In this document: positions 1 to 64,000 of the stretch, one piece after another
Numbering within the stretch: position 1 is the first letter of the stretch
How the letters are laid out: each line of letters starts with the position of its first letter
Assembly (NCBI GenBank): GCA_016187925.1
Contig: JACPIS010000039.1
Coordinates: forward strand, 1 to 64,000
Direction of reading: 5' to 3'
Origin: Opitutia bacterium
Lineage (GTDB): Bacteria; Verrucomicrobiota; Verrucomicrobiia; Opitutales; Opitutaceae
Length of the DNA stretch: 64,000 nucleotides
Program-made: the position numbers and the translations under genes
Notes under the pieces: model-generated
The model's input: the letters and a program-made list of their open reading frames with translations, nothing else
Told to the model about the DNA's origin: nothing
The model's database searches: none

Positions 1-1124
1 AATCCGTTTCCCAGCCGCTCTTCACCGGCATCATGGCGATCGACTCCATGATCCCGATCGGCCGCGGCCAGCGCGAGCTCATCATCGGCGACCGCGGCAC
101 CGGCAAGACCACCATCTGCATCGACACGATCATCAATCAGGCCCGCATCAACAAGGTCGGCCTCGCGTCGGGCGACAAGAGCTTCCGCCCCGTCTACTCG
201 ATCTACGTCGCCGTCGGCCAGAAGCAGTCGAACATCGTCCGCACCCTCGGCGCCCTCGAGGCCGCCGGCGCGCTCGAATACACCATCATCGTCGCCGCGC
301 CCGCCGCCGACAACCCCGCCAACCAGTACCTCGCGCCGTTCTCCGGCGCGTCCATCGGCGAGTGGTTCATGGAAAACGGCATGGATGCGCTCATCGTTTA
401 CGACGATCTCTCCAAGCACGCCGTCGCCTACCGCCAGATTTCGCTCATCCTCAAGCGCCCTTCCGGCCGCGAGGCGTATCCGGGCGACGTGTTCTATCTC
501 CACTCCCGCCTGCTCGAGCGCGCCGCGCGCCTCGACGGCAAGGGCTCGCTCACCGCGCTCCCCGTCATCGAGACCCAGGCGGGCGACGTCTCGGCCTACA
601 TCCCGACGAACGTCATCTCTATCACCGACGGCCAGATCTTCCTCGAGACCGATCTCTTCAACCAGGGCATCCGCCCCGCCGTCTCGGTCGGCCTCTCCGT
701 CTCGCGCGTCGGCTCCGCCGCGCAGATCAAGGTCACCAAGCAGGTCGGCGGCAAACTCAAGGGCGAGCTCGCCCAGTTCCGCGAGCTGGCGGCCTTCGCG
801 CAGTTCGGCTCCGACCTCGACGCCAAGACCAAGGCCACCCTCGACCGCGGCTCGCGCATCGTCGAGCTCTTCAAGCAGCCGCAGCTCAACCCGCTCTCCA
901 TCGAGGTGCAGGCCTCCATCCTCTGGGCGCTCCAGAAGAGTTATTTCGACTCCATCGAAGTCCGCAGCGTCGTCGGCGCCGCGAACTCGCTGAAGGAGTT
1001 CCTCATCTCCCGCAAGGACGCGCTCCTCACCACCATCCGCACGAAGGCCGCGCTCGACGCCGAGATCGAGGCCGGCCTCAAGACCGCGTGCGACGAGTGG
1101 AAGTCCACCTTCGCCGCGAAATAA
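1..1124 (+). CDS. atpA: ATP synthase F1 subunit alpha, 3' part
   Basis: The open frame enters from the left edge (codons from base 3) and gives 373 visible residues, about the last 70% of a subunit usually near 510 residues. It carries the non-catalytic nucleotide site: Walker A GDRGTGKT near visible residue 34, and the arginine-finger segment [10 protein letters not shown] that completes the catalytic site of the neighbouring beta subunit. The C-terminal helical domain is complete. The protein is part of the cytoplasmic F1 head that makes ATP from the proton or sodium gradient. It is followed by atpG, atpD and atpC in the standard order, so this is the distal part of the atp operon. The true start lies outside the window. 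Confidence 0.98.
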
Positions 1125-1246
1125 TTTCAGAGTTACGATTTACGAATTACGATTTGACCGAACCCACCCGCCCGCAGCAATCGCCCCGCCCGATTCCGCC
1201 TCCGGTTCCCTCCAATCTGAAATCATAAATCTGAAATCGTAAATCC
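1125..1246. repeat. Inverted 7-mer word-repeat element between atpA and atpG
   Basis: The spacer starts right after the atpA stop and ends 2 bases before the atpG ATG. The right arm (1214-1246) is a run of 7-base words of the form AATCNNA (AATCTGA, AATCATA, AATCGTA). The left arm (about 1125-1158) read on the minus strand gives the same kind of words (AATCGTA, ATTCGTA, ACTCTGA). A GC-rich middle separates the arms. No Shine-Dalgarno sequence is left before atpG. Confidence 0.75.
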
Positions 1247-1248
1247 AC

Positions 1249-2121
1249 ATGGCTTCCCTCCGCGACATCCGCCGGCGCATCAAGTCGGTCAAGAACACCC
1301 GCCAGATCACGAAGGCGATGGAGCTGGTCGCCGCGTCGAAGATGAAGAAGGCGCAGCAGGCCGCCCTCGCAGGCCGGCCCTACGCGCAGCTCATGGCCGA
1401 CATGCTGGCGTCCCTCGCGGACCGCGTCGACGAGTCGCTCCATCCGTTCCTGGTAAAGCGCGAGGTCAAGACGCGCGGCATCCTGCTCGTCACGTCCGAC
1501 AAGGGCCTCTGCGGCCCGCTCAACGCGAATCTCTTCAAGCTCGTCCTCGACATCCGGACGCCGGCCAAGTTCGTCGCCATCGGCCGCAAGGGCGCGCAGT
1601 TCCTCGGCCGCGCCAAGCGCGACATGGTCGCCGAGTTCAGCGTGCACGACCGCGTGCCGTTCTCCGAGGTGAAGGTCGCCATCGAGTTCATGATGCAGAT
1701 GTATCTCGAGGGCACGATCGACACGCTCGAGGTCATCTACCCGCGCTTCAAGAACACACTCGTGCAGGAGCCCACGGTCCGTCCGCTGCTCCCGCTCACC
1801 ACCGTCAAGGACTTCATCTCGCATCTGCGCGCCGAGTCCGACCACGTCAAGTTCACCGACGCGCGCGACCTGCTCTTCGAGCCAAGCGCGCAGGAAGTGC
1901 TCGAGGCGCTGCTCCCGTTCTACATCAACCGCTACGTCTACCAGCTCATCCTCAGCGCCAAGGCCTCCGAGCACAGCGCGCGCATGGTCGCCATGAAGAC
2001 CGCGAAGGACAACGCCACGAAGCTGATCGGCGATCTCACTCTCGAATACAACAAGGCCCGCCAGGCCGGCATCACGCAGGAAATCCTCGAGATCGCCGCC
2101 GCGTCGTTCTCCTCCAACTGA
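1249..2121 (+). CDS. atpG: ATP synthase F1 subunit gamma
   Basis: This 290-residue protein has the usual length of the gamma subunit, the central rotor shaft that couples the membrane c-ring to conformational changes in the alpha/beta hexamer. The N-terminal helix is characteristic (IRRRIKSVKNTRQITKAM), and the conserved C-terminal helix includes a stretch ending in TQEILEIAAA. It lies between atpA and atpD, as in most bacteria. The ATG at 1249 directly follows a word-repeat element and has no recognisable ribosome binding site, so initiation may depend on coupling to atpA or on a non-SD mechanism (inference). Confidence 0.97.
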   Translation: MASLRDIRRRIKSVKNTRQITKAMELVAASKMKKAQQAALAGRPYAQLMADMLASLADRVDESLHPFLVKREVKTRGILLVTSDKGLCGPLNANLFKLVLDIRTPAKFVAIGRKGAQFLGRAKRDMVAEFSVHDRVPFSEVKVAIEFMMQMYLEGTIDTLEVIYPRFKNTLVQEPTVRPLLPLTTVKDFISHLRAESDHVKFTDARDLLFEPSAQEVLEALLPFYINRYVYQLILSAKASEHSARMVAMKTAKDNATKLIGDLTLEYNKARQAGITQEILEIAAASFSSN

Positions 2122-2127
2122 ATTTAA

Positions 2128-3576
<1,449 letters not shown>

Positions 3577-3591
3577 CCCGCGCTGCGCGCG

Positions 3592-3666
3592 AAGTAACAA
3601 ATTCCAAGTAACAAGAGCCCAAGCGATCCTTCCTGATACTTGATCCTCGTTACTTAATACTTCTCT
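3592..3666. repeat. Inverted 7-mer word-repeat element between atpD and atpC
   Basis: Left arm 3592-3619 is four phased 7-base words (AAGTAAC, AAATTCC, AAGTAAC, AAGAGCC). The right arm read on the minus strand gives AAGTATT, AAGTAAC, GAGGATC, AAGTATC. It ends about 4 bases before the atpC ATG. It has the same architecture as the element between atpA and atpG but a different word. Confidence 0.75.
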
Positions 3667-3669
3667 CCG

Positions 3670-4077
3670 ATGCCTCTCACCCTCGAAATCGTCACCCCGG
3701 AAGCGAAAGTATATTCCGACACCATCGACTCCGTCGTCATCCCGACGGTCGAGGGCGAGATCGGCATTCTCCCGGGCCACATCCCGCTGCTCACGCAGAT
3801 CGCCCACGGTGAACTCCGCGTCACCAAGGGCGCCGAGACGCAGTTCCTCGCCATCAGCGGGGGCTTCGCCGAGGTCGACGATCATTTCGTCCGCATGCTG
3901 GCCGAGTCCGCCATCACCGAGGAGAAGATCGACGAGACCGCCGTCGAGGCCGCCATGAAGCGCGCCGAGCAGGAGATCAAGGACGCCAAACACCTTGATC
4001 CCCAGCAGCTCGAGCACCTCCAGAGCCTCATCCGCTACTCGGGCGTGCAGCTCGCCGTCAAACGCCGGCGGAGGTAA
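3670..4077 (+). CDS. atpC: ATP synthase F1 subunit epsilon
   Basis: The 135-residue epsilon subunit, the rotor component that can also inhibit ATP hydrolysis. The N-terminal beta-sandwich domain is recognisable (LEIVTPEAKVYSDTIDSV, then EGEIGILPGHIPLLT), followed by a two-helix C-terminal domain from about residue 90. It is the last gene of the operon and is followed by a clear intrinsic terminator. The ATG comes directly after a word-repeat element, with no Shine-Dalgarno sequence. Confidence 0.96.
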   Translation: MPLTLEIVTPEAKVYSDTIDSVVIPTVEGEIGILPGHIPLLTQIAHGELRVTKGAETQFLAISGGFAEVDDHFVRMLAESAITEEKIDETAVEAAMKRAEQEIKDAKHLDPQQLEHLQSLIRYSGVQLAVKRRRR

Positions 4078-4082
4078 TTTTC

Positions 4083-4122
4083 GCCCCGGTCGCCACTCTG
4101 TGGTTTGACCCGGGGCCTTTTT
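4083..4122 (+). terminator. Intrinsic terminator of the atp operon
   Basis: GCCCCGG at 4083-4089 pairs with CCGGGGC at 4110-4116, followed by a T tract (CTTTTTC). It starts six bases after the atpC stop. Confidence 0.8.
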
Positions 4123-4155
4123 CTGATTCAGTTCTGATACTCAGTCTCAACCGCA

Positions 4156-4410
4156 ATGTCTGCCTCCTCCCGCCACCTCTCACCCCTCTGCCAGTTGCCT
4201 GCTGGCGTGACCGGTCGGGTGTGCGAGCTGACGGGTGATGAGAGTTTCTGCCAGCGCATTCGCGAGATGGGCTTTGGCGAAGCGGCGTTGGTCACGAAAA
4301 TTTCCGGCACCACCACCAGTCTTTGCCTCGTGAATGGCACCCGCCTCGCGCTCAACCACAGCGCCGCCCGGAGCATTCTCGTCGAGCGTCTGCCCGACGG
4401 CGCCAAGTGA
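4156..4410 (+). CDS. feoA: Ferrous iron transport protein FeoA
   Basis: This 84-residue protein has the size and SH3-like layout of FeoA, a small cytoplasmic partner of the FeoB iron permease. Typical features are the segment CQRIREMGFGEAALVTKISG (turn plus first strands) and a C-terminal strand with ALNHSAARSILVE. It is followed by feoB and a small Cys-rich membrane protein, giving a complete feoA-feoB-associated cassette. Transcription probably starts between the atp terminator and 4156; I could not identify a convincing Fur box there. Confidence 0.93.
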   Translation: MSASSRHLSPLCQLPAGVTGRVCELTGDESFCQRIREMGFGEAALVTKISGTTTSLCLVNGTRLALNHSAARSILVERLPDGAK

Positions 4411-4431
4411 GAAGGAAGCGTCTCCTGTGCC

Positions 4432-4514
4432 TGTCATTCTGAGCGAAGCGAAGCATCCACTGCCTTGCGCGCTGCGTTCGTCCGGCTGGATCCTTCGCTT
4501 CGCTCAGAATGACA
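4432..4514. repeat. GTCATTCTGAGC-type inverted repeat, copy 1
   Basis: A 28-base arm at 4432-4459 (beginning TGTCATTCTGAGCGAAGCG) is matched by its inverted copy at 4487-4514 with few mismatches, around a 27-base loop. It lies between feoA and feoB. Three more copies lie at 26427, 32608 and 33862. Confidence 0.85.
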
Positions 4515-4560
4515 CCCAACGACGCGTGTCCCCACGCGTGCGCCGCCGGCTTTTCCCCGC

Positions 4561-6699
4561 GTGAATCTTCCTTCCCACATCACACTGCCCGCCAGCAAGC
4601 GTCCGGCCGGCAGCACATTTCGCGCTCCCGTCTACGCGCTCGTCGGCAACCCGAACTGCGGCAAGACCACGCTCTTCAACGCCCTCACCGGCCTCCGCCA
4701 GAAAGTCGGCAACTACCCGGGCGTCACCGTCGAGAAGAAGATGGGCGAGACCTACTCGCAGCACGGCCGCCCCATCAAGATCATCGATCTGCCCGGCGCC
4801 TACTCGCTCGCCGCGCGCTCGCCCGACGAGGCCGTCACGCGCGACGTGCTGCTCGGCCGCCGCGAGGACACACCGCAGCCCGACCGCATCATCTGTGTCG
4901 TCGACGCCTCCAACCTCGAGCGCAACCTCTACCTCGTCCACCAGCTCCTCGATCTCGGCCGCCCGGTCATCGTCGCCCTCAACATGATGGACGTCGCCGC
5001 GTTCGCCGGCATGAGGATCGATCCGAACAGGCTCGAACACACCCTCGGCGTCCCTGTCATCCCCTGCGAAGCCGTCCACGGCCGCGGGCTCGTCGAGCTC
5101 CGCCTCGCGATGAGCCGCATCGAGTCCCCGCTGGCCCGGCACCGCTGGGACATCCCGGCCCCGATCGCGCCAGCCGTCGCCGAATTGCAGGCGTCCCTGG
5201 CCGACAACGACGACCGTCCGCCGCTCGTCGCCCGCGCCGAGGCACTCCTGTTGCTCACCGATTTCGACACCGTGCGCGTCGCCGGCTCCCGCCAGCTCTC
5301 CACCCGCACCCACGAACTGCTCGACCACTGGCGCGACCGCTGGTCGTCCGAGGGCACCGACTGGTCCGGCGAACTCATCCGCAGCCGCTACGCCGCCATC
5401 CGCGAACTCTGCGCAGGTGTCATCCTCCGCGGCCGTGACCAGGGTCCGTCTCGCTCCGACCGCATCGACGCGGTGCTCTGTCACTCGTTCTGGGGCTGGC
5501 TCGTCTTCGCCGCCATCATGGCGGTGATGTTCTTCTCCATCTTCACGCTCGCCGAGTATCCGATGAACTGGATCGACGCTCACGTCGCCGCGTTCGGTGG
5601 CTGGGTGAAAGGTGTCATGTCGCCCGGTGACCTGCGCGACTTGCTGACCGACGGCGTCATCGGCGGTGTCGGCGGCATCGTGGTTTTTCTGCCGCAGATC
5701 CTGATCCTGTTCTTCTTCGTCGGCCTGCTCGAGAGCACCGGCTACATGGCGCGCGCCGCGTTCATCATGGACCGGCCGATGAGCAAGGTCGGGCTCAACG
5801 GCCGCTCGTTCATCCCGCTGCTCGGCTCCTACGCCTGCGCCATCCCGGGCATCATGGCCACCCGCACCATCGAGAACGCCAAGGACCGGCTCATCACCAT
5901 CCTCGTCGCGCCGCTGATGAGCTGCTCCGCGCGCCTGCCGGTCTACCTGCTGATGATCGCCACGCTGCTGCCCGGCGACGCCGTACCCGCCGGCCGGAAG
6001 GCGGGCATCATGCTCCTCATGTATGCGCTCGGCACCTTCGGCGTGTTCGGCTTCGCGTGGCTGTTCAAGCGCGTGCTCTTCCAGGGAGGCGTGCCGCACA
6101 TGATCATGGAGCTGCCGCCCTACCAGCCCCCGCGCTTCCTCGACATTGCCCGCCACATGTTCGAGCGCGCGTGGCTCTTCCTCAAGAACGCCGGCACCAT
6201 CATCCTCGCGATCTCGATCGTCCTCTGGTTCCTCACCACTTATCCGAAACACCCCGATCCCGCCGCCACCGCCACCGAACAGATCGCGCACAGCTTCGCC
6301 GGACGCGCCGGCCATGTGCTCGAGCCGGTCATCAAGCCGCTCGGCTTCGACTGGCGCATCGGCATCGGTCTCGTCACCTCCTTCGCCGCTCGCGAGGTCT
6401 TCGTCAGCTCGATGGCCGTCATCTTCGGCGTCGAGGGCGCGGACGACAACACCGCGCCGCTGCGCGATGCCCTGCGCGGTGCGACCTGGCCCGGCGGAGC
6501 GCACCTGTTCACCCCGCTCGTTTGCCTTACGCTCATGGTGTATTACGTTTTCGCCATGCAGTGCATGAGCACCCTCGCCGTCGTAAAGCGCGAAACGAAC
6601 TCCTGGCGCTGGCCGCTGTTCCAGATCGCCTACATGACCGGCACCGCATGGCTCGTGTGCTTCGTCATCTACCAAACCGGCCGCGCCCTCGGCTTCTGA
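4561..6699 (+). CDS. feoB: Ferrous iron transporter FeoB
   Basis: The 712-residue inner-membrane Fe(II) permease. The N-terminal G domain shows G1 GNPNCGKTTLFN, G2 NYPGVTVEKK, G3 DLPGAYSL and G4 NMMD. A helical spacer follows, then the polytopic membrane part from about residue 305 with the Gate segments (for example GYMARAAFIMD and SCSARLPVYLLM). Length is a little under the E. coli protein (773) and normal for the family. The start is a GTG at 4561; no earlier in-frame start fits the G-domain boundary. It forms a cassette with feoA upstream and the FeoB-associated protein downstream. A palindromic repeat occupies the feoA-feoB spacer. Confidence 0.97.
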   Translation: MNLPSHITLPASKRPAGSTFRAPVYALVGNPNCGKTTLFNALTGLRQKVGNYPGVTVEKKMGETYSQHGRPIKIIDLPGAYSLAARSPDEAVTRDVLLGRREDTPQPDRIICVVDASNLERNLYLVHQLLDLGRPVIVALNMMDVAAFAGMRIDPNRLEHTLGVPVIPCEAVHGRGLVELRLAMSRIESPLARHRWDIPAPIAPAVAELQASLADNDDRPPLVARAEALLLLTDFDTVRVAGSRQLSTRTHELLDHWRDRWSSEGTDWSGELIRSRYAAIRELCAGVILRGRDQGPSRSDRIDAVLCHSFWGWLVFAAIMAVMFFSIFTLAEYPMNWIDAHVAAFGGWVKGVMSPGDLRDLLTDGVIGGVGGIVVFLPQILILFFFVGLLESTGYMARAAFIMDRPMSKVGLNGRSFIPLLGSYACAIPGIMATRTIENAKDRLITILVAPLMSCSARLPVYLLMIATLLPGDAVPAGRKAGIMLLMYALGTFGVFGFAWLFKRVLFQGGVPHMIMELPPYQPPRFLDIARHMFERAWLFLKNAGTIILAISIVLWFLTTYPKHPDPAATATEQIAHSFAGRAGHVLEPVIKPLGFDWRIGIGLVTSFAAREVFVSSMAVIFGVEGADDNTAPLRDALRGATWPGGAHLFTPLVCLTLMVYYVFAMQCMSTLAVVKRETNSWRWPLFQIAYMTGTAWLVCFVIYQTGRALGF

Positions 6700-6705
6700 T
6701 TCTTA

Positions 6706-6774
6706 ACCACTAATACCCGCTAAGGTCTCACTGATCCCACCCCATTAGTGTCTGATTAGTGTCACTTAGTGGTG
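6706..6774. repeat. Inverted 10-mer word-repeat element after feoB
   Basis: Left arm 6706-6737 is built of 10-base words such as CCACTAATAC and CCGCTAAGGT. The right arm on the minus strand reads ACCACTAAGT, GACACTAATC, AGACACTAAT. It ends 4 bases before the ATG of the small gene at 6779. It shares the architecture of the atp-operon elements but has a 10-base period. Confidence 0.7.
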
Positions 6775-6778
6775 CCCG

Positions 6779-6943
6779 ATGTCTTCCTCCGTCCAAACCC
6801 TCATCGCCCTCGGGATCGTCGCGCTGGCCGCCGCGTTCCTGCTACGGTCGTGGCTCCGGAAGAAGAAATCCCCCGGCTGCGGCGGCGAATGCGGCGCCGT
6901 CAGCCCGGAGATCAGAAAACTTCAGGCCAAACTGAAGCGCTGA
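6779..6943 (+). CDS. FeoB-associated Cys-rich membrane protein
   Basis: A 54-residue gene, short enough to be missed by length-filtered gene calling. The product has one membrane helix (TLIALGIVALAAAFLL), a basic patch (LRKKK), a cysteine cluster PGCGGECG, and a charged tail ending in KLQAKLKR. This layout matches the small proteins found after feoB in many bacteria (FeoB-associated Cys-rich membrane protein family). The cysteines may bind or pass on iron; that role is inferred from position and composition. It starts 79 bases after feoB, behind a word-repeat element. Confidence 0.8.
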   Translation: MSSSVQTLIALGIVALAAAFLLRSWLRKKKSPGCGGECGAVSPEIRKLQAKLKR

Positions 6944-7100
6944 ATCCGTCGCGGTGCAGCAGGGGCAGCCGAATGGGGGCAACCCGAATCTGACCCTTTC
7001 CTGAATACCTGTTGCTCGACCCGGGGCCAGTGAAAGAAGATGCGCATGGCGGCACGGCGGACCTACCCGACCGCGGCTAGACAAAATTCCACTCCAGCCA

Positions 7101-7940
7101 CTAGTTTGCCCGCCGGTCCGTGTGTTCCAGGATTTCCGCGAGAGTCCGGGCAAAATCAGGTGAGGAAACAGGAATAGACTGCGACCGAAAGAGGGCGACG
7201 GCGCGGCGGCCGGCCTCCAGTTCGCCAATGGTGCGTTCGACTTCGGTGAAGGCTATGCCGGCTGTCTCCGCAGTCGCATGGTGAAGGGCACCCGGCGTCA
7301 CTCGCCCGAGGGTGATCGCAGCACTAATCCGGCGCGCGCAGCGACACGGCGCGGCGGGGGCGACGAGTCCGCAGGAACGGCGGGTGAAGTCCTGCACCCG
7401 CGTCCGGGCCCGCTCAAGCCGTTTGCGGAAGGTGGCCGCCGGTATGCCCAACACCCTGGCGGCCTCGCGATGGTCGAACTCCAGGATCTCGCCCAAGATA
7501 TACGACGCCCGGTGCGACCGATCCAGACACAGGAGCATGGCGAGCGAGCAGCCGGTTTTCACTTCGTGCAGGAGAAGGTTGTAATCCGGTTGCTGCCGCA
7601 GGCTCCGCGTCGGCTCCTGCTGCCCGGCCAGCAGGTCATCGGAGAAGGCTTCGAACGTGGCCGTGGAGCACTCGGCCCGGCTCCGCCGAAAATCCAACAG
7701 GTGCCGGATCGCGACGCGATAGGCCCAGGTTGTAATCCGGCTGTCGCCACGGAACGTAGCAAGGCGGGTGACCAGCTTGACCAGGATTTCCTGGCAGGCG
7801 TCCTCCGCATCCTGCCGGTGCCAGAGCATCCGCACGCAAAGTGCGAACAGGCCGGGCTGCATCCCTTGCACCAGTGTGGTCAGGGCCGTCCGATTGCCGG
7901 CCTTGGCCTGCGCGACCAGCTCGTCGTGGATGGGGGACAT
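7101..7940 (-). CDS. ECF-type RNA polymerase sigma factor with C-terminal extension
   Basis: A 279-residue sigma-70 family protein of the extracytoplasmic-function class. Region 2 is clear (DAEDACQEILVKL, then FRGDSRITTWAYRVAIRHL), and region 4 has the helix-turn-helix LEFDHREAARVLGIPAATF. About 90 residues follow region 4, starting with a cysteine-rich PCRCARR motif, as in several ECF groups that lack a classical anti-sigma factor. The gene lies 9 bases after an SRPBCC gene in the same direction, so the two are probably co-transcribed. No anti-sigma gene is adjacent, so control may act through the extension (inference). Confidence 0.9.
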   Translation of the reverse strand: MSPIHDELVAQAKAGNRTALTTLVQGMQPGLFALCVRMLWHRQDAEDACQEILVKLVTRLATFRGDSRITTWAYRVAIRHLLDFRRSRAECSTATFEAFSDDLLAGQQEPTRSLRQQPDYNLLLHEVKTGCSLAMLLCLDRSHRASYILGEILEFDHREAARVLGIPAATFRKRLERARTRVQDFTRRSCGLVAPAAPCRCARRISAAITLGRVTPGALHHATAETAGIAFTEVERTIGELEAGRRAVALFRSQSIPVSSPDFARTLAEILEHTDRRAN

Positions 7941-7949
7941 GTCGGGGGC

Positions 7950-8372
7950 TCAGGCGGGTCGCTCCAGGATGGATTTGAGCAGCGTGAGCTCCTCCCTAAT
8001 GACGGCGGAGAAGCGCTCGATGCCGGCGGCCAGCATTTCCGGAGGCAGCGGCGGGGCAAAGAAAAACTGCACATTGGTGCGGCCAGCGTTTTCGGCGATC
8101 ACGCGCGAGCAGGCTTTTTCGGTGGTGCCGTCCGGAAAGCACATCAGCCAGTCCACGATTCCGCTGTGGCGTTCGGCGATGACCTCGAGTCCGATCGGCA
8201 CCGGGCCGGCGGGGGTTTCATACTGCGCCCCGGTGGGCGTGACCTGCTTGAATGCCTTGGTCCAGGCCGGCAGGGTGCGCCGATCGCTCACGTAGTCGAA
8301 GACCTGGGCATGGGGGCGGTTGATACTGATGCTTTCGAGGATGTAGGTTTTGGTCATGGGAGTGGGTTTCAT
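7950..8372 (-). CDS. SRPBCC (START/Bet v1-like) family protein
   Basis: About 140 residues with the order of a Bet v1-like fold: an N-terminal strand ending in ISINRPHAQVFDYVSD, the RRTLPAWTKAFKQV helix region, central strands, and a long C-terminal helix. The family binds hydrophobic ligands or acts as polyketide cyclase-like proteins; the ligand here is unknown. It lies immediately upstream of the ECF sigma factor. Start options are ATG 8372 (chosen), GTG 8375 or ATG 8357; none has a strong ribosome binding site. Confidence 0.8.
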   Translation of the reverse strand: MKPTPMTKTYILESISINRPHAQVFDYVSDRRTLPAWTKAFKQVTPTGAQYETPAGPVPIGLEVIAERHSGIVDWLMCFPDGTTEKACSRVIAENAGRTNVQFFFAPPLPPEMLAAGIERFSAVIREELTLLKSILERPA

Positions 8373-8836
8373 CACATTGGACGGAAACCCACCGGGGCGT
8401 GTGACCGGAAATTGACGAAAAGCGCATTGCGCGCCCCTGCGGGCTGGCTGGTGACAGCTAGACTCAAGGACGCTGGAGGTGGGCTTGCAGGACTGTTACG
8501 CCGTCTGCTTCCTCCCTCCACTCCGCTCCAGTCTGTTAGGTGGCGAGCGGGCCGGGCGGACGGTCTGCACGGCAAGGCTTCCGCGCGGAAAGCGGCGAGG
8601 AGTGGTCTGTCCGCCGGTGTTAGCAGTCACTCAGAACTGACCCACCTTCAGGCGTTCAGATTTACCCCACCCCGGCAAGCGCTCGGGGACCTCGTAGGCA
8701 GAACATAGACTGAGTGGATGACTGTCGTAATGGTAACCAATCCGACGGCTACGACGCTGGTGACGACAGACGAGAAGCGAGACCGTGTCGTCGTAAGATC
8801 ACGCCGGTGGTACGCAGGAAGGGTTGGCGGCCGCGC
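8373..8836. other. Gene-free stretch with a possible IS21-type end remnant
   Basis: No credible gene was found. Read leftward, 8618-8672 has GGTGGGTCAGTTCTGAGTG and a nearby second GTGGGGTAAATCTGAACG, resembling the repeated terminal motifs of IS21-family elements as I remember them. No istA or istB gene is present, so this would be a scar only. The remainder (8675-8836) shows no structure I recognise. Confidence 0.3.
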
Positions 8837-11800
8837 TCAGCCGAGCGGCTGGACGCCGAGGGTGCCGACGAGTGAGTCGTAATACTCCTTCGTCGCCACG
8901 CGCGCCGCCTCCGCTTGCGCCGCGGCGAGCCGGTCGCGCAGGGCGAGGCGCTCCACCACGTCGGCGTTGGCCGGCTCGGCGAGGAAGGCCGTGAGCGTCT
9001 GCACGTGCCGCTGCCAGAGGGCACGGTCGGCCGCCTGCTTGGCGGCGAGGCGGGCGGCATACCAGTCGCTCGCGAGCAGGTTCTCGCGGCTGAAAAGCGT
9101 GCGCACCTCCGGCGCGTCGAGCCCGTGGCCGGCGGCGGTCCGGCCGTGGGCCATGATCTCGAGCAGCGCGCGCAGCGGCGGGCAGGAGAGGGAGATCGTG
9201 CCGTCGGCAAAATAGCTCTGGGCGACGCGCTCGTGCGTGGCGCAGATGTTGTCCATGCCGTCGGCGAACACCGCGCGGTCCTGCAGCTCGGGCCGCAGCA
9301 TCTCGTCGGTGAAGATCGAGTGCGGGTGCGTGAACACGCGGCCGAGGAACACGCGCCCGAACTTCGCCGTGATGCGGTAACCGAGGCGGCTGGCCAGCAC
9401 GCGGCGGCCCTCCCATTCGAAATCCTCGCACTTTTCGAGGTAGCCGTGCTGGATAAGGAACGCGGGCTCGCGCTCCGCGGGCGTCATGCGGCACCACACC
9501 TCGGGCACGAGCAGGCTGACATCGTGATTCACGCGCATCTTCGGGCCGACGTAGCCGGCCGCGGACAGGAACGCCGGATGCCCCGTCAAAATCTGCGAGA
9601 CGAGCGCGGCGTTCAGGTCGATGAGGGTCGGCAGGGCGTTGAACGGCCCCTTGGTCAGCGCGCCTTCGGAGCCGGCGCCGGTGGTCGAGGGCGACTTGCC
9701 GGTCATCGAGCTGATATACTCCATGAACAGCTCCGGCAGCTCGAGGTGGTGCAGCGGGTTGAACACCGCGAGCGGGCGGATGTTGGCCTGCGGCTCGGGC
9801 GGGTTGTTGCGCCGGCCGGGCACGAGCGCGTCCACCGGCGTGAGCACCGGCGCGTCTGCCGGCAGGCGGCGGAACAGCCGCGCGCCCATGCGCGCGAGGT
9901 GCGCGCCGCGGGCATCGACCACGTCGGGTCGCACCTGCAGGTAGCGCGGATTCTTCGACGGCTTGCCGTTGACGAGCCGGGGATGCGCCGACGAGACGAA
10001 ATACCGCGGGCCGGCGAGGCCGTCCGCCGCGGCGCGCACGAGCGACTGCATCGGCGCCGTGAATTTCGCGAAGCCGATCGCCTCCTCGATCAGGTCGTGG
10101 GCGTCGTCGCGGGTGAGTGGTTCGAAGTTCGAGATGAAGTTGCCGGACTGCGCGATCTCGCGCTCCGTGAGCCGGTCGTAGCCGCGATGAATGGCGTCGT
10201 CTGGCCGCTGGAAGAGCCGCTGCTCGCAGTTCAGCACGAACTTCTGGGAGAATCCGGCGCGGGTGGGCGCGGCCGCGCCGAGCGCCGCCGCGGGCACGAC
10301 GACGGAGGCCGTGATGTCGTCCTCCATCTGCACCTTGGCCGCCGGGTGGAAGTCCTCGCGCAGGCCGAAGACGCGCCACGCGCCGTCGGTGTCGAAGCCG
10401 ATGCGCAGGTAGCTGGCGGTGAGCTTGCGGTTGTCGCACTTCAGCTCGTTGCCCGGGTTGCCGTTGATGATGTCGACGGAGAAATGCGCGCGCCAGCGCT
10501 CGCCCCACGCGGCAGCGTAGTGGCGCTTCACCACGAACACGATTTCCTTCACGTATTGCGGGATGGCCCGGAGCCAGGCGTTGTATTCCTCGGAATACTC
10601 GTGGTCAGCGGGCGTGAGGAGCTTGATGACCGAGCCGAGCGAGCGTTCGGGGCTGAGGATGGGGCGGGGGTCGCTGCCGCGGCGCGCCGGATCGCGGAAG
10701 CGCCCGGAGTAGTCGCGCGCGATGAGGGACTCGACCTGCGCCATATCGCGCTCGAAGTCCGCGATGAACACCGGGCCGGGCAGGATGGCGTCGGAGATGG
10801 CCTTGGAAATCTCCGACTTGCCGCCGCCGGACACAGTGCAGGGTTTGTGGCAGAACGTGCCCTCGGCCACCGTGCCGACGATATGCCAGCTCGTATGGGC
10901 CGGCGGCTGCTCGAGCGTGATCTTGTAACCGGAAGGACGCACATAAGTGCGGCCCGCGCGGAAAGGCAGGCTCTGTTCCTTGCCGTCCTGCGTCCAGGTG
11001 ATCCGCTGCGCGGCGAGGTCGAAATGCACGTCCTCCGGCACGTAGATGATGTCGGGATGCTCGCGGTCGACGGCATAGCCCTCCGGTTTCACGTCCATCA
11101 GCGCGGCATAACGCTGTGCCATGTCGGCGAAGGCGTAGCCGCGCTGCTGCACGTGCAGGTTGCCGGAAAATTCCTCGCCGAGGTCGTAGGCGGGAAAAAC
11201 CAGCGCACCGCCGGCGTGCTCCTCCTCGGCGAGGCCGTAGAGGTTGGCCGAGTAGCTGATCTGTGTCTTCACCTCTTTCTTGCAGTAACCGTAGTAGTTG
11301 TCCGCGATGATCGTCACGATGACGCCCGCGGCGTCGCGCGCGCAGACCTTGAAGGCGGAGCCGGCGTTGTAGCGCTCGTCCTCCGTCTTCCAGCACATGC
11401 CGTCGCGGCGCTGGCGGGGGGTGGCTTGGTCGAAATGCGGCAGACCCAGCTCGCGCTTCGTCGCCGCCGTCAGGTGCGGCGCGAGGATCACGCAGCCGGT
11501 GTGGCCGGTCCAGCCGGCCGGATCGAGCGCCGCGTCGTTGTCCGGCAGATAGGGATCGCCGGCGTTGTCGAAGATCGCCTCGACGAAATCCAAGTTGGAA
11601 ACCAGCGAACCGGGAGCGAAGAACCGGATCTCCATGCGCTTCTCGCCGATGAAGCCCGGCACCGCCGGCACCACGATCGGGCGCAGCAACAGCGACACGA
11701 AGCAGCCCGCTTCGCTGTCGCTGCCGGCCGTGAAGGGCACGGTCAGCAGGTCCGGCGGCGGCCGCAGCGCCCGCTCCAGCAGCCGCCCGAACGCGGCCGG

Positions 11801-12256
11801 CGGCACCTCGAGCTTGTCGTCCGGCACGGGCAGTCCGCCCGCCGCGATATGGAAAACGCCCTTCGTCGTGCGTCGGTCGTTGGCCGGGTTGTGCAGCACG
11901 CCGTTGCGCAGGCGGTAGCTTTTCAGCAACGGCGACGCGTGTTCGTCACGGCCGAGCGGCAGCGAGAGCTCGCGGGCCAAGCCCGGCTGGTCGAGCACCA
12001 GGGTCTGCGCCGGCAGGCGCGGCACCGGGCCCGCCGCTCCGAACGCGCGGTCGAGATACGCCTGGATGCGCGCATCGGCGGGGCAGGGCAGCGCCGGCTG
12101 CGTGCGGGTCCGCTCATGCTGGCGCGCGAGCAGCGGCGCCGCCAACCCGGCCCAGGCCACACTGGCCGGGTCGCCCACGGGCGCGAAGCCCAGCATGGTC
12201 AGGCGCAGATTGATGGCTTGGTGGAGCGTGTGGCGGGAGGAGGCGGAGAAAGGCAT
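8837..12256 (-). CDS. Probable diphosphate-dependent phosphoenolpyruvate carboxykinase-like protein
   Basis: A 1,139-residue cytoplasmic protein without signal peptide or membrane segments. Its length and segments such as SGGGKSEISK (P-loop-like, around residue 475-485), SSMTGKSPSTTGAGSEGALT and GMDNICATHE fit my memory of the PPi-type PEP carboxykinase (EC 4.1.1.38) of Propionibacterium and Entamoeba, which is about twice the size of ATP or GTP PEPCK. That enzyme interconverts PEP, CO2 and phosphate with oxaloacetate and diphosphate. The assignment rests on recollected family features, not on an alignment. ATG 12256 is chosen; an in-frame GTG at 12313 would add 19 residues. It stands alone between convergent or unrelated genes. 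A palindrome at 12337-12359 may be its operator. Confidence 0.6.
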   Translation of the reverse strand: MPFSASSRHTLHQAINLRLTMLGFAPVGDPASVAWAGLAAPLLARQHERTRTQPALPCPADARIQAYLDRAFGAAGPVPRLPAQTLVLDQPGLARELSLPLGRDEHASPLLKSYRLRNGVLHNPANDRRTTKGVFHIAAGGLPVPDDKLEVPPAAFGRLLERALRPPPDLLTVPFTAGSDSEAGCFVSLLLRPIVVPAVPGFIGEKRMEIRFFAPGSLVSNLDFVEAIFDNAGDPYLPDNDAALDPAGWTGHTGCVILAPHLTAATKRELGLPHFDQATPRQRRDGMCWKTEDERYNAGSAFKVCARDAAGVIVTIIADNYYGYCKKEVKTQISYSANLYGLAEEEHAGGALVFPAYDLGEEFSGNLHVQQRGYAFADMAQRYAALMDVKPEGYAVDREHPDIIYVPEDVHFDLAAQRITWTQDGKEQSLPFRAGRTYVRPSGYKITLEQPPAHTSWHIVGTVAEGTFCHKPCTVSGGGKSEISKAISDAILPGPVFIADFERDMAQVESLIARDYSGRFRDPARRGSDPRPILSPERSLGSVIKLLTPADHEYSEEYNAWLRAIPQYVKEIVFVVKRHYAAAWGERWRAHFSVDIINGNPGNELKCDNRKLTASYLRIGFDTDGAWRVFGLREDFHPAAKVQMEDDITASVVVPAAALGAAAPTRAGFSQKFVLNCEQRLFQRPDDAIHRGYDRLTEREIAQSGNFISNFEPLTRDDAHDLIEEAIGFAKFTAPMQSLVRAAADGLAGPRYFVSSAHPRLVNGKPSKNPRYLQVRPDVVDARGAHLARMGARLFRRLPADAPVLTPVDALVPGRRNNPPEPQANIRPLAVFNPLHHLELPELFMEYISSMTGKSPSTTGAGSEGALTKGPFNALPTLIDLNAALVSQILTGHPAFLSAAGYVGPKMRVNHDVSLLVPEVWCRMTPAEREPAFLIQHGYLEKCEDFEWEGRRVLASRLGYRITAKFGRVFLGRVFTHPHSIFTDEMLRPELQDRAVFADGMDNICATHERVAQSYFADGTISLSCPPLRALLEIMAHGRTAAGHGLDAPEVRTLFSRENLLASDWYAARLAAKQAADRALWQRHVQTLTAFLAEPANADVVERLALRDRLAAAQAEAARVATKEYYDSLVGTLGVQPLG

Positions 12257-12336
12257 GTGGCGGGCGCCGGGTTCCGGACGAATCCGCCCGGCGTTCAGCA
12301 CACACCTTGCCACAAACCCCGCCAGGGTGGCGAGGC

Positions 12337-12359
12337 ATGACGTGTGATTATTACGTCAT
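12337..12359. promoter_or_regulatory. Candidate operator palindrome ATGACGT-N9-ACGTCAT
   Basis: Perfect 7-base inverted half-sites at 12337-12343 and 12353-12359 around an AT-rich 9-base spacer, in a much GC-richer context. It lies 80-100 bases upstream of the PEPCK-like start (minus strand) and just past the end of the MFS gene. The form suits binding by a dimeric regulator. Confidence 0.4.
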
Positions 12360-12394
12360 TTCTTGTCGCCGTGTGTCATGCGGCCGGCCGGCGC

Positions 12395-13678
12395 CTAGGC
12401 GGCCGACGGCTGCGGCACCAGGCTCTTCGCGCGCCCGATCGGCAGCACCGCCAGCGCCGCGATCACGCACAGCGTGCCGGAGGCGATGAACGCCGGCGCA
12501 TACGAGCCGAATTGCGTGCGGATCGCCCCGGCCGTAAAGGCCGCAAACGCCGCGCCGACCTGGTGCGCCGCCACCACCCACCCGAACACGATGCTGGCCT
12601 TCTCGCGGCCGAACACCTCGCCGGTGAGCTTCACCGTCGGCGGCACCGTCGCGATCCAGTCGAGTCCGTAGAACACCGCAAACACCCCCAGCCCCGCGCT
12701 CGGCCCGAGCAGCGCCTGCGGCAGGAAAAGCAGCGAGAGGCCGCGCAACCCGTAGTAAGTGAAGAGCAGGTGGCGCGAGCTGTAGCGGTCGCTCAGCCAG
12801 CCGGAGGCGGTCGTGCCCGCCAAGTCGAAGATGCCCATCAGCGCCAGCAGGCCCGCCGCGCGCACCTCGGGGATTCCGCAGTCGAACGCCGCCGGGATGA
12901 AGTGCGTGCCGACGAGCCCGTTCGTGCTCGCGCCGCAGACGAAGAATGAGCCCGCGAGCAGCCAGAAATCGCGCGAGCGCGCCGCCTCGATGAGCGTGTC
13001 GATGGCGCGCTTGGCCGGGTTGCCCGTCGGCACGGGCGCCGCGTGCACGGGGCCGGTTTCGCCGTAGGGCAGTTGGCCGACGTCGCGCGGATCGTCCCGC
13101 ATCAGCCACCAGATGAAAGGAATCGCCAGCACCGTCGCGCCGGCCACCACGAGCGGCGCCCCGCGCCAGCCGTGCTCCCCGACCACCTGGGCGAGACTCG
13201 GCAGGAAAATCAACTGGCCCGTCGCCGTGCTGGCGGTGAGCAGACCCATGACGAGGCCGCGGCGTTGAGTGAACCACCGCGTCGCCACCGCCGCGCCGAG
13301 CACCGAAGCCGCCATGCCCGAGCCGATGCCGACCACGAAGCCCCACAGCACCACGAAGTGCCAGTATTGCGTCGCGAGCGTCGAGAGGCCGTAGCCCGTG
13401 CCCAGCATCGCCATCGCCACCACCATGGTCCGGCGCAGGCCGAAGCGCTGGTAAAGCGCCGCGGCGAACGGCCCGATCAGTCCGTAAAGCAGGATGTTGA
13501 TGGACACGATCGACGACACCGTCGCCCGGCTCCATTGAAACTCGTTGCCGAGCGGCAGCAGGATCACGCCGGGCGTGGCGCGCGCCCCCGCGGCTGCGAT
13601 CAGCGTGACGAACGTCACGCCGGCAGCGATCCAGGCGTAATGGATTTTCGGGGTAGGAGAGGGCGCGGCAGCGGTCAT
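12395..13678 (-). CDS. Major facilitator superfamily transporter
   Basis: A 427-residue polytopic membrane protein with the 12-helix MFS layout. The first helix (IHYAWIAAGVTFVTLIAAAG) is followed by an RFGLRR loop after helix 2 and a central cytoplasmic loop with MRDDPRDVGQLPYGE. It resembles the monocarboxylate/oxalate-formate antiporter type of MFS carrier, but the substrate cannot be read from the sequence. The reading frame stays open much further upstream, across the start of the opposite amidohydrolase gene; ATG 13678 is chosen because the first transmembrane helix follows directly. It is divergent from the amidohydrolase pair with a 166-base spacer. Confidence 0.9.
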   Translation of the reverse strand: MTAAAPSPTPKIHYAWIAAGVTFVTLIAAAGARATPGVILLPLGNEFQWSRATVSSIVSINILLYGLIGPFAAALYQRFGLRRTMVVAMAMLGTGYGLSTLATQYWHFVVLWGFVVGIGSGMAASVLGAAVATRWFTQRRGLVMGLLTASTATGQLIFLPSLAQVVGEHGWRGAPLVVAGATVLAIPFIWWLMRDDPRDVGQLPYGETGPVHAAPVPTGNPAKRAIDTLIEAARSRDFWLLAGSFFVCGASTNGLVGTHFIPAAFDCGIPEVRAAGLLALMGIFDLAGTTASGWLSDRYSSRHLLFTYYGLRGLSLLFLPQALLGPSAGLGVFAVFYGLDWIATVPPTVKLTGEVFGREKASIVFGWVVAAHQVGAAFAAFTAGAIRTQFGSYAPAFIASGTLCVIAALAVLPIGRAKSLVPQPSAA

Positions 13679-13844
13679 GGGAGCCGCGGAACGTGGGCAC
13701 AAATCCCCCGCCGTCAAACCGCGGCCGGCCGTTCGCGCTGTTTTGCGCCCGACTGTTCGGTCCGGGCCTTCGGGCCGACTCACTCGTCGGGTTTTGGTCG
13801 CTTTCCGTTTGCGACTGCCGAACCGCCGCGCATCGTGACCCGCT

Positions 13845-15182
13845 ATGTTCCCCCGTCCCCTGTTACCCCTGGTGGCGTTGGTCAGTCTCGCCTCCAGCCT
13901 CTGCGCACAGGAAAAACCCCAGGTCTTCCAAGGTGCGCAAATCATCCCCATCGCCGGCGAGCCCATCGCGCACGGCGTGCTCGTTGTCCAAGGCGGCAAG
14001 ATTCTCGCCGTCGGTGCCGTCGGCCAGGTCGCCCTGCCCGCCGGCGCGGAAATCCACGATGTCACCGGCCGCGTGCTCATGCCCGGCCTCGTCGATTCGC
14101 ACAGCCATATCGGCGCCGGCAGCGGCGGCGACGGCTCCGGCCCCATCCAGCCCGACGCCCGCGTGCTCGACTCCGTCGACGCCCGCGATCCGTCGATCCA
14201 GAAGGCGCGCGCCGGCGGCATCACCACCGCCAATGTCATGCCCGGCTCCGGCCACCTCATCAGCGGCCAGACGCTTTATTTGAAACTCCGCCAAGGCGGC
14301 ACCATCGACGACCTGCTCATCAAGCTGCCCGACGGCTCCAACGCCGGCGGCCTCAAGATGGCCAACGGCACCAACTCCATCCGCAACGCGCCGTTCCCCG
14401 GCACGCGCGCCAAGTCCGCCGCCCTCGTCCGCGAGCAATACATCAAGGCGCAGGAATACCGCGACAAGATCAAGCGCGCCAACGGCGACCCCGACAAGCT
14501 CCCGCCGCGTGACCTCGCGCTCGAGGAACTCGTCGAGATTCTCGACGGCAAGCGCATCGTCCAGCACCACACCCATCGCGCCGACGACATCCTCACCGTC
14601 CTCCGCATTGCCAAGGAATTCGGCTACAAGGTCGTCCTCCACCACATCAGCGAAGGCTGGAAAGTCGCCGACGAGATCGCACAGGCCGGCGCCGCGTGCT
14701 CGGTCATCATGATCGACTCGCCCGGCGGCAAACTGGAGGCGCGCGAGGCCGACCTGCGCACGCCTGCGATCCTCGAGAAAGCCGGCGTGCTCGTCGGTTT
14801 CCACACCGACGACCCCATCTGCGACTCGCGCCGCTTTCTCCGCTCGGCCGCGCTGGCCGTCCGCGCTGGCATGAGCCGCCAGGGCGCGCTGGCCGCCGTC
14901 ACGCTCGCCAACGCCAAGATGCTCGGCCTCGAGCAGCGCGTCGGCTCGCTCGAAGCCGGCAAGGATGCCGACTTCATCCTGCTCACCGGCGACCCGCTCA
15001 GCGCCTACACGCACGTCGAGCAGACGTGGGTCGACGGCCGCAAGGTCTTCGACAACGCCAACCCGCAGGACCACCTCTACGCCGTCGGCGGCCCCGGCGC
15101 CGGCGACCCGCGCCGCGCGCACCTCTGCTGTTTCACCGCCGCCTGGGACCTCGGTCTCGCCACCACCCACGAGGAGGACTGA
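13845..15182 (+). CDS. Secreted metal-dependent amidohydrolase
   Basis: A 445-residue amidohydrolase-superfamily protein with an N-terminal signal peptide (about residues 1-20, cleavage near SSLCAQ). The metal-binding set is present: DSHSH early, the histidines in VQHHTHR and VVLHHIS, and the aspartate in GFHTDDP. The C-terminal strand domain contains GSLEAGKDADFILL, typical of imidazolonepropionase or dipeptidase-like members. It probably hydrolyses a cyclic amide or peptide-like substrate in the periplasm; the exact substrate is unknown. It is followed after 3 bases by a paralog that has lost these residues. Confidence 0.9.
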   Translation: MFPRPLLPLVALVSLASSLCAQEKPQVFQGAQIIPIAGEPIAHGVLVVQGGKILAVGAVGQVALPAGAEIHDVTGRVLMPGLVDSHSHIGAGSGGDGSGPIQPDARVLDSVDARDPSIQKARAGGITTANVMPGSGHLISGQTLYLKLRQGGTIDDLLIKLPDGSNAGGLKMANGTNSIRNAPFPGTRAKSAALVREQYIKAQEYRDKIKRANGDPDKLPPRDLALEELVEILDGKRIVQHHTHRADDILTVLRIAKEFGYKVVLHHISEGWKVADEIAQAGAACSVIMIDSPGGKLEAREADLRTPAILEKAGVLVGFHTDDPICDSRRFLRSAALAVRAGMSRQGALAAVTLANAKMLGLEQRVGSLEAGKDADFILLTGDPLSAYTHVEQTWVDGRKVFDNANPQDHLYAVGGPGAGDPRRAHLCCFTAAWDLGLATTHEED

Positions 15183-15185
15183 TCC

Positions 15186-16454
15186 ATGAAAACCAAATTC
15201 CTTTCGCTAAATCTTTCCCGTTCTCTCCTCCCGGCGCTGCTCCTTGCCGCGCCGTTCGCGCTGCGCGCCGAGAACGTCGCCGTGGTCGGCGACACCGTCT
15301 ACACGCTGGCCGTCGCGCCGTTGAAGAACGGCGTCGTACTCGTCCGCGACGGCAAGATCGAATCCGTCGGCCCCGCCGCCGCGGTGAAAATCCCCGACGG
15401 CTACCGCGTGCTCAAGGCTGCCGTCGTCACGCCGGGCCTCATCGACGCGCACGGCACCGTCGGCCTCTCCGGCCTGCTCAACCAGCCGCAGGACCAGGAC
15501 ATGCTGGAGAAATCCACCGCGATCCAGCCCGAGCTGCGCGCCATCGACGCCTACAACGCCAAGGATCCGCTCGTCGCCTACGTGCGTTCGTTCGGCGTCA
15601 CCACGGTCAACACCGGCCACGCCCCCGGCGCGCTCGTCTCCGGCCAGACGATGATCGTGAAGACCTACGGCCGCAGCGCCGATCAGGATGTCATCAACCC
15701 CGCCGCGATGACCGCCGTCTCGCTCGGCCGCAACGGCCTCACCGCGCCCGACGCCGCCCCGGGGCAGGGCGCGCCCTCCGCCAAGCCGCCCGGCACGCGC
15801 GCCAAGGCCGTCGCCATGCTCCGCGCCGAGTTCATCAAGGCGCAGGAATACGCGAAGAAGCGCGAGGGCAAGGACGAGGCGAAGCGCCCCGGCCGCGACC
15901 TCAAGTACGAGACGCTGCTGCGTGCCATCGACGGTTCGCAGCCGCTGCTCGTCAACGCGAACCTGCAGCAGGATATCCTCTCCGCCCTCCGCGTGGCGAA
16001 GGAGTTCGGCGCGCACCTCGTGCTCGACGGCTGCGCCGACGCCCCGCTCGTGCTCGCCGAGATCAAGGCCAGCGGCTTCCCCGTCATCCTGCACCCGAGC
16101 ATGGCGCGCAGTTTTCAGGATTCCGAGAACCTCAGCGTCGAGACCGCCGCCAAGCTCAAGGCTGCCGGCATCCCGTTCACGCTGCAGACCGGCTACGAAG
16201 CCTACGTGCCCAAGACGCGCATCATCGTGTTCGAGGCCGCCGTGGCCGCCGCCAACGGCCTCGGCTTCGACGCCGCGCTTGCCAGCATCACGCTCGACGC
16301 CGCGAAGATCCTCGGCATCGCCGGCCGCACCGGTTCGCTCGAAGCGGGCAAGGACGCCGACCTTGCGCTCTTCGACGGCGATCCCTTCGAATACACCAGC
16401 CACTGCACCGGCACGCTCGTTGGCGGCCAGGTCTTCGCCGACGGCCCGCACTGA
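15186..16454 (+). CDS. Amidohydrolase-fold paralog lacking metal ligands
   Basis: A 422-residue secreted protein (signal peptide about 1-28) clearly paralogous to the preceding gene: VVTPGLIDAHG, TRAKAVAMLRAEFIKAQEYA and GSLEAGKDADLALFDGDPFEY align in order. Each ligand position differs, however: DSHSH becomes DAHGT, the HHTHR region becomes NANLQQ, LHHIS becomes LDGCAD, and HTDD becomes QTGY. It is therefore probably not a metallohydrolase and may be a structural or regulatory partner of the active paralog (inference). The 3-base spacing suggests co-translation and possibly a heterodimer. A terminator follows at 16478. Confidence 0.88.
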   Translation: MKTKFLSLNLSRSLLPALLLAAPFALRAENVAVVGDTVYTLAVAPLKNGVVLVRDGKIESVGPAAAVKIPDGYRVLKAAVVTPGLIDAHGTVGLSGLLNQPQDQDMLEKSTAIQPELRAIDAYNAKDPLVAYVRSFGVTTVNTGHAPGALVSGQTMIVKTYGRSADQDVINPAAMTAVSLGRNGLTAPDAAPGQGAPSAKPPGTRAKAVAMLRAEFIKAQEYAKKREGKDEAKRPGRDLKYETLLRAIDGSQPLLVNANLQQDILSALRVAKEFGAHLVLDGCADAPLVLAEIKASGFPVILHPSMARSFQDSENLSVETAAKLKAAGIPFTLQTGYEAYVPKTRIIVFEAAVAAANGLGFDAALASITLDAAKILGIAGRTGSLEAGKDADLALFDGDPFEYTSHCTGTLVGGQVFADGPH

Positions 16455-16477
16455 GCCGGTTGTTTTCCTTAGCCACT

Positions 16478-16515
16478 GGCCCGGCGTGAGCGTTTGCGTT
16501 CGCGCCGGGCCTTTT
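16478..16515 (+). terminator. Intrinsic terminator after the amidohydrolase pair
   Basis: GGCCCGGCG at 16478-16486 pairs perfectly with CGCCGGGCC at 16503-16511, followed by TTTT. It lies 23 bases after the stop codon at 16454. Confidence 0.85.
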
Positions 16516-16530
16516 CGTAAGTTTCCTCTC

Positions 16531-19500
16531 TCAGAGTGCTTGATAGCCGGCCTGTTCGAGGAGCTGTGCGATATCAGTGTAGCCCTTTTCTCGAGCCGAT
16601 TCCAAAGCACGCCCCTTGTGGTCTGACAGCGGTAGCAGGTATTCCACCACTTCTTTTGCCTTGGCTGTCGCCGCCCAAGCCAAGGCATCGTAGCCCTCGT
16701 GTGTTTTGAATTTCGGATCCTGACCCAAGGCGATCATCTGCTTCACCAAAGCGAGCTTCCGGCCATAAGCGGCAAACATAAGCAGCGACGGCTTGTTTTC
16801 CTGGCGCGTGGCGTTTTCCACCTGGACGAAAGAATAGGTCTGCGCCCGTGGATTGGCCCCGGCGGCCAGCAGCTTCGCCGTGCCCTCTTCGTCACCCTTC
16901 AACAACGCCATCGTCAGCGCGCTCCGCAGATGGCCCGTATCGTAGTCCATCCAATGCAGGTTGACCGCCGCGCTGGTCGCGAGCAGGCGCGTGAGGGCCG
17001 CGTGATTGGGTGTGACCACCGCGGAATACAGCGCCGCATAACCCCGCTCGCCACAGGCGTTCGGGTCCGCACCCTGCGCGAGCAGGAACTCGATCATCTC
17101 CATTTGCTGGCCGTTCTGGATGGCGAAATTCAGCGGCGAGTTGCCGCCGCGGCTGGTGACGTTCACCGACGCCCCTTCGGCCACCAGCAACCGGACCGCA
17201 GCCGGATGCTGCGCCATGAGCGCATGGTGCAACGCGGTGAGGCCGTCCTCGCCCTGTTGGTCAATCTCGGCGCCCGCGCGAATGGCCGCGGCCGCGGCCA
17301 CCACGTCCCCGGCCTTGCAGGCGGCCACGAGTTGCTCCGTCAGGGGCTGCTTCGCCGGATCAGCCGCCTTGGCGGGATGGGTCCAGGCCGCCGTGTAACC
17401 GTCTTTTCCGCGCGGCATCGGCCAGCTGCCCGTCGTCTTTCCCGGCAACAGGGCCCGGGCCTGGTCCTCCGGCAGGAATTGGACCAGTGTCCTGCCCTCC
17501 GAAGTCGGCTGCGAGAGATCGGCGCCGGCGTCGCGGAGCAGCACCAGCGTTTCGAAGGCCTTCAACTCGGCGGCCAGTATGACCAACGGCTTGCCGTCCA
17601 CCTTGAGGTTCGGATCGCAGCCTGCGGAGAGCAGCCGCTTCACCACGGCCGGCCGGTTGTTTCTCACTGCCGCCGCCCAGATCACACGATCCGTCTGCTC
17701 CGGACCGGACGACTGCCGGATCGTGCGGTGCAGGACGAAACCTTGATCCAGCAGCCACAACGCCATGGCCTCTTGGTCGCGGGCGATGGCGCGGCTGAGG
17801 GCGGTTTCACCCTGGGGTCCGACGGCATTAAAATCCCCGCCGAGAGAACGCAGCAATTCCAGATCCTTGATCTGGCCGCGATCCGCCGCCTCGATCATCA
17901 ACGTCGAGGCCTCGCGGGCGCGAGCCGCCGCCGGCAGCGCGACCATGAGGTCCCAGAAGAACGTCTCGTCATCATGCCGTAGGTAGGCGATGCCGGCCGC
18001 CGTTTCATTTGCGGTGCTGGCGCCGGTGGCATCGGCGCCGGCGGCCAGCAAGCGGCGCGCGGCAGTGTATTTTCCTTCGCGCACCGTGGCCATCAGCGGC
18101 GTTTCGCCCAGGGCGTCGCGGAGATTCAGATCGGCGCCGGCGGCGACGAACCGCTGGACGATTTCCTCCTGGCCCAGCGCCGCCGCCATGGCCAGCGCCG
18201 GACGCCAGGCGACGCGCAAGGGCAGCGCCACGGCCGGCCCGCCAACCGTGAAATTTCCGGCCAGTCGCACGACCGACGGTGGCGGGGTCGCCGGCATGGC
18301 CAGCTTCGCCTCGGGAAAGAGTTTCTCGTTCTCGCCGATGCGCGGCGCATCACCTTGGGCATTCCTTCCGGAAATATTCCACGCCAGGACACTGTAGGTC
18401 ACCTCGCCAGCACCCCACGCGGGCTGCCGGTCAACGAAGCGGCCGGCGCCAGGCGGAAGGTCGGCGATCAACGCGCTGTTGCGCGTCACCTGATACCGCA
18501 CCTGGGGCCGGTTGTCATGTTCCTGCCAGGCCAGCGCCACGGTGCCTTCCGAGGTCAATGCCGCGGTGAGGCCGGTGGCCTGGCTGGGAAAGAATTTGCT
18601 CTCTTCCGGCAGGGCCAGGTCTTCCATTGGCTGGCGAACCGGTGGCAGGCCTTGCACGCGCAGCGGCAGGCGCAGATTGGCGTCCGCCCCGTGCATGAGC
18701 AACAGATCAACCAAGCCCGCATCGCCCTTCTCGACGGCGAGCTGCAAGGCCGACTGGCCGTTCGCGGTCATCAAATTGGGCGTGGCGTGGCGTGCCAGCA
18801 GCTGTTCCGCCAAATCCTTCCGTCCCGAGGCGATCGCCGTCATCAACGGGGTCCATCCGCTCGCCGACGCTTGATTCACATCCGGATTGGCGCTCAGCGT
18901 CTCGGCCAACCGTGCGCCATCGCCCTGCCAAACCGCTTGGAAAATATCCGGTTTCGCCGCCGTGGCTTCGCCCGTTTTGCCATCGGCGGGCCGTGGTTTG
19001 CGCAGGGCTATTTCCAACAACTTGGATCCGCCCGCCCAAACCCGATCGTCGGTGACCGCAAGCTTGTTGAACCAGCCTTGGGGGAGTGGCGCCGCGCCGG
19101 CCACTGTCGCGGCCGCCTTGTCGACCAGCACCAGCTGAATTCCGGCATTGTTGGCGATCAGCAGCCACAACCAGGGTCCGTGATGCGCCGCGGCCAGCGG
19201 ATTGCCGGGCAATGCAATGGTTTTCCGTGCCTCCGGCGCCCGGGGATCCAGGAATACCAGCTGGCCCGGATTTCCCAGCCAGAAACCTGCGTCGTCCGCC
19301 GTGACCAGTGAAAAGACCGTGATCGTCGCCGGTTGGGCCGGCCCGCGTGGGCCGTCTGCCGGCGCCAGCAGATTTGTCCAGGTGTTCGTGGGCAGGTGGT
19401 AGAATGAAGCCGCCGGCGTCCCGACGCACAGCCATTCACCGCAGGCGGCCAGCTGCGGCGCGGGTGGCCCTCCTATTCCCGGGATGGCGGGCAGGCCCAT

Positions 19501-21918
19501 CAGACCGCCTTGCATGTTCGCGGGCAGGGTGGACGGCGGCACTTGCATCCCCGACCATTTTCCGGTCGAGGTCGAATAGCGGCTGATGGAATAGTTCGGC
19601 GGCGTTCCTCCAAGGAAGAATAGTTCGTCATGGCCCGCCTGAGCCGCGAGCATGCGCGGCGACATCACGCCGTCCTCCGCGCGAAACCGCTGCACGGCGG
19701 CGTCCGCGCCGCTCCGCCGGAAAACCCCGTCGGCATCGAGTGCCAGCCAGAGATCCGCGCCCGCCGGGAGCATGGCCCGGACCGGCGAATGACCGCCTAG
19801 GGCCGGCGTCATGTATTCGGAAACGTGCCGCGCGGGATCGTAGCGCCAGAGGGTGCTGCCGCCCTGGGGATTGGCGGGGCCTTCCTCGCGCGGCAGAGGC
19901 TGGCCGCTCTGCGCGATCCATAGCCGGCCGTCATGCCAGGTCAGCGTATCAATGAGCCCGCTCCCCGTCCGTCGGAAGCCCTGGCTGCCGCGCATGAACT
20001 GGAAATAGCCCATCGAAGGCCAGACATTGATTTCCTGCGCGCTGGTCTCGAGGACGGGCAGCGGGGCCGCCGGTCCGGCAGGAATCGGGGGAGGAACAGA
20101 CTGCGCGGCCGGTTTCCACGGCCGATCGCTCCGCGCTGGCGGTGGTGGGCGCAGCTGGGCGGTGGGCGACGGCGGGGTGCCCGCGGCCCAGGAGGCATCC
20201 AGCAGTTCCTTCAGGTGGTCGTATTCGCCATAGGCATCATAGACTGAATAGAGGGCATTGATGAATTGCTGACGGGCCTGATCCTGGGAAGGATCCTTGA
20301 GAAACCGGCCCACCACTTTCTTCAAGGCCGGCAGCGCGCGCTCCATAACTTCACGCGTCGTGACTAGATCGCCGGCGGTGTCTTTCAAAGAATTCAATTC
20401 CTCCATCGTCGCCTTGTCGTCGTCGTCGGTCGCTAGCGCCACCAGCCCCGGGGCCGTCACGATTTCGGTCCAACGCAGCACCGCCGCCCGTCGCTGGCGC
20501 TGGATATCCTCGGGCGAAGCCGCGCCCGCCGCGTGCGTCCAGGGCGCCCGGTCAAGAGCGGCTACCAGCTCGATGAGTTGCTTGGCGCGAACGCGGGACC
20601 AAGCGGGGTCGGCCGCGCCGTCGGCGCGCTTACCGAAGCGCATCGCCTGAGCCTCGTAATCGGCCACACGCAGCCAGTGTCCGCGCAGAGTAGCGAGCGG
20701 CTGTGCCGGATTCGACGTCCAGGCAGCCTCCAACCGCGCCTGCTGCAGGCCCGCGTCGAGCGGGTTGAAAAAGCAGGCCATTTCCAGCAGGCTCAGCTGG
20801 TAGGCGAAAAGCTGCCGGCCCGGGGTCGAATCCAGATAATTGACATACATGCCGGCGGGCCTCACCCGCACCTGTTCCTGCATAATCCCTTTCCAGATTT
20901 CCGCGGCGCGCTGGCGCAGGTCCTCGGCGATCTTCTGCCGGCTGACGCCGGAAACCGGCGGCGCGGCACGCCCGTCGTGCACCGCTTTGTTTACATCCCG
21001 CGCGAGCTGGCCCAGGCCGGCGTCCAGCGTTTTCACCGGCCCGGTCCAGACCACTTCGCGCAATCCACCCACCTTATCCAGCACCTGCAGGGTGACGGTG
21101 ACTGGCACATCGGCGAATTCCACGCCATCGACGCCATCCTCCTTGATCGTGCCCCAGACATAGGCATCGGCCACCTGCTGCCACGCGTTGGGGTCCGCGT
21201 CGGTCAGTCCCGCCAGCACGAGGCTGGATTCCTCGCCGGCCTGAGCCGGCCGGGGAAACTGCAGCACGCGCATCCCGCTGTCGGGTGTGGCCGCGGCGAC
21301 CAAGGCCTGTCGCACGCGCTCCCCGATGAAGCCCGCGCGGTCAGCCCGGCTAATGTTCTTGAAGTAAAGCGGCGCGATCGCCACGGCGGAACCGACTTGT
21401 TCCACCTTGTGCGCGGCTTCCTGCAACGCGGCGAGGGCCCCGGACGCCGCGGCGTTGACCTCTGCCGCAGTCACCTGCAATCGGCGTCGTGGCGTGAGGC
21501 TCATCGGGATGGCGCGGATTGCCATCACCTCCGCTCGCTTGAGGTCCACCACCTCGAGGTTCAGCTGGCCCGCGCCGGACGCCTGTGTCGCGATGTCGCC
21601 GCGCAGCAACAGGTCCGCCCGCGCCAGCTTGCCCAACCGGACAGCCGTGGCCGGATCGCCGCGGCCTACGCCCCCGAGGTCCGCCTCCCGGCTGAGACGC
21701 TCAAACTCCTGGCGCTCTACCCAGGCAAAGCCGGCGCCGGCCAACAGCCGGGCCTGCACCGCGCGGGAGAAGTCGGTCGTCGCGGCATCATGGCTGCCGG
21801 GCGAATCCTGCAACACAAAATCGAGCACGGCGACGCGTTTGGCGTCTTCCGCCTGCAAGGCGCAAAACAGCACCGCGAAACCGGAACACCACAGCAGGCT
21901 GGCAAAAAGGCGACGCAT
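16531..21918 (-). CDS. Giant secreted CsgG-like / beta-propeller / ankyrin repeat protein
   Basis: A 1,795-residue protein with a signal peptide (about 1-23). Order of parts: CsgG/FlgO-like domain (about 27-170, with VAVLDF), a second similar domain (about 175-320, with AIAPLYF), a helical region (330-570), a proline-rich linker (580-625), a repeated Trp/Gly-rich region that looks like a beta-propeller (630-975), an ankyrin block (about 990-1085), a fibronectin type III-like domain (about 1115-1190), and a long ankyrin array (about 1240-1795) with repeats such as GWTPLMTAIASGRKDLAEQLL. It is the last gene of a three-gene leftward operon, 6 bases after the CsgG-like gene. Function is unknown; an envelope scaffold or sensor is plausible. 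Confidence 0.85.
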   Translation of the reverse strand: MRRLFASLLWCSGFAVLFCALQAEDAKRVAVLDFVLQDSPGSHDAATTDFSRAVQARLLAGAGFAWVERQEFERLSREADLGGVGRGDPATAVRLGKLARADLLLRGDIATQASGAGQLNLEVVDLKRAEVMAIRAIPMSLTPRRRLQVTAAEVNAAASGALAALQEAAHKVEQVGSAVAIAPLYFKNISRADRAGFIGERVRQALVAAATPDSGMRVLQFPRPAQAGEESSLVLAGLTDADPNAWQQVADAYVWGTIKEDGVDGVEFADVPVTVTLQVLDKVGGLREVVWTGPVKTLDAGLGQLARDVNKAVHDGRAAPPVSGVSRQKIAEDLRQRAAEIWKGIMQEQVRVRPAGMYVNYLDSTPGRQLFAYQLSLLEMACFFNPLDAGLQQARLEAAWTSNPAQPLATLRGHWLRVADYEAQAMRFGKRADGAADPAWSRVRAKQLIELVAALDRAPWTHAAGAASPEDIQRQRRAAVLRWTEIVTAPGLVALATDDDDKATMEELNSLKDTAGDLVTTREVMERALPALKKVVGRFLKDPSQDQARQQFINALYSVYDAYGEYDHLKELLDASWAAGTPPSPTAQLRPPPPARSDRPWKPAAQSVPPPIPAGPAAPLPVLETSAQEINVWPSMGYFQFMRGSQGFRRTGSGLIDTLTWHDGRLWIAQSGQPLPREEGPANPQGGSTLWRYDPARHVSEYMTPALGGHSPVRAMLPAGADLWLALDADGVFRRSGADAAVQRFRAEDGVMSPRMLAAQAGHDELFFLGGTPPNYSISRYSTSTGKWSGMQVPPSTLPANMQGGLMGLPAIPGIGGPPAPQLAACGEWLCVGTPAASFYHLPTNTWTNLLAPADGPRGPAQPATITVFSLVTADDAGFWLGNPGQLVFLDPRAPEARKTIALPGNPLAAAHHGPWLWLLIANNAGIQLVLVDKAAATVAGAAPLPQGWFNKLAVTDDRVWAGGSKLLEIALRKPRPADGKTGEATAAKPDIFQAVWQGDGARLAETLSANPDVNQASASGWTPLMTAIASGRKDLAEQLLARHATPNLMTANGQSALQLAVEKGDAGLVDLLLMHGADANLRLPLRVQGLPPVRQPMEDLALPEESKFFPSQATGLTAALTSEGTVALAWQEHDNRPQVRYQVTRNSALIADLPPGAGRFVDRQPAWGAGEVTYSVLAWNISGRNAQGDAPRIGENEKLFPEAKLAMPATPPPSVVRLAGNFTVGGPAVALPLRVAWRPALAMAAALGQEEIVQRFVAAGADLNLRDALGETPLMATVREGKYTAARRLLAAGADATGASTANETAAGIAYLRHDDETFFWDLMVALPAAARAREASTLMIEAADRGQIKDLELLRSLGGDFNAVGPQGETALSRAIARDQEAMALWLLDQGFVLHRTIRQSSGPEQTDRVIWAAAVRNNRPAVVKRLLSAGCDPNLKVDGKPLVILAAELKAFETLVLLRDAGADLSQPTSEGRTLVQFLPEDQARALLPGKTTGSWPMPRGKDGYTAAWTHPAKAADPAKQPLTEQLVAACKAGDVVAAAAAIRAGAEIDQQGEDGLTALHHALMAQHPAAVRLLVAEGASVNVTSRGGNSPLNFAIQNGQQMEMIEFLLAQGADPNACGERGYAALYSAVVTPNHAALTRLLATSAAVNLHWMDYDTGHLRSALTMALLKGDEEGTAKLLAAGANPRAQTYSFVQVENATRQENKPSLLMFAAYGRKLALVKQMIALGQDPKFKTHEGYDALAWAATAKAKEVVEYLLPLSDHKGRALESAREKGYTDIAQLLEQAGYQAL

Positions 21919-21924
21919 GGCGGT

Positions 21925-22872
21925 TCAGTTTTTGGTGGTGACGGCTTCCGCAATGCGCTCGGCCAGCTCGGCGCCGGCGTGCTGCAACGCCATCTTGGCG
22001 GCAATATGCTCGGCGGTATCCACCGCCCAGCTGACCTGCCGGTCAATGCGCGCTACTTTCCCGCCATCGCCGGCCACCACCTTCACCTCCACCCGGGCGC
22101 GGACGGACACCAGGTTGCCCCGCCGGATGCCCGTCTCGCTGAACGCCTCGCCCCTGATCTGAAAATCCGCCTTCGCCGCCGCCTCGCCGGCGAACAACGT
22201 GAACCCGGCTTGGCTGAGGATCAGACCAATCTCCGTCTCGGCCGCCGGATCGATCACGGGCGGCCCGATATGCTGCTCCGGGATTGAAATCGCCACGGTG
22301 GGTAGCGTGATGCCGGCCAGCTTCTGCTTGAGCCGGGCGATGCGATCCTCGGCCGTGACGGGCTGCGCAATCAGCGCGTCAGTCCTGGTCTTTAGGATTT
22401 CGCCTACCTTGGCGGCCAACTTGGCGGCCGGTCCAGCCGGCGACGCTTCGGCGGAAAAATCCTCGGCCGCACCGAAGACCCGGCCGGTCTCGGTGCTCAT
22501 GATTTTCAGGACGGCCGTGGTTTCGCCGGCGACGGTGAAGACACGGCCGGTCACCAGCACGCGCGCGCCGGTCAGGTGACCGATCCGCGCCGCGGTCGCC
22601 GGCTCAATCATGCCCGAGTTGCCCAACTCCTGTTCACCGAGCAGCTTGGCCAGGTCCTGGCGCTCCACTGTCGCAACCCCGTCCTGAGTGGAAAGATTCG
22701 TGGAGATCATCATCGCGAGCTGCGTGCCGCGCTCCTTCAACTTTCCGTCCGTCGCCTCGAGGTCGAGCACGGCCACGGGGATGATGTCGACCCCGGTCGC
22801 CCGCGCGGGCAGGCTGAACTGCAGAGCCGCAAGGCCGAAACACAAAGGAAGGAGCAGGTGAGATGTTTTCAT
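21925..22872 (-). CDS. CsgG/HfaB-like secreted protein
   Basis: A 315-residue protein with a signal peptide (about 1-25, ending in LPARA). It opens with the CsgG-type strand IPVAVLDLEATDG and contains the conserved turn TVERQDLAKLLGEQELGNSG, where the family senses or assembles at the outer membrane. It lacks an obvious lipobox cysteine, unlike CsgG itself, so it may be periplasmic. The gene overlaps the upstream gene by ATGA and is followed after 6 bases by the giant CsgG-ankyrin gene. No curli subunit genes are present, so curli export is unlikely. Confidence 0.8.
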   Translation of the reverse strand: MKTSHLLLPLCFGLAALQFSLPARATGVDIIPVAVLDLEATDGKLKERGTQLAMMISTNLSTQDGVATVERQDLAKLLGEQELGNSGMIEPATAARIGHLTGARVLVTGRVFTVAGETTAVLKIMSTETGRVFGAAEDFSAEASPAGPAAKLAAKVGEILKTRTDALIAQPVTAEDRIARLKQKLAGITLPTVAISIPEQHIGPPVIDPAAETEIGLILSQAGFTLFAGEAAAKADFQIRGEAFSETGIRRGNLVSVRARVEVKVVAGDGGKVARIDRQVSWAVDTAEHIAAKMALQHAGAELAERIAEAVTTKN

Positions 22873-23753
22873 GGTTGGGCTGGGAGGTAATCGGTGGAGG
22901 AAAGGGTGAGCGTCCGGGCCGTCGCGAGGGCGCGCTCAAAAAGTTCCTGAGCGGCGGCATCCGTGTCGAGCCCCGTGAGGGCGCTCTCATCGACCATCAC
23001 GCAGAGTGGGGCCGCCGGCGCGATGCGCCTGATTTCCAGGCCGCCACGCACGTTTTTCCTAAACACCACCCACAGCGCCGGCGAATGGGCCGGCAACCGG
23101 AGTTCCTCCTCCGCGTTCTCAGCAAACCAGACACGGACGGACGGCTCGGCCGCGGCTTCTGCCCCGGTGATTTCCGGCGTCTCGATTTCCGCCTGCCGGA
23201 AGACCCCCGTCAGCCGCGCACTGCCTGCGAGCCGTCCGCTGGGCACCTGCCGGGCAAAAAGGCGCAGGCTTTCCTTCCAGGTCCGGGGCGCTGCCTCCAA
23301 GTTGACCCGGGGTAGCGGCAGCCAGTTGTCGGCCGCTCCAGACCTGATGCGCAGACACAGCAGCAGGGTCTGCTTTTTTTCCGACGCCGGGATGCTCATC
23401 ACAAACTTGAACCGCTGGACGCCGGCGCGGGCCTCGCCGACCCGATGCAATTCGAAGGTCTGGTTTTTGAAGAGGGGCACGACCAATCCGCCGGCGACCG
23501 CGAACAGATCTCCGCCCAGTTCCGGTGTTTCCGCTGTCGCTGCGGTGAGCACGAGCACGAATTCCTTTTTCTGGCCGGCTAGCACCGCTTGCGGTTCGGC
23601 TTCCGTGTCCGCGCAGGCGCCCCCCAGAAATAGCGGTGCCGCACTCCCGGTGGCGGCCAGAAGCACGCCGAGCATCACCATTTGGGCCTTTACGCCGGCG
23701 GAGGTGAAGCAGCGGGCCGGCCGCGTCGCCAAAAGGGACGTGATTAATGACAT
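22869..23753 (-). CDS. Secreted protein of unknown function, first gene of the CsgG-like operon
   Basis: A 294-residue protein that I do not recognise. It has a hydrophobic segment (MVMLGVLLAATGSAAPLF) that fits a signal peptide after a basic N-terminus, or a membrane anchor. The rest is mostly beta, including KKQTLLLCLRIRSG and a C-terminal RKNVRGGLEIRRI, resembling an adhesin-like or DUF4384-like fold only vaguely. ATG 23753 is preferred over a TTG at 23801. The 4-base overlap with the CsgG-like gene argues that the three proteins act together. Confidence 0.65.
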   Translation of the reverse strand: MSLITSLLATRPARCFTSAGVKAQMVMLGVLLAATGSAAPLFLGGACADTEAEPQAVLAGQKKEFVLVLTAATAETPELGGDLFAVAGGLVVPLFKNQTFELHRVGEARAGVQRFKFVMSIPASEKKQTLLLCLRIRSGAADNWLPLPRVNLEAAPRTWKESLRLFARQVPSGRLAGSARLTGVFRQAEIETPEITGAEAAAEPSVRVWFAENAEEELRLPAHSPALWVVFRKNVRGGLEIRRIAPAAPLCVMVDESALTGLDTDAAAQELFERALATARTLTLSSTDYLPAQP

Positions 23754-23882
23754 TTCTATTCTGGCCCGTTCCCAGCACAATCCATCAGTTAATGGTTTCA
23801 AGCTGCAATTGTCCGGCTTGATTCAGTCGGGGCCGTGCGCCGGACATTTGCCTTCCCGCCGGACCGGCTCTAGCCTCCGGCC

Positions 23883-24884
23883 ATGAAAGCCGCCACTCTC
23901 GTCGAGCTGAAGAAACCCATCGTCGTGCAAAACGTCGCCGATCCGGTCGCTGCGCCGGGCCAGGCTGTCGTGCGGCTCAAGGCCGCCGCGCTCAACCATC
24001 GCGATCTCTGGATCCAGCTCGGGCTCTACGCCAACATCAAGCTGCCCATCACGCTCGGCTCCGACGGCGCCGGTGTGGTCGAATCCGTCGGCGCCACCGC
24101 CGACCAAGTCTGGGTCGACTCCGAGGTCATCATCAACCCGTCGCTCGACTGGGGCGCTGACCCGCGCGCACAGGGGCCGAGCTTCCGCATCCTCGGCCTG
24201 CCGGACGCCGGCACTCATGCCGAGAAAATCGTCATTCCCGTCGCCAATCTCTCACCGAAGCCCGCGCATCTTTCCTGGGAGCAGGCCGCCGCGTTGCCGC
24301 TCGCCGGGCTCACGGCGTGGCGTGCGCTGTTCACGCGCGCCCAGCTGAAGGCCGGTGAGCGCGTGCTCGTCACCGGCATCGGCGGCGGCGCGGCGTTGTT
24401 CGCGCTGCAGTTCGCCTTCGCCGCGGGCGCGACCGTGTGGGTCACCTCCAGTTCGCCAGAGAAAATCGCGCGCGCGCAGACGCTCGGTGCGGCCGGCGGC
24501 GTCAACTACCGCGAGGCAGACTGGACGGAGAAGCTGCTCAAGGCCGCGGGTGGGCCATTCGACGTCATCATCGACAGCGCCGGTGGCGAGGGCTTCGCCA
24601 AGCTCATCGAGGTCACGCGGCCCGGCGGGCGCATCGCCTTCTTCGGCGCGACCGCGGGCAATCCGCCCGGGCTCGACGTGCGGAAATGCTTTTTCCGCCA
24701 GATCAACCTGCTGGGCACCACCATGGGCTCGCCGGTGGATTTCGCCGGCATGACGCAGCTCGTCGCCGCCAAGCAGCTCGTGCCCGTGGTGGACAAGGTT
24801 TTCCCACTCGACGAGACCGAGGCGGCGTTCCGGCACATGGAAGCCTCCGCGCAGTTCGGCAAAATCGTGTTGCGGATCGGCTGA
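23883..24884 (+). CDS. MDR-family NAD(P)-dependent quinone oxidoreductase/alcohol dehydrogenase
   Basis: A 333-residue medium-chain dehydrogenase/reductase. The GroES-like N-terminal domain contains ALNHRDLWIQLG and GSDGAGVVESVG; the Rossmann domain has GIGGGAALFALQFA around residue 160. No catalytic or structural zinc cysteines are visible, so it belongs to the zinc-independent side of the family (quinone or enoyl reductase-like). It is monocistronic as far as can be seen and divergent from the CsgG-like operon. The physiological substrate is unknown. Confidence 0.88.
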   Translation: MKAATLVELKKPIVVQNVADPVAAPGQAVVRLKAAALNHRDLWIQLGLYANIKLPITLGSDGAGVVESVGATADQVWVDSEVIINPSLDWGADPRAQGPSFRILGLPDAGTHAEKIVIPVANLSPKPAHLSWEQAAALPLAGLTAWRALFTRAQLKAGERVLVTGIGGGAALFALQFAFAAGATVWVTSSSPEKIARAQTLGAAGGVNYREADWTEKLLKAAGGPFDVIIDSAGGEGFAKLIEVTRPGGRIAFFGATAGNPPGLDVRKCFFRQINLLGTTMGSPVDFAGMTQLVAAKQLVPVVDKVFPLDETEAAFRHMEASAQFGKIVLRIG

Positions 24885-24942
24885 CACCCCGCCGGCCATG
24901 TTACTTAATATGGAGGATTACCCAAAGATGAGACGAAAAGGC

Positions 24943-25008
24943 GGGTAGGGCGAATCCTCCGGATGAGCCGTGCCCCAGAGCGGCTCGTCGGGGACGACTC
25001 GCCCTACC
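24943..25008. repeat. GGTAGGGCGA palindromic element, free copy
   Basis: The arms begin GGGTAGGGCGAATCCTCC and end in the inverted GACGACTCGCCCTACC. The minus strand matches, apart from the loop and a few bases, the segment inside rlmN at 53759-53824. Confidence 0.8.
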
Positions 25009-25064
25009 GCAGGGTCGACCGTTGTAACTTCAAAGGGCAGCCTTCAACCGGTGACATTGCCCGG

Positions 25065-25706
25065 TCAGGCGCCGGTCCACCACACGCGCAGCCAGTCGAA
25101 AATCTCCACGCCGAAGATCGCCACGACCACGAAATAGGCGACGCCGACGGCGGTGAAGATGTAGCCGGCGAGGATGGCCAGGCCGTCGCGTTGCATCACG
25201 CCCGTCGTGGCGAGCACGATGCCCCAGGCCGGCAGCGTGTTGGAGAAGGGCAGGGGCGCGGGGATGAGCAACGCCAGCGCCGCCACGCAGACGACCGCGG
25301 CATGCAGCCGGATGAGCGCTGGGGTGCCGGTCAGCCACAGCCAGCGCGGCGCGAGCTGCCGCTCGACGAAGCGGATGGCCTTGCTCGTCACCTCCAGCAG
25401 AGTGCGGAAAAAGCGCGGCGGGAGCCGCGTGCGCAGCAACCGTTGCGGCAAGTCCGGCGCCCGCCCGAGCGCGAACGTGCCCGCGGTCAGCAGAATCACC
25501 AGGCCGAGCGGCGTCGACAGGCCCGGGAGCGGGATGGGCGTGCAGAAGGGCAGGGCAAGCACGACGATGAGCAGCGTGTAGGCGCGCTCCTGCAGCACGT
25601 TGATGACTTCCCCCAGTTCGACGGCGTGCTGCTTGAACTCCTCCGCGAGGAAGTGCAGCTCCTCCGACAGCTTCCGGCTGTGCTTCGTGAGGTCGGCGAC
25701 GTGCAT
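25065..25706 (-). CDS. ExoD family membrane protein
   Basis: A 213-residue protein with a soluble N-terminal helix followed by about five hydrophobic segments (for example YTLLIVVLALPFCTPIPLPG and LHAAVVCVAALALLIPAP). The motif CTPIPLPGLSTPLG after the first helix is typical of the ExoD/exopolysaccharide synthesis family. The molecular role of the family is not well defined. It follows queE by 14 bases on the same strand. ATG 25706 is chosen because the upstream open frame overlaps queE. Confidence 0.85.
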   Translation of the reverse strand: MHVADLTKHSRKLSEELHFLAEEFKQHAVELGEVINVLQERAYTLLIVVLALPFCTPIPLPGLSTPLGLVILLTAGTFALGRAPDLPQRLLRTRLPPRFFRTLLEVTSKAIRFVERQLAPRWLWLTGTPALIRLHAAVVCVAALALLIPAPLPFSNTLPAWGIVLATTGVMQRDGLAILAGYIFTAVGVAYFVVVAIFGVEIFDWLRVWWTGA

Positions 25707-25720
25707 GGGTTTGGGGGCCG

Positions 25721-26419
25721 TCAGGTGCCGCGCCGGTTGCCGTAGAGTTCGATGTGCAGGCGCGGCGCGTAACGGTAGCCGCGCGCCTTGCAGAGTTCGC
25801 CCAGCCAGCCGGCCTTGGCGCGCAACGCCTCCACCGTCACGCCCTCGGGCATGAGCAGCACCTTGCTGGGCGGCACGGCGCAGCCGGTCTCGCGGATCAT
25901 CGCCTCGATCTCCGCCACGTCCGCCTCCGCGCCGACGACGAACTTCAGCTGGTAATCGCCCGCCGCGATCCAGCCGGCGACCACCTCGGGCTGCCAGCGC
26001 AGCGTCTCGTGTTTTTTTCGCCACGCGTCATCGAGGCGCACATCCGGCGCGGAGTGGGCGAGCTTCGGGCTGAGCGAGGCGAGGTCGCAGGCGATGCCGC
26101 GCGGCGGCACGGTCGCCGCGGTCTCGATCGTGATGTGCCGGCCGAGCTCCTGCAGTTGGAACGCCAGCTCGTGAATGTCCGGTGCGATCATCGGCTCGCC
26201 GCCGGTCAGCACGACGTGCCGCGCGGGATGTTTCCTCACCTCGGCCACGATCTCATCCACCGTCATCTGTTTCCCCTCGGGCTGCCACGAAGCGTAGGGC
26301 GTGTCGCACCAGTTGCAGCGGAGGTTGCAGCCGCTCGTGCGCACGAAGACCGAGGGCACGCCGGCCAGCTCGCCCTCGCCCTGTAGCGAATGGAAAATTT
26401 CGGAGATCAACATGAACAT
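25721..26419 (-). CDS. queE: 7-carboxy-7-deazaguanine synthase
   Basis: A 232-residue radical SAM enzyme of the queuosine/7-deazaguanine pathway. It converts 6-carboxytetrahydropterin to 7-carboxy-7-deazaguanine. The substrate loop FHSLQGEGELAGVPSVFVR, the cluster motif CNLRCNWCD and the SAM segment LTGGEPM are present. It lies near queC, the next enzyme in the pathway, in the same direction. Start ATG 26419; an ATG two codons later is also possible. Confidence 0.96.
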   Translation of the reverse strand: MFMLISEIFHSLQGEGELAGVPSVFVRTSGCNLRCNWCDTPYASWQPEGKQMTVDEIVAEVRKHPARHVVLTGGEPMIAPDIHELAFQLQELGRHITIETAATVPPRGIACDLASLSPKLAHSAPDVRLDDAWRKKHETLRWQPEVVAGWIAAGDYQLKFVVGAEADVAEIEAMIRETGCAVPPSKVLLMPEGVTVEALRAKAGWLGELCKARGYRYAPRLHIELYGNRRGT

Positions 26420-26426
26420 CCTTTTT

Positions 26427-26513
26427 CGGTCATCCTGAACGCAGTGAAGGATCCAACCGCGTGACCGCTTGCGATCTTCCTTCTGGATTCTTCGCTTTGC
26501 TCAGAATGACCGG
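26427..26513. repeat. GTCATYCTGA-type inverted repeat, copy 2
   Basis: Left arm 26427-26456 (CGGTCATCCTGAACGCAGTG...) and inverted right arm 26484-26513, in the spacer between queC and queE. Same family as the copies at 4432, 32608 and 33862. Confidence 0.8.
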
Positions 26514-26540
26514 TGATGACTGCGGCTGGGGAATCCGTGA

Positions 26541-27245
26541 TCATCCGTGAAATCCGTGGCGACCCGCCGGTTTCTCCGGCAGGGGAGGGGTGGCCTCATA
26601 GGTTGTCGGATCCGGCACGCCGGCCTGTTGAAAGGCCTCGCGGCGCTCGACGCACGTGCCGCACTTGCCGCAGTGGACGGCGCCGCCCTTGTAGCACGAC
26701 CACGTCTGCGCGAAATTCACCCCGAGCTTCGCACCCTCCGCGGCGATCTGGCCCTTGGTCAGCGCGATGAAGGGCCGCAACAACTGGATGCCCGCGTAGG
26801 TGCCGAGCCGCAGAGCGTCACCCATCGCACGCATGAATTCCTCGCGGCAGTCCGGGTAGATCGCGTGGTCGCCGCCGTGCGCGGCGATCACGAGACCCTC
26901 GGCGCCGCAGCTTTCGGCCAAGCCGCCCGCGACCGCCAGCATGATGCCGTTGCGGAACGGCACGACCGTGCGCTTCATATTTTCGTCCGCGTAGTGCCCC
27001 TCGGGAATGTCGCCGCCCGACTTCAGCAGGTCGGAGGCGAAGTGCTCGCCGATGAAGGCCAGCGGGATGGTCTGGTGCCGCGCGCCCACCTGCCGGGCGT
27101 GGGCGACGGCGAAGGGGATTTCGCGGTGGTTGTGCTTGGCCCCGTAGTCGAAACTCAGCACCGCGCGCACGTCGTGGTGCCGCCGCGCCCAATGGAGCGC
27201 GGTGACTGAATCCATGCCGCCGGAGCAGAGCACCACAACCTTCAT
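26541..27245 (-). CDS. queC: 7-cyano-7-deazaguanine synthase
   Basis: A 234-residue ATP-dependent enzyme making preQ0 from 7-carboxy-7-deazaguanine. The PP-loop motif is at the N-terminus (VVLCSGGMDSVTALHWA), followed by the family segments SFDYGAKH and VPFRNGIMLAVA. The zinc-binding cluster is C-terminal (WSCYKGGAVHCGKCGTCVER). ATG 27245 is chosen; a longer frame upstream would place extra residues before the PP-loop. It is divergent from the HDAC-like gene. A hairpin followed by a T tract sits in its leader. Confidence 0.97.
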   Translation of the reverse strand: MKVVVLCSGGMDSVTALHWARRHHDVRAVLSFDYGAKHNHREIPFAVAHARQVGARHQTIPLAFIGEHFASDLLKSGGDIPEGHYADENMKRTVVPFRNGIMLAVAGGLAESCGAEGLVIAAHGGDHAIYPDCREEFMRAMGDALRLGTYAGIQLLRPFIALTKGQIAAEGAKLGVNFAQTWSCYKGGAVHCGKCGTCVERREAFQQAGVPDPTTYEATPPLPEKPAGRHGFHG

Positions 27246-27277
27246 AGCCGCCAAGGTTGGCCATAAACCGCTGGAGT

Positions 27278-27307
27278 AAAACAGCAAAAAGCCCGTGCCC
27301 GGCGGGC
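27278..27307 (-). terminator. Terminator-like hairpin in the queC leader
   Basis: On the minus strand, GCCCG (27307-27303) pairs with CGGGC (27295-27291), followed by TTTTT and more T-rich sequence. It lies about 35-60 bases upstream of the queC ATG, where an attenuator would be expected. Confidence 0.4.
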
Positions 27308-27313
27308 GCCCGG

Positions 27314-27360
27314 ACCGCCCGATAATCCGGCCTTGCTGCGGGGGGCGGTTTTGCTTTTTT
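27314..27360 (+). terminator. Terminator-like hairpin in the leader of the HDAC-like gene
   Basis: ACCGCCC (27314-27320) pairs with GGGCGGT (27343-27349), followed by TTTTGCTTTTTT. It lies about 40 bases upstream of the start at 27398, in a divergent intergenic region where no gene needs termination in this direction. Confidence 0.45.
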
Positions 27361-27397
27361 GTGCAGCTCCCTTCCGTCCGTAGGCGGACAACTGTTG

Positions 27398-28249
27398 ATG
27401 ATCATCCTGCACGACCCTTCCTGCGCCGAATATGGCTCGTCCATGCGACCCGAGCAGCCGGCGCGCATCACCCGCAGCGCAGCCCACTTGCGCGCCACCC
27501 ACCCCGGCTGGGAATGGCGCATCCCGCCGTCCGCGGACGAGAAAACCCTGCTGACTGCGCACACGCCCGCGCTGCTCCAGCGCATCCAGCACGCGCCGGA
27601 CATCGACGATGACACGCCGTTTTTCCCCGGCATCTACGACTTTGCCCGCCGCTCTGTCGGCGCCGCCCTCGAGGCCGCGCGCCTGGCCGTCGCCGGCCGG
27701 AAGGCCTTTGCGCTCATGCGCCCGCCCGGCCACCACTGCACGCGCAACCAGGCGATGGGCTTCTGCTACCTCAACCAGATCGCCATCGCCGCCCTCGATG
27801 CCGTCGCCGCCGGCCGGCGCGTGGCCGTGTGGGACTTCGACGCGCATCACGGCAACGGCACCGAGGACATCCTCGAGGGCCGGCCGGGTGTTTTCTTCGC
27901 CTCGGTGCACCAGTATCCCGGCTATCCCGGCACCGGCACGCGCTCGACCGTCAACAGCCGCAACTTCCCCGTCGCGCCGCACGCCCCGCGCGAGCAGCAC
28001 CTGGGCGAACTGGCCCGCTCGTGGGAAGCCGTGCAGACCTTCAAGCCCGACCTCGTGCTCGTCTCGGCCGGCTTCGACGCCTACGCCCACGACCCCATCA
28101 CCGCCATGTCGCTCGAGCGGGATGATTTCGCCGAGCTGGGCCGCTGGCTTCGCCAAGGCCCCGCGCCCGCCGCCGCCGTGCTCGAGGGCGGCTACAGCCC
28201 CGATTTGCCGCAGTTGATTGACGCCTTTCTCTCCGCCTGGGAAAAATAA
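27398..28249 (+). CDS. Histone deacetylase superfamily protein (acetylpolyamine amidohydrolase-like)
   Basis: A 283-residue zinc-dependent deacetylase of the arginase/deacetylase fold. Diagnostic parts are LMRPPGHHCTRNQAMGFCYL (tandem catalytic histidines), WDFDAHHGNGTEDIL (zinc Asp and His) and SAGFDAYAHDP (second zinc Asp). Bacterial members deacetylate small amines such as acetylpolyamines or similar compounds; the substrate here is unknown. ATG 27398 is preferred because the ligand-binding core begins soon after (IILHDPSCAEYG). Confidence 0.93.
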   Translation: MIILHDPSCAEYGSSMRPEQPARITRSAAHLRATHPGWEWRIPPSADEKTLLTAHTPALLQRIQHAPDIDDDTPFFPGIYDFARRSVGAALEAARLAVAGRKAFALMRPPGHHCTRNQAMGFCYLNQIAIAALDAVAAGRRVAVWDFDAHHGNGTEDILEGRPGVFFASVHQYPGYPGTGTRSTVNSRNFPVAPHAPREQHLGELARSWEAVQTFKPDLVLVSAGFDAYAHDPITAMSLERDDFAELGRWLRQGPAPAAAVLEGGYSPDLPQLIDAFLSAWEK

Positions 28250-28265
28250 CCCCCGTTTCCGTCGC

Positions 28266-29378
28266 TTGAACACCGTCCCGCACTACCAACTCATCTCCGC
28301 CCCCGCACAGCTCGAGCCGCTCTACGCGGCGCTCGATCGCGTCACCGAGGTCGCCCTCGACACCGAGGCGGACAATCTCTTCCGCTACCGCACCAAGGTC
28401 TGCCTCCTGCAGATCCTCGCCGACGGTGAGATCTACCTCGTCGACATGCTGGCCGAGCTGCCGCTCGACCCGCTCTGGGCGCGCCTCGCCCAGCGCCACC
28501 TCGTGATGCACGGCAGCGACTACGACCTCCGCCTGCTGCACGGCCTGTGCGATTTCCACCCGACGAGCCTGTTCGACACGATGTTCGCCGCGCAGCTGCT
28601 GAACATCCCGCGCTTCGGCCTCGCCGCGCTCCTCGAGCACCATTTCGGCGTCAAGCTCGACAAGGACCACCAGAAGGCCAACTGGTCGCAGCGTCCGCTC
28701 GACCGCGACATGCTCGATTACGCCGCGCTCGACGTCCACCACCTGCCCGCCCTGCGCGACAAGCTGACGGCCGAGCTCACCCGGCTCGGCCGCGCGGAGT
28801 GGCTCGAGCAGAAATGCCGCTGGCAGATCGCCGTCGCGCGCGAGGGCTTCGCCGGCAACGACGAGAATTCCTGGCGCATCGGCGGCGCCGAGAAACTCGG
28901 CGGCCGCGGCCTCGCCGTGTTGCACGCCCTCTGGTACTGGCGCGAGAGCTGGGCCGAGAAGCTCAACACCCCGCCCTTCAAGGTCACGGGCAACGAGCTG
29001 CTGATGCGCATCTCGCGCGCCGCGGACGACGGCCTGCCCATTCAGGAAGTCCTCCACGTGCACCTCGGCCGCCGGCACGACCGGCTGTTCCCCAGCCTCG
29101 CCGAGGCGGTGCGCAAGGGCTTCGACACCGACCCGCGCTCGCTGCCCCGCCGCGAACGCCGCCGCGAATTCGCCCCGCTCACTCCCGAGGAACTCGGCCG
29201 CCAGGACCGCCTCAAGGCCGTCCGCGACCGGCTCGCCCAGCAGCTCAACCTCGATCCGACCCTCATCGCCACGCGCTCGCAGCTCGTGGTGATCGCGCGC
29301 AGCCCCGCCACCATCGGCGCGGTTCTGCTTCCGTGGCAGAGCAAGCTGCTGCAAGCCGAACCATCGTGGCAAAGCTGA
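28266..29378 (+). CDS. rnd: Ribonuclease D
   Basis: About 370 residues with a DEDDy 3'-5' exonuclease domain: VALDTEAD (Exo I), VMHGSDYDLRLLHG (Exo II) and YAALDVHHL (Exo III with the catalytic Tyr). An HRDC-like region follows (about residues 195-280). RNase D trims the 3' ends of tRNAs and other stable RNAs. The chosen start is TTG 28266, after the upstream stop; an earlier TTG at 28218 would overlap the HDAC-like gene. It lies upstream of oleC with 16 bases between, so the two may share a transcript. Confidence 0.92.
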   Translation: MNTVPHYQLISAPAQLEPLYAALDRVTEVALDTEADNLFRYRTKVCLLQILADGEIYLVDMLAELPLDPLWARLAQRHLVMHGSDYDLRLLHGLCDFHPTSLFDTMFAAQLLNIPRFGLAALLEHHFGVKLDKDHQKANWSQRPLDRDMLDYAALDVHHLPALRDKLTAELTRLGRAEWLEQKCRWQIAVAREGFAGNDENSWRIGGAEKLGGRGLAVLHALWYWRESWAEKLNTPPFKVTGNELLMRISRAADDGLPIQEVLHVHLGRRHDRLFPSLAEAVRKGFDTDPRSLPRRERRREFAPLTPEELGRQDRLKAVRDRLAQQLNLDPTLIATRSQLVVIARSPATIGAVLLPWQSKLLQAEPSWQS

Positions 29379-29394
29379 CCGGCGCCACCGCGCC

Positions 29395-31176
29395 ATGGCC
29401 GATTCCGCCAACATCGCCCGCCACCTGCCGCTCATGGCGGCCCGCCAGCCGGACCACCCGGCGGTCAAGGTGCCGCGCGGCCGCACCGGCGACGGCCGCA
29501 TCGACTACCTGACACTTTCCTTCACGCAGCTCGATGCCGAGGTCGATACGTGGGCCGCACACCTCGTGCGCCAGGGCGTGCGGCGCGGCGACCGCGTGCT
29601 CGTGATGGTCCGGCAGGGCCTGCCGCTCATCGCCGCGGCCTTCGCGCTCTTCAAGCTCGGCGCGGTGCCGGTGATCATCGATCCCGGCATGGGGCGGAAA
29701 AACTTCCTCGAATGCGTCGCGCGCTCCCGTCCGCGCGTGCTGCTCGGCATCCTGCTCGCCCAGCTGATGAGCCGCGTATTCCGCACGGCGTTTCAGTCGG
29801 TGGAAGTCCGCGTCTGGGTCAGCGGCTCGCCGACCGCGCGGCTTTCCTCCGGCGCCCAGCCCTCAGCTCTCAGCCCTCAGCTAGTCAGCAGCGAAGCGGC
29901 TGACTTGGCCGCCATCCTCTTCACCTCCGGCTCCACCGGCGCGCCCAAGGGCGTCTGCTACGAGCACGGCATGTTCGACGCGCAGGTGCGGCTCGTGCGC
30001 GACACCTACGGCATCACGCCGGGCGAGGTCGACCTGCCGATGCTGCCCATCTTCGCGCTGTTCAACCCCGCGCTGGGCATGACGACCATCGTGCCGGAGA
30101 TCGATCCCTCGCGCCCCGCCACGGTCGACCCGGCGAAGATCGTGCAGGCGATCCAGCAGGAAGGCGTCACCAACTCCTTCGGTTCGCCGACGCTCTGGCG
30201 GAAAATCTCCCGGCATTGCCTCGAAAAAAACCTCCCATTGCCCACGCTGCGCCGCGTGCTCATGGCCGGCGCGCCGGTGCCGCCCGCCTTGTTCGCGGAC
30301 ATGCAGAAGATTTTGCCCAACGGCACCGCGCACAGTCCCTACGGCGCGAGCGAGTCGCTGCCCGTGGCGAGCATCAGCGCCGCCGAAGTGCTCGGTTCGC
30401 CCGGAGAAGATGTTCCCGCTCCATCCACGGTGGTTGCTTTTGGCACTTGGCCTTTGGCACTTGGCACTTCCGCCGCCACCGCGGCGGGCCACGGCACCTG
30501 CGTCGGCCGGCCCGTCGCCGAGATCGAGGTCCAGATCATCGCCCTCTCTGACGGCCCGGTGCCGTCGCTCAAGCTCACCCGCATCCTGCCCGCCGGAGAG
30601 ATTGGCGAGATCATCGTGCGCGGCCCGGTGGTGACCAAGGCCTACGACCAGCTGCCCGGCGCGACCGCGCTGGCCAAGATTTCCGACGAACGCGCTCTCA
30701 CGCTGAAGGCCAAGTCCACCGGCACCGGCCTCTGGCACCGCATGGGCGACGCCGGCTACCTCGACGCACAGGGCCGGCTCTGGTTCTGCGGACGCAAGGC
30801 CGAGCGCGTCGAGACGCCTTTCGGCTCTTTCTTCACCGAACAGGTCGAGCCCATCTTCAGCGCCCATCCCGCGGTGCGCCGCAGTGCGCTCATCGGCCTC
30901 GGCGCGCCCGGCCAGCTGCGGCCCGCCATCGTTATCGAGGCCGAGGATCCCAAGACCGTCGCTTCCGCGGCGCAACGCCGCCAACTGGCGCGCGAACTGC
31001 GCGCCCTCGCCGCCCAGCACGTCCAAGCCGAGCGCATCAGGCACGTCTTTTTTCATCCGGCGTTCCCCGTCGACGTGCGGCACAACGCCAAGATTCACCG
31101 CCTGGCGCTCGCGCGCTGGGCCGCCGGCCAAACGCCGCTCGACCTGACTGACGCCGCGCCGGAGAAAAAAGCATGA
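29395..31176 (+). CDS. oleC: Olefin beta-lactone synthetase OleC (AMP-binding)
   Basis: A 593-residue adenylate-forming enzyme. The phosphate loop is ILFTSGSTGAPKGVCYEH, and the second core motif is YGASESLPVASIS. Together with the oleD gene overlapping it by ATGA, it fits OleC of long-chain olefin synthesis, which turns a 2-alkyl-3-hydroxy acid into a beta-lactone. Two stretches have no counterpart expected in the family: a run of 7-base words at 29855-29889 (peptide QPSALSPQL) and another at 30439-30473 (peptide VAFGTWPLALGT). Both keep the frame and sit where loops are likely. oleA and oleB are not in the window. Confidence 0.88.
   Translation: MADSANIARHLPLMAARQPDHPAVKVPRGRTGDGRIDYLTLSFTQLDAEVDTWAAHLVRQGVRRGDRVLVMVRQGLPLIAAAFALFKLGAVPVIIDPGMGRKNFLECVARSRPRVLLGILLAQLMSRVFRTAFQSVEVRVWVSGSPTARLSSGAQPSALSPQLVSSEAADLAAILFTSGSTGAPKGVCYEHGMFDAQVRLVRDTYGITPGEVDLPMLPIFALFNPALGMTTIVPEIDPSRPATVDPAKIVQAIQQEGVTNSFGSPTLWRKISRHCLEKNLPLPTLRRVLMAGAPVPPALFADMQKILPNGTAHSPYGASESLPVASISAAEVLGSPGEDVPAPSTVVAFGTWPLALGTSAATAAGHGTCVGRPVAEIEVQIIALSDGPVPSLKLTRILPAGEIGEIIVRGPVVTKAYDQLPGATALAKISDERALTLKAKSTGTGLWHRMGDAGYLDAQGRLWFCGRKAERVETPFGSFFTEQVEPIFSAHPAVRRSALIGLGAPGQLRPAIVIEAEDPKTVASAAQRRQLARELRALAAQHVQAERIRHVFFHPAFPVDVRHNAKIHRLALARWAAGQTPLDLTDAAPEKKA
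29855..29905 (+). repeat. In-frame 7-mer word array inside oleC (first)
   Basis: Five phased 7-base words from 29855 to 29889 (CCCAGCC, CTCAGCT, CTCAGCC, CTCAGCT, AGTCAGC). The last is mirrored by GCTGACT at 29899-29905. Confidence 0.75.
30439..30473 (+). repeat. In-frame 7-mer word array inside oleC (second)
   Basis: Five phased 7-base words (TTTGGCA, CTTGGCC, TTTGGCA, CTTGGCA, CTTCCGC) in the coding sequence. No clear inverted arm was found. Confidence 0.7.
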
Positions 31177-32258
31177 GCGCCGAACCGCCCGTCTTCATCA
31201 CCGGCGCCAGCGGTTTCATCGGCGGCAAACTTGCCGAACGCCTGCTCGCCGCCGGCCGGCCCGTGCGCGCGCTCGCCCGCCGGCCGCTGCCGGCGCTGGA
31301 AAAACTCGGTGCCGAAATCGTGCTGGGCGACTTGCACGATGACGACACGCTGCGTCGCGGCTGCGCCGGCGCCGGCACGGTCTTCCACGTCGCCGGCCGC
31401 GTGGGCGTGTGGGGACCGGACGAGGATTTTTTCCGTGTGAACGTCGAGGGCACGCGCCACGTCATCGCCGCCTGCCGCGCTGCCGGCGTGCCGCGCCTCG
31501 TCTACACCAGCTCGCCGAGCGTCGTCTACCACGGCGGCGATCTCGCGGGGGTCGACGAGTCCGCTCCACTCTGCACGGTCGCGCCTTGCGCCTACCCGAC
31601 GAGCAAGGCCGCCGCCGAACGGCTCGTCTCCGCCGCCAACTCCGCCGAACTTGGCACGGTCTCGCTCCGCCCGCATCTCGTCTGGGGCCCGGGCGACAAG
31701 AACGTCGTGCCGCGCGTGCTCGCGCTGGCGAAAAAAGGCCGGCTCAAGATCGTCGGCGCCGGGAAAAATCTCGTCGACTGCACGCACATCACGAACGTCG
31801 TCGACGCCCACCTGCTCGCCGAGCAGGCGCTCGGAAGGTGTCATATAATAGATGACACTTCACTCGGGGGCACCCCGGAAACTTGTCACCTATTAAGTGA
31901 CAAGTCCTCCGGCTCGGCCAACGTCGGCGGCCGGGCCTACTTCATCACCAACGGCGAACCGGTCGTGCTCTGGGACTGGATCAACGAGCTGCTGCGCGGC
32001 ACGGGCCGGCCCGAGATCCAAAAGCACGTCTCGCTCGGCACGGCGTATCGCATTGGCGGTGCGCTGGAATTCCTCTGGCGCGCTCTGCCGCTCAAGGGCG
32101 AGCCGCCGATGACGCGTTTCGTCGCCAAGGAGCTGGCCACCGACCACTGGTTCAAGATCGACGCCGCCCGCCGCGACCTCGGCTATGCTCCGTGTGTGAC
32201 GATGGCCGCGGGGACCGCGGAGTTGATCGCGCATTACCGGGCGGGCAATGCTTACTAG
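31173..32258 (+). CDS. oleD: 2-alkyl-3-oxoalkanoate reductase OleD (extended SDR)
   Basis: A 361-residue NAD(P)-dependent reductase. The nucleotide motif TGASGFIGGKLAERLL and the catalytic YPTSKAAAE (YxxxK) are present, with the serine in TSSPSVVYHG. OleD reduces the 2-alkyl-3-keto acid made by OleA, and OleC then acts on its product. The gene overlaps oleC by 4 bases. About 25 residues (around 222-246, including CHIIDDTS and CHLLSDKS) are encoded by a paired palindromic insert at 31836-31905 that keeps the frame and precedes the conserved GRAYFITNGEPV segment. Confidence 0.9.
   Translation: MSAEPPVFITGASGFIGGKLAERLLAAGRPVRALARRPLPALEKLGAEIVLGDLHDDDTLRRGCAGAGTVFHVAGRVGVWGPDEDFFRVNVEGTRHVIAACRAAGVPRLVYTSSPSVVYHGGDLAGVDESAPLCTVAPCAYPTSKAAAERLVSAANSAELGTVSLRPHLVWGPGDKNVVPRVLALAKKGRLKIVGAGKNLVDCTHITNVVDAHLLAEQALGRCHIIDDTSLGGTPETCHLLSDKSSGSANVGGRAYFITNGEPVVLWDWINELLRGTGRPEIQKHVSLGTAYRIGGALEFLWRALPLKGEPPMTRFVAKELATDHWFKIDAARRDLGYAPCVTMAAGTAELIAHYRAGNAY
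31836..31905 (+). repeat. In-frame paired palindrome inside oleD
   Basis: First hairpin: TGTCAT at 31839-31844 with ATGACA at 31852-31857. Second hairpin: ACTTGTCAC at 31881-31889 with GTGACAAGT at 31897-31905 (perfect 9 bases). A GGGGGCACCCC palindrome lies between. The sequence is much AT-richer than the gene around it. Confidence 0.75.
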
Positions 32259-32780
32259 TGAGGCTCGCGCCATAGACTGACGCCTGCGAAACGAAAGGCG
32301 GGGCGGAGCGGCCCGCTCCGCCGCGAGGTTGATATCACGTTCCCGGCGCACCGGGCCGGCGACAAGTGCGTCAGCCTTGGCGGTGCGCCCTACCGGTCAG
32401 TCTGATCCGCGAGGCTCACTAAAAGCCCGTTTCAAAACCTGTCATTGCGAGGAGCGCAGCGACGAAGCTTCCCCAGCTGAATTGCGGCTCAGCAGGAGCT
32501 GAGCCCTCCAGCAAGCTGTAGCGGCGCTCTATGAGCGCCGACCTTGCTCTGACGGCGGTCGTAGACCGCAGCCGTCCCACAAGAACTCGTCTCGGTCCTC
32601 CTTTGCATGTCATCCTGAGCGCAGCGAAGGATCCACGTGCTCGGGCGCGATGCAGGATTCGCACGCGTGGATTCTTCGCTGCGCTCAGAATGACAGGATA
32701 CGAAGTTGGCACCGGAAGTCGGGTGCACTGTGGGATGTCTGTGGTCATAGACCGCCGCTACAAGGCGGCCGAGCTCATGC
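32259..32780. repeat. Gene-free island of nested palindromic repeats
   Basis: No gene. Visible pieces include a GGTAGGGCG-like end near 32390, a single arm CTGTCATTGCGAGGAGCGC near 32440, GGCTCAGCAGGAGCTGAGCC near 32485, and GCGGCGCTCTATGAGCGCCG near 32520, whose related inverted partner (TGGTCATAGACCGCCGCTAC) lies near 32742. A complete GTCATYCTGA hairpin (32608-32695) lies between the last two, so elements appear nested. Confidence 0.75.
32608..32695. repeat. GTCATYCTGA-type inverted repeat, copy 3
   Basis: Left arm from 32608 (TGTCATCCTGAGCGCAGCG...) and right arm ending at 32695 (...CTGCGCTCAGAATGACA), loop about 28 bases. Confidence 0.85.
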
Positions 32781-33587
32781 TCATCCGTTCCGCTGCCGCA
32801 CGGCTTCGAAGAGCGTGATGATCGTGGCCATGGCGACGTTGAGGGAGTCGGCCTGGCCGGCCATGGGGATGCGCACGAGGGCGTGGCTTTCCTTCAGCCA
32901 GAACTGGCTGAGGCCGTATTGCTCGCTGCCCATGACGATGGCGAGCGGGCCGCGCAGGTCGGTCTGCGTGTAGAGCGTGGGCGTGTCGGGCGTGGTGGCG
33001 ACGACGCGGACACCCTGGTCGCGCAGCCACGCGAGCACGGCGGCGGAATCCTCCACGACGACCGGCACGGAGAACAGCACGCCGGTGGACGAGCGCACGA
33101 CGTTGGGGTTGAAGATGTCGGTGACGGCGTCGCAGACGATGACGGCGTCGACGCCCGCCGCGTCGGCGCTGCGCAGGATGGTGCCGAGGTTGCCCGGCTT
33201 CTCGATCGACTCGACCACGAGCAGGAACGGCTGGGGGCTGAGCGCGAGGTCGGCGAGGCCGCGCTTCCACTGCGGGGCGACCGCCAAGAGGCCGTCAGGC
33301 CGGTCGCGGTAGGAGCACTTGGCAAAAGCCTCCTTGGACAGCTCGAACAGCTGCGCGCCGGCCGCCCGGGCCTGCTCGAGCAGCGCCGGCTCGTTCTCGC
33401 CCAGGAACCACTCGGGGCAGAAATAAAATTCCTTCAACCGGATGTTCTTCTCCAGCGCGCGGCGCACCTCGCGGTAGCCCTCGATGAGGAACAGGCCTGC
33501 GTCGTCCCGCTCCCGGCGCTCGCGCAACCGGACGAGCTGCTTCACACGGGGATTCTGGAGGCTGGTGATTTTTTCGGGCAAGGACAC
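32781..33587 (-). CDS. TrmH/SpoU family RNA 2'-O-methyltransferase
   Basis: A 268-residue SPOUT methyltransferase. The N-terminal substrate-binding part is KITSLQNPRVKQLVRLRERR with FLIEGYREV. The three SPOUT motifs follow: ESIEKPGNLGTILRSADAAG, IVMGSEQYGLS and IPMAGQADSLNVAMA (C-terminal trefoil knot). It methylates a ribose in tRNA or 23S rRNA using SAM; the exact site is not readable from the sequence. GTG 33587 is chosen because the residues upstream come from a 9-base word repeat (33590-33616), not from a conserved N-terminus. Confidence 0.92.
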   Translation of the reverse strand: MSLPEKITSLQNPRVKQLVRLRERRERDDAGLFLIEGYREVRRALEKNIRLKEFYFCPEWFLGENEPALLEQARAAGAQLFELSKEAFAKCSYRDRPDGLLAVAPQWKRGLADLALSPQPFLLVVESIEKPGNLGTILRSADAAGVDAVIVCDAVTDIFNPNVVRSSTGVLFSVPVVVEDSAAVLAWLRDQGVRVVATTPDTPTLYTQTDLRGPLAIVMGSEQYGLSQFWLKESHALVRIPMAGQADSLNVAMATIITLFEAVRQRNG

Positions 33588-34090
33588 GGCCCACGAAACA
33601 CACAAAAACCACGAAAGAGCCAAACCAAACTTGGAGGATTTGACCACTAATAGGATTCATCAAGGGATGAATCCGACAAGGACAGGCTCCGGCTGATCGC
33701 CTTCGCCACTGGGCTTCGAGGACCGGCTGATCGCCGGTTCATTTTCCCGGTCTGCGATCAGCAGACCCCCGGAACCTAAACCGGAGACAATCAGTCGGAG
33801 GCGTGTTCCAAAGTTTCGCCGCCTTGGCGAAACTGATTAGAGCGTGTATTCAAACCCGGTTTGTCATCCTGAGCGAAGCGAAGGATCCACGGCATCGAAG
33901 GCCCTATCGCGAGCGAAAGGATGGATTCTTCACTTCGTTCAGAATGACAGGTTGCGTTGATTGGCGGGGTTGAAAACACGCCCTGGTGGTTTCCAGAAGT
34001 TCCGGGGATTGGTTTGCGGTCAACACACTGCAAGCTGCGCGGAACCGGTTTTGTCTTCCCCTGCCTGTTTTCGTGTCTTTCGTGTGTTTC
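33588..34090. repeat. Gene-free divergent spacer filled with repeats
   Basis: No gene. It contains two opposed 9-base word arms (33590-33616 on the minus strand and 34069-34095 on the plus strand, words such as TTTCGTGTC and TTTCGTGGG), the palindromes GGATTCAT...ATGAATCC (33653-33674) and AGTTTCGC...GCGAAACT (33812-33834), and a GTCATYCTGA hairpin (33862-33949). Promoters for the two divergent methyltransferases must lie here but cannot be separated from the repeats. Confidence 0.75.
33862..33949. repeat. GTCATYCTGA-type inverted repeat, copy 4
   Basis: Left arm from 33862 (TGTCATCCTGAGCGAAGCG...) and right arm ending at 33949 (...CTTCGTTCAGAATGACA). Confidence 0.85.
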
Positions 34091-34095
34091 GTGGG
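34069..34095 (+). repeat. 9-mer word arm containing the methyltransferase start codon
   Basis: Three phased words TTTCGTGTC, TTTCGTGTG and TTTCGTGGG; the GTG start at 34091 lies in the third. The opposed arm is at 33590-33616. Confidence 0.65.
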
Positions 34096-35395
34096 CAAAA
34101 AGAAAAAATTCAACGACCAGCCGTTCCCTTATCACTCCGCGCTGGAGCTGGAGATCTCGACGCTGACCAATCTCGGCTCGGGGCTGGGGCGCGTGGCGTT
34201 GCCGGGCCAGCCCGATGCGAAATGGGTCGTCATGGTGCCGTTCACGCTGCCGGGCGAGCGGGTGCGGGTGCGGGTGTTCCGCAACCACAAGAATTTCTCC
34301 GAGGCCGACCTGCTGGAGGTGCTCACGCCGTCGCCGCACCGCGTGGTGGCACGCTGCGCGCTCTTCGGCCGGTGCGGCGGCTGCCAATACCAGCACCTCG
34401 TCTACACCGAGCAGCTCGCCTGGAAGCGCCGGCAGGTGGAGGAGCTGCTGCTGCACATGGCCGGCATCACGTTCCCGGTGGCGCCCACGGTGCCGTCGCC
34501 GCGCGAGTTCGGCTACCGCTCGAAGATCACGCCGCATTTCAATGTGCCTTCACCCCGCGACGCGGGGCTGCGGCGCGACGACGACGCGGCTCAGCGGGAG
34601 CCGGGCCGTCCACGGGACAAACAACCCATCGGCTTCCTCCGGCAGGGCACGCGCTTCGACATCGTGGACGTGCCGGAGTGCCCCATCGCCACGCCGGAGA
34701 TCAACGCCCAGCTCACCGAGGTGCGCGCGCGGACGCAGGCACGCCTCGCCGCCGGCGAGTACCGCCGCGCCGCCACGCTGCTGCTCCGCCACGCGCAGGA
34801 GGGCGTCATCACCGACTACGACGCCGTCATCCACGAGCAGATCGGCGCGCTGCAGCTGCATTTCCTTGCGCGCGACTTTTTCCAGAACAACCCGTTCATC
34901 CTGCCGGCGTTCACCGGCTACGTGCGCGAGCAGGCGGCCGCCAGCGGCGCGCGGCACCTGGTCGACGCCTATTGCGGCAGCGGGCTCTTCGCGCTCAGCT
35001 GCGCGCCGGCGTTCGCGCGCGTGGCGGGCATCGAGATCAGCGAGACCTCGATCAAGTTCGCCCGCGAGAACGCCGCCGCCAACGGCATCCCCAACGCCAC
35101 GTTCTCAGCCGGTGACGCGGCGAACATCTTCGCCGGGCTGGCGTTCCCGCCGGCCGACACGGCGGTCGTCATCGATCCGCCGCGCAAGGGCTGCGACGCG
35201 GCGTTCCTGCAACAGTTGTTCGCCTTCGGGCCGCGCGCGGTGGTCTACGTCTCGTGCGATCCGGCCACACAGATGCGCGACTTGCAGGCCTTCCTCGCCG
35301 CCGGCTACACGCTGACGGCGGTGCAGCCCTTCGATCTCTTTCCGCAGACGCGCCACCTCGAGTGCGTGATCAGCCTTCGCCGCGGCTCCGGCTGA
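34091..35395 (+). CDS. TrmA/RlmD-family 23S rRNA or tRNA (uracil-5-)-methyltransferase
   Basis: A 434-residue SAM-dependent m5U methyltransferase. It has the iron-sulfur motif C...GRCGGCQYQH (about residues 88-100), the SAM site DAYCGSGLFALSC, the IDPPRKG loop and the catalytic SCDP. An N-terminal TRAM-like strand region precedes the cluster. GTG 34091 is preferred, although it lies inside a 9-base word repeat; a longer frame from 33986 would add unconserved residues. A stretch rich in Arg/Asp (PSPRDAGLRRDDD) around 34553-34612 is coded by two palindromes and looks inserted before the conserved IGFLRQGTRF. Confidence 0.9.
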   Translation: MGKKKKFNDQPFPYHSALELEISTLTNLGSGLGRVALPGQPDAKWVVMVPFTLPGERVRVRVFRNHKNFSEADLLEVLTPSPHRVVARCALFGRCGGCQYQHLVYTEQLAWKRRQVEELLLHMAGITFPVAPTVPSPREFGYRSKITPHFNVPSPRDAGLRRDDDAAQREPGRPRDKQPIGFLRQGTRFDIVDVPECPIATPEINAQLTEVRARTQARLAAGEYRRAATLLLRHAQEGVITDYDAVIHEQIGALQLHFLARDFFQNNPFILPAFTGYVREQAAASGARHLVDAYCGSGLFALSCAPAFARVAGIEISETSIKFARENAAANGIPNATFSAGDAANIFAGLAFPPADTAVVIDPPRKGCDAAFLQQLFAFGPRAVVYVSCDPATQMRDLQAFLAAGYTLTAVQPFDLFPQTRHLECVISLRRGSG

Positions 35396-35501
35396 CAAGC
35401 CGCGCGGCGGCGCGGCTGGGCATATCTTGCGCCACCGGACGGCGCGGAGAAAGAACAACGCCTGCGCAGTCTTCCGGCCGGGTTAAGAGGATAATCGCCC
35501 G

Positions 35502-36485
35502 ATGAAAGCGATGAACCGTTCGGTCCTCATCGCGACCAGCTTGGTGCTGGCCGCCGTCCTGCACGCCCAGATCAGCCTGGATACTTCCAACTCGAATTGG
35601 GGCACGGGGGGCATGTTCAGCGCGGGGGCGATGTTTACCAGTCTGGAGGCTCCGTCCGGGGCGTATTACGGCGGCAACCTCGTCGATGCCAACACGTACG
35701 TCTTCGGGCTCGTCAATACCCCGACGCCCACGGGCATCCCGGGCGACTACAACCTCGCTTCGACCCTCGTCACGGCGGGCACGAGCCTGCAGCTGACGTT
35801 CACGGGGCTGACCGCCGTGCCCGATTACATCGCCTACACCGGCGGCGCGCTCACCGCCTACAGCTACAATGCCGGCACTCTGGCGCTCACCGTCTCGACG
35901 ATCGACCCGGTCGCCTCCGCCTCCGATCCGGCCGGCACCGTCCTCGGGAGTTCCTTCGGCCTGATGATCGTCACCGGCAGCGCGCTCAATTTCAGCGGCA
36001 CGGTGTTTCGCGCCGACATGTTCTGGGACGACATCAATCCGCTGGCCAACTACAGCGGCACCGATTTCGTCGCGGGCCTCAATGCTGCCGGGCAGAACGG
36101 CGTCGCGGCCGCCTTTTCCGCATATGTGCCCATGACCTTCCTGAACGCCCACGGCATCAACGCCCCCGACGATGTCGAGGCCCGCCTGCAAAAGGACGGG
36201 CAGGCGAGCATCCTGCTGGGCGGCCTCAGCATCGCGGTGTTCACTCCGACCAACCCCGGTTTCCCCGACGAGGGCACGGTGTGGAACTACGGCGGCGTGC
36301 CGACGCTCGACTTCGACGGTGTGGCCGGCAACGACAACTACGTGCTGGCCACTTACACCAACTCCAACTGGTCCAACGGCAACATCGGCCTGTCCGCCGT
36401 GCCGGAGCCGCCGGTTTACGTTTTGCTGCTTGGCGCGCTATCGTGGCTTGCTTGGTGGCGGCGCGGCCTTCATCCTGCCGCCTAG
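35502..36485 (+). CDS. PEP-CTERM sorting domain protein
   Basis: A 327-residue exported protein. It starts with a signal peptide (about 1-22, ending in VLHAQ) and ends in the PEP-CTERM signal AVPEPPVYVLLLGALSWLAW followed by WRRG, which targets proteins to an exosortase. The middle is Gly/Thr/Asn-rich beta sequence without recognised catalytic motifs, typical of surface or matrix proteins made by bacteria with extracellular polysaccharide. No exosortase gene is in the window. A GGCATTCC hairpin with a T tract after the gene may terminate it. Confidence 0.92.
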   Translation: MKAMNRSVLIATSLVLAAVLHAQISLDTSNSNWGTGGMFSAGAMFTSLEAPSGAYYGGNLVDANTYVFGLVNTPTPTGIPGDYNLASTLVTAGTSLQLTFTGLTAVPDYIAYTGGALTAYSYNAGTLALTVSTIDPVASASDPAGTVLGSSFGLMIVTGSALNFSGTVFRADMFWDDINPLANYSGTDFVAGLNAAGQNGVAAAFSAYVPMTFLNAHGINAPDDVEARLQKDGQASILLGGLSIAVFTPTNPGFPDEGTVWNYGGVPTLDFDGVAGNDNYVLATYTNSNWSNGNIGLSAVPEPPVYVLLLGALSWLAWWRRGLHPAA

Positions 36486-36931
36486 GTCACACTTCTGCTT
36501 CGGCCCGGAATTTCGGGTCGCAGGTCACCCAAAGGCATTCCGCTACCCGGCAGGAATGCCTTCCTGTTTTTCGGCGGCGGCGGTCGTGGTCGTGAATAAC
36601 CTTTCGTAGCTTTCTGCGGCGGTTCGTGGGATAATGCCGGCCAGTGAGGCCGCCGCCTCGCGGCGCCCCACGCAAAACAACGCCAGCCAGCGCTGTGACC
36701 CCCGACCGCCCTGTGCGGCCGCTGGCCTAAAAGAAAAGGCATTCCACCCCCACGGTGGAATGCCTGCTTTTTTGATGAAGTTGCGCTGAGCGCCCGGCAA
36801 CCGGTGGGGCGGCAGGGCCTGACCTCGTGTCAGGCCCCGGCTCGACGCAAGGTCGAGCCCTACTCGCTACTCGCGACTCGCGACATTCCACCCCACGGCG
36901 GAATGCCTGCTTTTCGAGCACGCGCTGCGAC
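36486..36931. repeat. Gene-free stretch with GGCATTCC hairpins and a 7-mer array
   Basis: No gene. Three related hairpins: GGCATTCC...GGAATGCC at 36534-36560, GGCATTCCACC...GGTGGAATGCC at 36738-36764, and CATTCC...GGAATG at 36884-36905; each is followed by a CTG-T-rich tail. Also the palindromes GGGCCTGAC...GTCAGGCCC (36815-36837) and GGCTCGAC...GTCGAGCC (36839-36859), followed by 7-base words CTACTCG, CTACTCG, CGACTCG from 36860. Confidence 0.75.
36534..36571 (+). terminator. Possible terminator of the PEP-CTERM gene
   Basis: GGCATTCC (36534-36541) pairs with GGAATGCC (36553-36560), followed by a T tract at 36567-36571. It belongs to the hairpin family repeated further right. Confidence 0.5.
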
Positions 36932-39031
36932 TTACTTCGCGTCGGGTGCGTCGAACACGGGTTTCTCCAGCGCGGTCTTGCCGCCGATGTAGCGGGCGAG
37001 CCAGCTTTGCATCTCCCAGTGCCAGTAGATCGCGTTCTGCGGCGAGAGCACCCAGTGGTTCTCGTTGGGAAACACGACGAGGCGCGACGGCACGCCCATC
37101 GCCTGCAGCACGCCGTAGAGCCCGAGGCCGTTGCCGTAAGGCACGCGGTAATCCATTTCGCCGTGCAGGATCAGCGTCGGGGTCTTGAAGTTCCTGGCGT
37201 AAAACATCGGGTTCTCCTTCTGCAGACCCTCGACGTTGTCCCACGGCTTGCCGCCCATCACGTCGGGGAAACCGTGCGGGACGTCGGTGGCGTATTGCGC
37301 GTAGGAATCGTTCACGCCGGCGTGGTCGATGATGGCCTTGAAGCGGTCCGTGTGGCCGAGCACCCATGCGGCCATGTAGCCGCCGTAGCTCGCGCCGGCC
37401 GCGGCCAGGCGCTGCGGATCGAGGTTGGGGAAGCGCTGCAGCAGGTAGTCCGTGGACTTCATGATGTCCTCGAACGGCATATCGCCCCACTGGTTGATGA
37501 TGCTGCGGGAGAATTTTTCGCCGAAGCCGGTCGAGCCATGGCGGTTCACCCAGGTAACGACGTAGCCCGGCGCAGCGAACACCTGGGTGTTCCAGCGGTA
37601 GCTCCAGCTGCTGCGGTTCATCGTGTGCGGGCCGCCGTGCATGAGCTGGACGAGCGGGTAGGTCTTCTTCGGATCGTAGCCGGGCGGGTAGACGAGCCAG
37701 CCGTGGATGTCGTCGCCGTTGGCGCCCTTGAACCAATACGCTTCGACCCGGCCGAGGTCGAGCTGCGCGACCTTCTCGTCGTTGAAATGCGTGAGCTGCC
37801 GCGCCGCGCCGGTGGCGGGGTCGAGCGCGAAGAGTTCGTTCGGCCGGCTCGTGTTGTCGTTGAGGAACACGATGCTGCCCGCGCCGGCGTCGAGGCTGCT
37901 CGAGGTGCCGTCCTTGAAGACCGCTGTGAGGCCCGTGCCGTCGGCGTTCAGCCTGAAGACAGGCACGACGCCCTTGTCCTCGCCGGTCAGCCAGAGTGTT
38001 TTCCCGTCGGCGGAGAACTTCACGCTCTCAAACGCGTAGTCGAGCGACTCGGTGAGCGGCGTGTTCTTGCCCGTGGCGAAGTCGTGGCGCCAGAGTTTGC
38101 CGAACTCGCCGCTGTAGTAGGGAATGTCCTGCCGGGTGAAGAGCACCGCACGGCCGTCGGGAGTGAAGACCGGATCCGTGTCGTCGCCCTTGTTCTCGGC
38201 GGTGAGGTTGGTCATCGCGCCGGTGCCGTCGGCGGGCACGAGATAGACGTCGTGGTTGGGATAATCGCGGTAAGGCGGTGGCGTGGTGTTGACCGTGAGG
38301 GCGAGCGTCTTGCCGTCGGGCGAAAGCTCGAACTCCACGTCGCCGCTGACGGTGAACGGCCGGTCCCACTGCGGCGTGAGGTCCTTGAACTCCTTGGTCG
38401 CCACGTCGACGAGCAGAAGGCGGTTGGCGAGATTGTCGGTCAGGTAATGGTCGAAGTAGCGGTACTGGCGGTTCTCGGTGGCCTTGGCGGTCATCTTCGA
38501 GTCCTTGCGGCGCTTGATTTCCTTCTTCATCGCCGCGAGGTCGGTCTTGGCCCAGCTGCCGGCCAGCTCGGGGATCACGGTGGTGTAGACCACCACCGCG
38601 TGACCGTCGGGCAGCCACTTCGGGTGGCCGATGCCATAGGGCAGCTCGAGGATTTTTTCCGGCTCACCGCCGTCGACCGGCATGACGTAGAGCGAAGGGC
38701 TCTCGTCGTCACCGCGCTTCGACGTGAAGGCGATCCGCTTGCCGTCCGGGCTCCACGCCGGCGAACCGTCGCCCGCCTGCGCGGTGGTCAGGCGCCGGAG
38801 ACTGCCCGTGGCCACGTCGGCCAGCCACAGGTTGGTGGTGCTCTTGGCTTTTTCCACGGACCATTCCTGAACGGTGAAGACGACGGTCTGGCCGTCGGGC
38901 GACAGCGCGGGACTGCCCAGGCGCTTCATGGCCCAGAGATCCTGCGGGGTGATGGGGCGTTTGTCCGCCGCCAGCGCGAGCACGGACAGCGCCAGCGAGA
39001 GCAACAACGCGACGACGCGGGGTAATTTCAT
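36932..39031 (-). CDS. Secreted S9 family prolyl oligopeptidase-type peptidase
   Basis: A 699-residue exported serine peptidase (signal peptide about 1-22). The N-terminal part contains WD-like Tolb propeller repeats (SPALSPDGQTVVFT, SPAWSPDGKRIAFTS). The C-terminal alpha/beta hydrolase domain has the nucleophile in GASYGGYMAAWVLG, the acid in LHGEMDYRVPY and the His in NENHWVL. It probably degrades short peptides in the periplasm. ATG 39031 is preferred because the signal peptide starts there; an ATG 5 codons upstream exists. Confidence 0.94.
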   Translation of the reverse strand: MKLPRVVALLLSLALSVLALAADKRPITPQDLWAMKRLGSPALSPDGQTVVFTVQEWSVEKAKSTTNLWLADVATGSLRRLTTAQAGDGSPAWSPDGKRIAFTSKRGDDESPSLYVMPVDGGEPEKILELPYGIGHPKWLPDGHAVVVYTTVIPELAGSWAKTDLAAMKKEIKRRKDSKMTAKATENRQYRYFDHYLTDNLANRLLLVDVATKEFKDLTPQWDRPFTVSGDVEFELSPDGKTLALTVNTTPPPYRDYPNHDVYLVPADGTGAMTNLTAENKGDDTDPVFTPDGRAVLFTRQDIPYYSGEFGKLWRHDFATGKNTPLTESLDYAFESVKFSADGKTLWLTGEDKGVVPVFRLNADGTGLTAVFKDGTSSSLDAGAGSIVFLNDNTSRPNELFALDPATGAARQLTHFNDEKVAQLDLGRVEAYWFKGANGDDIHGWLVYPPGYDPKKTYPLVQLMHGGPHTMNRSSWSYRWNTQVFAAPGYVVTWVNRHGSTGFGEKFSRSIINQWGDMPFEDIMKSTDYLLQRFPNLDPQRLAAAGASYGGYMAAWVLGHTDRFKAIIDHAGVNDSYAQYATDVPHGFPDVMGGKPWDNVEGLQKENPMFYARNFKTPTLILHGEMDYRVPYGNGLGLYGVLQAMGVPSRLVVFPNENHWVLSPQNAIYWHWEMQSWLARYIGGKTALEKPVFDAPDAK

Positions 39032-39136
39032 AGGCCGCGAGCACATCAGCCCGGCTCCGCTGAGTCAAAGGCGCAGCGACCAACGGTCGCCCCGGCCGGT
39101 CCAACGGCCAGCCGGAAGAGGACGGGCGCGGGGCGC

Positions 39137-39877
39137 TCAGCGGTACTCGACCCATTCCGGCGTGGAATACTGGTCGATGAGCCCGCTGACCTCGTCCTCG
39201 TTCAGCTCCGGCCAGGGCGTTTCCACCGGCGCGGCGCCGATGGCCCGGCCGAGCGCCGCGGTGAAGCGCCCGCCAAAATCCTCCCAGTCCACCGCGCCGA
39301 CGCTGGCTTTCTCGATGGAACCCTGCAGCAGCAGGCCGTGCTTGTTGCGCTTCATGGCGGCGCCGGCGATCTTCGCGCCGGTCGCGGAGTTCACCACGTC
39401 GTAAAGCTCCGCGCGCTGGAAACACACCCCGGCCTTCGCCAAGGCTTCGGCTGGCAAGCCCGGTCCGGTTTCACAAGGCTCGCCTTCCTTTTTCAACTCC
39501 GCCGGCTGGCCGAGCCCGACCAGCGCCTCCGCCAGCGCCGCGTGCACCGCCCGGTAGGCGTCCGTCGCCCGCGCGTCGTAGAGCGCATGGCCGCGCGGCA
39601 AGACGAGCGTGTACGTCCAGTCGTTGCGATGGTCGACGATGCCGCCGCCGGTCGGCCGCCGGCAGAGGTCGAACGTCTCGCCCGCGGGCAGCTGCGCGCG
39701 CACGAAAGCGATCTTCTGGCTGTAGCCGAAGGTGAACGCCGCCCCGCGCCACTCGTAGTGGCGGAAACGCGGCGCCGCCGGCTCCGGGTAGCGCTGGAGC
39801 AGCAGGAAATCCAACGCCATGTTCTCGGCGGCGGCCCCGGTGCGCACGGGCAGGAGGTGCAGGTTCGGCTTCAACAT
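39137..39877 (-). CDS. Lipoate-protein ligase A family protein
   Basis: A 246-residue protein of the biotin/lipoate A/B ligase fold. The signature CRRPTGGGIVDHRNDWTYTL is present, with the lysine in GAKIAGAAMKRNKHGLLLQG. It transfers lipoyl or octanoyl groups to lipoyl domains of 2-oxoacid dehydrogenases or GcvH. Around residue 135-153 the segment ETGPGLPAEALAKAG is encoded by GC-rich sequence with the palindrome GCCTT...AAGGC (39433-39446) and looks like an in-frame insert. It is the last gene of the leftward group starting with the histidine kinase. Confidence 0.85.
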   Translation of the reverse strand: MLKPNLHLLPVRTGAAAENMALDFLLLQRYPEPAAPRFRHYEWRGAAFTFGYSQKIAFVRAQLPAGETFDLCRRPTGGGIVDHRNDWTYTLVLPRGHALYDARATDAYRAVHAALAEALVGLGQPAELKKEGEPCETGPGLPAEALAKAGVCFQRAELYDVVNSATGAKIAGAAMKRNKHGLLLQGSIEKASVGAVDWEDFGGRFTAALGRAIGAAPVETPWPELNEDEVSGLIDQYSTPEWVEYR

Positions 39878-39915
39878 CGCGGCAACACTGAACGCACCGG
39901 CCGGCCAAATACAAC

Positions 39916-40851
39916 TCAGCGCTGCCGGGTCTCGCCGTTGGGCGGACGCCAGCCAGCGTACTCCGGCGGCTCGGTCAATCCGGCGACGGCCTCGTCCAGC
40001 GTCTGCGGCCGCGTGCGCAATTCGTGATCGAGCGGCGCGAGCCGCAGCGACAGGTCGCGCGGCCGCCGGGCGCTGCTGTCGGGCGTCACAGCCCGGGCGA
40101 CCGGCTCCAGCCACTTTTCCGCCACGCCGAAATGCGCGGCGATGCGCCGGCCGATTTCCCAGCGCGAGGCCGGCTCGGTGCCCGCCCAGTGGAAGATTCC
40201 CGCCAGGTCCGGCCGCTCCGCCAGCTCGAGCAGCGCCGCCGCCAGGTTGTCGGCCGAGCAGACCTGCCGCACTTCGTCGGTGTAGAGCCGCATGCGCTGG
40301 CCGGCCTTCCAGGTGGCGAAAAACTTCTCGTGCACGCTGCGGCGGCCGGACGGGCTGTTGCCGAGCAGCAGCGAGGCGCGGACCACGGCCGCGGTCGGGG
40401 CGGCCTCCAGCACGCGCTGCTCCGACTCCGCCTTCTGCTTCCCGTAGAGGTTGAGCGGCGCGGGCGGATCCGCGGGAACGTAGGGCGCGTGCTCGCCGTC
40501 GAAGACCTGCTCGGAGGAGAGATGCACCAGCCGGACGCCGCGCGCCACGGCCAGCTGCGCGAGGGCCGCGGGCAGCTCGACGTTGAGCTGCTGGGCGACG
40601 AGCGGGCTGACCTCGCACGCCGCGGGATCGGAGACCGCCGCGGTGTGCAGGATGCAATCGGGCCGCGCCTCGTGCACGAGGCCGGCGAGCGCGGCGAGGT
40701 TGTTCAGGTTGGCCTGCCGCCGTTGCGTCAGGCCGGCGACCGGCCCGTGCCAGGTGCCGACGATACCCACGGTCTCGTGCCCGAGCTCGGCCGCGCGGCG
40801 GGCGCAGGCCGCGCCGAGCAAACCGGAGGCCCCTGTCAGCAGGATTCTCAC
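39916..40851 (-). CDS. RmlD-like NAD(P)-dependent sugar reductase
   Basis: A 311-residue extended SDR resembling dTDP-4-dehydrorhamnose reductase. The N-terminal GASGLLGAACARRA binds the nucleotide, and the catalytic motif is YGKQKAESE. Segments such as VVRASLLLGN and IFHWAGTEPASRWEIG also match that group. The precise sugar cannot be stated, and no rmlABC genes are nearby. The gene overlaps the cyclase gene by 4 bases (ATGA), which argues for translational coupling. Pyrimidine-nucleotide sugar metabolism or a related role for the signalling gene is not evident. Confidence 0.85.
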   Translation of the reverse strand: MRILLTGASGLLGAACARRAAELGHETVGIVGTWHGPVAGLTQRRQANLNNLAALAGLVHEARPDCILHTAAVSDPAACEVSPLVAQQLNVELPAALAQLAVARGVRLVHLSSEQVFDGEHAPYVPADPPAPLNLYGKQKAESEQRVLEAAPTAAVVRASLLLGNSPSGRRSVHEKFFATWKAGQRMRLYTDEVRQVCSADNLAAALLELAERPDLAGIFHWAGTEPASRWEIGRRIAAHFGVAEKWLEPVARAVTPDSSARRPRDLSLRLAPLDHELRTRPQTLDEAVAGLTEPPEYAGWRPPNGETRQR

Positions 40852-42233
40852 TTCAGTCCGGCTTTATGCGGCCGGCGGACGCGCAGCGTCTCGACCATCT
40901 CGGGCTGGTTGTAGATGCGCGCGAAGGCCGTCACGCCCTGCACAATCTCGCGGCCGGGCGGCATCCGCGCCTCGAGCAGCGCGCCGGTGATGACCGCGCC
41001 GATCCACACCGGTTTGACCTCGGACCACGCGCGGCCGCGCACGGCGCCGCCCTCGACGAAATAAAGAAGCCCGTCGGGCTTCGCGAAGACTTGCAGCTCC
41101 TTCGGCGCCGTGCCGGTGAGTTCCCGGGCGCGGAGCGGGTGCTGCTGGCTGTAGTTCTGCAGCTCGCGGTTCACCCAGGCCTGCATCTGGGCCATCTGCT
41201 CGACGGATTTGCGCAGCATGGGATAGGCCGGGCTGCCGGCGCCACCGGGATTCTGGCGGAGGTATTGGGCGAGACCGGCGAAGTCGTAGCGTTCGAGGAA
41301 CTGGTTGCGCGCCACGATCGCGGACTGGACGTTGTCGTTCAGGGCGCGGGCATATTCGTCCACATCGCCGCGCCCGTTGGCCGCCGGCTCGTCGAGCGCC
41401 AGGGTGATGGCGGCGCGGGCGGCGGCGAGTTCGTTCTTCTGCCGCTGGGCCCGCGCCCGGAGGCGGAGCAGCGCCAGCACGGAAAAAACCAAGGCCAGCA
41501 CCAGAATACCCACCGCGATTCGCAGGAAGGAAGGCTGGCGCCACCAAACCGGGCGCGCGGCGTCGCCCGGCGAAGCGGCCGCGGCGGGCGGCGGTACCAT
41601 CGGCGCCGTGGATTGCGTGCGCTGGTACTCCTGCCATTCCTCCGCGTCGAGCAACAGCCGGTAGATGGGGATGGATTCGGCGATGTTCTTCAGCTCGCGG
41701 GCGCCGAGGCTCGTGACGTGCAGCTCGAGCTTGTTCTTCACCACGTCGTAGACCGTCTGGGAAATACAGATGCCGCCGGGCTCGGCCTCGGCCTGCAGGC
41801 GTGCGGCGATGTTCACGCCGTCGCCCATCACGTCCTCCTCGCTCACGAACACGTCGCCGAGGTGGATGCCCACGCGGTGCACGAGCGTCTCCTCGGTCGG
41901 GCCCTTGCGGCTGACCCCCGCGAAGTGCCGCTGCATCGCCAGCGCGCAGGCCACGGCCTGCACCGCGCTCGAAAAATAGAGCAGCAGGCCGTCGCCGGTG
42001 GTCTTGAGTACGGAGCCCTGGTGTTTGCCGCAGAGGGCGCGCACGGCGGCGAAGTCCCGCTGCAGCAGCCGGAGCGTGCTGACCTCGTCCGCCTGCATGC
42101 GCGCGCTGAAGCCCACCACGTCGGTGAAGACGATGGCCGCCAGGGTGCGCTGCCCGGGCTTGAGGATGGACTGGGGCGTGGATTGGTCCAAGCGGAGCGG
42201 GAAATTAGGTGCGCCCGGGCGGGCTGGCAACAC
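40848..42233 (-). CDS. Class III adenylate/guanylate cyclase with C-terminal membrane-linked domain
   Basis: A 461-residue protein. The cyclase domain (about 28-195) has the metal aspartate in VFTDVVGFSARMQ, the segment KTTGDGLLLYF, and GDGVNIAARLQ. A membrane helix follows (FLRIAVGILVLALVFSVLAL, about residue 238) and then a helical C-terminal region of unknown function. It should produce cAMP or cGMP on the cytoplasmic side. GTG 42233 is the start. Its neighbour 24 bases upstream is a hybrid histidine kinase, so kinase and cyclase may belong to one signalling unit. Confidence 0.9.
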   Translation of the reverse strand: MLPARPGAPNFPLRLDQSTPQSILKPGQRTLAAIVFTDVVGFSARMQADEVSTLRLLQRDFAAVRALCGKHQGSVLKTTGDGLLLYFSSAVQAVACALAMQRHFAGVSRKGPTEETLVHRVGIHLGDVFVSEEDVMGDGVNIAARLQAEAEPGGICISQTVYDVVKNKLELHVTSLGARELKNIAESIPIYRLLLDAEEWQEYQRTQSTAPMVPPPAAAASPGDAARPVWWRQPSFLRIAVGILVLALVFSVLALLRLRARAQRQKNELAAARAAITLALDEPAANGRGDVDEYARALNDNVQSAIVARNQFLERYDFAGLAQYLRQNPGGAGSPAYPMLRKSVEQMAQMQAWVNRELQNYSQQHPLRARELTGTAPKELQVFAKPDGLLYFVEGGAVRGRAWSEVKPVWIGAVITGALLEARMPPGREIVQGVTAFARIYNQPEMVETLRVRRPHKAGLK

Positions 42234-42257
42234 GCCATTGCGCGGCGCCGGCGCGGC

Positions 42258-43835
42258 TCACCACGCGCGGTTGTCGAGCAACCCGCGCGCGAGGCGGAGC
42301 AGCGTACTCAAGGCAAAAGGCTTGGGCAGATGCGCGAGCGCCTTGCTCGAAAACTCCGGCAGACGGCCGACGGGGGAGTCCACCGAGAAGCTGAGCAGTT
42401 TCATCAGGCGGTTGCGGTCGTGCAGACGCCGGACCAGGTCGAGCGCGCCATACGAGCCGCAGTCGATGAGCAGCAGCTGCGGCGGCTCGGGCGCCTCGGC
42501 GCCGGCCAGCGGCACATCGGCCGGCGCCGCGAAATCGCGCACCGCGTAGCCGTCGACGGTGAGGATGCCGGAGACCATCTTGCGCAGGACGTCGTCGGCC
42601 TCGACGAGCCAGATGCGCTCCGTGCCCTTGGTGGCGGGCAGCGCGCCGAGCGGAGCGCCGAACAGCTGCTCCATCTCGGGCGTCTCGGGCAGGATCACCT
42701 CGAACGTCGTGCCGCGCCCCGGGGCGCTCTGCACGGCGACGGCGCCGCCGGCGTGTTTGACGATGTTGAGCACGGTCGGAAGGCCGAGGCCGGTGCCGTG
42801 CGGCTTGGTGGTGAAAAACGGCTCGAAGATCCGCGCCTGCAACGCCTCGTCCATGCCCGCGCCGGTGTCGGTCACGCGCACGGAGAGAAAATCCCCCGCC
42901 GGGAGGCCGGCGGTGCCGCCCTGGTGGCGTCCGGTGCGGATCGTGAGCCGCCCGCCCTGCGGCATGGCGTCGCGGGCGTTGAACGTGAGGTTGAGCAGCA
43001 CCTGCTGGAACTGCGTCGGGTCGATGCGCATGTTGCCGAGGTCGGAGTCGAGCCGCAGCTCGACCTTCACGGCGTCGCCGACGACGCGGCGCAGGATGTC
43101 GGCGATCTCGCGGATGAGCGTGTTGGCGTTGACGGCGCGGGACTCGGTCTCGTGCCGGCGGCTGAACTCGAGGATCTGGCGTGCGATGCCGGCGGCCTTG
43201 AGGCCGGCGCGGTGGATTTCCTGCAGGTCCTTCAGCGCGGCGGGCACGCCGGTGATCTTGCCGCTCATGATCTCGCAGTAGCCGTTGATGATCGAGAGCA
43301 GGTTGTTGAAGTCGTGCGCGACGCCGCTGGCGAGATGGCCGACGGTATCCAGTTTTTGCGATTGCAGCAGCGCCTCCTGCAGCCGCCGGGTCTCGGAGGT
43401 GTCACGGTAGAGCCCGAGCAGGTAACCCGTCTCGCGGCCCTCGTGCGTTACCGGGCTGAAATTCCACGTCGCGTAGACCGGGGTGCCGTCCTTGCGGTGC
43501 AGCCAGCTCTCGCCGGCCGCGGGGTTCTTCACCGCCGGGGCGAGCAGTTCGGTCTTCGGGCCGTGGAGCACGCGGGTGTTGTGCCCGGCCAGCTCGGCGG
43601 CGCTGTAGCCGCTGAATTGGGAGAACGCCGGGTTGGCCCACACGATCTCGGCGCCACCCGTCGACCAGTTGTCCAGCGTGAGCAGGATGGCGTCGGGCAA
43701 CGCGCTGAGCGCCTCGGCGATCAGGGTGAGCTCGGCCGGCAAGGCGGGACGGGCGGACGCGGGGGGCCTGATGGGGACGGTAGCCATGCGCTCAGTTGGC
43801 CGGGTTTTCCCCGGGAAGTTCCGTGGTTCCGTCAT
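42258..43835 (-). CDS. PAS-domain hybrid histidine kinase with C-terminal receiver
   Basis: About 525 residues, probably cytoplasmic as no membrane helix is visible. A PAS domain (about 30-145, with NPAFSQFSGYSAAELAGHN) is followed by the HisKA H-box GHLASGVAHDFNNLLS, an HATPase domain (NLTFNARDAMPQGG, TDTGAGMDE and GTGLGLPTVLNIV), and a C-terminal receiver-like domain (LLLIDCG with the possible phospho-acceptor Asp, LPKPF with the Lys). Start is uncertain: ATG 43835 is chosen, ATG 43787 is possible. No separate response regulator is adjacent. Confidence 0.9.
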   Translation of the reverse strand: MTEPRNFPGKTRPTERMATVPIRPPASARPALPAELTLIAEALSALPDAILLTLDNWSTGGAEIVWANPAFSQFSGYSAAELAGHNTRVLHGPKTELLAPAVKNPAAGESWLHRKDGTPVYATWNFSPVTHEGRETGYLLGLYRDTSETRRLQEALLQSQKLDTVGHLASGVAHDFNNLLSIINGYCEIMSGKITGVPAALKDLQEIHRAGLKAAGIARQILEFSRRHETESRAVNANTLIREIADILRRVVGDAVKVELRLDSDLGNMRIDPTQFQQVLLNLTFNARDAMPQGGRLTIRTGRHQGGTAGLPAGDFLSVRVTDTGAGMDEALQARIFEPFFTTKPHGTGLGLPTVLNIVKHAGGAVAVQSAPGRGTTFEVILPETPEMEQLFGAPLGALPATKGTERIWLVEADDVLRKMVSGILTVDGYAVRDFAAPADVPLAGAEAPEPPQLLLIDCGSYGALDLVRRLHDRNRLMKLLSFSVDSPVGRLPEFSSKALAHLPKPFALSTLLRLARGLLDNRAW

Positions 43836-43893
43836 CCTTCCGCGTGTCGGCCAGCGCCATAAACCACTATGGTGGGCCCGGGCCCGAGGAGTG

Positions 43894-44382
43894 TCAAACC
43901 CCGCGACCCGATCCACGCGTCAGCCGCCGGACGTGCTCCGCCCAAGCCGGATGCGCCGCCGTGAGCCTCGCCCGGTCCCCCAGCTCGAACTCCCGCTCAT
44001 CCCACGCGGGTGCCATCGTGCAATCCACCAGCGTCCACGCCCCCAGCGGGCGCGCGCCCTGCCACACGCCGCCGGGCACGGTGGCCTCCGGCACTTGCCC
44101 GCGCGCCTCATCCGGCCCGAGCGCGACAAGCCGGCCGGTTCCGTCCGGAGCGAGCATCAGCAATTCCGCCGCCGCTCCTTCGCACCAGCGCCACGTCTCG
44201 GGCGTGTGCAACCGGTGCAGTGCGGAAAACCCTTCCGGCGTCATCAGAAAATGAATCGCCGAGGCGCACGGCCGGCCCGCCGCGTCACACTCCGGACTGA
44301 GATAATATTGCCGGAACCAGCCGCCCTCGTGCGGCAGCGGCGCCAGTTGCAAGCGGTCGATGATGTCCTGCACGTCGTCCAC
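43894..44382 (-). CDS. Cupin family protein (DUF985-like)
   Basis: A 162-residue single-domain cupin. The family pattern is visible: PLPHEGGWFRQYYLS, TAIHFL-type segment SAIHFLMTPEGFSALHRL, then GAWTLVDCTMAPAWDEREFELGDR. Cupins of this type are small beta barrels of unknown substrate, often binding a metal or sugar-like ligand. The GTG at 44382 is chosen because it precedes the conserved N-terminal helix VDDVQDIIDRL; the frame is open further upstream into low-complexity sequence. Confidence 0.85.
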   Translation of the reverse strand: MDDVQDIIDRLQLAPLPHEGGWFRQYYLSPECDAAGRPCASAIHFLMTPEGFSALHRLHTPETWRWCEGAAAELLMLAPDGTGRLVALGPDEARGQVPEATVPGGVWQGARPLGAWTLVDCTMAPAWDEREFELGDRARLTAAHPAWAEHVRRLTRGSGRGV

Positions 44383-44528
44383 GGGTCCACATCCGAGCGG
44401 GACTTCGGCGGCGGCGCAACCCCGCGCGCATCGCGCGGGCACAGCCGGTTTTGTCGTGACGCCCCGCGGCGGAGCGGTTGGCCTCGGTTGTCGTCCGCGC
44501 CGGCGCGGCGGCGGTTTCAACCCGTCTC

Positions 44529-45293
44529 ATGCCCGAACTTTCCCCGCTGCAATACCTGTTGCTGTTCGCTGCCGGCCTGGCGGCGGGCACGGTCGACGCC
44601 ATCGCGGGCGGGGGCGGCCTCATCACGCTGCCGGCGGTGCTCGGGGTCGGGTTGCCCGTCCCGCTGGCTTTCGGCACGAACAAGCTCGGCTCGGTGTTCG
44701 GCACGGCGTCCGCCACGTGGAGTTTCGCCCGGCGCGGCGCCGTCGATCTACGCGAGTGCGTGCCGGGCATCGTGTTCACCGGTCCCGGTGCGCTGGCCGG
44801 CACCGCCGCCGTGCGCCGGCTCGATCCCGAATTCCTCGCCAAGTCCGTGCCGTGGCTGCTGGCGGCCATCGTGGTCTACATGGTTTTCCGTCCGCAACTG
44901 GGCGAGACCGACCGGCATCACCGGATGGAGCTGCCGGCGTTTTACGCGCTCTTCGGACTCGGGCTGGGTTTCTACGACGGTTTCTTCGGGCCGGGGGTGG
45001 GCTCGTTCTGGACCATCGCGTTCGTCATGGTGCTGGGCCATAATTTTGTGAAGGCCGCCGGCCACACCAAGGTCATGAATCTCGCCAGCAATGCGTTTTC
45101 GCTCGCGCTGTTCGCCCTCGGCGGCGCCGTGCTCGTGTTGCCGGGGCTCGCGCTCGGCGCGGGCCAGCTCATCGGCGCGCGGCTCGGCGCGCACCTGGCC
45201 CTGACGCGCGGCGCGCGTTTCGTGCGCCCGATCTTTCTCGTGATGGCTGGCCTCACGGTCCTGAAACTGCTTTACCAGCACTACCTCCGCTGA
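44529..45293 (+). CDS. TSUP family (TauE/SafE) membrane permease
   Basis: A 254-residue membrane protein with the two repeated TSUP halves. The first half has GLAAGTVDAIAGGGGLITLP and LAFGTNKLGSVFGT; the second has GLGLGFYDGFFGPGVGSFW and AAGHTKVMNLASN. Members move sulfite, sulfonates or small organic acids; the substrate cannot be predicted here. ATG 44529 is chosen at the beginning of the hydrophobic part. It overlaps the M20 peptidase gene by 1 base (TGATG). Confidence 0.93.
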   Translation: MPELSPLQYLLLFAAGLAAGTVDAIAGGGGLITLPAVLGVGLPVPLAFGTNKLGSVFGTASATWSFARRGAVDLRECVPGIVFTGPGALAGTAAVRRLDPEFLAKSVPWLLAAIVVYMVFRPQLGETDRHHRMELPAFYALFGLGLGFYDGFFGPGVGSFWTIAFVMVLGHNFVKAAGHTKVMNLASNAFSLALFALGGAVLVLPGLALGAGQLIGARLGAHLALTRGARFVRPIFLVMAGLTVLKLLYQHYLR

Positions 45294-46528
45294 TGTCCCC
45301 CGCCGACTATCTTTCCCGCCACGAGGCCGACCTCGTGGGTTTTCTGCAAAAGCTCATCCGCCTCCGCACGGTCAACCCGCCGGGCGAGAATTACGGCGAG
45401 ACCACCGCGCTGCTCGCCGCCACACTGCGCGGCCTCGGTCTGCAGGTCCGCCGCGTCGCCATCCCGCGCGCCCTGCAGAAGAAAACGCAGCCCGACCAGC
45501 TCGCCTACCCGCGCTACAACGTCATCGCGTTCTGGGACGCCGGCGCAAAGAAGACCGTCCATTTCAACGCGCACTACGACGTCGTGCCGGTCTCCGGCCA
45601 ATGGAAGCACGGCGACGCCTTCAATCCCGCCGTCCAGGGTGGCTGGATGTACGGTCGCGGCACCGCCGACATGAAGGGCGCCATCGCGAGCATCGTTTAC
45701 GCGCTCAAGGCCCTGCGCGCCACCGGTACGCGCCCGCGCTGCAACGTCGAGGTGTCCTTCACCGCCGACGAGGAGACCGACAGCCTGCTCGGCACCAACT
45801 GGGTCGTCGACCGCGGCCGGTTGCGCGCCGATTTCGCCGTGGTGGGCGAGGGCGGCGAGGGCGACGCCGTCTGCTGCGGCCACAACGGCGTCGTGTGGCT
45901 CAACGTCCGCGTCCACGGCAAGCCCGCCCACGGCTCCACGCCCGAGCGGGGCATCAACGCCCTCGAAAAGATGTCCGCCCTCGTGCTCGCGCTCGATGGC
46001 TACAAGAAAATCCTCGCGCGCCGCCGCTTCCGTACGCCGGAGGGCCGCGTCATGACGCCCACGCTCAACCTCGGCGGCGTCTTCGCCCCGGGCGAGGGCG
46101 GCAAGATCAACACCGTGCCCGCCGCCGCGTCGTTCACCATCGACCGCCGCGTGCTCCCGGTCGAGAGCGTCGCCACGGCCGAGCGCGAACTGCGCGCTTT
46201 CCTTACGAAGGCCGCGGCCAAAATCCCCCAGTGCCGGATCACAATCGAGAAGGTCTCCGACAACCACTCCTGCTACACCGCGCCAACCTCGGCGTTCTTC
46301 AAGACGATGCAGGCCTGCGTCGCGCGCGTTCGCCGCCGGCCCTCGCGGGCGATGGTGTCGACCGGCTTCAACGACATGCATTTCTTCGCCCAGCACCTGA
46401 AGATCCCGACGCTTGGCTACGGTCCGGGCGGCCTCGACTACCATGCCGTCGACGAGCGCGCCCGCGTGCGGGACCTCGTCGATGCCGCCGCCATCTACGC
46501 CGAGCTGCTCACGACGTTCGGCGGCTAG
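45293..46528 (+). CDS. M20 family metallopeptidase (ArgE/DapE-like)
   Basis: A 411-residue di-zinc hydrolase. Ligands and catalytic residues are visible: HFNAHYDVVPVSG, GRGTADMKGAIASIV, the DEETD catalytic pair, and the late His in GGLDYHAVDE. The dimerisation or lid domain starts near HGKPAHGSTPERGINA. It likely cleaves an N-acylated amino acid, succinyl-diaminopimelate or a dipeptide. Start overlaps the TSUP stop (TGATG), and the gene ends convergent with the class A beta-lactamase-like gene (4-base overlap). Confidence 0.92.
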   Translation: MSPADYLSRHEADLVGFLQKLIRLRTVNPPGENYGETTALLAATLRGLGLQVRRVAIPRALQKKTQPDQLAYPRYNVIAFWDAGAKKTVHFNAHYDVVPVSGQWKHGDAFNPAVQGGWMYGRGTADMKGAIASIVYALKALRATGTRPRCNVEVSFTADEETDSLLGTNWVVDRGRLRADFAVVGEGGEGDAVCCGHNGVVWLNVRVHGKPAHGSTPERGINALEKMSALVLALDGYKKILARRRFRTPEGRVMTPTLNLGGVFAPGEGGKINTVPAAASFTIDRRVLPVESVATAERELRAFLTKAAAKIPQCRITIEKVSDNHSCYTAPTSAFFKTMQACVARVRRRPSRAMVSTGFNDMHFFAQHLKIPTLGYGPGGLDYHAVDERARVRDLVDAAAIYAELLTTFGG

Positions 46529-47454
46529 ATTTTCGGCAGCCCTGCCAGCACGCGCCGCACGATTGCCGCGATGATCTTGCGGTTCTGCGCGTGCTCGGCG
46601 CCGTCGGTGAACATCACGATGATCACGCGGCCGCCGCCGGGCAGCTCGATGAGCGCGGCGTCGTGCCGCGCCCAGCTGACCCAGCCGGCCTTCGACCAGA
46701 GTTTCATGCCCGGGGCGAGCGCCGCGCCGCTGAAGCCTGTCGCCTGATCATCCGGGTCGGCCTTGACCGTAAACGGATCGCGCGCCAGCAGCGCGAGCAT
46801 CTGGGCCGAGCGTTCGCGCGAGACGCATTGGCCGAGCGCGATCTCCTGCAGCAGCCGCGCGGTGTCGTTGGTCGAAAGAAAATTCCGCGCCGGCGGGTGC
46901 GCCGCCATGTCCTGCTTCTCCCGGCCATAGGGGCCCTCGCCCCAGGGTTTGCGCTGGGCGTTGACGTTCGCGTAGCCGAGCGAGCGGAAGTAGCGCGTCA
47001 CGACGCCGCGGCGCTCGTTCCACGCGGCGAGTTCGTCGGGCGGCAGCTCCGGCCCGCTGGTCGTCCCGGTGGCGGCATCGACCACGTAGCTCGTCGCCTC
47101 GTTGTAGGAATCCACGATCATGTCGCGCAGCCCGCGCCGGAGCTCGGGCGTGTCGGCCAGCTGGCCGTCCTCCATCCGCCGATGCGCGTAGGCGAGGTAG
47201 AAGAGCTTGATGACGCTCGCCGGGTAGAAGCGCTCGTCGCCGCGGTAGTGCGCCCGCACCGGCGTGGCGCCGCGCAGGTCGACGACCGTGACCGCCAGCT
47301 GCCCGGGCTGGAGCGGCGGCGACGTGAACTCCACCAGGGTCTCGGTCACGGCGGCGGCGAGCATGGATTGTTGGACCGTTCCCGGCTCCTCCCCGGCCCG
47401 CGCGCCCAGGGGAAGCGCGCCGAGCAACACGAACAGCGTGGCCACGGTTTTCAT
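46525..47454 (-). CDS. Class A beta-lactamase-like serine hydrolase
   Basis: A 309-residue exported protein (signal peptide about 1-20). The SxxK motif is ASVIKLF, an SxN-type motif is SYNEATS, and the third motif is SKAGW in the place of the usual KTG. The context does not suggest antibiotic resistance; such proteins may act as transpeptidase-like or amidase enzymes. Whether it hydrolyses beta-lactams cannot be told. The gene follows marC by 1 base on the same strand. Confidence 0.85.
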   Translation of the reverse strand: MKTVATLFVLLGALPLGARAGEEPGTVQQSMLAAAVTETLVEFTSPPLQPGQLAVTVVDLRGATPVRAHYRGDERFYPASVIKLFYLAYAHRRMEDGQLADTPELRRGLRDMIVDSYNEATSYVVDAATGTTSGPELPPDELAAWNERRGVVTRYFRSLGYANVNAQRKPWGEGPYGREKQDMAAHPPARNFLSTNDTARLLQEIALGQCVSRERSAQMLALLARDPFTVKADPDDQATGFSGAALAPGMKLWSKAGWVSWARHDAALIELPGGGRVIIVMFTDGAEHAQNRKIIAAIVRRVLAGLPKI

Positions 47455-47455
47455 G

Positions 47456-48034
47456 TCAATTCTTCCAGCCCTGCCGGATCATCGAGACGGCGATGGCGGC
47501 GAGCAGCATGGAAATGATCTTGGAGATGGCGCGCATGCCGGTGCCGCCGATCCGGCGGCCCAGCCATTCGCTGTAGTGCAGCGCCAGCACGACGAGCCCG
47601 AGGTTGGCGACGAGCGCGGCCAGCGTGACCCAGAGCCCGACCGAGCGCGCGAGGATCAGCAGGGTGGTGATGGAGGCCGGGCCGGCGATGAGCGGCATGC
47701 CCAGCGGCACCACGCCGAAATCCTCCGGCAGTTTTTCCGGCTCCGCCACGGAGTGGATGAGATCGCGCGCCGCGAGGATGAAAAGGATGAGCCCGCCCGC
47801 GATCTGGAAGTCGCCCACCGAGATGCCGAGCGCCGAGAAGATGCTCTGCCCCAGCAGCAGAAAGCCCAGCGCCACCAGTCCGCCCGTCCACGTCGCCTGG
47901 TCGGCGATCTTCTGCCGTTGCTCGCGCGCGAGTTGCTGGCCGAGCCCGAGGAAGATGGCCGCCAACCCCACCGGGTCGATCGCCACGAACAGCGGGATAA
48001 ACGCCTGCAGAAACTTGGTCGCCCACTCGGTCAT
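47456..48034 (-). CDS. MarC family integral membrane protein
   Basis: A 192-residue protein with about six membrane helices. The family signature LFVAIDPVGLAAIFLGL in the N-terminal part and VPLGMPLIAGPASITTLLIL in the second half are both present. Despite the name, MarC members have no proven role in multiple antibiotic resistance; function is unknown. It precedes the beta-lactamase-like gene by 1 base. Confidence 0.93.
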   Translation of the reverse strand: MTEWATKFLQAFIPLFVAIDPVGLAAIFLGLGQQLAREQRQKIADQATWTGGLVALGFLLLGQSIFSALGISVGDFQIAGGLILFILAARDLIHSVAEPEKLPEDFGVVPLGMPLIAGPASITTLLILARSVGLWVTLAALVANLGLVVLALHYSEWLGRRIGGTGMRAISKIISMLLAAIAVSMIRQGWKN

Positions 48035-48127
48035 GCGCGGAAGCTTAGGCGGACCTGACTGCTCGGGTCGAGGCCGGGTTGAAAACAGGCTTGCTTGTCG
48101 GCAGTCACAGGAAATACTGGCAGAAAA

Positions 48128-48496
48128 ATGGCCAGTTCAAATAGTGCTAGCATTGACGGCGCCAGCCCCGCAGATTTCGGGCGTTGGCTGCGTCAGCAGC
48201 GCGAGGCAAAGGAGCTGAGGCAACGACAGGTGGCGGCCGCAGCGGAAATGGACCAGTCTCACTATGCCAAGATCGAAGCCGGCAAGAAGTTCCCGCGGTC
48301 CGTCCAAGCTGACGCGATTATCCGTTGTCTTGCTTTGGATGCGCCCGATTTTCGCCAACGGCAGAAGGCAGCCGAATTCATCGCCAATTGTGACGGCGAC
48401 TTGGAGATTGCCGCTGGCGCAGCCAGCCGAGTGCAGGAGCATGCCGCGCCCTACGTCGTGAATAACCCAGCGAAAAAGCTGCGAATTAAAAAGTGA
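48128..48496 (+). CDS. XRE-family helix-turn-helix regulator
   Basis: A 122-residue DNA-binding protein. The HTH runs from about residue 17 to 70: DFGRWLRQQREAKELRQRQV, AAAEMDQSHYAKIEAGKKFP. It stands 61 bases upstream of the mod gene in the same direction, the usual position for a controller of a restriction-modification system. Regulation of mod-res timing is therefore likely but not shown. ATG 48128 is chosen; an upstream frame extension lacks conserved residues. Confidence 0.85.
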   Translation: MASSNSASIDGASPADFGRWLRQQREAKELRQRQVAAAAEMDQSHYAKIEAGKKFPRSVQADAIIRCLALDAPDFRQRQKAAEFIANCDGDLEIAAGAASRVQEHAAPYVVNNPAKKLRIKK

Positions 48497-48557
48497 GAAG
48501 CTTTTCGTTTCCTCGCACCCAACTTTCCCCCACAAACCTCCACCACTTTCCGCCCCG

Positions 48558-50171
48558 ATGCCCTCGCTTCATTTTAAAGGCAAATCCTTCGTCCAGAACC
48601 ACCATCTCGTGGTACCGTTCCACGAGTTGACGCCGGTGAAGGCCAAGGGTACGAGCAAGACCGCCAGTCTGCACGACAACCTGATCGTCGAGGGCGACAA
48701 TCTGAAGGCGCTCAAGGCCCTCCTGCCCACCTATCACAGCAAGGTGAAGTGCATCTATATCGACCCGCCCTATAACACCGGCAATGAGGGCTGGGCCTAC
48801 AACGACGCCGTCAACTCTCCCATGATGCAGGACTGGCTGGGCAAGACCGTCGACCGTGAGGACCTCACCCGCCACGACAAGTGGTGTTGCATGATGCTGC
48901 CGCGCTTGAAGCTGCTGCGTGAATTCCTCACCGACGACGGCGCCATTTTTGTCTCTATAGACGACAACGAAATCCACCGCCTCCGCTGCTTGATGGATGA
49001 GGTGTTCGGAGAGGAGAATTTCGTGGCGACGATCATCTGGCAGAAGAAATACAGCACGAAAGCGGACTCGAAGTTCCTTTCGGAGTCTCACGAATTTATC
49101 TGCGTTTTCGCGCGCGACATCGAAAAGCTCGCTCTCAACGGTCTCGCGCGAACCGAAAAGCAGAAGGAAGGCTACAAAAACCCGGACGCCGACGCACGCG
49201 GTGATTGGACATCGGGTGATTTGTTGCGCATGGAGGCGCGAGACTATGCGATCTTTGAGATCGCTGGCCCTACTGGCAAAAAATTTCTCCCTCCCAAGGG
49301 GACGAGTTGGCGTTTCAATAAGGACAAAATTGAGGAGTTGCGTGCTGATAAGCGGATTTGGTTTGGCGAAGACGGAACTTCACGCCCTCGCTTGAAGCGT
49401 TTCCTCTCCGAAGTGCGCGAGATGATTCCGGCCCAGACGCTGTGGTCGTTTGGCGAAGTCGGGCACTCTGACTCGGCGAAGAAGGAACTTGCCGCGTTAT
49501 TCGCCGATGCGGACGAAGTGTTTGCCACGCCAAAGCCCGTCGCTCTGTTGCAGCGCATTGTTGCGCTCGCGACAGAAGAAGATTCCGTCGTGCTGGACGC
49601 TTTCGCGGGCTCAGCGACAACGGCGCATGCGGTGCTCGCACAAAATCAGATGGACGGCGGCGGTCGCCGTTTTGTGCTAATCGAATCTGCCGAATACGCC
49701 GACACACTTTCCGCCGAGCGCGTCCGCCGCGTAGCGAGGGGCGTGACAGCCTCGAAGGACGAGGCGGTGAAAGCCGGCCTCGGCGGCACGTTTTCCTATT
49801 TCAAGCTCGGTCGGCCGATGCAGATGTCGGCCATCCTCGACGGCAGCACGCTACCGGACTTCGAGTCACTGGCGCGTTATGTGTTCTTCACGGCGACAGG
49901 AATGGAGTTCGACGCCAAGAAGCTCAACCGTAAGACCGGCTTCATTGGCACGAGCCGGCACCACGACGTGTTCCTCCTCTACACCGAGGACGCAGACAAG
50001 CTGAAGCAGCTCGCGCTGACTCTCGACGGCGCTCGCGCACTCCCGAGCATTAGCGGCAAGCCCAAGCTTGTCTTCGCGCCGACGAAGTATCTCGACGAGT
50101 CCTTCCTCGACCGGCTGCGGATCACTTTCTGCCAGCTCCCGTTCCAAATCTACAAGGCCCTTGATGCCTAA
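48558..50171 (+). CDS. mod: Type III restriction-modification DNA methyltransferase (Mod)
   Basis: A 537-residue beta-class N6-adenine or N4-cytosine methyltransferase. DPPYNTG (motif IV) is near residue 69, and the SAM-binding LDAFAGSATTAHAVL is near residue 345, the reversed order typical of type III Mod subunits. The middle part contains the target recognition region. The restriction subunit starts 8 bases before the mod stop. Codon use in this island is less GC-biased by eye than in the flanks, consistent with acquisition by transfer. Confidence 0.93.
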   Translation: MPSLHFKGKSFVQNHHLVVPFHELTPVKAKGTSKTASLHDNLIVEGDNLKALKALLPTYHSKVKCIYIDPPYNTGNEGWAYNDAVNSPMMQDWLGKTVDREDLTRHDKWCCMMLPRLKLLREFLTDDGAIFVSIDDNEIHRLRCLMDEVFGEENFVATIIWQKKYSTKADSKFLSESHEFICVFARDIEKLALNGLARTEKQKEGYKNPDADARGDWTSGDLLRMEARDYAIFEIAGPTGKKFLPPKGTSWRFNKDKIEELRADKRIWFGEDGTSRPRLKRFLSEVREMIPAQTLWSFGEVGHSDSAKKELAALFADADEVFATPKPVALLQRIVALATEEDSVVLDAFAGSATTAHAVLAQNQMDGGGRRFVLIESAEYADTLSAERVRRVARGVTASKDEAVKAGLGGTFSYFKLGRPMQMSAILDGSTLPDFESLARYVFFTATGMEFDAKKLNRKTGFIGTSRHHDVFLLYTEDADKLKQLALTLDGARALPSISGKPKLVFAPTKYLDESFLDRLRITFCQLPFQIYKALDA

Positions 50172-52746
50172 GCGCCCCGCGCCCCGCGATTCCGTGGTTT
50201 TAAAGGAATACCAGACCCGCACCCTCCAGCACGTCCAGGCCTACCTGCAGGCGCTGGCGGAACATCGCGCGAAGTCGGCCAAACTGGCCGCCATCGACCC
50301 GGATGCCGGGTATGATTTCACGGTGCGAGCATGGGAGAAAGCCGAGGTCGGCCGCCCTTATCTGCCGCGCAAGAACGGACTCAAGGAGCCGCTGCCTACA
50401 TTCTGCCTGAAAGTGCCGACCGGCGGCGGCAAAACGCTCCTCGCCGCCAAGGTCATCGACCTGTTCCAGACTCACTACCGCAAGCGGCAGACCGGGCTCG
50501 TGCTCTGGATCGTGCCCACGACGCAGATTTACAAACAGACCTACGTCGCGCTCAAGGACCGCGATCACCCCTACCGACAGGCGCTCGACCTCGCCTCGGC
50601 CGGCCGCACGCTGATTCTGGAGAAGACGAGCGGCTTCTCGCCGGCGGACGTGACGGAGAACCTTTGCGTGCTGATGCTCATGCTGCCTTCGGCCAATCGC
50701 GAGACGAAGGAAACGCTGCGGATGTTCAAGGACAGCGGCGGCTTCGCCCGTTTTTTCCCGACGGACGACGATGCCAAAGGACACGCCGACCTGCTCCGGC
50801 GCGTGCCCAACCTCGACACCTTCGAAAAGGAGAGTGGGTTCTTCGGCCGGCAGGTGAAGACCTCACTCGGCAACACGCTGCGCGTGCTCCAGCCGCTCAT
50901 CGTGCTCGACGAGGGCCACAAGGCCTACAGCACCGGGGCCCGCGCCACACTGGAGGGCTTCAATCCCTCGATGATCGTCGAGCTGTCCGCCACCCCGCCG
51001 GAGGAAAGCAACGTGCTGGTAGATATCTCCGGACAGAACCTGCTCCGCGAAGGCATGATCAAGCTTGAACTGCACCTGAACAACCGCCGCAGCGTGAGCT
51101 GGAAGGATACTCTCTTCGCCGCGCTCGAGCACCGCGAGCGCCTTGAAGAGAACGCCCAAGTGCACGAGGCCCAGACCGGCGTCTACATCCGGCCGATCTG
51201 CCTGATTCAAGTGGAGCGCACCGGCAAGGAACAGCGTGGCGCCGGCAAAATCCACGCGGAGGACGTTCGCGAATACCTCATCAGCGTGAAGGGCGTGCCA
51301 CCGGAACAGGTGGCCATTAAATCGAGCGAGAAGGACGAACTGAAGGATGTGGACGATGACCGGGGCCTGCTGCACCGCGATTGCTCCATCCGCTACATCA
51401 TCACCAAGCAGGCGTTGCAGGAAGGATGGGACTGCTCGTTCGCCTATGTGCTCGCGATCCTCACGAATCCCAGTTCGAAGACGGCACTAACGCAGCTCGT
51501 CGGCCGCATCCTTCGTCAGCCGTATGCGAAGAAGACGGGCGTGCCGGCCTTGGATGAGAGCTACGTGTTTTGTTTCCAGCGCCGCGGCGAGGATTTGCTG
51601 GCCGAAGTGAAAAAGGGATTCGCCGCGGAAGGCCTTGGTGATCTGCGCGACCATATCCGCGAGGAACGCGATGGAACCGTCGCCGCCGGAGAGACGCAGG
51701 CGTTGAAACCGCGGCCCGTGCTGGCCAAGGCCGCGAAGCGGCTCGTGCTGCCGACCTTCATGGTGCGCGACGGCAAGGAGTGGCGGCCGGCGCATTACGA
51801 AGCTGACATACTTTCCCGGGTATCGTGGGATAAAGTGGACGTTTCCCCGCTGGCCAACCTCCCGTTGCTGGCCGTAAAGGACAAGGATGTCGAACTGCGA
51901 GCCGGGCTGGATGAGACGGCGCTGGGCGACGCGGAAAACACGGCGGTCGCCATGCCTGCCTCGAAGACGGCCACTCTCGACTACGCCTTTGTCGCCGGCC
52001 ACGTGATCGACGTGATGCCGAATCCGTGGCGCGGACACGATCTGACAAAGCGGGTTTTCGAGACCCTGCTGAGAAATCATCCCCGCGAGCTCGTGGCGGA
52101 CAATTTCGTCTTCATTGTCGAGGAGCTGCGCAAGCGGCTGGAAACGGAGCGCGACCGGTTGGCCGAGGGGGTTTTCCGGGCGCTTCTCAAACAGGATGAG
52201 ATGCGCTTCATTCTCGTAGGAGACGATCTCGGCTTGGAGCACGGCTTGCCAAACAGGCTGCCAAAGACCATCACGCGAGCGCCCGGCGAGAAGAAGGCGA
52301 CTCGCGACGGCGGGGATCAATTCGAACTCGACCTCTTTGATTTCGTGCCTGCTGACGGACTGAACACTCTCGAGCAGAGGGTCGCTACCTACCTAGACGA
52401 ACAGGAAGACCTACTGCTCTTCTGGTATCGCAACCGCTCGCGCCGCGATTACGCTGTGCAGGGGTGGAAACGCGGCCGCATCTACGCCGATTTCATCTTT
52501 GCCTCCAAAGCCGACGATAGTCCGGAGGAATTTGATCGTGTGTTCGTGGTCGAAACAAAGGGTCTGCATTTGAAGAAATTCGCGGACACTGACTACAAGC
52601 GCTCTGTTTTCGGCATCTGTAACGAACACGCCCGTAAAAAGGGTTGGAGCGAATTTGTTCCCCAAATGAGCGGCTCCATCATGAGCTTCGATGTTGTGGA
52701 CGAAGAGGAATGGCAAAAGCGTGTTAGCGTAATGCTATCCGATTAG
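50164..52746 (+). CDS. res: Type III restriction endonuclease subunit (Res)
   Basis: An 860-residue DEAD/DEAH helicase-nuclease. Walker A KVPTGGGKTLLAAKVID is near residue 86, and the Walker B-like box is LDEGHKA near residue 248. Later helicase motifs include TKQALQEGWDCSFAYVLAIL and LVGRILRQP. The C-terminal nuclease appears as FDRVFVVETKGLHLKKF (ExK of a PD-(D/E)xK site). With Mod it cuts DNA with unmodified sites after ATP-driven communication. The start ATG 50164 overlaps the mod end by 8 bases; no truncation is seen. Confidence 0.94.
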   Translation: MPKRPAPRDSVVLKEYQTRTLQHVQAYLQALAEHRAKSAKLAAIDPDAGYDFTVRAWEKAEVGRPYLPRKNGLKEPLPTFCLKVPTGGGKTLLAAKVIDLFQTHYRKRQTGLVLWIVPTTQIYKQTYVALKDRDHPYRQALDLASAGRTLILEKTSGFSPADVTENLCVLMLMLPSANRETKETLRMFKDSGGFARFFPTDDDAKGHADLLRRVPNLDTFEKESGFFGRQVKTSLGNTLRVLQPLIVLDEGHKAYSTGARATLEGFNPSMIVELSATPPEESNVLVDISGQNLLREGMIKLELHLNNRRSVSWKDTLFAALEHRERLEENAQVHEAQTGVYIRPICLIQVERTGKEQRGAGKIHAEDVREYLISVKGVPPEQVAIKSSEKDELKDVDDDRGLLHRDCSIRYIITKQALQEGWDCSFAYVLAILTNPSSKTALTQLVGRILRQPYAKKTGVPALDESYVFCFQRRGEDLLAEVKKGFAAEGLGDLRDHIREERDGTVAAGETQALKPRPVLAKAAKRLVLPTFMVRDGKEWRPAHYEADILSRVSWDKVDVSPLANLPLLAVKDKDVELRAGLDETALGDAENTAVAMPASKTATLDYAFVAGHVIDVMPNPWRGHDLTKRVFETLLRNHPRELVADNFVFIVEELRKRLETERDRLAEGVFRALLKQDEMRFILVGDDLGLEHGLPNRLPKTITRAPGEKKATRDGGDQFELDLFDFVPADGLNTLEQRVATYLDEQEDLLLFWYRNRSRRDYAVQGWKRGRIYADFIFASKADDSPEEFDRVFVVETKGLHLKKFADTDYKRSVFGICNEHARKKGWSEFVPQMSGSIMSFDVVDEEEWQKRVSVMLSD

Positions 52747-52862
52747 TTGGATACCGGGGAGGAACTCCCGTGGGTAAAAAATTGCAATGCGCTGTCCGCA
52801 ATCCATGCGCAGTGTCGCCGCTTGGTGGCGGGTGCGGCCGGGTGTATCCTCCGGCTACAACC

Positions 52863-52869
52863 AAGGAGG
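52863..52869 (+). promoter_or_regulatory. Strong Shine-Dalgarno sequence for the small gene after res
   Basis: AAGGAGG, 5 bases before the ATG at 52875. Such a match is rare in this window, where most starts lack a clear ribosome binding site, and it fixes the start of this gene. Confidence 0.8.
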
Positions 52870-52874
52870 CTCCC

Positions 52875-53147
52875 ATGCCCAAGATCAAAATCGAACTCGA
52901 GGACGCCGAGTTTCACGTCGTCGAACGCCTGGCCGAGATGCTGCAAGTCACCCCGGAGGATATCGCCTACGCCGCCCTCAACCGCCTGATGATGGCCGAG
53001 CGCGACGAAACCGTGCAGGTGGAAATCGTGCAGACGCGCTCATGGCGCTCCGACAACCTGCCGCTCTGGGCGGATTCCGCCGGCTCGGTGCACGCCTACG
53101 AAGGCATGCGCGACTGCGATCCGGAGAAGAGCAAGTATTCGGTCTGA
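52875..53147 (+). CDS. Small protein of unknown function downstream of the type III system
   Basis: A 90-residue protein. The N-terminal part (MPKIKIELEDAEFHVVERLA, then LQVTPEDIAYAALNRLMMAE) has the strand-helix-helix look of a ribbon-helix-helix or antitoxin-like domain. The C-terminal part is Trp/Asp-rich (SWRSDNLPLWADSAGSVHAY). It has an excellent Shine-Dalgarno sequence and is separated from res by about 128 bases. I do not recognise a family. It could be an independent gene or an accessory of the restriction island. Confidence 0.6.
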   Translation: MPKIKIELEDAEFHVVERLAEMLQVTPEDIAYAALNRLMMAERDETVQVEIVQTRSWRSDNLPLWADSAGSVHAYEGMRDCDPEKSKYSV

Positions 53148-53282
53148 ACCGCGTCGGTTCGGCTGATCGCCGCGCTCCCCGGGCGCAGCCGGGCGGAGTG
53201 TAGACCGGCCCGGCTGAGGCCGTTGGTGGAGGGGACGGACCGGGCTTGGCTTTGGGGCGGATTCGCTCCTACGTTCGCGCCG

Positions 53283-54458
53283 GTGAGCGCGCCCCACACT
53301 AATTTCTACGACCTGCCCCGCACTGAACTGCTGGCGCGGGCGGCCCGCTGGGGTTTCCCGACGGTCCACGCAGCGCGGCTGTGGGCCTACGTTTATCTGG
53401 AGGGCGTCGAAGACTGGCGCGCGATGCCGGAGCTGCCCGCGCGCTTTCTCACCAAGGCCGAGCAGGAGCTGCGTTTCCCCCGGCTCGCCACCGCCGCCGA
53501 GTCGCACAGCGCCGACGGCTTTACCCGCAAATACCTGCTTTCCCTCGCCGACGGCCGCCGAATCGAAACCGTGCTCATGCGCTACACCGGCCGGGTGACG
53601 GCGTGCATCAGCAGCCAGGTCGGTTGCGCCATGGGCTGCGTGTTCTGCGCCACCGGCCAGATGGGCTACGTCCGCCATCTCACGCCGGGCGAGATCGTCG
53701 CGCAGGCGATGCATGTCGACGCCGTGCTGCGCGACACGGCCGGAAGCGCGCCGCCCAAGGTAGGGCGAGTCGTCCCCGACGAGCCGAAACGCTCGGCGGT
53801 TCATCCGGAGGATTCGCCCAACCCAATACCGCCCTTGGCCAGACCATCCAGCCCCTCCCCGCACGAGCGCCACGAACGGTTGCGCAACATCGTGCTCATG
53901 GGCATGGGCGAACCGTTGCACAACTACGACGCCGTGATGACTGCCATCGACATCCTGCGCGATCCCAGCGGCCTCGCGCTTGGGGCGAAGAAAATCACCC
54001 TCAGCACCGTCGGCGTTGTGCCGGGCATCATCCGGCTGGCCGACGAGCAGCGCCCCGTCCATCTCGCCGTCTCCCTGCACGGCGCCACGCAGGAGGAGCG
54101 CGCCGCGCTCGTGCCCGCGGCGAAGAAGTGGCCGCTCGACGAACTCATGGCCGCCTGCCGCTACTACATCGCGAAGCAGCAGCGCCGCATCTTCTACGAG
54201 TGGACGCTGATCGAGGGGAAAAACGACACTCCCGGGAACGCGCACGCCGTCGGCCGCCTGCTGCGCGGCCAGGAGGCGCAGGTAAACCTCATCCCGCTCA
54301 ACCCGACCGCCGGCTTCGCGGGCGAGCCCACCGGCCGGGACGCGGCGAAGAAATTCCAGTCGGTCCTCGCCGGTTACGGGCTGCCCAGCACCATCCGCCA
54401 GCGTCGCGGCATCGACATCGCCGCCGGCTGCGGCCAGCTCGCCGTGGCGAAAAAATAG
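53283..54458 (+). CDS. rlmN: 23S rRNA (adenine2503-C2)-methyltransferase RlmN
   Basis: A 391-residue radical SAM methyltransferase acting on A2503 of 23S rRNA and A37 of some tRNAs. The cluster motif is CAMGCVFC; the segments GMGEPLHNYD, ISTVG-type LSTVGVVPGI and the late catalytic Cys region (AAGCGQLAV) are present. GTG 53283 is chosen; GTG 53223 would add 20 weakly plausible residues. About 45 extra residues (roughly 157-201) include a 66-base copy of the GGTAGGGCGA element, giving GRVVPDEPKRSAVHPEDS, and are absent from the usual family length of 350-380. Confidence 0.94.
   Translation: MSAPHTNFYDLPRTELLARAARWGFPTVHAARLWAYVYLEGVEDWRAMPELPARFLTKAEQELRFPRLATAAESHSADGFTRKYLLSLADGRRIETVLMRYTGRVTACISSQVGCAMGCVFCATGQMGYVRHLTPGEIVAQAMHVDAVLRDTAGSAPPKVGRVVPDEPKRSAVHPEDSPNPIPPLARPSSPSPHERHERLRNIVLMGMGEPLHNYDAVMTAIDILRDPSGLALGAKKITLSTVGVVPGIIRLADEQRPVHLAVSLHGATQEERAALVPAAKKWPLDELMAACRYYIAKQQRRIFYEWTLIEGKNDTPGNAHAVGRLLRGQEAQVNLIPLNPTAGFAGEPTGRDAAKKFQSVLAGYGLPSTIRQRRGIDIAAGCGQLAVAKK
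53759..53824 (+). repeat. GGTAGGGCGA palindromic element inserted in frame in rlmN
   Basis: Begins GGTAGGGCGAGTCGTCCC and ends GGAGGATTCGCCCAACCC. Except for the loop and a few positions it equals the minus strand of the intergenic copy at 24943-25008. Confidence 0.85.
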
Positions 54459-54465
54459 CCGCCGC

Positions 54466-55830
54466 TCAGCCGAGCTTGATCGCCAGCGCCGAGACGTCGG
54501 CCGCTTGGGCCGCGGGCGTGGCCAGCCAATCGCAGGCGTGTTTCATCGACTCCGGCTCGATGGCGACGCCGCGGGCTTTCAGTCGCAACAGCGCCGAGAT
54601 CAACGCCAGTTGGGCGCGCGCGTCGGCGGGATTCATCTGGGCGGCGCGCAGCAGCGCGGCGGTGCCAGCCGGCACGTGTTCCGTCGCCAGCACGTCCTTT
54701 TCGCCGAGGAAAAGCCCCAAGGCGGCCCCGAGCGCCAGCACGTAGGCCTGCGGCGCGGCGGGCGGGGCGTAGGCGAGTCCTTCGCCCGCGGGCAGTGCCG
54801 TCCACTCCATGTAGCCGCGGATCTGGGCGTGGAAGCGCGCGAGTTCCTCGTCCGCCGTGGCGGGCGACCACCGGGCGGCAAACGTCTTCAGTTCGCGGAA
54901 TTTCTTCACCTCCCAGACGCGCAGGCTGAGCTCGAAGTCGTCGTTGCGGTCGCGCAGCGTGCCGGTGACCACGTAGTCGAGGCCGCCGTCGGCCGACTCG
55001 CTGAGCTGGCGGATGTTGTCCGCCACCCATTCCATCGGGAAAATCGCGTAGTGCTTGCTTTGCGTGCCGATGGCGGCGATCGCCTCGTAGCCGGCGCTGG
55101 CTGTGAAGGTCTCGGCGAACCAGAGCGGGATGCCGCGCGACAGCCGGGCGAGCGCATCCTCGGGGCGCTCGGCCCGCTGGAGCGCATCGGGCAGGTCGGG
55201 CAGCGCCAGTTGCGCAAACGCCACGCGGCGGAGCCGGCCCGCCTTGGCCGGCAGCAGATGCGCCGTGATGCTCTCCAGCCCGTAGAACCACACCGGTTTG
55301 CTGATGCTGACGAGGGCGATCTGCGCCTCGCCCGCCGGGACGTGATCCGCTGCGCTCTCCTCGGCGGCCATGATTTCACCGATGGCGCGCGAGAAACCGT
55401 AGAGCCGCTCCTCGAGCTCGGGCCGGCCGAGCGCGAACAACAGGTCGAGCAGGTGCTGCGCCGCCTCGGCGTTGCGCACCGCGAGGTAGGCTTGCAGGAG
55501 ATTCAACCCCGCCGACGCGCCGTGACGCTCGGCGTCGTAGCGCGGGGCAACCAGCTCGATGATCTCGCGCACATGGCCGTGCGTGCCGAGGTCGGCCGAG
55601 AGCGACGCGAGCACATCCGGCCGGTCGCCGGCCGAAGCGAGCACCTCCTCGTAGATCGCGAGCGCGCCCGGCAGGTCCTTCGCCTCGAGCCGCGCGCGCG
55701 CCGCCGCGAGCTGGGGCAGCACGCCGCCCGCCGCGGCCGGCTTGTTCTCCGGGACCGGCGAAACCTGCGGCGTTGGCCCGCCCGCGGGCTGGCCGGGCTT
55801 TTTGGCGCTGAAGCGGTCGAAGAGTCCCAT
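54466..55830 (-). CDS. Protein of unknown function with helical repeat region
   Basis: A 454-residue cytoplasmic protein. The start is a Pro/Gly-rich segment after a short FDRF motif; residues about 40-150 resemble TPR-like helices (GALAIYEEVLASAGDRPDVL, then LLQAYLAVRNAEAAQHLLDL). The C-terminal 280 residues are alpha/beta and include AGYEAIAAIGTQSKHYAIF and YVVTGTLRDRNDDFELSLRV. I do not recognise the family. It ends 7 bases from the rlmN stop (convergent). ATG 55830 is chosen. Confidence 0.75.
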   Translation of the reverse strand: MGLFDRFSAKKPGQPAGGPTPQVSPVPENKPAAAGGVLPQLAAARARLEAKDLPGALAIYEEVLASAGDRPDVLASLSADLGTHGHVREIIELVAPRYDAERHGASAGLNLLQAYLAVRNAEAAQHLLDLLFALGRPELEERLYGFSRAIGEIMAAEESAADHVPAGEAQIALVSISKPVWFYGLESITAHLLPAKAGRLRRVAFAQLALPDLPDALQRAERPEDALARLSRGIPLWFAETFTASAGYEAIAAIGTQSKHYAIFPMEWVADNIRQLSESADGGLDYVVTGTLRDRNDDFELSLRVWEVKKFRELKTFAARWSPATADEELARFHAQIRGYMEWTALPAGEGLAYAPPAAPQAYVLALGAALGLFLGEKDVLATEHVPAGTAALLRAAQMNPADARAQLALISALLRLKARGVAIEPESMKHACDWLATPAAQAADVSALAIKLG

Positions 55831-55840
55831 GCGGCCAAGA

Positions 55841-56443
55841 CTATGCAATCGGCCGGTCGGCCGAGGCAAAAGTTTTCAGCTGGGCCAGTAAAAAGAACCC
55901 GACGGCAGAAACCGCCCCGAACAAGTGCGCCAAAGGCACATTTTTCACCCCGTCATTCAGCCGGGAGAAAATCGGGGTGTCGGTCATCCATTCAAAACCG
56001 ATTTTCCCCGCCACGAGAATCAACACGCCCAGCCACACCCAGCGGGGCTCACGATTAATCTGTTTCAGCCGGTCGCACGCCAGCAGGAGCAGCAACCCTG
56101 TTGCCAGTCCGGACAGGCCGGCGTAACGCGAGAGTTGCGGATCGAATGCCAACAGGCCGGCTGAGATCAGGGCGGAGGCGATGAGCAGATACAGTCGCGC
56201 CAGGGTCGGTCTGATTCGTTCGAGCCAGCATCCGACGGGAATAAACACCACCAGGTTCCAAAGCCCGTGGCTCGCCCCATGGTGCACGAGGTGTCCCGTC
56301 CAAAGGCGCCAGACCTGTCCAACCGAAATCAGCGGACGGTCGAGCATCAACCCGGTCTGCATGGCCGGCGACGCGGCGACGAGCACCGTCGCCACCGCCA
56401 GCGCTGCGGTAACCCAAGGCCGACCCTGGGCCGGTTCGCTCAC
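55841..56443 (-). CDS. Rhombosortase (rhomboid-family intramembrane protease)
   Basis: A 200-residue membrane protein with about six helices. The rhomboid serine site is YAGLSGLATG; the upstream GHLVHHGASHGLWNLVVF segment and a late AHLFGA His fit the catalytic arrangement. Its start (GTG 56443) overlaps by GTGA the end of a lipoprotein that carries a GlyGly-CTERM-type tail, the known substrate signal for rhombosortases. It probably cleaves that tail in the inner membrane. Confidence 0.85.
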   Translation of the reverse strand: MSEPAQGRPWVTAALAVATVLVAASPAMQTGLMLDRPLISVGQVWRLWTGHLVHHGASHGLWNLVVFIPVGCWLERIRPTLARLYLLIASALISAGLLAFDPQLSRYAGLSGLATGLLLLLACDRLKQINREPRWVWLGVLILVAGKIGFEWMTDTPIFSRLNDGVKNVPLAHLFGAVSAVGFFLLAQLKTFASADRPIA

Positions 56444-57288
56444 CGCCGAACGGCCCGCCAACGAGCCAGGGCAAGCAGCGCCAAGACCCCGGCGAACCAC
56501 GCGCCGAGCGATCCGCCACCGCTGTAGCCTGGCTTATGCTCGATCCTCACTTCCTCAGGCGCTTTTTTCACCCGCTCGCGGAATGCCTCGAGTTCGGCTT
56601 TCAGGTTTTTAGTCAGATCCACCGCCGCGGTCTCGAACCCCTTGGCGCTGTCTTCGCGCAACCGGTCATTCAGACCGACCAAGGTTGTGTTGGCCTGCGT
56701 GAGATTGGCCCCGGGCGCGCGGAACAGAAGCTTGCGGCTCGGGATGTCATAGACCACAGCCTCCAGCAGCGTGTGCGTGTCGTTCTTGTTTCCGTGGAAA
56801 AGATAGGCGCCGACGATAGTCCAATAGGCCAGCGAAAGTTTGTTCTCATCCGTGAACTGCAGTTGGTCGTAAGCCAGCAGGACCATTACATCCACGCCCA
56901 GCAATCCGCGCACCTGGTCGAGATTTTCAAAGCCGCCACCAGGACGGAGATAACTGGTGGGAATCACTTCGATGGATTCGACAAACGGATAGGCTTTGAA
57001 CTCCGCGGCCACTTTCTTGAGCAGCTCACTTTTGAGCGCTTCGGAAAAATCTGTGCCGTTGCCCTGGCGTCCCGGCACAAAAGCCAAACCAACTTTCAGG
57101 GGCAACCTCAACACCGGTACGGCCGGTGTGATGAGCGGCTGGGTTTGGTCGGGATAAAGAAAACCCACCACGCTGCTGGATCGCTCGGTTTTACTCGGTC
57201 CGAAATATCCGCTGCAACCGGTGATGCTCATTACCAGTACTACCGGCACCATCAGGGCCTTCATGTGCGAAAGAAAGGGTCGTTTCAT
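56440..57288 (-). CDS. Rhombotarget-type lipoprotein with GlyGly-CTERM-like tail
   Basis: A 282-residue protein with an N-terminal lipoprotein signal (VVLVMSITGC, Cys 25). The C-terminus has the cluster GYSGGGSLGAWF, a hydrophobic helix and a basic end ARWRAVRR, as expected for a GlyGly-CTERM signal. The mature part contains AYDQLQFTDENKLSLAYW and TLLEAVVYDIPSRKLLFRAP, similar to what I recall of rhombotarget lipoproteins. It is therefore both N-acylated and, by inference, C-terminally processed by the adjacent rhombosortase. GTGA overlap with that gene. Confidence 0.82.
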   Translation of the reverse strand: MKRPFLSHMKALMVPVVLVMSITGCSGYFGPSKTERSSSVVGFLYPDQTQPLITPAVPVLRLPLKVGLAFVPGRQGNGTDFSEALKSELLKKVAAEFKAYPFVESIEVIPTSYLRPGGGFENLDQVRGLLGVDVMVLLAYDQLQFTDENKLSLAYWTIVGAYLFHGNKNDTHTLLEAVVYDIPSRKLLFRAPGANLTQANTTLVGLNDRLREDSAKGFETAAVDLTKNLKAELEAFRERVKKAPEEVRIEHKPGYSGGGSLGAWFAGVLALLALARWRAVRR

Positions 57289-57365
57289 GAAGTCACCACG
57301 ATCCGGGTTCGGGTCGAAATGACAATCTTGAAGCCACGCGCCACGGCGCGTGCAGGCCAGCCGAT

Positions 57366-58730
57366 TTACTCGGGTTGGGCTTTCAGGGCCGCGAGCACGC
57401 GCGCCTTCAGCTTGGGGCCGGACTGCTCCTGCCAAGTGAGCGCGGGCGCGCCGAAGTAGCGGTCGGTGTTGCGCGCGCCCCAGTCCGTCGTGGCGATGCG
57501 GTAGCGGCGGGCGGGATCGATCTGCGCCGGGCCGGCGGCGAAATTGGACTCGCCCTGACGTTGCGCAAAGGACGTGTCCGGGCCTTGGTTGGCCGCGGCG
57601 AGCAACCGGTTCAGGCGCGCGCCGTCGACCTCGGCGACGAAGATCGCGCCGTCAAACCGCACGCAGGCGTCGAACTGCACGTGCGTGACCTCGCCCGCAG
57701 GCAGGCCGGCGCCGAAGGTCGTGTTGCCGATGAACGCCGCGTCGACCCCGGCACCCTGGCGCAGCGCCGCGGCGGCAAAGCGCCCCGCCTCCGCCGTCGA
57801 CAGCGCGGCGGCTGTGCGCCCGACCGGCGCGGTGTCCTCGGGCGTCAGATTTTTCGCGAGGGTATCGCGGATCAGCGCCGTCAGCTCGGGATCGGCGGGG
57901 CCGTCGGCCGGCACGCGCTGCTGCTCGACCACCCAGCGCGGCGCGCCTGACTCGTCGCGGCAGAGCCAGGCGAGCGAGACGTATTCGTTCCACGAGCCGG
58001 AATGGAAATAGACGGTGCGGCCGAACGGCTGCACGAAGCGCAGGTGGTCGTGCGCGCCGGCGAAGAGCGTGCCGTCGGGCACGAGCGCCAGCATCTCGCG
58101 GTCAGCGGCCAGGCCGGCGTGGCTCAGCACGATCTTGAGCGGAGCGACGGCGAGCAGCCCCGAAAAATTCTTTTTCGCCCAGACCACCGGGTTGGCGAGG
58201 TCGAGCGACGGGCGGACGGCCACGCGGTACGTCGCGAGCTTGTCGGTCGTGACGCCGACGATCACCGCCTCCTCGCGTCCGAGCTTCAGCCGGATCGTGG
58301 CGGGGGCAAAGGGTTCGTTGGTGGCGCGGTTGACGATGTTGCTCACGACCGTGACGCCCGTGGACCGCACGCGGTGCACGGTGTCGTCGAAGTCGTAGAA
58401 TTCCGGTTCGTGGTTGCCGAGATTGAGGATGGTCGGAACGCGCCGAACGAGGGCGGCGAGCACCGCGAAATCGATCGCGCCGCCCGTGCGGCGGGCGACG
58501 ATGTTGCCGTATTCCTGGGTGTCGCCATCGAGCAGCACGGCCATGGGCAGGGCGGGGTGCTCGGCCTTGAGGCGGTCGACGAGCGCGACGAACTGGGCTG
58601 TGCGCTCGTAGGACGAATGTTGGTCGCCCGTCACGATAAGCAAAGCCTCGGCGCCTGCCGGGGCGCCGACCAGGCGCAAACCCAGCCACAGGAACAGGAA
58701 GGGGCAGATGAGGCGGCGCCGGAAGGTCAT
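57366..58730 (-). CDS. Secreted 5'-nucleotidase/metallophosphoesterase family protein
   Basis: A 454-residue exported protein (signal peptide about 1-25). The calcineurin-like motifs are ILNLGNHEPEFYDF (GNHE), LSHAGLAADREM and FAGAHDHLRF; the first site is TGDQHSSYERTAQF rather than the usual DxH, with LLDGDTQEYGN as the GD motif. A C-terminal 5'-nucleotidase-like domain follows. The substrate may be a nucleotide or sugar-nucleotide. ATG 58730 is chosen at the signal peptide. Confidence 0.88.
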   Translation of the reverse strand: MTFRRRLICPFLFLWLGLRLVGAPAGAEALLIVTGDQHSSYERTAQFVALVDRLKAEHPALPMAVLLDGDTQEYGNIVARRTGGAIDFAVLAALVRRVPTILNLGNHEPEFYDFDDTVHRVRSTGVTVVSNIVNRATNEPFAPATIRLKLGREEAVIVGVTTDKLATYRVAVRPSLDLANPVVWAKKNFSGLLAVAPLKIVLSHAGLAADREMLALVPDGTLFAGAHDHLRFVQPFGRTVYFHSGSWNEYVSLAWLCRDESGAPRWVVEQQRVPADGPADPELTALIRDTLAKNLTPEDTAPVGRTAAALSTAEAGRFAAAALRQGAGVDAAFIGNTTFGAGLPAGEVTHVQFDACVRFDGAIFVAEVDGARLNRLLAAANQGPDTSFAQRQGESNFAAGPAQIDPARRYRIATTDWGARNTDRYFGAPALTWQEQSGPKLKARVLAALKAQPE

Positions 58731-58841
58731 GCGCTCCCGAGACTGCCCCGCGCGGCCGGGCGGCGGCAAGCCTGTGGTGGCGGGCCGCCGTTTCCCGCGT
58801 TGACCGGTCGGGGTGGGCGGGTAGTTAGACCCGTCCTGCTC

Positions 58842-58928
58842 ATGAACCGCGTTTTCATCAAAACCTCCCGCCTGCGCGACCCGGCAAACGCCGCGACGCT
58901 TCGGCGCGGCAAGGCGGCCGCTCCATGA
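58842..58928 (+). CDS. 28-codon upstream ORF coupled to miaB
   Basis: The small frame starts MNRVFIKTS and ends in KAAAP; its TGA overlaps the miaB ATG (ATGA). Its first eight residues equal the first eight of miaB (MNRVFIKT), and the DNA is nearly identical there, with synonymous differences. It therefore looks like a duplicated 5' end of miaB left as a leader. Either it is translated and couples to miaB or it is a harmless duplication; no ribosome binding site is clear. Confidence 0.5.
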   Translation: MNRVFIKTSRLRDPANAATLRRGKAAAP

Positions 58929-60286
58929 ATCGCGTCTTCATCAAGACCTATGGTTGCCAGATGAACGAGCGCGACAGCGAGGCCGTCGCGGCCCTGCTGC
59001 GCGCGCGCGGCTACCGCATCGTGCAGGACGAGAGCGCCTGCGACGTGATGCTGCTCAACACCTGCAGCGTGCGCGACATGGCGGAGCAGAAGGCCATCGG
59101 CAAGGCGGCCAACGTGGCCGCCCGCAAGAAACGCAACCCACGCTTCGTTCTCGGCATCCTTGGCTGCATGGCGCAGAACCGCGGCGCGGCCCTGCTCGAC
59201 GCGCTGCCCGACGTCGACCTGATCGTCGGCACACAGAAATTCCACCAGGTGCCGGACTACCTCGACAACCTGCGCGCGGCGCAGGAGGCGGGCGCGCCCA
59301 TCGGCAGCACCATCGTCGACATCGCCGAGGAGGCCGGCTCGCAGAACACCATCCGCGACCATGTGCTGGAGGAGAAACAAGTCACGGCCTTCGTCTCCAT
59401 CCAGCAGGGCTGCAACATGGATTGCGCGTTCTGCATCGTGCCGAAGACGCGCGGCGACGAGCGCTCGCGGCCGATGGACGAGATCGTGCGCGAGTGCGAG
59501 GAGCTGGCCGACCGCGGCGTGCGCGAGATCACCCTGCTCGGCCAGATCGTCACCAGCTACGGCCGGCGCGACTACGTGCACACGGCCGGCGTCACGCCCT
59601 TTGTGCAGCTGCTCGAGCGCGTGAACGCCATCCCCGGCCTCCGGCGCATCCGCTTCACTTCGCCGCACCCGCGCGGCTTCAAGGACGACCTCATCCAGGC
59701 CTACGGCCGGCTGGAGAAACTCTGCGAATACGTGCACCTGCCCATGCAGTCCGGCAGCGACCGCATCCTCCGCGCGATGAACCGGCCTTACACGCGCGAG
59801 CGCTACCGGCAGATCGTCGACGACCTGCGCCGCGTGCGGCCCGACATGTATTTCTCGACCGACATCATCGTCGGTTTCCCCGGCGAGACGGAGGAGGACT
59901 TCGCGCAGACGCGCGAATTGTTCGAAGCCTGCAACTACGACATGGCCTACGTTTTCAAGTACTCGATCCGCTCCGGCACGCCCGCCGCCGGCCTCGCGGA
60001 CCAGGTGCCCGAGACCGTGAAGGAGGAGCGCAACCAGATCCTGTTGCGCATCCTCGAGGCCAACTCCGCCCGCCGCAACGCCACGCTGCTCGGCACCACG
60101 CAGGAGGTGCTGGTCGAGGGTCCGGACAAAAAGGGCCGCGGCTTCATGGGCCGCACCCGCGGCAACCGCATCGTGCATTTCGACGCCGCCGAGCGGCTGA
60201 TCGGCGAGCTGGTGCCGGTGAAGATCACGCGCGCCAGCACGGCGGTGCTCTACGGCTCGCTGGCGCTCGCGGGAGTTGGGTGTTGA
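58925..60286 (+). CDS. miaB: tRNA-2-methylthio-N6-dimethylallyladenosine synthase MiaB
   Basis: A 453-residue radical SAM methylthiotransferase that modifies A37 of tRNAs reading UNN codons. The N-terminal UPF0004 domain (YGCQMNERDSE, then NTCSVRD) binds the auxiliary cluster; the radical SAM triad is CNMDCAFC near residue 165. A TRAM domain follows (GTTQEVLVEGPDKKGRGFMG). The stop codon lies inside a 7-base word element (GTTGAAG), so the last residues may be altered by it. It is preceded by a small upstream ORF that duplicates its start. Confidence 0.97.
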   Translation: MNRVFIKTYGCQMNERDSEAVAALLRARGYRIVQDESACDVMLLNTCSVRDMAEQKAIGKAANVAARKKRNPRFVLGILGCMAQNRGAALLDALPDVDLIVGTQKFHQVPDYLDNLRAAQEAGAPIGSTIVDIAEEAGSQNTIRDHVLEEKQVTAFVSIQQGCNMDCAFCIVPKTRGDERSRPMDEIVRECEELADRGVREITLLGQIVTSYGRRDYVHTAGVTPFVQLLERVNAIPGLRRIRFTSPHPRGFKDDLIQAYGRLEKLCEYVHLPMQSGSDRILRAMNRPYTRERYRQIVDDLRRVRPDMYFSTDIIVGFPGETEEDFAQTRELFEACNYDMAYVFKYSIRSGTPAAGLADQVPETVKEERNQILLRILEANSARRNATLLGTTQEVLVEGPDKKGRGFMGRTRGNRIVHFDAAERLIGELVPVKITRASTAVLYGSLALAGVGC

Positions 60287-60372
60287 AGGTTGAAAGTTGA
60301 AAGCTCACAAACGCTCCGCGCCCTTGTCCGCCATTTCCGTCTCTTTCATCCCTCAACTTTCAACCTTCAACC
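60275..60372. repeat. Inverted 7-mer word-repeat element at the miaB 3' end
   Basis: Left arm 60275-60302 is four 7-base words (GTTGGGT, GTTGAAG, GTTGAAA, GTTGAAA). The right arm 60344-60372, read on the minus strand, gives GGTTGAA, GGTTGAA, AGTTGAG. The miaB TGA is within the first arm, and the right arm ends 4 bases before the next ATG. Confidence 0.8.
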
Positions 60373-60376
60373 ATTG

Positions 60377-60922
60377 ATGTCCCTTTTCCTCGCCACCCTT
60401 CTGCCCGGCCTCGCCCTCGCCCTCGTGGGCGCGCTGTTTTTGTGGAACGACCCGCGGGTGGGCTCGACCGCCAAGGCGCTGCCGCGCTCCTCACGCGGGG
60501 CGTGGCTGTTCTTCGGACTGGGCGCGATGTGGTTCCTTTGGCGCATCTCCCGGCTGGGCGAGGCCGACCTGATTTTTTTCAGCAACCCGTGGCCGGTCAT
60601 GGTCGGTTTCGCCGCGCTCGCCATGCTGTCGCTGGCTTACGCGCCGGACTTCCTCGCCGTGCGCGGCCTGTGCATCCTCATGCTGATGGTCGCCGAGCCG
60701 CTGCTCTACGCCGCCTACATGGAGTGGACGCATCCGCAGCGCCTGCTGATGGTGACGGCGGTCTACATCGGGCTGGCCCTCGCGCTTTACCTCGCCGCCG
60801 CGCCGTACCGGATGCGCGATTTCTTCGAGTGGCTCTTCCAGCGTCCCGCCCGCGCGCGCCTGCTGGGGGCCATCGTACTCGCCTACGGCCTCGCCACCAC
60901 CGCCTCGGCCTTCACTTACTGA
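60377..60922 (+). CDS. Small polytopic membrane protein of unknown function
   Basis: A 181-residue protein with about five hydrophobic segments (for example LFLATLLPGLALALVGALFL, PWPVMVGFAALAMLSLAYAP and LLMVTAVYIGLALALYLAAA). No catalytic motif is seen. It lies between miaB and gmk, 3 bases before gmk, so it is probably in the same transcription unit. I do not recognise a family. ATG 60377 is chosen after the word-repeat element. Confidence 0.75.
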   Translation: MSLFLATLLPGLALALVGALFLWNDPRVGSTAKALPRSSRGAWLFFGLGAMWFLWRISRLGEADLIFFSNPWPVMVGFAALAMLSLAYAPDFLAVRGLCILMLMVAEPLLYAAYMEWTHPQRLLMVTAVYIGLALALYLAAAPYRMRDFFEWLFQRPARARLLGAIVLAYGLATTASAFTY

Positions 60923-60925
60923 GCC

Positions 60926-61540
60926 ATGGTGCCGCCGGCCGTGCAGAAAACGATGTTCCTCCTGCTGGCCGGCCCGGCGGGCGTCGGCAAGAGCACGCTC
61001 TGCGACCGGCTCGTCCGCGAGGTGCCGGGCTTCGAGCGCGTCATCACCGCCACCACGCGTCCGCCGCGGCCCAACGAGGTCGACGGTCGTGACTACCATT
61101 TCCTGGGCGAGGCGCAGTTCGACCAGAAGCTCGCCGCCGGCGAGTTCCTCGAATGGGCCTGGGTGCACCGCAAATACCGCTACGGCACCCTGAAGTCCGC
61201 CGTGCTCGGCCGCCTCCCGGTGGCGAGCCTCGTCGCCAACGTCGACGTGCAGGGCGTGCGCAGCCTCCGCGCCGCCGCCGAGACGCTGCCGCTGCTGAAG
61301 GAGAAGCTCGTGACCATCTTCGTCGCGCCCGACTCGATGGACGTGCTGCGCGAGCGCCTCGAGGGCCGCGGTCCGGTGAGCGCCGAGGAATTGGAGCGCC
61401 GGTTGCAGAGCGCCGAGCTCGAGATGGCCGAGCGCAACCGCTACGACTACGTGATCCACAGCGGCACGAAGGAGCAGGATTTCCGCGCGCTGCTCGACTT
61501 CTGGCACCAGGCCCGCGCCAAGCTGGGCCCCGTCGGCTGA
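60926..61540 (+). CDS. gmk: Guanylate kinase
   Basis: A 204-residue P-loop kinase that phosphorylates GMP to GDP. The P-loop is AGPAGVGKSTLCDRL; the GMP-binding segment TATTRPPRPNEVDGRDYHFL and the following GEFLEWAWVHRKYRYGT match the family. Length is standard. It is 3 bases after the membrane protein gene and 11 bases before the next gene. Confidence 0.97.
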   Translation: MVPPAVQKTMFLLLAGPAGVGKSTLCDRLVREVPGFERVITATTRPPRPNEVDGRDYHFLGEAQFDQKLAAGEFLEWAWVHRKYRYGTLKSAVLGRLPVASLVANVDVQGVRSLRAAAETLPLLKEKLVTIFVAPDSMDVLRERLEGRGPVSAEELERRLQSAELEMAERNRYDYVIHSGTKEQDFRALLDFWHQARAKLGPVG

Positions 61541-61551
61541 AACCGCCGCCC

Positions 61552-62607
61552 ATGCCCGCCTCGCACCGCCCTTCTCCTCCGGATGTGCCGCTCGCAACGT
61601 GGCGCGAGTTGCTTGATGCCGCGCTTGCGCTCCGCGCCGCCCGGCCGTGGGAGTGGTTGGATGACATGGATGTGTTCGCCCTCGTCGACGAGCAGAAGCG
61701 GGCTTGGTTCCCTTCGGTGCTCGGCGCGGCTGGGCAGGTATACGGGCTCGCGCTCTATCGCGGGGAGAACGGGTTGCGCTTCCTGCTCGAGACGGCGGAA
61801 ACCCTCGAAGACGATCCGCAGGCTGCCATGTTCGTGCAGGATGCGTTGCTGCTCGACTGGGGTGCGAAAAAGGCCCTGGCACCCGAGGACCTGGCGACAC
61901 TCGCCGCACTCGGCCACGCGCCGCGCCCGCGCGAACGGCAGGCCTGGCCGAGCTTTCGCAGCCACGTCCCCGGCTGGTATCCCTGGTTCCTCGACGCCAC
62001 CGAGGCGCGCGCACTGGCGCGCGGCACCCGGGCCGCGCTCGCCTGCGCGGAACTGGCGCGGCGTGATCCGGATTTCTTCGCGCCGAATGACGCTGATCCC
62101 TCCCTCCTGCCCACGGTCGATCTCGAAGTGGCGCTGGCCGGCAACCTGACCCCCCAGCAGGTGGCGTGGCGCACGTGGGAAACCGGACCACTTGTAGCAC
62201 CCGCTATCCCACCGGTACCGCCGACCTGGGCGGCCATCCGGGCACGACCGCAAAATACCCGCGCCGCGGTGGAGTTCGACGTCTTTCATCTGCCCGCTCC
62301 GGTCTCGGATGGCGGCCGCCCGTATTTCCCGCGCATGGCCCTGATGGCCGACGGCGAGAGCGGCTACATCTACGCGGCGGAAATGACCGGTCCTCAGTGC
62401 CCTTGGACCGACCTGGTGGTCGCGGCCTGGAGCAAGGCGCTGGGCACAGCGCAACGGCGTCCCGGCGTCATCGCCATCCGGCGTCCCGAGTGGATTTCCA
62501 CACTGACCCCGCTCGCGGCGCAACTCGGTATCACGCTGGAGCTGCGCGACGAGCTGCCGTTCATCGACGAGGCGGGCGCATCGCTCGCTCGCTTCGGAAT
62601 GCGTTGA
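61552..62607 (+). CDS. Protein of unknown function resembling DUF7309/DUF6930 proteins
   Basis: A 351-residue cytoplasmic protein. The N-terminal segment PWEWLDDMDVFALVDEQ, followed by AAGQVYGLALYRGENGLRFL, resembles the N-terminal domain I remember as DUF7309, with a second domain after about residue 230 (PYFPRMALMADGESGYIYAA). Such proteins have no known activity. Start ATG 61552 sits 11 bases after gmk. Confidence 0.7.
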   Translation: MPASHRPSPPDVPLATWRELLDAALALRAARPWEWLDDMDVFALVDEQKRAWFPSVLGAAGQVYGLALYRGENGLRFLLETAETLEDDPQAAMFVQDALLLDWGAKKALAPEDLATLAALGHAPRPRERQAWPSFRSHVPGWYPWFLDATEARALARGTRAALACAELARRDPDFFAPNDADPSLLPTVDLEVALAGNLTPQQVAWRTWETGPLVAPAIPPVPPTWAAIRARPQNTRAAVEFDVFHLPAPVSDGGRPYFPRMALMADGESGYIYAAEMTGPQCPWTDLVVAAWSKALGTAQRRPGVIAIRRPEWISTLTPLAAQLGITLELRDELPFIDEAGASLARFGMR

Positions 62608-62626
62608 ACCCGAGGGCGCGAGTCAC

Positions 62627-63619
62627 ATGCAGCGCGCATCGCGATTTCAGGTTTCCGACCACTGCGACGGCCGGCGGTTTTTCAATCCACCCGGTCAGCC
62701 CCAGGCCCGCTCGTTCTGGCAACTGCCGCGCTGGTGGTATCAGCAGACCGTGCTCGGACACGGCACCGCCTGGCCGAAGCAGCTCCCGCCGCCGCGCCGC
62801 CCGCAACTGCCCGCCCGCGTGCCGCCGGGACAGGTGGCGGTCACGTTCATCGGCCACTCGACCTTCCTGCTGCAATTCGCGGGGCTGACCGTGCTGACCG
62901 ATCCCGTCTTCGCGACCTACGCCGGTCCGTTCGGTCGGCTCGGGCCGCGCCGCGTCCGCCCGCCGGCCCTGAAGTTGGAAGAGCTGCCGCCGGTGGACGT
63001 CGTGCTCTTCAGCCACAACCACTACGACCACCTCGACCTCGCCACGTTGCGGTGGCTCGCGCGTGAGCGCCGGCCGCGATTCGTGACTTCGTTGGGCAAC
63101 AAGCCCTGGCTGGAGGCGCGCGGCGTGACGAACGTCGTCGAACTCGACTGGTGGCAAGCCGCCGACGCTGCTCCCGGGCTGCGCGTCACCGGCACACCCG
63201 CGCAGCACTTCGCCGCCCGCGCGCCGTGGGACCGTTGCCGCACGCTCTGGAACGGATTCGCACTGCACACGCCGCATGGCGCGGTGTTCTTCTGCGGTGA
63301 TTCCGGCTGGGCGCCGCATTTTGCCGAGCTCAACCGCCGGTACGGCGCGCCCGATCTCGCCCTGCTGCCCATCGGCGCCTACGAGCCGCGCTGGTTCATG
63401 ACGCCCGTGCATATGAATCCCGACGAAGCCGTCCGCGCGCACCTGGCCCTCGGGGCGCGCCGCTCGCTCGGCATGCACTTCGGCACCTTCCAGCTCACCA
63501 ACGAAGGCATCGACGCACCGCTGCAAGCGCTCGCGGCGGCGCGAAAGACGCACGGTGTGGCGGCGGACGCCTTCGACACGCTGGACTTCGGGGAAACGCG
63601 GCTGCTGGTGCTGCGCTGA
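62627..63619 (+). CDS. MBL-fold metallo-hydrolase, NAPE-PLD/UlaG-like
   Basis: A 330-residue metallo-beta-lactamase-fold enzyme. The metal motif is FSHNHYDHLDLATL (HxHxDH), with later ligands likely in GTPAQHF, FCGDSGW and GMHFGTF. The N-terminal FFNPPG and WWYQQT segments resemble the NAPE-hydrolysing phospholipase D-like group. No signal peptide is obvious. The substrate is unknown; phospholipid or lactone hydrolysis are possible. Confidence 0.88.
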   Translation: MQRASRFQVSDHCDGRRFFNPPGQPQARSFWQLPRWWYQQTVLGHGTAWPKQLPPPRRPQLPARVPPGQVAVTFIGHSTFLLQFAGLTVLTDPVFATYAGPFGRLGPRRVRPPALKLEELPPVDVVLFSHNHYDHLDLATLRWLARERRPRFVTSLGNKPWLEARGVTNVVELDWWQAADAAPGLRVTGTPAQHFAARAPWDRCRTLWNGFALHTPHGAVFFCGDSGWAPHFAELNRRYGAPDLALLPIGAYEPRWFMTPVHMNPDEAVRAHLALGARRSLGMHFGTFQLTNEGIDAPLQALAAARKTHGVAADAFDTLDFGETRLLVLR

Positions 63620-63700
63620 TCCGCGCCCGCGGCAACAGGCTTGCCTCGTTTTCGCTACCGCGTATCCGTTTTGGCCGCGGGCCGCCTCCTTCCCTTCGCC

Positions 63701-64000
63701 ATGAAACTACCCTTGATTGCGCTGCTGGCGCTGTCGCTGGCGGGCAATGCCGTCCTCGCCTATCTCGCCTTTTCACCCACCCTGGTCCAACCGGCCGCTC
63801 CATCCGTCGTCCCACCGGCCTCCGCCACCCGCCGGACAGAATCAGGGACGCCCCACGCGGTCGCCGCGGACACGCCGGCCAGGGCCGCCGCGCCCGCCCC
63901 CGGGGCGAAGTGGCGCTCGCCCCGCTCCGATCACGAGATCCACGCGCTCGTCGCGGACCTTCGTTCGGCGGGTTTTCCGGGTGCGGTCGTGCGCGCCGTC
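63701..64000 (+). CDS. Start of a membrane-anchored protein, cut by the window edge
   Basis: ATG 63701 opens a frame that runs to the window end without a stop (100 residues). It begins with a signal-anchor helix (LIALLALSLAGNAVLAYLAF), then a Pro/Ala-rich linker and a more ordered segment from about residue 77 (SDHEIHALVADLRSAGFPG). The function cannot be assigned. No earlier in-frame start is evident. Confidence 0.75.
   Translation, partial: MKLPLIALLALSLAGNAVLAYLAFSPTLVQPAAPSVVPPASATRRTESGTPHAVAADTPARAAAPAPGAKWRSPRSDHEIHALVADLRSAGFPGAVVRAV

Follow-up and report, generated by a model that had tools for sequence, protein, structure and literature searches.

How does a palindromic element come to lie in frame within a conserved RNA-modification gene, and what happens to the gene that carries it? 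The question is raised by the rlmN gene in a 64,000-nucleotide stretch of an Opitutaceae contig, JACPIS010000039.1 (hereafter the window), in which two copies of the element occur. Rickettsia palindromic elements, which are palindromes found in frame within conserved genes, are a precedent for this behavior. We find that the element inside rlmN is a REPIN of the GTAG kind, and we hold with considerable confidence that it landed in a permissive loop of RlmN, where it would be translated with the enzyme still working, while insertions elsewhere in the gene would have been removed.

A GTAG-type REPIN in the reading frame of rlmN

The element is an inverted pair of REPs (Table 1), and a second, intact pair of the same kind lies elsewhere in the window. 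The reverse complement of 53759-53823 is identical to 24944-25008 at 54 of 65 positions without gaps, while none of 50 shuffled windows gave more than 38, which rules out a chance similarity and agrees with the first-pass annotation, which had described two inverted copies and had ended the rlmN one at 53824. The arms are the best-matching part of the two copies and the spacer is the worst. Each half of the intact copy, GTAGGGCGAGTCGTCCCCGACGAGCC and GTAGGGCGAATCCTCCGGATGAGCC, consists of GTAG and a short interrupted palindrome. In the rlmN copy, REP 1 keeps GTAG, and REP 2, the 3′ REP, carries the near variant GTTG in place of GTAG and GAACC in place of GAGCC.

Table 1. Locations of the element, its parts, its host gene and related features of the same genome
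Feature	Location	Strand	Description
REPIN	53759..53823	+	two inverted GTAG-type REPs, 65 bp, inside rlmN
REP 1, GTAGGGCGAGTCGTCCCCGACGAGCC	53760..53785	+	intact
Spacer between both REPs	53786..53797	.	mostly not common to the 24944 copy
REP 2, GTTGGGCGAATCCTCCGGATGAACC	53798..53822	-	decayed; predicted fold differs from the REP stem
Second REPIN, same kind	24944..25008	.	intact; probably between genes
rlmN open reading frame	53223..54458	+	411 aa from TTG (putative start); TIGR00048
Second RlmN	L229:1899-3008		no repeat in loop; TIGR00048 386.4 bits
RAYT	L015:1369-1863		NF047646 E 7.8e-26, 90.7 bits (cut-off 80)

An imperfect palindrome beside GTAG is found in REP 1, in the whole element and in the 24944 copy. 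The whole rlmN element has a predicted DNA fold of -20.0 kcal/mol (z -3.5), and the intact copy folds with a z of -5.3. As a single strand, REP 1 forms a stem with internal unpaired bases behind GTAG, which is itself unpaired, with a z of only -1.5; no REP stem is obtained on folding REP 2 of the rlmN copy (z +0.3). The RNA of the element has a strong predicted hairpin (-37.2 kcal/mol, z -4.4), which might slow translation. Neither a target-site duplication nor a target motif was seen by eye at the element. Three Rfam matches in 53500-54100, with E values up to 1, fell far below their gathering scores, and a known structured RNA was rejected.

The 24944 copy probably lies between genes, judging from the open frames, the longest of which to span it has 11 codons on one side. 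In contrast to the extragenic position expected of REPs and REPINs, the rlmN copy is in frame within a gene, but intragenic exceptions are described in the available text of PMC3733652, so this position does not exclude the element from their number.

The open frame of rlmN runs through the element with no stop, and the element encodes residues about 179-201. The product scores 306.9 bits against TIGR00048 (cut-off 290), and the solved structures nearest to the predicted protein are those of RlmN (6fz6, 3rf9, 5hr6), with the structure model described below matching 6fz6, 4pl1, 3rf9 and 5hr7, so that both score and predicted fold identify it as RlmN; the CAMGCVFC, MGMGEP and GCGQL stretches are intact. 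In a structure model built from 44 sequences (mean pLDDT 85), pLDDT falls below 50 only at residues 1-21 and 175-201, and the insert loop lies between helix 155-175 and strand 222-225. Translational bypassing need not be invoked and was set aside, since no stop interrupts the frame within the element. The genome also has a second RlmN, which outscores the element-bearing one on TIGR00048 (386 versus 307 bits), and the element-bearing copy could therefore be failing without harm. Thus, what had been called an essential-type RNA modification gene is a conserved RNA-modification gene, but this copy need not be essential, as a second, insert-free RlmN exists.

The size of the insert is less simple than was first described. 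The window's loop exceeds that of its congeners L029 and L030, where no repeat can be recognised, by 27 residues (81 nt). Of the 66-base in-frame insert proposed initially, the in-frame element therefore stands, at 65 bp, but a clean insertion of 66 bases is unsupported. In another genome with an insert of this kind, G006 (locus L018), the loop differs by 23 residues (69 nt) from that of its tree sister L030, and the element is 65 bp.

Copies, a candidate transposase and other host genes in the same genome

If the element belongs to the REP/REPIN type, it should be dispersed in many copies. Indeed, we count 117 occurrences of its 10-base core, GGTAGGGCGA, in the 3,995,137-base genome, compared to 43 for the reversed control, and, genome-wide, 9 exact inverted pairs whose cores are separated by 20-50 bases, compared to none for the control; the earlier description of a dispersed palindromic element is thus upheld. 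The REP body is present in 67 of the 84 core clusters examined (among 100 of the 117 cores). Inside the window, the core with at most one mismatch occurs 8 times with 4.34 expected, a number that 8 of 100 shuffles also reached and that is within chance.

The Y1-transposase family has eight matches in the genome. One of them, at L015, is a REP-associated tyrosine transposase (RAYT) that carries a DHVH motif and has inverted REPs on either side, at 1359 and 1886. Its identity is supported by the NCBIfam match over the cut-off, together with a transposase model match under the cut-off; the long frame around it has no Pfam family. The flanking REPs share their core with the rlmN REPs but have a different stem (GTTCTCCGAAC), so that the L015 RAYT as the mover of the rlmN element is only a guess. 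The REPINs of Pseudomonas fluorescens SBW25 are reportedly tied to a RAYT, and this genome likewise carries one.

The rlmN copy is not the only one within a gene. There are 67 candidate frames across REPs, and Pfam was run on 30 of these; a Pfam family was found in 12 and none in 18. Among the 18 are alternative frames at sites where the other frame did have a family. One of the 12, a histidine kinase at L205, was left out because the core that it spans was judged to be chance, and the L205 cluster, itself one of the 67 with a REP body, was judged likewise. In-frame REPs are present in at least 11 Pfam-supported genes besides rlmN, namely purL, a carboxyl transferase, mfd, uvrA (two elements), adenine deaminase, a YjeF/Carb_kinase protein, alaS, an FMN-dependent dehydrogenase, a SpoU methylase, tatD and nuoG. 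The REPINs are read in different frames, giving GRASRPRRA in uvrA versus VGRVVPDEP in rlmN. These genes, together with the uvrA loop, rule out rlmN as the sole target.

We compared the loops of uvrA and alaS at 30 loci each. By eye, repeat-like inserts are present in the uvrA loop of 6 of the 30 loci (L380, L381, L382, L385, L396 and L400), with a possible further one in L389. The uvrA loop of the window's genome (L380; also L052) holds a REPIN, and that of L381 one GTAG repeat of a different kind; in these two congeners the different GTAG repeats are preceded by identical bases, AAAG. A GTAG-like pair is found in L382, 7-bp tandem repeats in L385 and other repeats in L396 and L400. The alaS gene (L198) has one REP, in a naturally variable loop; no other GTAG-repeat peptides were recognised in a protein alignment of 29 relatives. 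The alaS peptides of L355 and L366 resemble 7-bp-repeat peptides at the protein level.

The RlmN loop across the Opitutaceae

An rlmN orthologue with an E value of 1e-70 or better is present in at least 155 of 200 family genomes. From 160 rlmN loci, removal of 5 that were unparsed (L045, L073, L099, L157, L170) and of 10 duplicate fetches left 145 distinct genes, one of which (L046) is from another family; five further listed orthologues are not in this set. None of the 145 loops contains a stop, and the span from GQMG to MGMGEP ranges from 43 to 119 residues. The comparison of RlmN lengths that had been suggested shows the following: from FCAT to GMGEP the window's loop has 91 residues, compared to 47-75 in 23 nearer records (L270-L292) and 44-55 in 56 parsed records further away (L293-L349), and loop length hardly varies outside the near relatives. 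A longer loop with a SPHxRHE-like end is common to part of the family. Loop alignment, tree and loop lengths in relatives led us to reject the idea that the insert is an ancient, conserved segment of RlmN. One gene, L021 (G005), has a single TGA in its RlmN match, outside the loop and near the N-terminal end of the match, which is probably upstream of the true start.

A repeat is present in the RlmN loop of 47 of the 145 genes by labels assigned by eye and of 43 by an automatic rule, which on 1,980 shuffled loops reported a palindrome in 3.5%, a GTAG unit in 2.3% and a 7-bp repeat in 0.1%; by eye, 98 orthologues have no labelled repeat. The two sets differ in that L035, L077 and L185 were dropped by eye as GC-rich chance, L112 and five double-labelled loci were moved to the GTAG kinds, and L026, L027, L114, L129, L093, L107 and L143 were added. 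The by-eye labels, which are those used on the tree, fall into three types. Type A comprises GTAG repeats, of the window's kind in 5 genes (G000, G006, G059, G187 and G085) and of other kinds in 9 (8 and 1), some of which are degenerate. Type B comprises AT-centred palindromes such as TGTCACGTAATACGTGACA in 25 genes, read as CHVIRD, CNLLGY and similar peptides, and type C comprises 7-bp tandem repeats in 8 genes.

All five inserts of the window's kind are in the same reading frame; four are 65 bp and one is 56 bp. Exact REPINs of this kind occur in 34 of the 200 genomes, including, elsewhere in the genome, all five that carry the insert in rlmN. Thus, the insert was not found in genera lacking the element, an observation that the first-pass annotation had considered damaging to its claim.

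The other two types have features of their own. Copies of a 19-bp AT-centred palindrome, TGTNACNTAWTANGTNACA, are scattered through 96 of the 200 family genomes, with up to 82 per genome and 0 for the reversed control (examples are L121, L122, L147, L151, L243, L261 and L266), and are sometimes paired, 53-55 bp apart (L243, L261, L266). Of the 25 genomes whose RlmN loop is of type B, 23 are among these 96, although for some the RlmN copy itself is counted. The loop of L026 has a degenerate AT-centred palindrome. A literature search that was weak on subscription journals found no paper on four forms of the 17-base core of this palindrome. The 7-bp tandem repeats, of which many are of the CTCAACT kind, are read in frame within the RlmN loop of L024, L113, L133, L138, L158 and others. 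In L024 (about 1864-2058 of the reverse complement), an inverted copy of the native RLRNVVLM codons immediately precedes those codons, which results in an 18-bp perfect hairpin within the gene.

To place these repeats on a phylogeny, we used a quick tree of the proteins minus the loop, on which 54 of 142 inner branches are poorly supported and changes may be gains or losses. The numbers of changes required, with the minimum forced by supported branches in brackets, are 5 (3) for the window's kind, 6 (5) for the larger of the other GTAG kinds, 18 (8) for type B and 8 (3) for type C, and over all label types we count 34. The genes of G000 and G006 are apart on the tree, the latter grouping with L029 and L030, both of which are without the insert, and so the window's kind most likely entered the RlmN loop more than once.

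The repeats are also largely confined to the loop. Under a strict rule, type B palindromes are found in the loop of 21 of the 145 genes (10,677 bases) versus outside it in 2 (144,954 bases), one of the two being GC-rich and probably chance; GTAG cores under a simple rule are in the loop of 9 genes versus outside it in 4. This confinement fits removal of insertions in the folded core, but alone does not separate removal from targeting. A permissive loop is favored over targeting because unrelated repeat kinds are mixed in the RlmN loop and because a similar picture is seen at the uvrA loop.

Origin of the insert and what it may mean

The explanation that we prefer runs as follows. The REPIN, a miniature mobile element presumably mobilised by a RAYT of this genome, would have inserted into the stretch of rlmN that encodes the loop between helix 155-175 and strand 222-225. 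Since the frame is open across it, the element is most likely read through as protein, which would add about 22 residues (VGRVVPDEPKRSAVHPEDSPN and neighbours); in the structure model these form a disordered loop that may leave the enzyme working. Insertions elsewhere in rlmN would be purged by selection and those in the loop would survive, which would explain why unrelated repeats have gathered in the loop many times in the family.

Other explanations fit part of the evidence. The many separate changes at one loop, and the different GTAG repeats behind the same AAAG in uvrA of L380 and L381, might be expected if a RAYT or another enzyme recognised a feature of DNA or structure at this stretch of rlmN. 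However, the repeat kinds are unrelated, 7-bp tandem repeats need no transposase, insert positions vary within the RlmN loop, and the uvrA loop likewise gathers varied inserts, all of which make a targeted hot spot distinctly unlikely. It is also unlikely that the insert has been retained because the new loop alters RlmN function or expression, through the hairpin, slower translation or new contacts. The strong predicted RNA hairpin would suit such a role, and the SPHxRHE-like longer loop in part of the family indicates that longer loops can be kept, but close relatives differ in the sequence and length of the insert, no repeat was labelled in most orthologues (98 of 145), and the rlmN copy has a decaying REP.

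The second RlmN, with its higher score and no insert, could do the work while the element-bearing copy decays. Yet the latter has an open frame and intact CAMGCVFC, MGMGEP and GCGQL stretches, and its orthologue is widely retained (at least 155 of the 200 genomes of the family, E 1e-70); we therefore regard a decaying gene as very unlikely. A REPIN copy wrongly joined into rlmN during assembly would be extremely improbable: the assembly is in 48 contigs and repeats are a usual source of false joins, but the same frame is read on either side of the element, the decayed REP distinguishes the rlmN copy from all 9 exact REPINs, and four other genomes have the same type of insert in the same loop.

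The permissive-loop explanation accords with what has been published on related repeats. In the available text of Di Nocera et al. (2013, PMC3733652), GTAG and CGTC repeats are reported inside genes, most of the GTAG ones in Opitutus terrae, which is itself a member of the Opitutaceae and thus of the same family as the window's organism. Dimers or groups that encode 20-30 residues make up more than half of these intragenic inserts. Both uvrA genes of O. terrae carry repeats, and two Xanthomonas species have different REPs at nearly the same position in recB; the authors suggest that loops and linkers may tolerate REPs. The GTAG-superfamily REPs described there are like the rlmN element in their GTAG end, palindromic body, inverted pairs, multiple copies, REP-flanked transposase genes and in-frame copies. 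In contrast to our observations, the same text does not name rlmN as a host, nor does it describe a family in which repeats of several unrelated kinds occupy one loop. As here, the REP doublet is the replicative unit of the REPINs of SBW25, but in the text available to us their copies were counted in extragenic space (Bertels and Rainey 2011, PMC3116915), while the rlmN copy is in a coding region.

The Rickettsia palindromic elements, also cited in the available part of PMC3733652, resemble the rlmN element only in behavior, as palindromes in frame in a conserved gene. RPE-4 and RPE-6 are matched there to CGTC repeats, with no transposase association in its Table 1, unlike the rlmN element, which is of the GTAG kind in a RAYT-bearing genome. 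The Rickettsia precedent is thus a fair analogy but not the closest known system, which, from the text of that paper at hand, is the GTAG REP/REPIN with its transposase. A literature search, with most subscription journals outside its reach, found no paper on RlmN with palindromic elements, and none on repetitive extragenic palindromic sequences in Opitutus under that name. The inside of a gene is an unusual but published kind of place for a REPIN; what we did not see described is that repeats of several kinds have again and again come to occupy the same RlmN loop.

A broader possibility, which we consider rather unlikely, is that the RlmN loop in Opitutaceae is a family-wide landing pad at which unrelated repeats have been made into protein many times (GTAG REPINs, 7-bp tandem repeats and the 19-bp AT-centred palindrome, which seems to be undescribed), with some of the loops then selected. 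If so, mobile palindromes would be a source of new protein sequence, and should some of the inserts prove to be selected, they would be a direct case of it. The RlmN loops document, from natural insertions, where foreign sequence can be accommodated in a well-studied RNA methyltransferase. They suggest that REP traffic in Opitutaceae regularly ends in proteins, and that annotation and protein-length comparisons should expect REP-derived inserts.
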